From positions 1-33,528 of the forward strand of contig JAITPM010000013.1 of NCBI GenBank assembly GCA_031289425.1: a stretch of 33,528 nt of DNA, written 5' to 3'. Below are positions 1 to 33,528 of the stretch, one piece after another. This stretch comes from Fusobacteriaceae bacterium (lineage in GTDB: Bacteria; Fusobacteriota; Fusobacteriia; Fusobacteriales; Fusobacteriaceae). The notes beneath the pieces are model-generated. The model saw only the letters and a program-made list of their open reading frames with translations, had not been told where the DNA came from and did not search any database. Both the position numbers and the translations under genes were made by a program. The stretch's first letter is position 1; every line of letters begins with the position of its first letter.

Positions 1-28
1 GGAGTTCAGACGTGTGCTCTTCCGATCT
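1..28 (+). other. Illumina TruSeq adapter remnant (not genomic)
   Basis: The first 28 bases match the 3' 28 bases of the TruSeq read-2 adapter/primer, ending in the familiar GCTCTTCCGATCT. Native sequence begins at about base 29. Read in frame from the GTG at 12, the adapter encodes the artefactual peptide start M-C-S-S-D-L, well known from contaminated database proteins. This marks a contig end, not biology, and it hides the true upstream part of the first gene. Confidence 0.97.
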
Positions 29-29
29 G

Positions 30-215
30 GAGGAAGAAAACACTGAAAATATAGGCAAATTTTTGATGTCACATAACAATTTCATAGTAGAAAAATTAGA
101 CATACCTGATAATGTGAAAGGAACTTATGACAGATATGGTGGTTTTTTAATTGATCATTATGAAGACATGTTGGATGGTTTCTACATAGCCAAACTAAAA
201 ATTATGAACAGGTAA
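30..215 (+). CDS. rsmB: RsmB-type 16S rRNA m5C methyltransferase, C-terminal fragment
   Basis: This is only the last ~61 codons of a gene cut by the contig end; the apparent start at 12 lies inside adapter. The fragment reads E-E-E-N-T-E-N-I followed by F-L-x-x-H and ends in D-G-F-Y-I-A-K-L. That is the hallmark C-terminus of the RsmB/RsmF (Sun/Nop2) family, where the segment after motif VI (EEN, then FL) and the terminal DGFF-AKL strand belong to the Rossmann catalytic domain. RsmB methylates C967 of 16S rRNA with SAM. The catalytic cysteines lie upstream and are not visible, so RsmB versus another m5C RNA methyltransferase rests on the tail alone. It stops at TAA 213-215, about 50 bases before the next gene, so co-transcription is likely. 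Confidence 0.72.
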   Translation, partial: EEENTENIGKFLMSHNNFIVEKLDIPDNVKGTYDRYGGFLIDHYEDMLDGFYIAKLKIMNR

Positions 216-265
216 GATTAATAGCTTTATTTCTTTTTTGTGAGGAATAGAATGGAGAGGTCAAA

Positions 266-922
266 ATGTTGGAAGAGTTGATTAATGCTAATAAATATCT
301 TACAGAAAATATAAAAAAATATAGGAAAACTGCTCCATTGTTTGAAGAATTTGAAAAAGAAACTATTGAAAACAATATTCCGATAATATCATATGAAGTT
401 GCAGAATATCTAAAATTTATTTTAAGGAATGGTAAGATAAAAAATGTATTGGAAATAGGAACCGCTGTTGGTTATTCAGGAATTATAATTGCTAATGAGA
501 TAAAAAAAAATAATGGAATTCTATATACTATAGAAATAAACGAAGATAGATATAAAGACGCTATATCAAATTTTAAAAAATTTAATGTTGATAATGTAAC
601 GGCGATATATGGGGATGCATTGGAGGAAATAAAAAAGATAAAAATTGAAAAAACAGAAAATAAATTTGATTTAATATTTTTTGATGCGTCTAAAAGTCAC
701 TATATGGAATTTTTTAATGATTCTTATGAGCTTTTGAATAAAAATGGAATAATTTTTATTGATAATCTTTTATTTAGAGGATATATATATAATGATTACC
801 CACGTAGATTTAAAACCATTGTAGAGAGATTGAAGAAATTTATAACATATTTATATGAAATTGAGGATGATTTTGTATTATTGCCATTTGGAGATGGAGT
901 TGGAATTTTACGAAAAAAATAA
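266..922 (+). CDS. trmR: O-methyltransferase, TrmR/YrrM-like
   Basis: A 218-aa class I SAM-dependent methyltransferase of the O-methyltransferase family 3 type. Motif I is V-L-E-I-G-T-A-V-G-Y at 61-70. An acidic residue ending the next strand (T-I-E-I, ~88-91) should contact the SAM ribose. F-D-L-I-F-F-D-A (134-141) and I-F-I-D-N (163-167) give the metal/substrate-side acids expected in this family. The tail L-L-P-F-G-D-G-V-G-I (205-214) is characteristic of YrrM. Bacillus YrrM (TrmR) methylates 5-hydroxyuridine at the tRNA wobble position to mo5U; that role is inferred by family and by the RNA-methyltransferase neighbour. The SD GGAGAGG (254-260) sits 5 bases before the ATG. Length matches the family (~215 aa). 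A small-molecule O-methyltransferase is the alternative. Confidence 0.75.
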   Translation: MLEELINANKYLTENIKKYRKTAPLFEEFEKETIENNIPIISYEVAEYLKFILRNGKIKNVLEIGTAVGYSGIIIANEIKKNNGILYTIEINEDRYKDAISNFKKFNVDNVTAIYGDALEEIKKIKIEKTENKFDLIFFDASKSHYMEFFNDSYELLNKNGIIFIDNLLFRGYIYNDYPRRFKTIVERLKKFITYLYEIEDDFVLLPFGDGVGILRKK

Positions 923-946
923 TAGATATAAACAAATATATTTAAT

Positions 947-1036
947 AAATATAAATTAAAATAAATTTATATTTAATTGTGGATTCAATCATTAAATATA
1001 AAATTAGTAAAGGGATTTGAATCCCTGTAAAAGGAG
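947..1036 (+). promoter_or_regulatory. Structured leader with competing hairpins before the TPR gene
   Basis: The ~120-base gap holds several perfect complementary segments. A: 947-957 with 964-974 (11 bp, 6-base loop). B: 967-977 with 991-1001 (11 bp, 13-base loop), overlapping A. C: AGGGAT 1011-1016 with ATCCCT 1021-1026 (4-base loop), just before the SD GGAG at 1033-1036. The loop of B contains GGATTCAA (981-988), complementary to TTGAATCC (1017-1024) within C, so a pseudoknot or alternative pairing is possible. A and B are AT-only and could be chance; C and its complement are more telling. No T-run follows, so a simple terminator is unlikely. Confidence 0.4.
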
Positions 1037-1044
1037 CCAAATTG

Positions 1045-3078
1045 ATGAAAACAGATTTATTAAAAGAATTGGATAAATTGCATGAAGAAGATAAACATCA
1101 GGAAATAATTGATGAGATAGAAAAATTGGAAATCGAAGATCAAAATGATTATAGGATTGTAGGAAAATTAGCGAGAGCCTTAAATAATTTGGGTAAATAT
1201 CAAGAGGCTTTGGAAAAATTAATCGAAATAGAACCCTATAAAGATCAGGATAAATTCTGGTATTATAGAGTTGGGTATTCTTATAGTGGAATGGAAGATT
1301 ATGATAAAGCGATTGAATATTTTGAAAAATCAAGAACATTAGCACCTGATGACGTGTGGACTCTTTTTGAATTAGGTTGGAATTATGGTAAGGTTGGTAA
1401 AAATAAAGAAGCGATAGAAGTCTTGGAATTAGCTTATGATTTGGATGAAAATAAAGATGCAAGCATACTTCGTGAAATTTGTAATAATTGGGAAAAATTG
1501 GGAGAATATCAAAAAGTAATAGATGGACTTTTACAGGTATTGGAAAAAATAGAAGAAACTAGCAGTATTTGCAGTCAAATGGCATTTAATTATATCAAAA
1601 TGAAGCTGATGAACGAAGCTGAAGAAAAACTTATAAGAGCTATAGAACTGGGAAGAAATGATTCGTGGGTCTATGGTCAGTTGGGATGGATTTTAGGAAC
1701 TAAAAATAGAGAAGAAGAGGCTATCAATTGGTTAAAAAAAGCTATTGATTCTGAGAAAAGAACCGGAAAAGATGTAGATGCATGGCTTTATGGACAATTA
1801 GCTTGGAATTTAGGTAATTTGAAAAAATATGAAGAATCTTTGGAAGAATTTAAAAAAATAGAAAAAATGAATCAGGGAGACGCCTGGGTCTATGGGCAAA
1901 TAGGATGGACATTGGGGCAACTTGGAAAATATGAGGAGGAACTTGAATATTTAAATAGAGCATTGGCAGAAGAAAAAAATGATAATTGGTTATATTCTGA
2001 ACTTGGGGAAACATACAATCATTTGGATAGATTGGATGAAGCCATAGAGAATTTTTTGAAATCCAAAGAACTTGGAAGAGACGATATATGGTTAAATAGT
2101 AGATTAGGATATATTTATAGCAAAAAAAACGAAAGGAAAATAGCTCTGGAATATTTATATAATGCTAAAGAAAAAGGAAGAGAAGATATTTGGTTATACT
2201 CAGAAATTGCGTGGAATCTGGGTATGATTGGAGAGTACGAAGAAGAAATGAAATATCTTTTAAAAGTATCGGATATGGGAAGAGAGGATCTCTGGATAAA
2301 TAGAGAAATCGGATGGGTGTATTTGCAATTAAAAGATTTTGATAAATCTATAGAATCATTCAAAAACGCAGAAAAAATGGAAGAACCTGATGATTGGTTA
2401 TGTACTCAATTGGGGCGGGCTTACAACTTAAAGGGAGAATATGAGCAAGCATTGGAGTATTCATATAGAGCTAAGGAAAAAGTAGGTAATAGTGACCCCT
2501 ATCTCTTATCGCAAATAGGTCAAATATTGGGAAATTTGGAAAGGTATAAAGAAGCACTGGAATATTTAAATCAAGCAGAAAAAGCAGGAAGAGACGATAT
2601 ATGGATATATTCGGAAATCGGATGGAATCTTGGAGGACTTGGAGACCATGGACAGGCGATAGAATATTTCAAAAAAGTAGAGGAAATGGGAAGAAAAGAT
2701 TCTTGGCTTTACTCACAATTTGCATGGAGTTATGATAAGATAAGCGACTATAAAAAGGCCATAGAATGTTATTTGAAAGCTAGGAAATTAGACCCGAAAG
2801 ATAAGTGGATCGAATACAATTTGGCAATTACTTATGAAAAATCTGGAAATTATGATGATGCTATAACATCCTATGAAGATGTCATAGAAGCTGGAGAATA
2901 TAAAGGATGGACACATTTGCAACTTGCTAAAATATATGCAGAAGTTGGAGAAAAAAATAAAGCTAGAGAATATTTGGATAAAGTCAAAAATTATTTGGAC
3001 GTGACATCTACTGATGTAAAAGAAAAAATAGAAAAAGTAGAGATATTACTCCAAAATACACAGACATATTTATCTTAG
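1045..3078 (+). CDS. Giant tetratricopeptide-repeat protein
   Basis: A protein of ~677 aa made almost entirely of about 17-18 tandem ~34-37-residue TPR units. Most carry the consensus D-x-W-x-Y-x-Q-L-G-W-x-L-G, then Y-E-E-A-I-E-Y. The invariant Trp in helix A (e.g. D-A-W-L-Y-G-Q-L-A-W-N-L-G) is stricter than in typical TPRs. There is no signal peptide, membrane segment or catalytic motif, so it is predicted to be a cytoplasmic scaffold or protein-binding solenoid. Start: TTG 1042 is immediately followed by ATG 1045; the SD GGAG (1033-1036) sits 8 bases from the ATG, so 1045 is preferred. It ends 78 bases before the DUF2339 gene, which is followed by two DUF3999-like genes, suggesting a functional link. 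The partner is unknown. Confidence 0.88.
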   Translation: MKTDLLKELDKLHEEDKHQEIIDEIEKLEIEDQNDYRIVGKLARALNNLGKYQEALEKLIEIEPYKDQDKFWYYRVGYSYSGMEDYDKAIEYFEKSRTLAPDDVWTLFELGWNYGKVGKNKEAIEVLELAYDLDENKDASILREICNNWEKLGEYQKVIDGLLQVLEKIEETSSICSQMAFNYIKMKLMNEAEEKLIRAIELGRNDSWVYGQLGWILGTKNREEEAINWLKKAIDSEKRTGKDVDAWLYGQLAWNLGNLKKYEESLEEFKKIEKMNQGDAWVYGQIGWTLGQLGKYEEELEYLNRALAEEKNDNWLYSELGETYNHLDRLDEAIENFLKSKELGRDDIWLNSRLGYIYSKKNERKIALEYLYNAKEKGREDIWLYSEIAWNLGMIGEYEEEMKYLLKVSDMGREDLWINREIGWVYLQLKDFDKSIESFKNAEKMEEPDDWLCTQLGRAYNLKGEYEQALEYSYRAKEKVGNSDPYLLSQIGQILGNLERYKEALEYLNQAEKAGRDDIWIYSEIGWNLGGLGDHGQAIEYFKKVEEMGRKDSWLYSQFAWSYDKISDYKKAIECYLKARKLDPKDKWIEYNLAITYEKSGNYDDAITSYEDVIEAGEYKGWTHLQLAKIYAEVGEKNKAREYLDKVKNYLDVTSTDVKEKIEKVEILLQNTQTYLS

Positions 3079-3082
3079 TCGA

Positions 3083-3108
3083 ATTTTACTTTTTGTAAAA
3101 TAATTTTT
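3083..3108 (+). terminator. Weak hairpin between TPR and DUF2339 genes
   Basis: ATTTTAC (3083-3089) and GTAAAAT (3095-3101) form a 7-bp stem with a T5 loop, followed by AATTTTT. It is AT-rich and weak. It may act as a partial terminator or 3' mRNA stabiliser after the TPR gene rather than a full stop, since the next gene has no clear promoter of its own. Confidence 0.3.
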
Positions 3109-3156
3109 AATTATTTAAATGTCTGTAGGGTATGTGATTCTGATTTAGGAGGGCAA

Positions 3157-5886
3157 ATGTCTCAGGATAATAGTGATATACTAAATAAAAAACATGAATT
3201 GTCAGCTTTAGAAGAAAAACAGAATCAACTAAAAGAAATAACTAATGATGTGTCTTTAATTATAAATAAATTAAAAAAAGATATTGATATTTCCAAAGAA
3301 GATGAACTTTTTAGAAAAAAAGAAGAATTAGAAAAAAAAGTTGAATCTCAAAAAAATGAATTAGGTGAAAAAAATAAATTAATAAAAGATTTAAAAGATA
3401 CCAATATGGCTTTAATATATGAGTTGAAAGCAGAAAAGGCCAAAAATATAGAAAACATCACTTTTTCATTCGAAAAAACATTTAAAAACAAAATATCCGA
3501 AGATTTCAAGAAAGAATTTAAAGAAAAATTACAGGCATATCAATACAAAATTCTAGTGAAAATTAATAATTTGAAAAAAATTCTGCCCAAATCCAATGCT
3601 GCTAAAGCCGGTGATATAAAAAATAAATTGGCAGATATTGAAAATGAGGTAAATATTTTAGTAAAGGATGAGGAAGCAAAAATTTTCGATTCTCAAAGTA
3701 TTATAGAAAAGGATCTTTTGGAATTTGCTACTGATACGGCTAAAGAATTTTCAGAAAAGGCTAAAAATAGTAATTTGATGGAAAAAGAAAAGAAAAATTT
3801 TATAATGGAGAGAATAGTTGGGCAAAAGGGATTTCAAATATTAGGATTAATTTCTATATTTGTAGCACTAATTATATTATTCAAAGATCAATTCCATAGA
3901 CTATTTAATGGTCGATATGGGAAAAGTATAGTTGCATATTTATTGGGAATGATATTTTTGTTATTGGGAGAATACCTCTATAAAAAAGAGAAAAAAACAT
4001 TTGCAACCGGAATGATTGGTGGAGGAATAGGGGTTCTGTATTTGGCAACAATACTTTCTTCGACATATTTAAAATTATATTCTTTAAAAACTGGTCTTGG
4101 ATTAGCGATTATCCTGACCGTTTTATCAATAGTCTTATCATTGAAGTATAATTCTCAAATGATAGGAATAATGGCTCTTATAGGTGGATATATTCCGTAT
4201 AGTACATGTATTGGGTTACAAGAAAATATAGGAATATTATATTTGTCTGCATACTCTTTGATATTTCAATTGGCAGTCTTAGCTGTATCTTGGAGCAAAA
4301 ATTGGAAAGCATTAAGAATTACAGGATTTATAATAGGTGCGATTAATACTATATTTATGATGAATTATATGTATAAATCCAATATAAATATTTATATTAT
4401 TTTGATTTTTGTAGTAATGTTTACGACTATGTATACATATGTATTTCTGATTGGAGCAGAACATGAAAATAGAAAAGAAAAAAAGACAGATTATCTATTT
4501 TTAGGAATAAATCTTATATTAAAATTTGTAAGCGTAACTGTTTTAACAATAATTTTAAAAACTTCAATATACGAAAAAGCCGGTATTTTTCTGGTTATTG
4601 GGTTTTTATATGCTGTACTTGGGGATCGACTTAAGAAATATGCTCTTTCACAAACGTTTAATTTTATGGGACTTGCAGCTTTTACAATAGTTGTTCCAAT
4701 TCTTGCACCGAATGGCTATATTCCAATAGCTTGGGGATTGGAGGCATTGCTTATATATACACTTTCTGTCAAGACTAAAAATGAAAACTTAACTGCCGGA
4801 ACATTGATTTTATATTTTATAACTATAATCGAAAATATACCGGTTATAATGGCTCACCATTACATGAAGTTTGATTATAGACCATGGATAATAAGACATA
4901 AATTATTGAGATTGGAAACATTTGATGTAAATGAAATTGTTTATTATGCAGATCAAATTGTAGTTATTTTGCTGTCTTTTGCTGTTTATAATTATATAAT
5001 AAAAAATAAACCAAAAAAACTAAAGGGAGCTTTTGAACTAATTTTAAAATATGCAACATTGACTTTCTCAATTTATACGTTCAGAAATTTATCATTCAGA
5101 GTTTTGGAAAAAATATTTGTAAATTCTATCAGGTTTAAATATTTCCACTATATGTTATTTGCAACTTTGGTAACATTTGCTGTGATATTTGTTCTAAGGA
5201 AATGTACGTATAAATTTAAAAAATATTATGATAAATTATCTATATTATATATTGTAATAATAGAGGGAATTACTCATTTATACTTATACTTATCGCTTCC
5301 GATTCTTGGTCATTTGAATTATAGTGAAGACCCAATAAGGTATGGCTATTCGGGTATATCGAATCCGTCATTTAATTATAAATTGATTATAATCGAAATA
5401 ATTTTTACTGTTATATTAGTAGGATATTTGATATTTATTTGCAGATTGGATTTACACAAGGCGATATTTAAAGATTCACCTAGAAATATGGGGTGGATAA
5501 TTGGAGAAGTAATCTATATTATTACTATTGCTATTTGGATATTGGATATCTATAAAATCCCAAGAAGAGCTCTCATATTTGATACACTTGGGCTTGTGAT
5601 ATGTATTGTTTTCGTTTGGAAAGGATTTAAATTACCCAATAAAAATATGAGGAGAATTGGATTGGCAATAGGGCTATTATTTACAGCAAAGGGTGTCATA
5701 ATTGATTTCGCAAGACTTCAATCCTATAGAGTTGTAGGATATTTTATAACAGGATTTTTACTTCTTGTTACTTCTGCAATCTATCAGAATGCCCTTAAAA
5801 AATTGGATGTTACTGAGAGAAATGTTAATAATTTGGATAGTTCAAATGATGAAATAGAAGAAAATTTGGAAGAAAAAGAAAAATGA
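3157..5886 (+). CDS. DUF2339 polytopic membrane protein with coiled-coil N-terminus
   Basis: A 909-aa protein. Residues ~10-100 are a heptad-like E/K/L coiled coil and 100-220 are also charged and helical. From ~226 to ~890 there are about 20 or more hydrophobic segments. The transition V-G-Q-K-G-F-Q-I-L-G (221-230), then Y-G-K-S-I-V-A-Y-L-L-G and a glycine-rich G-M-I-G-G-G-I-G-V-L-Y-L-A (285-297), is the typical DUF2339 pattern. No catalytic function is established for this family; many members sit next to DUF3999 genes, as here. It has a short charged C-terminal tail. The SD AGGAGG (3147-3152) is close to ATG 3157. I infer an inner-membrane component whose cytoplasmic coiled coil could bind the upstream TPR protein; that contact is conjecture. 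Confidence 0.85.
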   Translation: MSQDNSDILNKKHELSALEEKQNQLKEITNDVSLIINKLKKDIDISKEDELFRKKEELEKKVESQKNELGEKNKLIKDLKDTNMALIYELKAEKAKNIENITFSFEKTFKNKISEDFKKEFKEKLQAYQYKILVKINNLKKILPKSNAAKAGDIKNKLADIENEVNILVKDEEAKIFDSQSIIEKDLLEFATDTAKEFSEKAKNSNLMEKEKKNFIMERIVGQKGFQILGLISIFVALIILFKDQFHRLFNGRYGKSIVAYLLGMIFLLLGEYLYKKEKKTFATGMIGGGIGVLYLATILSSTYLKLYSLKTGLGLAIILTVLSIVLSLKYNSQMIGIMALIGGYIPYSTCIGLQENIGILYLSAYSLIFQLAVLAVSWSKNWKALRITGFIIGAINTIFMMNYMYKSNINIYIILIFVVMFTTMYTYVFLIGAEHENRKEKKTDYLFLGINLILKFVSVTVLTIILKTSIYEKAGIFLVIGFLYAVLGDRLKKYALSQTFNFMGLAAFTIVVPILAPNGYIPIAWGLEALLIYTLSVKTKNENLTAGTLILYFITIIENIPVIMAHHYMKFDYRPWIIRHKLLRLETFDVNEIVYYADQIVVILLSFAVYNYIIKNKPKKLKGAFELILKYATLTFSIYTFRNLSFRVLEKIFVNSIRFKYFHYMLFATLVTFAVIFVLRKCTYKFKKYYDKLSILYIVIIEGITHLYLYLSLPILGHLNYSEDPIRYGYSGISNPSFNYKLIIIEIIFTVILVGYLIFICRLDLHKAIFKDSPRNMGWIIGEVIYIITIAIWILDIYKIPRRALIFDTLGLVICIVFVWKGFKLPNKNMRRIGLAIGLLFTAKGVIIDFARLQSYRVVGYFITGFLLLVTSAIYQNALKKLDVTERNVNNLDSSNDEIEENLEEKEK

Positions 5887-5901
5887 TGTGGGAGATTAAC
5901 T

Positions 5902-7182
5902 ATGAAAATAAATAATAAGAAAAAAATATCAAAAATTATTATATTATTATTTATGATTATAATTATAAAATCTATAACTTTTTCTGACCAATTTTATAAT
6001 AAAATAAATATAACCGGAGAAAACAAATATAAAGAATTTTATCTTACAGAAGAAATCTATAAAAATTCTGCCAATAGTCTGGAAGATATTAGAATCATAA
6101 ATTCTAAAAACGAGGCCGTTCCTTATGTTTTAGAAATTTCCAAAGGAAATACAAATACGTATATTAAAGAAAGTTATTTCTCATCAGATATAAAAACAAT
6201 AGAAAAATCAGATGTTAAAGAAATAATAATAAAATTTGAACCTAATGATAAAAATATAGACATACTAGCAAACAAACTAGAAATAAAATCAAACAAAAAT
6301 TTTTATATTGAATATCAATTATATGGAAGTAATAATGGGACAAAATGGGATTTTATAGCGAAGGGAGATATGTATTCGACTCCAAGGGACAGTAAACTAA
6401 GTTTAAAATTCAGAGAAGATTATTATGAATACTATAAATTTCAAATCCCTACTACAGAAGAAGTATCTATAACAGGAGCTATATTATCCAATGAAATCGA
6501 ATTAACAGAAAATATAAAACCAATAGTTGCAAATTTAGAATTTGAAGATATTACAAAAGAAATTATTGAAAAAAAAGAAAATAATCATGAGACTTATATA
6601 CAGATAAAAATTAATAAGGTTCCGATTAAGTCAATATCATTGGTTATACAGGATGATTATTTTGACAGAAATTATTTTGTCGTTGATAAATCTATTGACT
6701 ATATTGAAAAAAGGGTGTACGATTATATTTCAGTCGGAAAAATATTTAGGACTTCAATCCGGGAAAATTTAATAATAAATTTGAATTTCATAATTTCTGA
6801 TGAGATTTTACTGATAATATCTAATACTGACAATAGACCGATTAAAATAACAGAAATAAACGGTAATTATTTACTGGACAAAATAATATTCCTGTGCGAA
6901 GACTTAAAGGATACTTATAAAATCACATATGGAGATGAAAGCAGATTTAAACAAAATTACGATATAGAAAAATACTACAAAGAAATAAAAGAAAAAGATA
7001 TGGTAACTCTGGATAAATCAGAAAAAAATGCCATAGCTAGTGAATTAAGAAAAGATGAGGAAGGTAAAAAAGATAAGAATAAAGAAGGAAAAGAGAATAT
7101 ATTTTACAAGTTGTTTTTAGGGTTGATTTCTGTTATTTTGATTATTTATGTTGCAAAATCATTAAAAAAATCAAAAAAATAA
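5902..7182 (+). CDS. DUF3999-like secreted, C-terminally anchored protein (copy 1)
   Basis: A 426-aa protein with a hydrophobic N-terminal signal (residues ~9-28), an extracytoplasmic body, and a C-terminal membrane segment (~401-418) with a K-rich stop-transfer tail. Early residues follow the DUF3999 pattern: I-T-G-E-N-K then F-Y-L-T-E-E-I-Y (~46-53), D-I-R-I-I-N (62-67) and A-V-P-Y-V-L-E (72-78). Residues ~137-182 (Q-L-Y-G-S-N-N-G-T-K-W, then Y-Y-E-Y-Y-K-F-Q-I-P) resemble a discoidin/F5-8C beta-sandwich core, suggesting carbohydrate or ligand binding; this is inference. It starts 15 bases after the DUF2339 stop with SD GGGAG, so translation is probably coupled. The family has no assigned biochemical function. 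Confidence 0.72.
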   Translation: MKINNKKKISKIIILLFMIIIIKSITFSDQFYNKINITGENKYKEFYLTEEIYKNSANSLEDIRIINSKNEAVPYVLEISKGNTNTYIKESYFSSDIKTIEKSDVKEIIIKFEPNDKNIDILANKLEIKSNKNFYIEYQLYGSNNGTKWDFIAKGDMYSTPRDSKLSLKFREDYYEYYKFQIPTTEEVSITGAILSNEIELTENIKPIVANLEFEDITKEIIEKKENNHETYIQIKINKVPIKSISLVIQDDYFDRNYFVVDKSIDYIEKRVYDYISVGKIFRTSIRENLIINLNFIISDEILLIISNTDNRPIKITEINGNYLLDKIIFLCEDLKDTYKITYGDESRFKQNYDIEKYYKEIKEKDMVTLDKSEKNAIASELRKDEEGKKDKNKEGKENIFYKLFLGLISVILIIYVAKSLKKSKK

Positions 7183-7254
7183 AAGATTCGTTTTTTATGA
7201 ATACAATAATAGTATCATATATAATATGAGTAATTTTTTAATAGAGTGATGTAT

Positions 7255-8751
7255 ATGAAAAAAATAGTTATGAATTTTATAGTTTTTATTTTATGCACAT
7301 GTAAATTATTTGCATTTAATTATTATAGTGATATAATAATTACTGGAGAGAATAAAAATAAATTTTTTTACATAACGGAAGATATATATTCTAAAAGTAA
7401 AAGAAACCTGAAAGATGTTGCGTTATTTGATGAAAAAGAAAAAGAAATACCCTTTGTGATAGATAAATATCAAGAGAACTATATTAAAGAGGTCACACAA
7501 AGGTATGATGGGAGATTTTTAAAGGATAAAAAATATGAATCTGGAACGAAAAGAGAAATAACAATAAAAATAAATGAAAATCATTCAGGATTATCTATAT
7601 TGGGAAATTTATTGAATATTCGTGTAACAACGGCAGCTCCCATGCGTAATCCTTTTAAAGCAGAAGAAATAAAGTTATTTGGAAGTAACGACAATAAAAA
7701 TTGGGAAGAAATAAAAATAAATAAACATTTGGTAGATGGAGGGGTTGGTGATCATAATTTAAAATTTTATTTTGAAGAGTCGGTATATTCGTATTTTAGA
7801 TTAGAAATTCCTGCAATTGCTAAGATGTCAATGAAATCAGTGAGTTTCTTTTTGGAAGAAGACAGCATCCAAAATTATATAGAAAATTATTCTCATCTGT
7901 ATGTAAGAGATATTACCAGCGGAATATATGATATCAATGGAGATGAGACACTTCTTCAAGTGCGAACTAATAATTTACCATTGGATTTTATAAGATTGTA
8001 CAGTGGAAATTTGGTAAATAGTAGATACTATGTGTATAGTGGAAAGGAGAATATATATAAATTAGAAACCCCAATTTACAGTGGAAAAATTGTAAAGTTG
8101 AATAATATAGAAGATTTAATAATAAAATTGGACAGAAATGAAAAACATAAAATAATTTATATAAAAATAGTGAATCAAAATGTAAATTTAAAAAGGTTAA
8201 ACATAACAGCAGCTCATGGTAAATATTCACCGGATAAAATTGTTTTCCAAAAAAATAGCAGAGGGAGTAACTATCAGGTATTCTATGGTAATGCAAAATG
8301 GGAAACGCAAAATAACAATCAGGAAAATCAAAACAAATTACAAGATTATAATTTTCAAAATTGTGATATGGTGTCTTTAAATAAACCGAAAGAAAGTATA
8401 AATTTAATAGTAAAAACCAACGATTTTATACCGCTAAAAAACACAGGGAAATGGTATAATGATGTGGTAATAATAATTATAATCAGTTCAATTATTGTCT
8501 TTTCAGGAATACTCATAAGATTGCTTAGAAGACATAGATCAAAAGACGAAAATGAATATGGGAATGATGAAGATGAAGACGACTGTTATATAGCAGATAA
8601 AAAAATAGCGAAAGAAAAAAATATAGTGAAAAATAAAAAAATAGCAATTACAGATAAACGATTAAATCAAGATTTACACGGAAATTCTGTGGATATTCAA
8701 TATAAAAGTAAAAATATTAATCTTGAAAAAATAAAAAATTGTCAGTATTAA
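7255..8751 (+). CDS. DUF3999-like secreted, C-terminally anchored protein (copy 2)
   Basis: A ~498-aa paralogue of the preceding protein with the same order: signal peptide (1-20), I-I-I-T-G-E-N-K (27-34), F-F-Y-I-T-E-D-I-Y (37-45), E-I-P-F-V-I-D (64-70). Its discoidin-like motif is K-L-F-G-S-N-D-N-K-N-W (140-150), then Y-S-Y-F-R-L-E-I-P (178-186). A membrane segment lies at ~402-421. Unlike copy 1 it has a ~72-residue cytoplasmic tail with an acidic cluster (E-D-E-D-D) followed by a K-rich stretch. Starts: GTG 7246, ATG 7249 and ATG 7255 are all in frame; 7255 gives the standard M-K-K signal start and a plausible GAG at 7244-7246. No strong SD is visible. The gap to copy 1 is only ~70 bases, consistent with one operon. 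Confidence 0.7.
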   Translation: MKKIVMNFIVFILCTCKLFAFNYYSDIIITGENKNKFFYITEDIYSKSKRNLKDVALFDEKEKEIPFVIDKYQENYIKEVTQRYDGRFLKDKKYESGTKREITIKINENHSGLSILGNLLNIRVTTAAPMRNPFKAEEIKLFGSNDNKNWEEIKINKHLVDGGVGDHNLKFYFEESVYSYFRLEIPAIAKMSMKSVSFFLEEDSIQNYIENYSHLYVRDITSGIYDINGDETLLQVRTNNLPLDFIRLYSGNLVNSRYYVYSGKENIYKLETPIYSGKIVKLNNIEDLIIKLDRNEKHKIIYIKIVNQNVNLKRLNITAAHGKYSPDKIVFQKNSRGSNYQVFYGNAKWETQNNNQENQNKLQDYNFQNCDMVSLNKPKESINLIVKTNDFIPLKNTGKWYNDVVIIIIISSIIVFSGILIRLLRRHRSKDENEYGNDEDEDDCYIADKKIAKEKNIVKNKKIAITDKRLNQDLHGNSVDIQYKSKNINLEKIKNCQY

Positions 8752-8880
8752 TATTAAATAAATAATTAATTAAATGGATTAACGTTTTAAATATTGTATT
8801 AAAGAATTTAAAAAAAAATTAAAAAAAATAATAATGTTTGATTATTATGGTTTAATTACAGTGATAATAAAGATGGAGAT

Positions 8881-8908
8881 AAGAATGAATGACATTCTTT
8901 GATTTGTT
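8881..8908 (+). promoter_or_regulatory. Attenuator-like hairpin with a 5-codon leader ORF before the helicase gene
   Basis: AAGAATG (8881-8887) pairs perfectly with CATTCTT (8893-8899) across a 5-base loop, followed by the T-rich TGATTTGTTTT. Embedded in it is a minimal ORF, ATG 8885 to TGA 8900-8902 (M-N-D-I-L), with GGAG at 8875-8878 spaced 6 bases away. It could be a weak terminator for the upstream block or a translation-linked attenuator for the helicase. It is AT-rich and could also be coincidental. Confidence 0.3.
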
Positions 8909-8941
8909 TTAGTGTTATATATAAAAAATAAGGAAGTGAAT

Positions 8942-10636
8942 ATGAAAAATTTAGAAGAATTTAAAGAGCTTGGGTTGGGAGAAAAAATATTAAAAACTTT
9001 ATCAAAAAAAGGGTATGAGGCACCAACGCCAATACAGAAAATTACAATACCTGCCTTACTTAATGGAGAAAAAAATATAATTGGGCAGGCACAGACAGGT
9101 ACCGGTAAAACGGCTGCTTATGCTTTACCGATTTTAGAAAGGATGGAAACAAATGGGAATGTACAGGCTATAGTTTTGGTACCCACGAGAGAACTGGCAT
9201 TACAAGTGGCAGAAGAAATGAATAGTCTATCTCCAAATAAAAAATTAAAAGTGGCACCGGTCTATGGAGGACAGTCAGTAGAATTCCAAATGAGGCAATT
9301 GAAGCATGGTGTAGATATAATTGTGGGAACTCCAGGAAGAGTAATCGACTTTATAAATAGAAAAATTTTAAAAATAAATAATTTGAAATTTTTTATTTTG
9401 GATGAAGCCGATGAAATGTTAAATATGGGATTTATAGATGATATTGAATTAATACTTTCAAATACAAATGAAGACAAAAGAATGTTATTTTTTTCTGCGA
9501 CAATGCCTAATGAAATATTAAAAATAGCAGAAAAATATATGGGAACATATGAAAAATTGGCAATAAAAACTAAGGAACTTACAGTAGATCTAACAGAACA
9601 AATTTATTTTGAAGTTCACGAAAGAGATAAATTTGAAGCTTTGTGCAGAATTATAGATTTGGCCGAAGATTTTTATGGAATAGTATTTTGCAGGACTAAA
9701 AACGATGTTAATGAATTGGTCGGCAAACTAAACGACAGAAGTTATGGAGCAGAAGTATTACATGGGGATATTACTCAAAGTAATAGAGAAACGACATTGA
9801 GAAGATTCAAATCCAAAAAAATAAATGTTCTTGTGGCAACTGATGTAGCGGCTCGTGGAATTGATATAATTAATCTATCCCATGTAATAAATTATTCCAT
9901 ACCGCAAGAAGCAGAAAGTTATGTCCATAGAATAGGAAGAACCGGAAGAGCAGGCAAAGAAGGGATAGCGATTACTTTTATCACACCTCAGGAGTACAGG
10001 CGACTTTTACAAATTCAAAGAGTAGTAAAAACGGAAATAAGAAGAGAAAATGTGCCCGGAGTAAGGGATGTAATAGAAGTAAAAAAAGCCAGGTTATTGG
10101 ATGAAATTAATCAAATTTTAGAAATTGGAATAAGTGAAAGCTATGAAAAAATTGCTTCAGAACTTTTAAAAGATAAAGATGCGGTTGCAATAGTCGGAGC
10201 TTTACTAAAACATTCCTATGAAAATGTACTGGATGAAAAAAATTATACAGAAATAAATACGAATTCAATACATTTGGAAGATAGTGGAAAAGTTAGATTA
10301 TTTGTTGCCTTAGGAAGAAAACAAGAAATGACTCCTAAAAAATTGGTGGAATTGGTTACTGAAAAAACTGGAGTAGAAAGCAGACATATAAAAAATGCTG
10401 AAGTATATGAGAATTTTTCATTTATATCAGTACCATTCTTGGAAGCAGAGGCTATTGTAGATGTATTCAAGAAAAACAGAAGAGGAGGTAAACCTCTTAT
10501 CGAAAAAGCTAAAGGAAGAATGAAAGAAAAAGCCAAGGATAATTATAACTCAAAACCAAAGGACGGATCTAATCTAAAAATTGCAAAAATAAAAGAACCT
10601 AGGTCAAAATCAGAGATGGCAGGATCTAAAAAATAG
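8942..10636 (+). CDS. DEAD-box ATP-dependent RNA helicase with DbpA-type RNA-binding domain
   Basis: A 564-aa DEAD-box helicase. Visible motifs: Q-motif G-Y-E-A-P-T-P-I-Q (24-32), Walker A A-Q-T-G-T-G-K-T (50-57), P-T-R-E-L-A (81-86), T-P-G-R (130-133), D-E-A-D (154-157), S-A-T (185-187), A-R-G-I-D (304-308), H-R-I-G-R-T-G-R (329-336). Residues ~450-520 (V-R-L-F-V-A-L-G-R and following) form a DbpA/CsdA-like RNA-binding fold, followed by a basic K/R-rich tail. This combination matches DeaD/CshA-type helicases in ribosome assembly and cold adaptation. Start: a longer GTG frame at 8912 exists, but AGGA at 8931-8934 sits 7 bases before ATG 8942. The gene is monocistronic or co-transcribed with mltG, 58 bases downstream. 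Confidence 0.92.
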   Translation: MKNLEEFKELGLGEKILKTLSKKGYEAPTPIQKITIPALLNGEKNIIGQAQTGTGKTAAYALPILERMETNGNVQAIVLVPTRELALQVAEEMNSLSPNKKLKVAPVYGGQSVEFQMRQLKHGVDIIVGTPGRVIDFINRKILKINNLKFFILDEADEMLNMGFIDDIELILSNTNEDKRMLFFSATMPNEILKIAEKYMGTYEKLAIKTKELTVDLTEQIYFEVHERDKFEALCRIIDLAEDFYGIVFCRTKNDVNELVGKLNDRSYGAEVLHGDITQSNRETTLRRFKSKKINVLVATDVAARGIDIINLSHVINYSIPQEAESYVHRIGRTGRAGKEGIAITFITPQEYRRLLQIQRVVKTEIRRENVPGVRDVIEVKKARLLDEINQILEIGISESYEKIASELLKDKDAVAIVGALLKHSYENVLDEKNYTEINTNSIHLEDSGKVRLFVALGRKQEMTPKKLVELVTEKTGVESRHIKNAEVYENFSFISVPFLEAEAIVDVFKKNRRGGKPLIEKAKGRMKEKAKDNYNSKPKDGSNLKIAKIKEPRSKSEMAGSKK

Positions 10637-10694
10637 ATATTAGATATTATAGATAAAAATTGTCTATTAAAAAACCCAAAAGGAGATTTAATAT

Positions 10695-11669
10695 ATGATG
10701 AGAAAGCTCTTTAGTTCCATTGTTATAACAATTTTATTAGCTGTTATTATATTCAGCGGATATTTTGTATATATCATTACCGAAAAAGACCAGTATAGTG
10801 GTATGATAGAGATAAAAAGTAATGAACCTTTAGTAAATTCTTTAAGTCAATTGCCAATTTCAAAAAATGTGGCCTTTAAAATTTATTTGAAATATTTTAG
10901 AAATGGTGGAAGAAATATAAAAGTGGGATATTACGATATAAATAAAAGTATGAATGTAATCCAACTGATTGATTTATTTGAGATGGGAATTGATAAAACG
11001 TATAAAGTTACAGTTCCTGAAGGTTATACAGTGGAGCAAATAGTTAGCTTGTTAGAAAATAAAAACAAAATAGACAAGGAAAAATTTTATGATATACTGA
11101 ATAAAAAAATAGATGAATTCCCATATAATACTCCTGATGGAAATTTCGAAGGGTATTTTTACCCAGAGACTTATTTTATTTCTGAAAATGCTGATGAAGA
11201 AATTATAATAAATACATTTTTAAATGAATTTTTAAAAAGATTTCCTCCGGATAAATATCCTGATAAGGATGAGTTTTATGAAAAATTAATAATGGCTTCT
11301 ATTCTTGAAAGGGAAGCCATGCTTGATAGTGAGAAACCGATTATGTCTTCAGTTTTTTATAATAGAATTAAATTGGGGATGGTATTGGCTTCTGATGCTA
11401 CTGTAAATTTTGTTTTTAAATATGAAAAAAAGAGAATACTATATAAAGATCTGAGAGTAGATTCTCCGTACAATACATATAAAAATACTGGATTGCCACC
11501 AGCTCCCATATCAAATCCTTCAGTTGTATCTGTAGAAGCAGCATATAACCCGGCGGATACAGATTACCTGTTTTTTGTTGCTAAGGGAGATGGTGGGCAT
11601 TTCTTTAGTAAAACTTATAAAGAACATATAAATTTTCAAAATAATAATAAAAAATCAAATAAAAATTAA
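10695..11669 (+). CDS. mltG: Endolytic murein transglycosylase MltG
   Basis: A 324-aa YceG-family protein. A single N-terminal membrane anchor (residues ~7-27) is followed by a LysM-like region (K-V-T-V-P-E-G-Y-T-V-E-Q-I, 104-116). The catalytic domain contains G-Y-F-Y-P-E-T-Y (153-160), A-S-I-L-E-R-E-A (201-208, holding the catalytic glutamate), A-S-D-A-T-V-N (232-238) and S-P-Y-N-T-Y-K-N-T-G-L-P-P-A-P-I-S-N-P (257-275). It cleaves nascent glycan strands at the membrane, leaving anhydroMurNAc ends and setting glycan length. Length is normal. AAAGGAGA (10678-10685) is placed 9 bases before ATG 10695, favouring it over the adjacent ATG at 10698. Confidence 0.95.
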   Translation: MMRKLFSSIVITILLAVIIFSGYFVYIITEKDQYSGMIEIKSNEPLVNSLSQLPISKNVAFKIYLKYFRNGGRNIKVGYYDINKSMNVIQLIDLFEMGIDKTYKVTVPEGYTVEQIVSLLENKNKIDKEKFYDILNKKIDEFPYNTPDGNFEGYFYPETYFISENADEEIIINTFLNEFLKRFPPDKYPDKDEFYEKLIMASILEREAMLDSEKPIMSSVFYNRIKLGMVLASDATVNFVFKYEKKRILYKDLRVDSPYNTYKNTGLPPAPISNPSVVSVEAAYNPADTDYLFFVAKGDGGHFFSKTYKEHINFQNNNKKSNKN

Positions 11670-11705
11670 GCAAATTCAGAAAACAAATAAAAAATAAAAT
11701 CTTCA

Positions 11706-11811
11706 TTGAAAAAATAACAAATATAGGTTATAATTGTTAAATATAAAATTACATAATTTCTATACATCTTTTTGTTATTATTAAAGAAAGGTTATAATTG
11801 TTAAATATAAA
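11706..11811 (+). promoter_or_regulatory. tilS promoter region with duplicated 22-bp element
   Basis: TTGAAA (11706-11711), a 17-base spacer and TATAAT (11729-11734) form a near-consensus sigma-70 promoter. A 22-base segment around this -10 (11726-11747) is repeated exactly at 11790-11811, giving a second TATAAT (11793-11798) about 25 bases before tilS. The second copy has only a poor -35 (TTTTGT at 11770-11775, 17-base spacer). The copies lie 64 bases apart start to start, as expected for tandem promoters or a duplicated binding site. The tilS-ftsH pair is the only target downstream. Confidence 0.6.
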
Positions 11812-11823
11812 TATGAGGAAAAT

Positions 11824-13293
11824 ATGAAATTTTTAAAAGAGATTATTGATATAAATAAAAGATATAATATCATAAAAAAAGGTGATAAGATAATAGTTGG
11901 GTTTTCCGGTGGAGCTGATTCTGTTTTTTTGACCGAAATTCTTTTAAAAATGCAAAAAGAAATAAATTTTTTTATTATTTTGACGCATGTGAATCATATG
12001 TTGCGAGGAGCAGATGCTGATAGTGATGAAAATTTTGCGGTTGAATATGGTAAGCATTATAATATACCGGTATTTATAAAAAAAACAGATGTACAAGCGA
12101 TTGCAAATATAAATAAAATGTCCTTTGAAGAAGCGGGAAGAGAAGTTAGGTATGAATTTTATAATGAAATCTTAAATAGTGAAAATTGCAACAAAATAGC
12201 TCTAGCCCATAATAAAGATGATCAGATTGAAAATTTTTTATTTAGGCTGATGCGAGGAACATCACTAAAAGGACTGGAGGGAATTTATTCAAGAGATATT
12301 TATATAAGACCGATTTCTCATATTTATAAAAAAGATATCTTAGAATATTTAGATACAAATAATATAAAATATTGCATTGATAAGACAAATTTTAATGTTG
12401 ATTATACCAGAAATAGTATAAGATTGGGATTAATTCCATTTATTGAGAAAAAATACAATTTAAATTTTAAAGATAAAATTTACTCTCTGATTGAGGAGAT
12501 AAGAGAGGTCAATAAAATAGTCGATATAGATTTAAATGATTATATAGATGAAGATAAATTAGTAATTGATAAATTGCAAAAAGAAACAATTTATACAAAA
12601 AATATAATAATAAATAAATACTTATGTAATAGTAAAATGAAATTTGATAAGAAAAACATTACAAGAAATAAAATAGAAAATATAGTAAAATTATTATCTA
12701 AAGGTGGTACAAAAGAAATTTCTTTGGATAAAAATTATATATTAAAAAAGATATATAATTTGGTATCTATAGAAAAAAGAACTGATGATGTTATATACAA
12801 TAACAAGGACAAGAGTGATTGTCTTCAAATTAAAAATATAAAAACAAAAAATATTGAAAAAAAAGGGAAGGGAGCGTATGAAGTAGAATTTGTTGTACCG
12901 GGTAAAATTAAATTTGGAAAATATATAATATCCGGTGAAATTTATGATAATATAAATATTGAAATAGAAAAAAATAAAGAGAAAATTAAAGAAGAGAATA
13001 TATTTTATACTAGTTTAGAATGTAATAAAAAACTAAAAATAAGATATAGAAAAGATGGTGACAAAATAATTCCTATGGGAATGGGAAATTATAAAAAGAT
13101 AAAAGAAATATTTATAGATGAAAAAATACCTAAGGATTTAAGAGATGATATACCTATTATTACATTAGGTATTGATAATTTTGAGGAAATACTTTGGGTA
13201 GTAGGAGTAAAGAAAAGTGAAAGATTTAAAAATATTTCAGAAAATATAAATAAAATAAAGTTAGTTGTTAAGGAGGATATAGTTGGAAAATAA
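11824..13293 (+). CDS. tilS: tRNA(Ile)-lysidine synthase TilS
   Basis: A 489-aa N-type ATP-pyrophosphatase. The PP-loop S-G-G-A-D-S is at 28-33. T-H-V-N-H-M-L-R-G-A-D-A-D-S-D (~59-73) and the conserved R-Y-E-F-Y segment with A-H-N-K-D-D-Q-I-E-N (~128-137) are TilS signatures. R-L-M-R-G-T-S-L-K-G-L-E-G follows. The TilS C-terminal substrate domain is present (R-Y-R-K-D-G-D-K-I-I-P-M-G near 405-420, then the W-V-V-G-V-K-K-S-E-R-F end). TilS converts the wobble C of the CAU-anticodon tRNA(Ile) to lysidine so it reads AUA, a codon used heavily in this AT-rich genome. Its last 11 bases overlap ftsH, a common tilS-ftsH pairing. GAGG lies just before the ATG. Confidence 0.95.
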   Translation: MKFLKEIIDINKRYNIIKKGDKIIVGFSGGADSVFLTEILLKMQKEINFFIILTHVNHMLRGADADSDENFAVEYGKHYNIPVFIKKTDVQAIANINKMSFEEAGREVRYEFYNEILNSENCNKIALAHNKDDQIENFLFRLMRGTSLKGLEGIYSRDIYIRPISHIYKKDILEYLDTNNIKYCIDKTNFNVDYTRNSIRLGLIPFIEKKYNLNFKDKIYSLIEEIREVNKIVDIDLNDYIDEDKLVIDKLQKETIYTKNIIINKYLCNSKMKFDKKNITRNKIENIVKLLSKGGTKEISLDKNYILKKIYNLVSIEKRTDDVIYNNKDKSDCLQIKNIKTKNIEKKGKGAYEVEFVVPGKIKFGKYIISGEIYDNINIEIEKNKEKIKEENIFYTSLECNKKLKIRYRKDGDKIIPMGMGNYKKIKEIFIDEKIPKDLRDDIPIITLGIDNFEEILWVVGVKKSERFKNISENINKIKLVVKEDIVGK

Positions 13294-15526
13294 AGAAAAA
13301 TTAGATAAAGAAAAAGACAAACTTGCTGGTACTGAATCAACAAAATCTGAAAAAAGTAAAGAAAATGAAATAGAAAAAATAAATAAAGAAGATGAGATAG
13401 AAGAAGTAAATAAAGAAGAAATAAATAAAGAAGAAATAAATAAAGAACAAACAGATGATGAAACTACAGAAAATAGTGAAAGTCAACAAACTGAAAGTTC
13501 TCAAGAAAAAATTAGCTTAGAAAAAGAATCAAATTCAGAAAATTCTGAATCTGAAAATTCTGAACCTGATGAAAAAAAAGAAAAAAGCCCAAAGGATATT
13601 CTTCGTGAAAGACAAGAAGAAATCAAAAGAAGACTAAAAGAAGATAATCCAAAACCTCAAAACAACAAAATTCCTAATATATTTAGAGGGAAATTTAATT
13701 TTAAGGGATTGATATTGTTGGCTTTTGTAATAGCTATAGTAATGTCTATACCGACAATCCGTAATGAAAGAAAAAAAATTCCAATTACTGATGTTACTTA
13801 TACACAGTTTATTGAATTACTTAAAACCTCTAAAATTGATAAGGTAATGGAAAAAGAAGATTATATAATCGGGTCATTCGATAATGATACAAATTCTTAT
13901 AGAACAAGATTACTTACTTCCAGAATTGGCGATGATCAAAAGGTAATGTCAGTTTTAGAAGAGAAAAAAATTCCGATACAATCGCTACCACCTGAACAGC
14001 CTAATGCTCTTATAACAATGCTGGGTTCATGGTTTCCATTCATACTATTGATAGGAATTTGGGCATTTATGTTAAATAGAATGAATAAGGGTAATGGAGG
14101 CGGACCTCAAATATTTAATATGGGAAAATCTAAAACCAAAGAAGGAGAAAGTATTTCCAAGGTAACATTTAAAGATGTTGCCGGAATAGTGGAAGCGAAA
14201 GCTGAATTAGAGGAAGTTGTAGAATTCTTAAGGGAACCGGACAAATTTAAAAAAGTTGGTGCAAAAATACCTAAAGGTGTTTTACTTTTGGGAGCACCCG
14301 GAACAGGTAAAACTCTTCTTGCAAAAGCTGTAGCCGGAGAAGCAAAGGTACCATTTTTCAGTATGTCAGGGTCAGAATTTGTAGAAATGTTTGTTGGAGT
14401 CGGAGCTTCGAGAGTGAGAGATTTATTTAACAAAGCTAGAAAAAGTGCTCCTTGTATTGTTTTTATAGATGAGATAGATGCTGTAGGTAGAAAGAGAGGA
14501 ACAGGTTCCGGCGGTGGAAATGATGAAAGAGAACAAACATTAAATCAACTTTTGGTAGAAATGGATGGATTTGGGAATGAAGAAACAATAATTGTATTAG
14601 CTGCTACCAATAGACCGGATGTATTGGATAGAGCACTTTTGAGACCCGGAAGATTTGATAGAAGAGTCTATGTTGATGTTCCTGATATAAAGGGAAGAGA
14701 GGCTATATTAAGAGTACATCTAAAGGGAAAAACTCTTGATAAGGATGTAAATCTAAAAGCTATTGCAAAACAAACACATGGGCTTGTAGGAGCTGATTTG
14801 GCAAATCTATTGAATGAAGCTGCTATATTAGCTGCAAGAGCTGGAAGAAAAAATATAAAAATGATAGATATACAAGAGGCTACAGAAAAGGTGGCTATGG
14901 GACCAGAAAAAAAGTCAAGGGTTGTAAGTGAAAAAGACAGGAAAATCACAGCATACCATGAAGCTGGACATGCTGTAGTTACATATAACCTTAAGGGAGT
15001 AGATCCTGTCTATAAAGTCACAATTGTACCAAGAGGTTGGGCTGGCGGTTATACAATGTCTCTTCCTGATAGCGAAATAGAAAAAACACATATGTTAAAA
15101 AGTGATTTTGTAAATGAAATAAAAATACTTTTTGGAGGAAGAGCATCAGAGGAAATAATCTTTGAAGATATATCTACAGGGGCAAGCCAGGATATAGAAA
15201 GGGCTACAGGTATTGCCAATGCCATGGTCACAAAATATGGAATGGTAAGTAAGTTCGGGCCAATTTTATTGGATTCTACAAGAGATGGCGATATGTTCAG
15301 GTCTAGAAATTATAGTGAAATTACTGGAAAAGAAGTGGATGATGAGATTTTTAAAATTATAAATGAAAACTATAAAGAAACATTAGAAATCCTAAAAGAA
15401 CATAGAACTCAATTGGAAGCAGTTGCAATTGCTTTACTTGATAGAGATACAATTAATAAAGAGGAATTTGAAGCTGCAATGAGAGGCGAGGCATTGCCAC
15501 CATTGGAAAGTACAGACATCAATTAA
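13283..15526 (+). CDS. ftsH: ATP-dependent zinc metalloprotease FtsH with long acidic N-terminal extension
   Basis: A 747-aa AAA+ membrane protease. The order is an acidic/lysine-rich low-complexity extension (1 to ~138), TM1 (~141-159), periplasmic domain, TM2 (~243-263), then AAA+ with Walker A G-A-P-G-T-G-K-T (337-344), Walker B F-I-D-E-I-D (394-399) and the arginine-finger region R-P-G-R-F-D-R-R. The M41 zinc site is H-E-A-G-H (559-563), with a third ligand Asp near 637 in G-A-S-Q-D. FtsH degrades membrane and regulatory proteins as a hexamer. The start is TTG 13283, with AGGAGG (13271-13276) 6 bases upstream and inside the tilS 3' end. Usual FtsH begins with TM1 within ~10 residues, so the extension is odd; it contains 5-codon N-K-E-E-I repeats. 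It is probably cytoplasmic and disordered. Confidence 0.95.
13409..13450 (+). repeat. In-frame 15-bp tandem repeat in ftsH extension
   Basis: Two exact 15-base units (13409-13423 and 13424-13438), each encoding N-K-E-E-I, plus a partial third (13439-13450, N-K-E-Q). The unit length keeps frame, so copy-number changes would lengthen or shorten the acidic arm without disrupting FtsH. A related S-E-N repeat occurs near 13535-13566. Confidence 0.75.
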
Positions 15527-15534
15527 ATAAATAG

Positions 15535-15574
15535 AACAAATAGCAGGGGTATATAAACACTTTTGCTATTTGTT
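15535..15574 (+). terminator. Hairpin after ftsH
   Basis: An 11-bp perfect inverted repeat (AACAAATAGCA at 15535-15545, TGCTATTTGTT at 15564-15574) with an 18-base loop lies 9 bases after the ftsH stop. No long T-run follows (ATTGTAAG), so termination may be inefficient or the structure may protect the mRNA 3' end. A new promoter for rpsO begins ~100 bases on, which supports a transcription boundary here. Confidence 0.45.
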
Positions 15575-15670
15575 ATTGTAAGAAAAAAGAAGAAATAAGA
15601 AATAAGAAGTAAGAAATTAAGTAATAAATTTTTCTCGCAAATTTTTTATTGACATGACCCAAAATAATGA

Positions 15671-15699
15671 TTGCAAAACTAGAATAAATGTGGTATACT
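15671..15699 (+). promoter_or_regulatory. rpsO promoter
   Basis: TTGCAA (15671-15676), a 17-base spacer and TATACT (15694-15699), with TG at the extended -10 position (15691-15692). This predicts a start near 15706 and a ~73-base leader before rpsO. A TTGACA at 15649-15654 is better as a hexamer but has no -10 at proper spacing. Confidence 0.65.
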
Positions 15700-15710
15700 A
15701 AACAAAGAAT

Positions 15711-15774
15711 TTGAGCTATGTTATAGGGTTAGCCTCCTATTACTTGGCTCAGATAATAATATATGTCAGGAGGA
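15711..15774 (+). promoter_or_regulatory. Candidate S15 autoregulatory leader of rpsO
   Basis: The transcript leader can fold as an outer stem (15711-15718 with 15745-15752; TGAGC/GCTCA core plus G-T wobbles) and an inner stem ATAGG (15723-15727) with CCTAT (15736-15740). The inner stem's 3' side lies in CCTCCT (15733-15738), an exact complement of the SD AGGAGG (15768-15773). So either the hairpin forms and the SD is free, or CCTCCT masks the SD. Ribosomal protein S15 is known to repress its own mRNA through leader structures in several phyla; that S15 binds this one is inference. Confidence 0.5.
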
Positions 15775-15778
15775 TTAA

Positions 15779-16042
15779 ATGGCTATAAAAAGCAAAGCGG
15801 AAATAATCAAAGAATATGGAAAATTTGAGGGGGATACAGGTTCTACAGAGGTACAAATAGCTATTCTTACTGAAAGAATAAATCATTTGACAGAACATTT
15901 GAGAACTCACCAAAAAGACTTTCATTCAAGATTAGGATTATTAAAAATGGTAGGAAAAAGAAAAAGACTATTAAGTTATTTGACTAAAAAAGACTTAGAA
16001 GGATATAGAAAATTAATAGCTAGATTAGGAATAAGAAAATAG
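15779..16042 (+). CDS. rpsO: 30S ribosomal protein S15
   Basis: An 87-aa protein with complete S15 architecture: [11 protein letters not shown] near 19-29, H-L-x-x-H-x-x-x-H-x-x-D-F-H-S-R (helix 2, ~36-51, rRNA contacts) and R-K-R-L-L-x-Y-L (~61-68) to the I-A-R-L-G-I-R end. S15 binds the h20-h22 junction of 16S rRNA early in small-subunit assembly. It has its own promoter and a strong AGGAGG SD ending 5 bases before the ATG, and is closed by a terminator starting 8 bases after the stop, so it is probably monocistronic. Length is typical (87-89 aa). Confidence 0.97.
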
Positions 16043-16049
16043 TAAAATA

Positions 16050-16098
16050 AGCCTATGGAAAAATCAAAATAATGACTTTGGTCCATAGGCTCATTTTT
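16050..16098 (+). terminator. Rho-independent terminator after rpsO
   Basis: AGCCTATGG (16050-16058) pairs with CCATAGGCT (16083-16091) across a 24-base loop, and a T6 run (16093-16098) follows. It sits directly after the rpsO stop. The downstream YibE/F reading frame extends upstream into this terminator, which is one reason to reject that frame's first ATG. Confidence 0.85.
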
Positions 16099-16125
16099 TA
16101 TAAAGTATCATATGTAGGTGATAAA

Positions 16126-17352
16126 TTGAAAAACTTTTTTTTGATATTATTTTTAATTTTTATAATACAACCAATAACGTCCTTTGGAAAAGAAGAATAT
16201 ATAAAAGGTAAAGTTTTGAGAATTGAAGAAGCTATCAGCCCTGATGAGGGAGAAGAAACAGAAATAAAAGAAATTTACCCTATGAGAGTTTTGCTTTTGG
16301 AAGGATTACAAAAAAATGAAGAAGTATTTATAGAATTTCCTGTTTATAATGAAAATGCTTATAACATTACAATAAAAGAAGGAGATGACGTAGTACTCTA
16401 TTACGATACGGAAGAAGAAAATGAAAAGTACTATATTGTCGATGTAGATAAAAGATTTTATCTCTTTATACTTGGAGGTATTTTTATAATTATAGCTCTT
16501 TTATTTTCTCGTAGTAAGGGATTAAAGGGCTTGATTGCATTATTTTTGATTATAATGTATATATATAAATTCTTTATACCATCTATTATAAATGGACAAT
16601 CACCTATAATAGGAGCCGTCATAACGGCAATGCTCGCTTCGATAGTCACCATTTATCTTATGACGGGGTTTAATAGTAAGGGTTTAATCGCTATAATTGG
16701 CTCCATCGGTGGGGTAATTACTGCGGGAGTATTATCGCTTTTGTTTGTTAATAAAATGCGACTTACAGGATATGTCAATACTGAAGTGTTAAATTATGCT
16801 TCGTTGCTCAAAGGAATAAGATTAAAAGAAATAATTTCTGCCGGAGTAATAGTCGGTAGTATGGGAGCCGTAATGGATGTCGGGATGTCTATATCGTCGG
16901 CTCTTAATGAATTAAGAGAAAAAACCCCGAATATCACAGAAAAAGAAATATTTAGATCCGGAATGAATATAGGTAGTGATGTAATCGGGACTATGATTAA
17001 TACACTTATTTTAGCTTATGTGGGTAGTAGTCTCCTTACAAATATTTTAATAAGTATTCAGAGGGAGCAATATCCATTTATCAGAATATTAAATTTTGAA
17101 AATATTGTAGTGGATGTTTTGAGAGCAATGTGCGGAAGTATAGGGATATTAGTGGCAGTTCCGGTCACAGCATTGGTTGCTTCAAAAATGTACACCAGAC
17201 CTAAAATAAAAAATGATGAAAAAATGATAACAGAAAATGAATTAACATTTAGTAAAGAAGAAATGGAAATAGAAGAGTTAAAAATAAAAGAATTAGAAAT
17301 AGAGGATATTGAAATAGAAAACATTGAAATAGATGATACAGAGAATCAATAG
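16126..17352 (+). CDS. YibE/F-family multi-pass membrane protein
   Basis: A ~408-aa membrane protein. An N-terminal signal-like segment is followed by a ~95-aa extracytoplasmic beta-rich region (Y-I-K-G-K-V and following), then ~8 membrane helices from L-G-G-I-F-I-I-I-A-L-L-F-S-R. The core S-A-G-V-I-V-G-S-M-G-A-V-M-D-V-G-M-S-I-S-S and the G-x-D-V-I-G-T-M-I-N-T-L segment are YibE/F hallmarks. The family is thought to be a transporter-like integral protein; its substrate is not established. The C-terminal tail is a run of E-I-E-D/N-I-E-I repeats. Start chosen: TTG 16126 with AGGTGA (16116-16121) upstream; the earlier in-frame ATG at 16072 lies in the rpsO terminator and would spoil the signal segment. 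Confidence 0.82.
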   Translation: MKNFFLILFLIFIIQPITSFGKEEYIKGKVLRIEEAISPDEGEETEIKEIYPMRVLLLEGLQKNEEVFIEFPVYNENAYNITIKEGDDVVLYYDTEEENEKYYIVDVDKRFYLFILGGIFIIIALLFSRSKGLKGLIALFLIIMYIYKFFIPSIINGQSPIIGAVITAMLASIVTIYLMTGFNSKGLIAIIGSIGGVITAGVLSLLFVNKMRLTGYVNTEVLNYASLLKGIRLKEIISAGVIVGSMGAVMDVGMSISSALNELREKTPNITEKEIFRSGMNIGSDVIGTMINTLILAYVGSSLLTNILISIQREQYPFIRILNFENIVVDVLRAMCGSIGILVAVPVTALVASKMYTRPKIKNDEKMITENELTFSKEEMEIEELKIKELEIEDIEIENIEIDDTENQ

Positions 17353-17391
17353 AATAAATAAGCAGTATAATAGGGATGAGAGTGATATAAT

Positions 17392-18918
17392 ATGAGGAAA
17401 AAATTAAAAATGATAATTTTATTTATGTTGACAATGGTTTTGTTTTTATCATGCGGTAAAAAGGACAATCAAATTCAACCTGAAAAAAATACTATCACAA
17501 TTGCTCAGGGAGCTGATGCAAAATCTTTGGATCCACACGCTACAAATGATCAGCCTTCATCAAGAGTAATTTGCCAACTCTATGATAGACTTGTCGAACA
17601 AGACAACAATATGAATATAAGTCCATATTTGGCAGAATCTTTTGAACAACCGGATGAACTTACGACAATATTTAAATTAAGAAAAGGAGTAAAATTTCAT
17701 AATGGCGAAGAACTAAAGGCTTCAGATGTTAAGTTTTCATTGGAAAGAATGAAAGCTTCTCCACAGGTCAATCATATAATAGAAGCAGTATCTGAAATAG
17801 AAATAGTTGATGATTATACAGTAGTAATAAGAACTGAGAAACCTTTTGGTGCTCTTTTGAATCACCTATCACATACGGCTGCATCAGTATTAAATGAAAA
17901 ATATGTAATGGAAGCGGGAGAATCATATAATCAAAAACCAATCGGAACCGGTGCATACAAATTTGTTTCTTGGCAAAGTGGAGATAAAATAATATTCGAA
18001 GCTAATGAACAATATTTTCTTTCTGCTCCAAAGGTTAAAAATTTGATAATTAAAAATATTCCAGAAAATGCGACAAGAGCGATAGCTCTCGAAACAGGTG
18101 AAATAGATATAGCTTATGATATAGATATTGTGGATAAAGAGCGGATACGGAATAATGAAAAACTTGTACTTTTAGAATCTTCTTCTTTTTCGATGACATA
18201 TATTGGATTTAATTGTAATAAAACTCCTTTGGATAATATTAAATTGAGACAAGCGATATGTTATGCGATTGATATTGCTCCTATTTTGGATGTGGTATGG
18301 AAAGGATCAGCAAGTAAAGCTAATTCTCTTATTGGCCCTAATATATTTGGTTATAATAAAGATGCTAAAATTTGGAATAAGGACATTGAAAAAGCCAAAG
18401 AATTATTAAAAGAAGCTGGATATCCCGATGGAATAAAAGTAAAAATATGGTTAAACGATAATCAAGCAAGAAAGGATATTGCAGTAATCATTCAAGATCA
18501 GATAAAAGAAATCGGAGTGGATTTGGCTCTGGAAATGGTGGAATGGGGAGCATTTTTGGATCAAACAAGCAGGGGAGACCATGAAATGTATATTCTTGGT
18601 TGGTCTACAGTGACAGGAGATGCTGACTACGGATTATATCCATTACTTCACACATCAAGCCATGGAGGGTCAGGAAATAGATCTTTTTATTCCAACTCAG
18701 AAGTAGATGATCTTTTAGATAGAGCAAAGCATTCTATTGACCAAGAAGAAAGAAAAAAATTCTATGCGAGAGTACAAGAAATAGCTCAAGAAGAGGTTCC
18801 AACTTTACCTATTGCGTATTCAAATATGAGCGTGGGTCTGCAAAAGAATATTGAAGGATTTATTCTAAACTTTGCAGGACATCATAAAATATTTGGGACT
18901 TCATTCAAAAAAGAATAA
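17392..18918 (+). CDS. Peptide ABC transporter substrate-binding lipoprotein (DppA/OppA family)
   Basis: A 508-aa family 5 extracellular solute-binding protein. The signal peptide ends in F-L-S-C with the lipobox Cys at 21, so it is a lipoprotein. T-I-T-I-A-Q-G-A-D-A-K-S-L-D-P-H begins the mature fold; Y-D-R-L-V-E, L-A-E-S-F and F-K-L-R-K-G-V-K-F-H-N-G-E form the family signature (~80-115). P-I-G-T-G-A-Y-K-F near 183-191 is also typical. The C-terminal W-S-T-V-T-G-D-A-D-Y region would line the pocket, and E-V-P-T-L-P-I-A-Y is conserved. It delivers di/oligopeptides (some members take nickel or glutathione) to the permease encoded next. The GC-rich hairpin after it probably raises its level relative to the permeases. 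Confidence 0.92.
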   Translation: MRKKLKMIILFMLTMVLFLSCGKKDNQIQPEKNTITIAQGADAKSLDPHATNDQPSSRVICQLYDRLVEQDNNMNISPYLAESFEQPDELTTIFKLRKGVKFHNGEELKASDVKFSLERMKASPQVNHIIEAVSEIEIVDDYTVVIRTEKPFGALLNHLSHTAASVLNEKYVMEAGESYNQKPIGTGAYKFVSWQSGDKIIFEANEQYFLSAPKVKNLIIKNIPENATRAIALETGEIDIAYDIDIVDKERIRNNEKLVLLESSSFSMTYIGFNCNKTPLDNIKLRQAICYAIDIAPILDVVWKGSASKANSLIGPNIFGYNKDAKIWNKDIEKAKELLKEAGYPDGIKVKIWLNDNQARKDIAVIIQDQIKEIGVDLALEMVEWGAFLDQTSRGDHEMYILGWSTVTGDADYGLYPLLHTSSHGGSGNRSFYSNSEVDDLLDRAKHSIDQEERKKFYARVQEIAQEEVPTLPIAYSNMSVGLQKNIEGFILNFAGHHKIFGTSFKKE

Positions 18919-18928
18919 AGTTATAAAA

Positions 18929-18948
18929 CGAGGGGGCATGCCCCCTTG
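18929..18948 (+). promoter_or_regulatory. GC-rich intercistronic hairpin between binding protein and permease genes
   Basis: A perfect 16-base palindrome (18931-18946; five G, CATG, five C) extends by a G-T and a C-G pair to an 8-bp stem with a CATG loop. It is conspicuous in this AT-rich sequence. No T-run follows (CTTATATAG), so it is more likely a processing or 3'-protection element that gives differential expression of the binding protein than a full terminator. The next gene starts 45 bases later. Confidence 0.6.
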
Positions 18949-18993
18949 CTTATATAGAAAAAAATAAGAATATTGTAAAAGAGGTGGAAAAAA

Positions 18994-19920
18994 GTGTATA
19001 AGTATATAATAAGAAGATTATTATTGTTAGTTCCAGTTTTATTGGGGGTTTCATTGTTGGTATTTACTATTATGTCTTTGACACCAGGAGATCCAGCCCA
19101 ATTAATTCTAGGTGAAAATGCTCCCAAAGAAGCATTGATGCAATTGAGAATAAAAATGGGATTAGACAGACCATTTTTAGTACAGTATTTAAACTTCGTG
19201 AAAAATGCTGTTCAAGGCGATTTTGGGGTGTCTTACACTACTGGACGACTAGTATTCAAAGAAATTTTTGCGCGGTTTCCCGCTACATTGGAATTATCAA
19301 TAGCAGGTATGATAATAGCCATTGGAATTGGAATTCCGGTTGGAATAATTTCTGCTACAAGACAATATTCATTGCTAGATAATGGAAGTATGATTCTAGC
19401 ATTAATAGGAGTATCAATGCCGGTTTTTTGGCAAGGACTTATGTTAATATTGTTATTTGCTGTGAAATTTATGTTATTACCTTCTGGTGGAAATGAAACA
19501 CTCAAAAGTTTGATTTTACCAGCACTAACTCTTGGAACTTCTACTGCTGCTATAATTACCAGAATGACACGTTCGTCTATGCTTGAAGTCATAAGACAGG
19601 ACTATATACGAACAGCTAGAGCCAAGGGTGTAAGAGAGAATGCAGTTATAAATAAGCATGCTCTTATAAATGCTCTTATCCCAATTATTACTGTTATCGG
19701 ATTGCAATTTGGTGGATTATTAGGTGGAGCAGTATTAACAGAATCAGTATATTCATGGCCGGGTGTTGGGAGATTAATGGTGGATGCTATAAGACAAAAA
19801 GATACACCTACAGTGTTGGCTTCTGTCGTATTTTTGGCATCTGTATTTAGTTTTGTAAATTTAATTGTTGATATTCTATATGCTTATATAGACCCACGAA
19901 TCAAATCTCAATATAGGTAG
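18994..19920 (+). CDS. Peptide ABC transporter permease (DppB family)
   Basis: A 308-aa inner-membrane permease with ~6 helices. The start Y-I-I-R-R-L-L-L-L-V-P-V-L-L-G-V-S (3-19) and M-S-L-T-P-G-D-P-A are classic for DppB/OppB. The EAA coupling loop reads D-Y-I-R-T-A-R-A-K-G-V (~204-214), then L-I-P-I-I-T-V-I-G-L-Q, and the end is Y-A-Y-I-D-P-R-I-K. It forms the channel with the DppC-type partner. It starts at GTG 18994 with GAGGTGG (18981-18987) 6 bases upstream. The stop is 15 bases from the next gene. Confidence 0.93.
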   Translation: MYKYIIRRLLLLVPVLLGVSLLVFTIMSLTPGDPAQLILGENAPKEALMQLRIKMGLDRPFLVQYLNFVKNAVQGDFGVSYTTGRLVFKEIFARFPATLELSIAGMIIAIGIGIPVGIISATRQYSLLDNGSMILALIGVSMPVFWQGLMLILLFAVKFMLLPSGGNETLKSLILPALTLGTSTAAIITRMTRSSMLEVIRQDYIRTARAKGVRENAVINKHALINALIPIITVIGLQFGGLLGGAVLTESVYSWPGVGRLMVDAIRQKDTPTVLASVVFLASVFSFVNLIVDILYAYIDPRIKSQYR

Positions 19921-19935
19921 GGGTGAAAATTAAAA

Positions 19936-20838
19936 ATGGCGGATTTAATTAAAGAAGAAATGATTGAAGAAATGATTGTTGCAAAAAAGAAAAGAAGTCA
20001 GTGGCGTGAAGTATGGCGAAGACTTAAAAAAAATAAAATGGCTCTTTTAGGCCTCGCAATATTGTCGGTATTAATAATTTTGGCAATATTTGCTGATGTG
20101 ATAGCCAATTATGATAGAATAGCAATAAAGCAAAATCTTCCAATTAGATTGAACGCTCCAACAATGGCGCATTTTTTTGGAACAGATGAATTTGGTAGAG
20201 ATATATTTGCAAGAATTGTTCATGGTGCCAGAGTTTCACTGAAAGTAGGACTGATATCTGTATCACTATCCATTATCTGGGGTGGGACATTAGGTTCGAT
20301 AGCGGGATATTATGGTGGTAGATTAGATAATACAATAATGAGAATTATGGATATATTTTTGGCTATTCCCAGCATTTTATTGGCGATAGCTATAGTTTCG
20401 GCTTTAGGCCCAAACATGATCAATTTGATGGTGGCAATCAGCATATCATCCGTGCCGAGATATGCAAGAATAGTAAGAGCGTCAGTTTTGACAATTCGTG
20501 ACCAAGAATTTGTAGAAGCAGCTAGAGCAATAGGTGCCAGCAATGCCAGGATAATATATAGACACATTATCCCCAATGTATTGGCTCCTGTAATCGTACA
20601 AGGTACTTTAGGAGTTGCAAGTGCTATTTTGTCTACTGCCGGATTAAGTTTTATAGGATTGGGAATACAACCACCTGCACCGGAATGGGGTAACATGTTA
20701 TCCGGAGGCAGACAATACTTAAGAACTGCTTGGTGGGTAACTACATTTCCGGGAGTTACTATTATGATAACAATATTTGCATTAAATTTGCTTGGTGATG
20801 GGTTGAGAGATGCTCTTGATCCTAGGTTAAAACAATAA
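19936..20838 (+). CDS. Peptide ABC transporter permease (DppC family)
   Basis: A 300-aa second permease subunit. A cytoplasmic N-terminal segment with W-R-R-L-K-K-N-K-M-A-L-L-G-L (~27-40) matches the OppC N-terminal domain; H-F-F-G-T-D-E-F-G-R-D-I-F-A-R (~74-88) is the strongest DppC/OppC signature. The EAA loop is E-F-V-E-A-A-R-A-I-G-A-S (~193-204). I-G-L-G-I-Q-P-P-x-P-E-W-G-N-M-L (~241-256) and the D-A-L-D-P-R-L end complete it. It pairs with the preceding DppB-type subunit and the two ATPases. Confidence 0.94.
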   Translation: MADLIKEEMIEEMIVAKKKRSQWREVWRRLKKNKMALLGLAILSVLIILAIFADVIANYDRIAIKQNLPIRLNAPTMAHFFGTDEFGRDIFARIVHGARVSLKVGLISVSLSIIWGGTLGSIAGYYGGRLDNTIMRIMDIFLAIPSILLAIAIVSALGPNMINLMVAISISSVPRYARIVRASVLTIRDQEFVEAARAIGASNARIIYRHIIPNVLAPVIVQGTLGVASAILSTAGLSFIGLGIQPPAPEWGNMLSGGRQYLRTAWWVTTFPGVTIMITIFALNLLGDGLRDALDPRLKQ

Positions 20839-20855
20839 TTTAGGAGGAATAATGT

Positions 20856-21860
20856 ATGGGCAAAGAATTGCTAAAAATAAGCGACCTTACGATAGAGTAT
20901 ATTGCAGATGATGAGGTTGTTTCTGCAGTAAATAGCATGAGTATAGAGATACATGAAGGAGAAACATTGGGATTGGTAGGAGAAACCGGAGCTGGTAAAA
21001 CTACTTCAGCTCTTGGGATAATGAGATTGGTTCCAAACCCTCCAGGGATAATAAAAAATGGAAAAATAGAATTTCAAGGAAAAAATTTATTGAATTTAAA
21101 CGAAGAAGAGATGAGAAATATCAGAGGAAATATGATTTCTATGATATTTCAAGATCCTATGACATCTCTTAATCCGGTTATGACTGTAGGAGAACAAATA
21201 GCAGAAGTTATACAAATACATGAAGGCCTGAATCATAATGATGCAGATACAAAAGCTCGAGAAATGTTGGAACTGGTAGGAATACCAGGTGGTAGAGCAA
21301 TAGAATTTCCACATCAATTTTCTGGTGGAATGAAACAAAGAGTGGTAATAGCAATAGCTCTGGCATGTAATCCTAAATTATTAATTGCGGATGAACCTAC
21401 TACTGCTCTGGATGTTACTATACAAGCTCAAGTATTGGATCTTATGAATGATTTGAAGGAAAAATTCAAGACGGCAATGTTACTTATTACTCATGATTTA
21501 GGAGTAGTTGCTCAAGTTTGTGATAAAGTTGCTATTATGTATGCCGGAGAAATCATAGAATCCGGTACATTATACGATGTCTACGAAAATACAAAACATC
21601 CCTACACGATAGGGCTATTTGGGTCTATTCCAAATATGGATTCTGCTGAAAAAAGATTAACACCAATTAGTGGATTAATGCCGGATCCTACTAATTTACC
21701 TAATGGTTGTAAATTTAATCCTAGATGTCCATATGTATTGGACATATGCAAAAAAGAAATACCTCCAATTGTAGAATTGGAAAATAACCATAGAATAAAA
21801 TGCTTTTTATTAAAAAAAGAAGAAAAAATAGAAAAAACAAAAGATGGGGAGTTGAAATAA
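20856..21860 (+). CDS. Peptide ABC transporter ATP-binding protein (DppD family)
   Basis: A 334-aa ATPase. Walker A G-E-T-G-A-G-K-T is at 42-49, the Q-loop is F-Q-D-P-M-T-S-L-N-P (98-107), the ABC signature F-S-G-G-M-K-Q at 155-161, and Walker B L-L-I-A-D-E-P-T-T-A-L-D at 175-186. The C-terminal oligopeptide-transporter domain has the Cys cluster C-K-F-N-P-R-C-P-Y, then C, then a final C near 314, typical of DppD/OppD. It energises import together with the DppF-type ATPase, which starts one base after its stop (TAA 21858-21860, ATG 21862), implying translational coupling. AGGAGG lies before its own ATG. Confidence 0.95.
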   Translation: MGKELLKISDLTIEYIADDEVVSAVNSMSIEIHEGETLGLVGETGAGKTTSALGIMRLVPNPPGIIKNGKIEFQGKNLLNLNEEEMRNIRGNMISMIFQDPMTSLNPVMTVGEQIAEVIQIHEGLNHNDADTKAREMLELVGIPGGRAIEFPHQFSGGMKQRVVIAIALACNPKLLIADEPTTALDVTIQAQVLDLMNDLKEKFKTAMLLITHDLGVVAQVCDKVAIMYAGEIIESGTLYDVYENTKHPYTIGLFGSIPNMDSAEKRLTPISGLMPDPTNLPNGCKFNPRCPYVLDICKKEIPPIVELENNHRIKCFLLKKEEKIEKTKDGELK

Positions 21861-21861
21861 T

Positions 21862-22833
21862 ATGGAAAACGAGAAATTGCTTGAAGTAAAAGGATTAAAG
21901 AAATATTTTAATACTCCCAAGGGTCTTTTACATGCAGTTGATGATGTTAATTTTTCTATAGAAGAAGGAAAGACATTAGGAGTAGTTGGCGAATCAGGTT
22001 GCGGTAAATCTACGACTGGTCGTGTTATATTGAGACTCCTAGAAGCTACAGATGGAGAAATAATATTTGAAGGAAAAAATATTAGAAATTATAATAAGAG
22101 TCAAATGATAACTGTTAGACAAAAAATGCAAATTATTTTTCAAGATCCATTTGCTTCATTAAATCCTAGAATGACAGTAAGTGAAATAATTGCTGAACCT
22201 CTTATAATACATAAAAAATATTCATCAAATGATGAACTAAATAATAAAGTCAAAAAATTAATGACAACTGTTGGATTAAGTGACAGACTTGTAAATACAT
22301 ATCCTCATGAATTAGATGGTGGCAGAAGACAAAGAATAGGTATAGCAAGAGCTTTAGCGTTAAATCCTAAATTTATAGTCTGTGATGAACCAGTATCATC
22401 ATTAGACGTAAGTATTCAAGCTCAAGTATTAAATCTTATGCAAGATTTACAAGATGAGTTTGGACTTACATATATGTTTATCACCCATGATTTATCTGTA
22501 GTTAAATATTTCTCTGACGATATAGCTGTTATGTATTTGGGACAACTTGTAGAAAAGGCTCCATCTGATGTATTATTTAAAAAACCTATACATCCTTATA
22601 CTAAAGCATTACTTTCTGCGATTCCATCACCAAGTGTCAAGAAAAAAATGGAAAGAATCAGATTGGAGGGAGAAATCACATCTCCGATTAACCCAGAAAA
22701 AGGATGTAGATTTGCTAAAAGATGTATTTATTCAAAAAGCATATGTAAGGATTCCAATCCGGGATTGCTCGAAGCAGAAGCAGGCCATTTTTATTCTTGT
22801 TTGATGGCAAAAGAATTGGGATTTACTGAATAA
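21862..22833 (+). CDS. Peptide ABC transporter ATP-binding protein (DppF family)
   Basis: A 323-aa ATPase. Walker A G-E-S-G-C-G-K-S is at 43-50, Q-loop F-Q-D-P-F-A-S-L-N-P at 93-102, Walker B F-I-V-C-D-E-P-V-S-S-L-D at 171-182, with the C-terminal Cys-rich segment (C-R-F-A-K-R-C) of the oligopeptide group. The signature is L-D-G-G-R-R-Q-R (151-158) rather than the usual L/F-S-G-G-Q-R-Q-R, so the serine contacting the ATP gamma-phosphate is replaced by Asp. The partner DppD has the canonical motif, so asymmetric ATP sites are likely. It closes the five-gene importer; the M20 amidohydrolase begins 79 bases later. Confidence 0.94.
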   Translation: MENEKLLEVKGLKKYFNTPKGLLHAVDDVNFSIEEGKTLGVVGESGCGKSTTGRVILRLLEATDGEIIFEGKNIRNYNKSQMITVRQKMQIIFQDPFASLNPRMTVSEIIAEPLIIHKKYSSNDELNNKVKKLMTTVGLSDRLVNTYPHELDGGRRQRIGIARALALNPKFIVCDEPVSSLDVSIQAQVLNLMQDLQDEFGLTYMFITHDLSVVKYFSDDIAVMYLGQLVEKAPSDVLFKKPIHPYTKALLSAIPSPSVKKKMERIRLEGEITSPINPEKGCRFAKRCIYSKSICKDSNPGLLEAEAGHFYSCLMAKELGFTE

Positions 22834-22912
22834 TATTACACTCCGCAAATGATAATTCATCACAATATAAATTTACTTACAAAAATATTATAGTATACAA
22901 TAAGGAGGAAAT

Positions 22913-24313
22913 ATGGGACAAAAAAGCATTCAGGAAGTAGCTAAAAATATTTGGGAATATGCAGAAATAAGATTCGAAGAACATAAATCGGCAAGAGAAT
23001 TGGCAGATTATGCTGCAAATTTGGGATTTAAAGTAGAATTTGGAATAGGCGGCTTAAAAACTGCTTTTAAAGCTACATATGGTAGTGGACATCCTGTAAT
23101 TGCTATTCTGGGAGAATATGATTCTTTGCAAGGATTATCACAAAAAGAAGATACAGCTCATAAAGAAAAAGGAAACCAAGAAAACAACGGTCATGGATGC
23201 GGACATCATCTATTGGGCAGTGGTGCTATGATGGGGGCTGAAATTGCAAAAGAATATATGGAAAAAAACAACCTTAAGGGGACAATAGTATATTATGGAT
23301 GTCCTGCGGAAGAAGGTGGCTCCGGAAAAACATGGATGATAAAAAATGGAGAATTTCAAGATGTAGATGTTGCTTTGACTTGGCATCCATTTCCATATAA
23401 TGGTATTTTTTCAATGCCTACTTTAGCAAATTATCAAGCATATTTTAGATTTGAGGGAAAAGGTTCCCATGCGGCAGCAAGTCCTCATTTAGGTAGAAGT
23501 GCATTGGATGCAGTCGAGCTTATGAATGTAGGTTGTAATTTTTTGAGAGAACATATAATTCAAGAGGCAAGACTTCACTATGCTATAACGAATACGGGTG
23601 GTATTTCTCCAAATGTAGTGCAACCTGATGCTGAAGTATTGTATCTGATGAGAGCTCCAAAACTCAAACAAGTAGATGAAATATTTGAAAGAGTATGTGA
23701 TATTGCCAGAGGAGCAGCATTGATGACAGGTACCAAGGTAAAAATGCTTTTTGATAAAGGTGCAAGTGAATATAAAGGAAACAAAGAAGTAGAAAAAGTA
23801 TTATATAAAAATATGGTAAAATTTGATAATATAAAATATACTGATGAAGAAATACAATATGCCAAAAAATTTAAAGATACTTTAAATGAAAATGAAATTA
23901 CATCAGAATTTGGATGGATTTCAATAGCGGCAGGAGATAAATGGGATAGTATAAAAGAAATGATGTTAAAAGAATATATTTTTAGAGGGACAATACCGTA
24001 TGATGAAAATTTTAATAGGTTATTGCCCGGATCGACAGATGTTGGAGATGTGAGTAAAATTACTCCAACAGGTCAGATAGCGACAGCATGTTATGCAATA
24101 GGAACACCGGGTCATTCTTGGCAAAATGTAGCACAGGGGAAAAGTAGTATTGCTATGAAGGGAATGGAATTTGCTGGTAAAGTAATAGGTCAGACTGCAA
24201 TTGATATTTTAATGGACAAAGATTTATTTGAAAAAATAAGAAAAGATTTTGAAAAAAATAGAGAAGAATACGGATCTCCAATAAAATATGAAACAAATCC
24301 TATTGATTTATAA
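22913..24313 (+). CDS. M20-family amidohydrolase (AbgB/aminoacylase-like)
   Basis: A 466-aa M20D-type metallohydrolase. A-I-L-G-E-Y-D-S-L (64-72) and N-G-H-G-C-G-H-H-L-L-G (92-102) carry the Cys/His metal ligands. P-A-E-E-G-G-S-G-K-T (131-140) has the catalytic Glu pair, and H158 and the later P-G-S-T-D-V-G-D-V-S segment supply further ligands. The dimerisation (lid) domain with G-S-H-A-A-A-S-P (~184-191) is present. Its length and the N-G-H-G-C-G-H motif fit E. coli AbgB (p-aminobenzoyl-glutamate hydrolase subunit); no AbgA-like partner is encoded in the window. There is no signal peptide, so it is cytoplasmic. Position just after a peptide importer suggests hydrolysis of imported N-acyl-amino acids or dipeptides. 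The exact substrate is not determinable. The SD is AAGGAGG. Confidence 0.88.
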   Translation: MGQKSIQEVAKNIWEYAEIRFEEHKSARELADYAANLGFKVEFGIGGLKTAFKATYGSGHPVIAILGEYDSLQGLSQKEDTAHKEKGNQENNGHGCGHHLLGSGAMMGAEIAKEYMEKNNLKGTIVYYGCPAEEGGSGKTWMIKNGEFQDVDVALTWHPFPYNGIFSMPTLANYQAYFRFEGKGSHAAASPHLGRSALDAVELMNVGCNFLREHIIQEARLHYAITNTGGISPNVVQPDAEVLYLMRAPKLKQVDEIFERVCDIARGAALMTGTKVKMLFDKGASEYKGNKEVEKVLYKNMVKFDNIKYTDEEIQYAKKFKDTLNENEITSEFGWISIAAGDKWDSIKEMMLKEYIFRGTIPYDENFNRLLPGSTDVGDVSKITPTGQIATACYAIGTPGHSWQNVAQGKSSIAMKGMEFAGKVIGQTAIDILMDKDLFEKIRKDFEKNREEYGSPIKYETNPIDL

Positions 24314-24355
24314 AAATTTTATAGTATTTATTGATAAAAATGGAGATAAAGTTTT

Positions 24356-25303
24356 ATGGAAAATATGTTATTATCGTTAAGTTTAGTATTCCCAATGATT
24401 TTTATGATGACAGTGGGGTATATTTTAAAAAAGGCGAAGATTGTAGATGATCATTCCCTTGGAGTTATGAATAAAGTACAATTTAGAGCGTTTATGTCTT
24501 TACTCATCTTTTATAATATATATGAATTACCTTCGGGTTCTTTATCAAATCAAAGCAACTTTTTTTTAATTGGATATACACTTATTCTCATAGTTGTAGA
24601 GATGACAGTATCATATGCAGTATATAGCAGAATGACAAATGATCCTAAAAAAATCCCTGTAATGATTCAGGGAACATATAGAACAAATTTGGTAATATTT
24701 GGAATGTCTATTGCTCAATTTTTGTTTGGAGATGGAAATGTGGGACCTACAGTTATTTTAGTCAGTACGATAGTCCCATTGTTCAATGTTATTGCAGTTA
24801 TATTGCTGGAAGTATATAGAGGCGGAAAAGTCAATGTAAAAAAGATACTTGTAGAAGTATTAAAAAATCCATTGATAGTAGGCGCTGTTTTGGGAATGAT
24901 ATGTATTATTTTCAAAATAAAAATACCTAAAATGATTATGAGTCCTGTAATTTCTATGTCAAAGGTGGCGACACCACTAGCTTTTGTGATATTGGGAGGG
25001 AGTCTTACATTAAAAAGCATAATGAAAAATATGAAATACCTGATTGCAGTAAATTTTGTCAGACTATTTTTTATTCCAATTTTGGCTATGGGTATTGGAA
25101 TTAAGCTAGGATTTAGAGATCAAACATTGATAGCATTATTTGGGGTCTCAGCTACACCCGCCGCTGTTTCATCTTTTAACATGGCCAAGGATATGGGAGC
25201 TGATGGAGATTTGGCAGCTGAAATAGTTGTAACTACGAGTCTAATAAGTATATTGACAACATTTTTATGGATATTTTTATTAAAAAATTATGGGCTTATT
25301 TAA
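24356..25303 (+). CDS. AEC-family (auxin efflux carrier/malate permease-like) transporter
   Basis: A 315-aa membrane protein with ~10 helices. M-T-V-G-Y-I-L-K-K-A-K-I-V-D (~19-32) is the typical opening. F-R-A-F-M-S-L-L-I-F-Y-N-I-Y and Y-R-T-N-L-V-I-F-G-M-S-I-A (~108-120) lie between, and the second repeat contains P-L-A-F-V-I-L-G-G-S-L (~207-217) and A-T-P-A-A-V-S-S-F-N-M-A (~266-277), all AEC signatures. Members export or exchange small organic acids or amino acids. Lying 42 bases after the amidohydrolase and probably in the same transcript, it may move a product of hydrolysis; that is inference. GGAG is 10 bases before the ATG. Confidence 0.88.
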   Translation: MENMLLSLSLVFPMIFMMTVGYILKKAKIVDDHSLGVMNKVQFRAFMSLLIFYNIYELPSGSLSNQSNFFLIGYTLILIVVEMTVSYAVYSRMTNDPKKIPVMIQGTYRTNLVIFGMSIAQFLFGDGNVGPTVILVSTIVPLFNVIAVILLEVYRGGKVNVKKILVEVLKNPLIVGAVLGMICIIFKIKIPKMIMSPVISMSKVATPLAFVILGGSLTLKSIMKNMKYLIAVNFVRLFFIPILAMGIGIKLGFRDQTLIALFGVSATPAAVSSFNMAKDMGADGDLAAEIVVTTSLISILTTFLWIFLLKNYGLI

Positions 25304-25374
25304 ATCCTTTAATAGGACATTTTGAATTAAAACGGGTATTATGTAAAAATAAAGTCGTGAAAAATAAATATCAA

Positions 25375-25423
25375 TTGATTTTTTACATAAAATATCTTAT
25401 AATCTCTCTATTATAATAAGAGA
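25375..25423 (+). promoter_or_regulatory. asnB promoter with overlapping palindrome
   Basis: TTGATT (25375-25380), a 17-base spacer and TATAAT (25398-25403) form a good promoter. Just downstream, spanning the expected start site, 25403-25423 is a near-perfect palindrome: TCTCT, one extra C, the self-complementary TATTATAATA, then AGAGA. Its placement suits an operator that would block transcription, or a 5' hairpin on the mRNA. The regulator is not identifiable here. The palindrome also includes a second TATAAT (25412-25417) without a -35. Confidence 0.55.
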
Positions 25424-25481
25424 ATTACATATATATTGACAGAAATAATATTAGTTAACTTAAAAACAGGAGGAAAATTTT

Positions 25482-27068
25482 ATGTGTGGATTTTTAGTTG
25501 TAGGAAGTGATGAATATTCGCTGGAGACATTTACTAGGTCTCTCGATAACACTGCTCACAGAGGGCCAGACAATCAAGACGCTAGTATAAAGGAGGGAGT
25601 AACTTGGGGATTCAATAGATTATCTATTATGGATCTCTCATCTAATGGTAATCAACCCTTTGTATACGAGAATTGTGTGGTTGTTTGTAATGGAGAAATA
25701 TATAATTATCCTGCAATCAAAAAAATTCTATCTTCAGAATATAATTTTAAATCAGGAAGTGATTGTGAAGTACTAATTCCGCTATATTTAAAATATGGAA
25801 TTGAGACAGCTTGCAAATTTTTAGATTCAGAATTTGCAATGGTGATGTATGATGCAAAAAATAAAAAAATGATGGCTGCCAGAGACCCTATGGGGATCAG
25901 GCCAATGTTTTATGGCTATAGCAAAAAAGATAAAAAGATATGTTTTTCCAGCGAGGCTAAAGGACTTATAGATATATGTGATGGAGTTATGCCGTTTCCA
26001 CCAGGACATTATTATGATGATGGGAAATTTGTTTGTTATAATGATATAAGTGAAATAAAACTTGTATCTGATGATGAAATGGATGTAATCGGACAAAAAC
26101 TAAAGAAAAAACTGGAAACAGCAGTTGAAAAAAGATTACAATCTGATGCACCTATCGGGTATTTGTTAAGTGGTGGTCTTGATTCTTCTCTTGTATGCGC
26201 AATAGCGGCAAAATTATTAAAAAAACCTATTCGTACTTTTGCAATTGGGATGGAAAAAGATCCTATTGATCTTAAGTATGCCCAACAGGTTGCAGATTAT
26301 ATCGGCAGTGACCATACGGAAGTTATAATGACCAAAGAAGATGTACTTGGTAGTTTGAGAGAAGTTATATACCATCTTGAGAGTTGGGATATTACGACTA
26401 TAAGAGCCAGTATAGGAATGTATTTGCTTTGTAAATATATCCATAAAAACACAAATTTAAAAGTTATTATGACCGGTGAAGTGAGTGACGAAATATTTGG
26501 TTACAAATATACAGATTTTGCTCCAAATCCTGATGCATTCCAAAGAGAATCACAAAAGAGACTTAAAGAACTCTACATGTATGATGTATTAAGAGCCGAT
26601 AGATGTATATCTGCCAATGCTTTGGAAGGAAGGGTACCTTTCGCAGATTTGGATTTTGTAGATTATTCTATGAGTATTGACCCGGCTAAAAAAATGAACA
26701 CATACAACAAAGGTAAATATATTTTGAGATATGCTTTTAAGGACAGCAAATATTTACCGGAGGAAATATTGTTTAGAGAAAAAGCTGCTTTTTCGGATGC
26801 TGTAGGACATTCTATGGTAGATTATTTGAAAGAATACGCAGAAAATAAATATACAGAAGAAGATGTAAAGAATGCAAAGGACAAATACCCATATGGTACT
26901 CCATTTACTAAAGAATCTTTATTATATCGAGATATTTTTGAAGAATTTTATAAAGGCAAAGCAGAATGGATAAAAGATTTTTGGATGCCTAATAAAGAAT
27001 GGGTAGGATGCGATGTTACTGACCCTAGTGCTAGAGTGTTGAAGAATTATGGGGACAGTGGGAAATAA
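25482..27068 (+). CDS. asnB: Asparagine synthase (glutamine-hydrolysing)
   Basis: A 528-aa AsnB. The N-terminal class II glutaminase begins M-C-G-F with the nucleophile Cys2; A-H-R-G-P-D (25-30), N-G-E-I-Y-N (70-75) and G-S-D-C-E (92-96) shape the glutamine site. The C-terminal synthetase has the ATP-pyrophosphatase loop L-L-S-G-G-L-D-S-S (228-236), T-G-E-V-S-D-E-I-F-G-Y and M-Y-D-V-L-R-A-D near 364-371, then L-E-G-R-V-P-F. It converts Asp + Gln + ATP to Asn + Glu + AMP + PPi. Strong AGGAGG SD. It has its own promoter upstream and a terminator downstream, so it appears to be a separate unit within the peptide-utilisation region. Length is slightly short of E. coli AsnB (554 aa). Confidence 0.93.
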   Translation: MCGFLVVGSDEYSLETFTRSLDNTAHRGPDNQDASIKEGVTWGFNRLSIMDLSSNGNQPFVYENCVVVCNGEIYNYPAIKKILSSEYNFKSGSDCEVLIPLYLKYGIETACKFLDSEFAMVMYDAKNKKMMAARDPMGIRPMFYGYSKKDKKICFSSEAKGLIDICDGVMPFPPGHYYDDGKFVCYNDISEIKLVSDDEMDVIGQKLKKKLETAVEKRLQSDAPIGYLLSGGLDSSLVCAIAAKLLKKPIRTFAIGMEKDPIDLKYAQQVADYIGSDHTEVIMTKEDVLGSLREVIYHLESWDITTIRASIGMYLLCKYIHKNTNLKVIMTGEVSDEIFGYKYTDFAPNPDAFQRESQKRLKELYMYDVLRADRCISANALEGRVPFADLDFVDYSMSIDPAKKMNTYNKGKYILRYAFKDSKYLPEEILFREKAAFSDAVGHSMVDYLKEYAENKYTEEDVKNAKDKYPYGTPFTKESLLYRDIFEEFYKGKAEWIKDFWMPNKEWVGCDVTDPSARVLKNYGDSGK

Positions 27069-27158
27069 GAATTTATTTAAAAATTATTGACTTTCTTAAT
27101 TACATATGCTAATGCTAATAAAGAATACACTTATTTATGAATAAATATTTAAGTAAAT

Positions 27159-27213
27159 AAGGTCTAAAATTCTACCACTTATTTTGGTGTGTACGTGTTT
27201 TAGACCTTTTTTA
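27159..27213 (+). terminator. Rho-independent terminator after asnB
   Basis: AAGGTCTAAAA (27159-27169) pairs perfectly with TTTTAGACCTT (27198-27208), overlapping a T6 run (27207-27212). The 28-base loop contains an inner ACCA (27174-27177)/TGGT (27185-27188) stem, so the structure is a stacked hairpin. It lies ~90 bases after the asnB stop and only ~30 bases before the next gene, so it could also act as an attenuator for the small-permease operon. Confidence 0.8.
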
Positions 27214-27243
27214 TTATAAAAAATTTTTAAGGGAGGAGTATTT

Positions 27244-27750
27244 ATGATATTTGGTTTACCGGCATTATTAGGATTTTTACCACTCGCAATTTATTTGTAC
27301 CTTGCATTTAAAGGAAAAAATTTATTATCTACAGTTATGATTTGTGTAGTAATAGGAGCGATTTTAACAAAACAAACACCGGTTACTTTTGCAGGAGAAA
27401 TTGCAAAAGGTGTAGCATCATTTTTAGGATTGATAGGATTTATAATTATAAGTACCTTAGTTGGAATATTCGGAGTATCCGGAGCCGCAGTGGCGCAATC
27501 AGTTGTTATCAATGATTTATTTAAAAGTATAGTTACTGACATTAATCTTCCAATGATTATATGGGGAACAGTCCTTCTGATAGGCTCACAAATAACTTCA
27601 TTTGCTTATCCTACGGGAGATATGATAGGGCAAATGGGAATAGCTCGTTCGAAAGATATAAAGAGCATGATAAGAAATGGGGTATCAATCACAGTGGTAA
27701 TGGTAGCGTACATGATTATAAGAGCTTTGTTCTATGTACTTACCAAATAA
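27244..27750 (+). CDS. Small polytopic membrane protein, transporter-like, possibly internally deleted
   Basis: 168 aa with ~4-5 hydrophobic segments. The first half (L-L-G-F-L-P-L-A-I-Y-L-Y-L-A-F-K-G-K-N-L-L-S-T-V and later G-E-I-A-K-G-V-A-S-F-L-G) resembles the N-terminus of ~430-450-aa ion/organic-acid permeases. The second half (I-G-S-Q-I-T-S-F-A-Y-P-T-G-D-M-I-G-Q-M-G-I-A-R) resembles a C-terminal end. That suggests either a compact permease or an in-frame internal deletion near residue ~85-95. No stop or frameshift is visible and it has a good SD (GGGAGGAG), so it may be functional. I cannot assign the family. It is first in an operon with the serine hydrolase (19 bases on) and the D-aminoacylase. 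Confidence 0.65.
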   Translation: MIFGLPALLGFLPLAIYLYLAFKGKNLLSTVMICVVIGAILTKQTPVTFAGEIAKGVASFLGLIGFIIISTLVGIFGVSGAAVAQSVVINDLFKSIVTDINLPMIIWGTVLLIGSQITSFAYPTGDMIGQMGIARSKDIKSMIRNGVSITVVMVAYMIIRALFYVLTK

Positions 27751-27769
27751 AATATAGGGGTGAAAATTT

Positions 27770-28525
27770 ATGATGGAAAATATGGTGAATATAATAAATA
27801 TAGAAAATAAAATAAAAGAAATAATAGATAAATACACTGGTACTGTGGGAATCGTGTTGAGAGACAGTAATGGTAATAGTATAAATATAAATGAAAATAT
27901 TGTTTTCCCTTCAGCGAGTATAATTAAATTATTTATTTTGGGAGCATTGGATAAAGATGACTATAATAAACCAATCACACTCATAAAAGATGATAAAGTA
28001 AGTGGTTGTGGTGTATTAAAGGTAATGAATGATGGAATAGTGTTAAAAATAAGAGATATTGCTTATTTAATGATAACACTTAGCGATAATACAGCTACAA
28101 ATATGCTCATAAGTTATATCGGAATGGATAAAATAAATGAATATATAAATAAAAATAGATATAAAGGTACGATTCTAGGAAGAAAAATGATGGATACCAA
28201 GGCCAGAGAAGCCGGTAGAGATAATTTTACTACTCCTAGAGATGTTTATGGAATATTACAGTTATTGTTCGAAGATAATACAGCAACAGATATGCTAAAA
28301 AACCAAGCGAGTATCAATAAACTTCCACTGTATATAGTAAATGAAGTAGAAATCGCTCACAAAACTGGGGAATTACTTTATATTGAACATGATGTAGGAA
28401 GAATGTATTTTAAAAACGAATACGTGGATATTATAGTACTTACTAAGGATCTTTCTAAAAATGAAGATGGAATAAGAATCAACAGTGAAATAGGGAAATT
28501 GATTTTCGATAGTTATTCAAAATAG
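27770..28525 (+). CDS. Class A beta-lactamase-fold serine hydrolase
   Basis: A 251-aa penicillin-recognising-fold protein. Catalytic motifs are S-I-I-K (Ser50/Lys53) within P-S-A-S-I-I-K-L, S-D-N (105-107) within L-S-D-N-T-A-T-N, and K-T-G (198-200) within A-H-K-T-G-E-L. M-M-D-T-K-A-R-E-A-G-R-D-N-F-T-T-P (140-156) is the usual segment before the KTG strand, but a canonical Glu166-x-x-x-Asn170 is not evident, so beta-lactam deacylation should be poor. There is no signal peptide, so it is probably cytoplasmic. Such proteins can be peptidases, esterases or amidases. In-operon position before the D-aminoacylase (16-base gap) suggests a peptide or amide substrate. The SD AGGGGTGA (27756-27763) favours ATG 27770 over the next ATG. 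Confidence 0.85.
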   Translation: MMENMVNIINIENKIKEIIDKYTGTVGIVLRDSNGNSININENIVFPSASIIKLFILGALDKDDYNKPITLIKDDKVSGCGVLKVMNDGIVLKIRDIAYLMITLSDNTATNMLISYIGMDKINEYINKNRYKGTILGRKMMDTKAREAGRDNFTTPRDVYGILQLLFEDNTATDMLKNQASINKLPLYIVNEVEIAHKTGELLYIEHDVGRMYFKNEYVDIIVLTKDLSKNEDGIRINSEIGKLIFDSYSK

Positions 28526-28541
28526 TAAAAGGAGCATAGAT

Positions 28542-30119
28542 ATGTTTTTTGATTTAGTTATAGAAAATGGGAAACTAGTATTCGGAGATATGAAAAAACC
28601 AGAAATTTTGAATATAGGAATAAAAGAAGACAGAATAGTTGAAATATCCAAATTACCATTAAAAGGAGAAAAAACGATAAATGCAACAGGCAAAATAGTG
28701 TCTCCAGGGTTTATTGATCCGCATACTCATTCAGATTTATCTGCATTTTTTGAGAAAGAAATGTCTAGCAAGGTATTACAAGGTGTTACGACAGAAATAA
28801 ATGGAAATTGCGGAATTGGGATATTTCCATATTTAGATGGACATAAAAAAGAATTTATAGAATTTGTGAATGAACATTTTTTCTTACCTGAAGAAAATTT
28901 TTCTATAGAAAATATGAAAAATATGGATTGTCTAAGAAAAGAATGGGAACAAGAAGGATTTATCGTAAATCAAGGATATTTGTTAGGTACCGGGTGCATA
29001 AGAATAGCTATTGTCGGATTCACTAATAAGAAATTGACTGAGGAACAAACAGAAGATATGCTGAATCTTTTGGAACAAGAGTTAAAAAAAGGAATATATG
29101 GAGTATCTTTTGGATTAATTTATCAACCCGGAAATTTTATGGATAGATACGAGATTGCAAAAATACTTAAATTAGTAGCAAAATATAGTAAAATAGCATC
29201 TTTTCATATGAGAAACGAAGGAGCAGATATTATTGAATCAATAAAAGAAGTTATTTGGTGTGCGAAGCAAAGTAAATGCAGGGTTAATATATCACATTTG
29301 AAAATAATGGATAAAGGACTTTGGGGCAAAGCAAAAGAAATATTATCTCTCATTGCAGATGCTAAAGAAAGTGGAGTAGACATATCTTTTGATCAATACC
29401 CATATATAGCTACTTCTACCAATATGATGGTTTTAATTCCCGATAAAATATTTGATGGAGATATAAAGAAATTCATAGATAGAATTCCACATCTTTCTGA
29501 TAAGGAAAAAAATGCAATATTAGATATTTCTAATAAAAGAGGTGGGATATCAAATATGCTGATATCTAGCAGCTTTATTGCAAATAATAAATTTTCCGGG
29601 AAATTAATTTCTGAGATAAAGGAGGAATTGGGATTAAACGAAGTAGATACTATTTTATATCTCATTAAAGAGAGTGAAGGTAAGGCGAGAGTGATATATT
29701 TCTCTATGTCAGAAGAAGATATGTACACATTTATGGAAAACCCATTAGGTGTAATAGGAAGTGATGGTAATTCTTTCTCATCAGAAGATGATACCCTTGG
29801 AATTCCCCATCCAAGAAATTATGGTACTTTTACAAGATTTATTAAAATAAATAGAGAGAAAAAAATGTTTTCTTTAGAAGAAATGATAAACAGAATTACT
29901 CTAAAAACCGCTGAAATTTTCAATATAAAGGAACGTGGACTACTAAAAGAAGGATATTTCGCAGATATTACAATATTTGATTACGACCAAATATCTGATG
30001 GAGCTACATTTAATAATCCATTTATAAAAAATAATGGAATAGAATATGTAATAGTAAATGGAAAAATTGCTGTTTGTTTTGAAAATATTACAGATGAAAG
30101 AGCCGGAAAGCTGATTTGA
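28542..30119 (+). CDS. N-acyl-D-amino-acid deacylase (D-aminoacylase family)
   Basis: A 525-aa amidohydrolase-superfamily enzyme. P-G-F-I-D-P-H-T-H-S-D (55-65) gives the first metal His pair; Q-G-V-T-T-E-I-N-G-N-C-G (80-91) holds Cys90, the metal-bridging Cys typical of D-aminoacylases. F-H-M-R-N-E-G (H222), I-S-H-L-K (H252) and G-S-D-G-N-S (Asp408, the general base) follow. P-H-P-R-N-Y-G-T-F-T-R (~422-432) is also conserved, and a beta-sandwich flanks the barrel. It hydrolyses N-acyl-D-amino acids, or in some relatives dihydropyrimidine or peptide-like amides. Cytoplasmic. With the serine hydrolase and importer this points to use of D-residue-containing compounds. SD AAAAGGAG. Confidence 0.9.
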   Translation: MFFDLVIENGKLVFGDMKKPEILNIGIKEDRIVEISKLPLKGEKTINATGKIVSPGFIDPHTHSDLSAFFEKEMSSKVLQGVTTEINGNCGIGIFPYLDGHKKEFIEFVNEHFFLPEENFSIENMKNMDCLRKEWEQEGFIVNQGYLLGTGCIRIAIVGFTNKKLTEEQTEDMLNLLEQELKKGIYGVSFGLIYQPGNFMDRYEIAKILKLVAKYSKIASFHMRNEGADIIESIKEVIWCAKQSKCRVNISHLKIMDKGLWGKAKEILSLIADAKESGVDISFDQYPYIATSTNMMVLIPDKIFDGDIKKFIDRIPHLSDKEKNAILDISNKRGGISNMLISSSFIANNKFSGKLISEIKEELGLNEVDTILYLIKESEGKARVIYFSMSEEDMYTFMENPLGVIGSDGNSFSSEDDTLGIPHPRNYGTFTRFIKINREKKMFSLEEMINRITLKTAEIFNIKERGLLKEGYFADITIFDYDQISDGATFNNPFIKNNGIEYVIVNGKIAVCFENITDERAGKLI

Positions 30120-30175
30120 GATATTTGAAATAGAGCACATTGTTTAAAGGATTTTATACTAAATATTATACAACT

Positions 30176-30214
30176 AAAAGAATCTATGCCGTTAAAAGGA
30201 TAGATTCTTTTTTA
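30176..30214 (+). terminator. Rho-independent terminator after D-aminoacylase gene
   Basis: AAAAGAATCTAT (30176-30187) pairs with ATAGATTCTTTT (30200-30211) over a 12-base loop, with CC/GG (30189-30190, 30198-30199) able to extend the stem, and the T6 run at 30208-30213. It marks the end of the small-permease/hydrolase/deacylase operon. Confidence 0.88.
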
Positions 30215-30592
30215 TAAAAAATCTATAAAAACAAATAAAAAACAACGATAAAATCAACATTTTCAGAATTTTTCTGATATTTTATATTTTTTTCAAAAAA
30301 TGAAATTATGTATATAAAATAAATATTGAATTTACTTTGTTTTTGTGATATCATTATAAATAAAAAATTACATAAAATTTTTATATAAATATCATGAAAT
30401 AATGGGATATATGGGCGTATATATAATTATCTTTTTTGTTTTTTTTGATTGAAATGATTAAAAATAAGAAAAATAATATTACCTATGGACATATTTTATT
30501 AATAGGAGGTGTATAAGAAATATTAATATGATAAAAAATTTAAAATTAATAAATATACACTGTGGAATTATGCAAAATGTAGGGAGGGAAAT
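30215..30592 (+). promoter_or_regulatory. Long AT-rich 5' region of the autotransporter gene
   Basis: No conventional gene is seen here. A small hairpin TCAGAA/TTCTGA lies at 30263-30277. A likely promoter is TTGAAT (30326-30331), 17-base spacer, TATCAT (30349-30354) with extended TG at 30346-30347; an alternative is TTTACT (30331-30336) with TATAAA (30355-30360). The resulting untranslated leader is about 230 bases. Near its end an AGGAGGT (30504-30510) and a 22-codon ORF (30528-30596) precede the start of the next gene. Confidence 0.5.
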
Positions 30593-30596
30593 GTGA
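30528..30596 (+). CDS. Possible 22-codon leader peptide coupled to the autotransporter
   Basis: The ORF begins M-I-K-N-L-K-L-I and ends R-E-M, stopping at TGA 30594-30596 in the ATGTGA that also contains the autotransporter start GTG 30593-30595. Such 4-base overlaps often mean translational coupling. Weak point: the AGGAGGT (30504-30510) is 17 bases from its ATG, longer than usual, so initiation is uncertain. It may equally be chance in an AT-rich leader. Confidence 0.25.
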   Translation: MIKNLKLINIHCGIMQNVGREM

Positions 30597-33528
30597 AAAC
30601 AAATATTAAAGATTTAGTAGAAACGTCCTTAAAAACATTTTTAAAAAAGAAAAAAATTGGATTTACTACGGGGCTATTAGTTGCATTTTTAATAACGGGA
30701 GAAATAGGCTTTGCGACAAATGGGCAAACAGAAGAGTTGGAAAGTAAGTCAAATAACATTCAACAAGAATTGTTTGATAAAATATTTTATCAGAGATTAG
30801 AAGTTGAAGAATTACTCAAAGCCAACGAAGAGAAATTAAAGGAACTTACAATTGGATACATGGATTTGATAAAAGAAGGAGATTGGTATAGTAAATCACG
30901 GAGTCCTAGTTATTTTTATTCTATTATTGGTGATTATAAATCAGTAGATAGAGTAAATAAAAAATGGGTGGGGAGTACGAGATCAAACACAGTCATGGAT
31001 ATGCAAAGAGAAGCATTTAATAGGGCTCTTGGTGGAGGATCTATTGCCAAATCTGCCAAATATTTACCTTTTGATGCTGGAAGATATACTAATGACAGAT
31101 ATGGTGGAAATTTATCAAGTGGTTGGGTAAATAGTCAACCAGATTATAATACAAATACGGTCATATATGATTATGAAGATAGCCTCATAATATTGCCGAT
31201 AGTGAAAGCACCGGAAGTACTAGAGCCCACAGCTCCGGCAGTAACTTTTGTTGCGCCCACTGCACCTACTGTGGTTCCGGTGACATCACCTCAGATAGCT
31301 AATATTCTTGTGGGAACTATAAGCTTGACAACACCTAATATCAATCCACTTACAGTAAACATACCAGCCTCTTTTACACAACCGGCGGCAGTAAATGTAA
31401 CCGTAAATGAACCTAATATAAATGTTACGATTAATGATATAAATGTGGCAGGCCCGGGAGCACTGGTTATACCTACTCTTACGAGCCCATCTATCAGTAT
31501 AACCTTGTCACCTAATGTACCACCTAGCGTGCAAGATCCAAATCCGGTAGTTTCGACACCAGTGGCTCCACCAGAGCCTAATTTTACTGCGTTTACTAGA
31601 GGAAGAGGAGACTGGTTGGGCGGATTTAAATTTATACAAGGAAGAAATAATTGGGATAGAACTATCATGGCATGGGAACAAGGCTCGCCTGAACCGGTAC
31701 TTAGAGCTATCAATAGCCAACCGATGTTTAATATAAATGGAACACCAACTATATATGGGCTTGGAAAATCTTCAACGAGCAAAATAGTAGCTACAACTTT
31801 TGGTAGCACAGTTACAAATAGTTATACTGATATAGCATCTAATGTTACAGTAGGTGGTGGAGCCCCCAACAATCAATATGGAGCGCATCCATTGACTGAG
31901 ACAAGTCCAGGAGTAATTCCGGGGATGACTGCGGGTGCTTATTACAGTGCGATTGATAATCAAGCACTTCCTACAGTATTACCTGCCGGGATATCAGGTT
32001 CATCCAATCCAAACAGTACGAGATACCAACAATCTTGGATTTTTGAAGGAACACCAACAGTTCAAGATATGGCGATTAAAGTAGGTGGTGATTCTCCATC
32101 AGCGTCTACAGCCATTTTTGCACAGATATCACGTATTGTTATGAATAATGTAGCAATAGAGCTTGCAGGAAGAACTGTAATTGGACAACTTTCTACTAGA
32201 GATGCTTATACCGTAAATTTTAATAATGTAGATATAAACATAACAGGAAATTCAAACAGTATACTGACATCCTATCTTACACCGAATCAACATGTGTACT
32301 ATCAATCTACAGATGGAAGAACTAGCACAATATGGGGAAGAAGTTTTTTGGACAATGTAGCAAGCACTTCATATGTGAACTTAGGTGGAACTAATTTAGT
32401 CGCTAGCACTAGTGAAAATACTATTTTCTATTTTGCTCCTGCGAGTCAACATAGATGGACTGGTACTTCTCAAATGGTTCCGCTACCGAATACTTCTACT
32501 CCGCTTGTATATGACCTAAATTCTGAAAAATATTATATATATTCACCACTTATGGGAAATATGAGAATAGAAAACAATGGTGGAAGCATTGCATATACAG
32601 GAAGTGGAAATGTAGGAATATGGGTAGCAGCTTATATTCCTGATAGATCAAAATGGATGGCAGCCGGAACATTTGTATCACCTTCGCTTAATTTAGGAGA
32701 TGTTTCTTTGCAAGGAGATCAGAATGTAGGATATTATTTTGCCGGAAATAACAGCAGAGCAGATGCCAACGGGATATTTCAAGGCAATGTTTATGTAAAT
32801 GCCAAATTGGGAACCATGCTAGATAATAGTAGTGGCACCATACAAATAGGAACAGGAAATAAAGGCGGAAATGATGCTGGAAAAAGTGAAGACAATGTAG
32901 CTATCTATGTGGCATCCGGTCAAAGAACTGGCTTGAATAATAATTTAAGTGGATTTTTACAATATTTTCCTGCTACACTTGGATTTCTAGTAAACACAAC
33001 GCTTCACCCAAATCTTGTTGGATTGGCAAATGGATCAGAAATAGGATTTCCATATTTGACCGCTGATCCAATAAAAGATATGAATATAAGTAATTTTGCA
33101 ATAGAATTTGGTAAATATTCCAAAAGAGGAATAGGATTAATATCTAAAAATGGAAGTGCAGTGAATGTAGATGTTACAGGAACAGAAATTAATGATAACG
33201 CTGGAACTGCTGCCGATAGAGCTGTTGAAAGTATAATGTTTTATGCCGAAGGAATTTGGCATAATCCGAGAAGGGCTCTTACCGGAGGTGTATATAATCA
33301 AGAAGCTTATGGTAGAGGTGAAAGTACAACAGGACAAAAAAATATATCAGATTTTAATTCAACTATAAATGTAGTTGATAATATAACAATGAGCAGCCTC
33401 AATGCGATTGCTTTATTTGCTAAAAATGGCGGTAAAATAACAGGTCAAAATATTACTATGAACGGCTATAGTTCCAAAGGAGTATTTGCCTATGGGGTAG
33501 GCAATCATTCCAATTTAGTTGATTCAAA
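30593..33528 (+). CDS. Fusobacterial autotransporter (type V secreted adhesin-like), 3'-truncated by window
   Basis: The open frame runs unbroken from GTG 30593 to the window end (~978 codons), so the C-terminal beta-barrel is not visible. The extended N-terminus (M-K-T-N-I-K-D-L-V-E-T, then L-K-K-K-K-I-G-F, hydrophobic core L-L-V-A-F-L-I-T-G, cleavage near G-F-A at ~40) matches the fusobacterial autotransporter-associated N-terminal domain. Residues ~45-85 are helical, and ~205-340 is rich in P, V, A and T (e.g. P-T-A-P-A-V-T-F-V-A-P). After that comes a G/N/S/T-rich passenger with short beta-strand-like repeats, typical of a beta-helix adhesin. Glycine-aromatic segments (G-N-V-G-I-W-V-A-A) fit. 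Function is probably surface adhesion. SD GGGAGGG (30582-30588) is 4 bases before GTG. Confidence 0.85.
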   Translation, partial: MKTNIKDLVETSLKTFLKKKKIGFTTGLLVAFLITGEIGFATNGQTEELESKSNNIQQELFDKIFYQRLEVEELLKANEEKLKELTIGYMDLIKEGDWYSKSRSPSYFYSIIGDYKSVDRVNKKWVGSTRSNTVMDMQREAFNRALGGGSIAKSAKYLPFDAGRYTNDRYGGNLSSGWVNSQPDYNTNTVIYDYEDSLIILPIVKAPEVLEPTAPAVTFVAPTAPTVVPVTSPQIANILVGTISLTTPNINPLTVNIPASFTQPAAVNVTVNEPNINVTINDINVAGPGALVIPTLTSPSISITLSPNVPPSVQDPNPVVSTPVAPPEPNFTAFTRGRGDWLGGFKFIQGRNNWDRTIMAWEQGSPEPVLRAINSQPMFNINGTPTIYGLGKSSTSKIVATTFGSTVTNSYTDIASNVTVGGGAPNNQYGAHPLTETSPGVIPGMTAGAYYSAIDNQALPTVLPAGISGSSNPNSTRYQQSWIFEGTPTVQDMAIKVGGDSPSASTAIFAQISRIVMNNVAIELAGRTVIGQLSTRDAYTVNFNNVDINITGNSNSILTSYLTPNQHVYYQSTDGRTSTIWGRSFLDNVASTSYVNLGGTNLVASTSENTIFYFAPASQHRWTGTSQMVPLPNTSTPLVYDLNSEKYYIYSPLMGNMRIENNGGSIAYTGSGNVGIWVAAYIPDRSKWMAAGTFVSPSLNLGDVSLQGDQNVGYYFAGNNSRADANGIFQGNVYVNAKLGTMLDNSSGTIQIGTGNKGGNDAGKSEDNVAIYVASGQRTGLNNNLSGFLQYFPATLGFLVNTTLHPNLVGLANGSEIGFPYLTADPIKDMNISNFAIEFGKYSKRGIGLISKNGSAVNVDVTGTEINDNAGTAADRAVESIMFYAEGIWHNPRRALTGGVYNQEAYGRGESTTGQKNISDFNSTINVVDNITMSSLNAIALFAKNGGKITGQNITMNGYSSKGVFAYGVGNHSNLVDS

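What the first reader, a model, noticed from the sequence alone, without database searches (positions are those of the whole stretch)
1045..8751. Candidate undescribed envelope system: giant TPR scaffold + DUF2339 membrane protein + two DUF3999 proteins
Four adjacent co-directional genes combine a cytoplasmic 17-18-repeat TPR solenoid, a polytopic DUF2339 protein with an N-terminal cytoplasmic coiled coil, and two secreted, C-terminally anchored DUF3999-like proteins with discoidin-like motifs. DUF2339-DUF3999 adjacency is known elsewhere but has no assigned function. The TPR partner and the DUF3999 duplication here suggest a trans-envelope complex running from a cytoplasmic scaffold through the membrane to an external ligand-binding surface.
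Basis: partly seen in the sequence, partly recalled or inferred. Interest (0 to 1): 0.7.

Follow-up and report, generated by a model that had tools for sequence, protein, structure and literature searches.

The report
Arc3-type membrane-defence locus with TPR
This gene group is a version of Arc3, a known pair of bacterial membrane proteins that protects cells against lipid-cutting toxins, to which one small branch of Fusobacteriaceae has added a repeat-rich cytoplasmic protein and a modified second copy of one partner.

Summary
Four adjacent same-strand genes encode an ~18-repeat TPR protein without signal peptide, a ~19-TM DUF2339 protein with an N-terminal coiled coil, and two paralogous secreted, C-terminally anchored DUF3999-type proteins with a discoidin-like domain. 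The reading "undescribed, no assigned function" is wrong: DUF2339-DUF3999 is Arc3A-Arc3B of Pseudomonas aeruginosa, which co-precipitate; Arc3A protects against phospholipase toxins by preventing lysophospholipid accumulation (PMC8926400, PMC12663445).

The TPR gene is not part of the conserved Arc3 unit. No TPR homologue lies within about 8 kb of DUF2339 in any of 20 relatives' loci, which carry at most one DUF3999 gene. In the two held genomes of the same genus, however, DUF2339 and the first DUF3999 gene are absent, yet TPR (68-72% identical) and the second DUF3999 gene persist at the same site, with a second, exported TPR protein between them. All three copies of that second DUF3999 protein carry a 45-79-residue cytoplasmic tail; other copies examined have 3-12 residues. 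So this is an ancestral Arc3 locus plus a genus-specific TPR/tailed-DUF3999 module. That TPR binds the tail is inference. A modest new variant of a known system.

The parts
1045..3078 (+). Cytoplasmic TPR protein, 677 aa, ~18 repeats; ATG at 1045
   Evidence: orthologues 68% and 72% identical over full length in G051 and G052
3157..5886 (+). DUF2339 polytopic membrane protein (Arc3A family), 909 aa
   Evidence: PF10101 118 bits, cut-off 33.6; 34-36% identity to relatives
3157..3816 (+). N-terminal charged, coiled-coil-like segment of the DUF2339 protein, residues 1-220
   Evidence: sequence composition; equivalent segment in the Leptotrichia and Fusobacteriaceae orthologues
3826..5787 (+). Transmembrane region of the DUF2339 protein, ~19 hydrophobic segments, residues 224-877
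   Evidence: hydropathy
5902..7182 (+). First DUF3999-type protein (Arc3B family): signal peptide, beta-rich ectodomain, C-terminal TM, 8-residue basic tail
7246..8751 (+). Second, duplicated DUF3999-type protein: signal peptide, discoidin-like ectodomain, TM, long polar cytoplasmic tail; start GTG 7246 or nearby ATG
7651..7815 (+). Discoidin / F5-8 type C-like stretch of the second DUF3999 protein, residues 136-190
   Evidence: PF00754 at E 0.028, supported by the family profile against PDB and Foldseek
8518..8748 (+). 77-residue charged cytoplasmic tail of the second DUF3999 protein
   Evidence: tails of 45 and 79 aa in G051 and G052 orthologues, 3-12 aa in the other nine DUF3999-type proteins examined

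Best explanation
The locus is two layers. The DUF2339 gene and the first DUF3999 gene form an Arc3 pair. Shown elsewhere: Arc3A and Arc3B associate, and Arc3A stops lysophospholipids from accumulating when a phospholipase toxin attacks the membrane. Inferred here: the fusobacterial pair does the same, with the DUF3999 protein held in the inner membrane by its C-terminal helix and its discoidin-like ectodomain in the periplasm touching lipid or glycan. The second DUF3999 gene is a duplicate of the first that arose in this genus and gained a long cytoplasmic tail. The TPR gene is a genus-specific neighbour that stays with this duplicate even after the Arc3 pair is lost. The most likely role (inference) is a cytoplasmic TPR solenoid that binds the tail and so couples the periplasmic ectodomain to cytoplasmic partners, as a sensor or an anchor.
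For: PF10101 well over its cut-off. DUF3999 orthologues in 10 relatives over the PF13163 cut-off. In Leptotrichia and Fusobacteriaceae loci DUF2339 is directly followed by a DUF3999 gene, the arrangement defining arc3 in PMC8926400. Same site upstream of the DEAD-helicase, mltG and tilS genes in another Fusobacteriaceae genus (g5), so the pair looks ancestral. The three second-copy proteins form a 100/100 clade joined to the window's first copy at 91/95. G051 and G052 have no DUF2339 anywhere and a single DUF3999 gene, the second copy; order MTase-TPR-TPR2-DUF3999-DEAD with short gaps of 12-58 nt between TPR, TPR2 and DUF3999. Long tails only in the second copies.
Against: Arc3 function has been tested only in Proteobacteria. 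Fusobacterial DUF3999 proteins lack the N-terminal lipidation predicted for Arc3B. The tails are not conserved in sequence, and the window's own tail is charged but not net acidic. TPR is far more conserved (68-72%) than the second DUF3999 gene (26-32%), so TPR may have a job of its own. The linkage rests on only three genomes. In the DUF2339 tree the window protein sits on a long, unplaced branch.
Confidence: 0.6

Rival explanations
1. Arc3 pair plus bystanders: the TPR gene is an ordinary member of the large TPR families of Fusobacteriaceae that happens to sit upstream, and the second DUF3999 copy is a drifting duplicate.
For: TPR homologues at unrelated places in many Fusobacteriaceae genomes; no TPR near DUF2339 in 20 relatives' loci; TPR and the second DUF3999 gene evolve at very different rates.
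Against: TPR and the second DUF3999 gene stay together in 3 of 3 genomes of the genus despite loss of the genes between them and despite 30% versus ~53% GC; all three second copies keep a long tail.
Confidence: 0.28
2. A four-protein trans-envelope complex as first proposed: TPR scaffold, DUF2339 channel, two DUF3999 ectodomains working as one machine.
For: Four co-directional genes within 7.7 kb; Arc3A-Arc3B association shown in P. aeruginosa (PMC8926400).
Against: Only one of three genomes of the genus, and none of the other relatives surveyed, has the four-gene set.
Confidence: 0.1

Closest known systems
Arc3 (arc3A/arc3B; PA5114-PA5113 of Pseudomonas aeruginosa)
   Same: Polytopic DUF2339 protein encoded directly next to a secreted, C-terminally anchored DUF3999 protein.
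   Different: No N-terminal lipidation signal on the DUF3999 proteins; a second, tailed DUF3999 copy; an upstream TPR gene; function untested here.
Arc3-type loci of Leptotrichia and of other Fusobacteriaceae
   Same: DUF2339 followed by an orthologous DUF3999 gene; in one other Fusobacteriaceae genus (g5) also the same place upstream of the DEAD-helicase, mltG and tilS genes.
   Different: LemA and DUF2207 genes follow in Leptotrichia, a CreD gene precedes in genus g5; no TPR gene; no second DUF3999 gene.
Discoidin / F5-8 type C / CBM32 domains
   Same: Weak profile and fold resemblance of the DUF3999 ectodomain.
   Different: No known ligand; the ectodomain is larger and multi-domain; models are of low confidence.

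Membership tests
Arc3A | PF10101 (DUF2339) match | tested here: met
   118.1 bits against 33.6
Arc3A | Many transmembrane segments | tested here: met
   about 19 by hydropathy
Arc3B | PF13163 (DUF3999) match, encoded next to Arc3A | tested here: met
   Adjacent by 15 nt; the window's own score is below cut-off (21.4 against 30) but orthologues pass. For the second copy membership rests on paralogy.
Arc3B | Predicted N-terminal lipidation (reported for P. aeruginosa, not used to define the family) | tested here: not met
   no lipobox in any of 10 fusobacterial DUF3999 proteins
Arc3 | Protection against phospholipase toxins / no lysophospholipid accumulation | not testable with these tools
   needs mutants and lipidomics
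Arc3 | Arc3A-Arc3B physical association | not testable with these tools
   shown only in P. aeruginosa (PMC8926400)
Conserved TPR-DUF2339-DUF3999 system | TPR gene conserved next to DUF2339 | tested here: not met
   no TPR homologue in 20 relatives' loci; DUF2339 absent in G051 and G052
Conserved TPR-second DUF3999 module | TPR and second DUF3999 gene at the same site across the genus | tested here: met
   3 of 3 genomes

The most novel reading that the evidence does not exclude
An Arc3B-type protein was freed from Arc3A in one Fusobacteriaceae genus and rebuilt into a new trans-envelope sensor or anchor: periplasmic discoidin-like ectodomain, single membrane helix, cytoplasmic tail bound by a giant TPR solenoid, with an exported TPR protein taking the place of the Arc3 pair in sister species.
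Probability: 0.3. Interest if true: 0.5.

Novelty: new variant of a known kind. Interest (0 to 1): 0.33.

Why it matters
Arc3 protects against one of the commonest classes of bacterial toxin, but its mechanism is unknown and Arc3B has no clear role. A lineage in which an Arc3B-type protein persists without Arc3A, next to a TPR protein and with a new cytoplasmic tail, gives a natural way to ask what Arc3B does by itself.

Tried and rejected
Rejected: "undescribed system" (PMC8926400 describes the pair). Rejected: the window contig as contamination (30% GC here and in other contigs of the genome). Structure models of the two DUF3999 proteins were of low confidence (mean pLDDT 69 and 62), so Foldseek hits count only as support for the profile hits. 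Some sibling genes (TPR in G051; the DEAD and mltG genes in G052) were hidden in one ORF table by longer antisense ORFs and were recovered by tblastn.

Full report
What is there. The four genes are real and in the stated places. 1045-3078 encodes a 677-residue protein made of about 18 TPR motifs at a 34-residue spacing and without signal peptide. 3157-5886 encodes a DUF2339 protein (PF10101, 118 bits against a cut-off of 33.6) with about 19 hydrophobic segments after a charged, coiled-coil-like N-terminus that its orthologues share. 5902-7182 and 7246-8751 encode paralogous proteins (29% identity over 356 residues, E 8e-29) with signal peptide, beta-rich ectodomain and one C-terminal membrane helix. 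The first matches PF13163 (DUF3999) below the cut-off (21.4 against 30 bits), but its orthologues in ten related genomes pass it. The discoidin-like domain is supported: a profile of the family finds CBM32 and F5/8 type C structures, best 7nsn at E 1.7e-5, and Foldseek on low-confidence models finds the same class.

What is known. DUF2339 and DUF3999 are Arc3A and Arc3B. In Pseudomonas aeruginosa arc3A (PA5114) was a leading factor for survival against the phospholipase toxin Tle3; the two proteins co-precipitate; loss of Arc3A lets lysophospholipids accumulate; and Arc3A homologues from other species complement, while Arc3B contributes little (PMC8926400). A second group confirmed arc3A as a resistance factor against lipase effectors (PMC12663445). 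The mechanism is not known.

Neighbourhood survey. Among 98 genomes of the phylum, 22 have a DUF2339 match at E 0.001 or better, 19 over the cut-off. Twenty relatives' loci were read over 12-19 kb. In Leptotrichia (named through L093 and L094) and in Fusobacteriaceae, DUF2339 is directly followed by one orthologue of the window's first DUF3999 gene. In Leptotrichia a LemA gene and DUF2207 genes follow; in Fusobacteriaceae genus g5 a CreD gene precedes and the DEAD-helicase, mltG and tilS genes follow, as in the window. Three of the weakest DUF2339 matches (L044, L045, L046) showed no DUF3999 gene in the stretch read; L044 is cut by its contig end. No TPR homologue lies in any of these 20 stretches, and no genome but the window's has two DUF3999 genes (two matches listed for G028 and G068 are pieces of one broken gene).

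The sibling genomes. The two held genomes of the same genus, G051 and G052, have no DUF2339 anywhere and a single DUF3999 gene, orthologous to the window's second copy. At the same site between the methyltransferase gene and the DEAD-helicase, mltG and tilS genes they have TPR (68% and 72% identical over the full length), a second TPR gene and the DUF3999 gene, with gaps of 12-58 nt. The second TPR protein starts with a signal peptide and resembles the C-terminal half of the cytoplasmic one, so it looks like an exported tandem duplicate. In the window the DUF2339 gene and the first DUF3999 gene occupy its place.

History. In a tree of DUF3999 proteins the second copies of the three species form a clade at 100/100, joined to the window's first copy at 91/95. 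This fits a duplication in the genus lineage followed by fast divergence and, in the siblings, loss of DUF2339 and of the first copy. The three second copies have 45-79 residues after the membrane helix; the other nine proteins examined, from Fusobacteriota and one Bacteroidales, have 3-12. The tails are not conserved in sequence; those of G051 and G052 are acidic, that of the window is rich in both acids and bases.

Mechanism. Shown here: gene content, homology, linkage, duplication, tail. Shown elsewhere: Arc3 pair formation and Arc3A function. Inferred: (i) the window's DUF2339-DUF3999 pair acts as Arc3; (ii) TPR binds the tail of the second DUF3999 protein and couples its periplasmic ectodomain to the cytoplasm. 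Against (ii): TPR is much more conserved than the second DUF3999 gene (68-72% against 26-32%), and only three genomes support the linkage. The fusobacterial proteins also lack the lipobox expected from Arc3B, so they should stay in the inner membrane.

Verdict. Observation confirmed; interpretation partly supported. A known system with a genus-specific elaboration: new variant of a known kind, of modest interest.

Noticed in passing
G051 (L079:10491-11606 -) and G052 (L080:5453-6625 +): An exported TPR protein with signal peptide, apparently a tandem duplicate of the cytoplasmic TPR protein, sits where the window genome has DUF2339 and the first DUF3999 gene.
   Followed up: partly
L079, L080, L111-L116 against window and L107-L110: Genomes labelled as one genus differ greatly in GC content: about 30% in the window's genome, about 50-57% in G051 and G052, while the DEAD-helicase gene is still 78-79% identical.
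   Followed up: partly
L027-L037, L043 (mostly Leptotrichia): DUF2339-DUF3999 is followed in Leptotrichia by a small protein identified as LemA in L028 and then a membrane protein identified as DUF2207 in L028; genes of similar length follow in the other Leptotrichia loci.
   Followed up: partly
L038, L039, L041, L042: In Fusobacteriaceae genus g5 a ~470-aa membrane protein, CreD in L038 (PF06123, 440 bits), precedes DUF2339.
   Followed up: partly
L096:9205-16927: A Bacteroidales MAG carries a DUF3999-like gene between an MscS-like channel gene and a bacterial alpha-2-macroglobulin gene.
   Followed up: partly
L041 (G028), L035 (G068), L043 (G070): Arc3 genes are broken or split in several genomes: DUF2339 split in G028 and G070, DUF3999 disrupted in G028 and G068.
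   Followed up: no
window 30593-33526: A long open frame of at least 978 aa runs off the window end and matches no Pfam family at E 1e-5.
   Followed up: no
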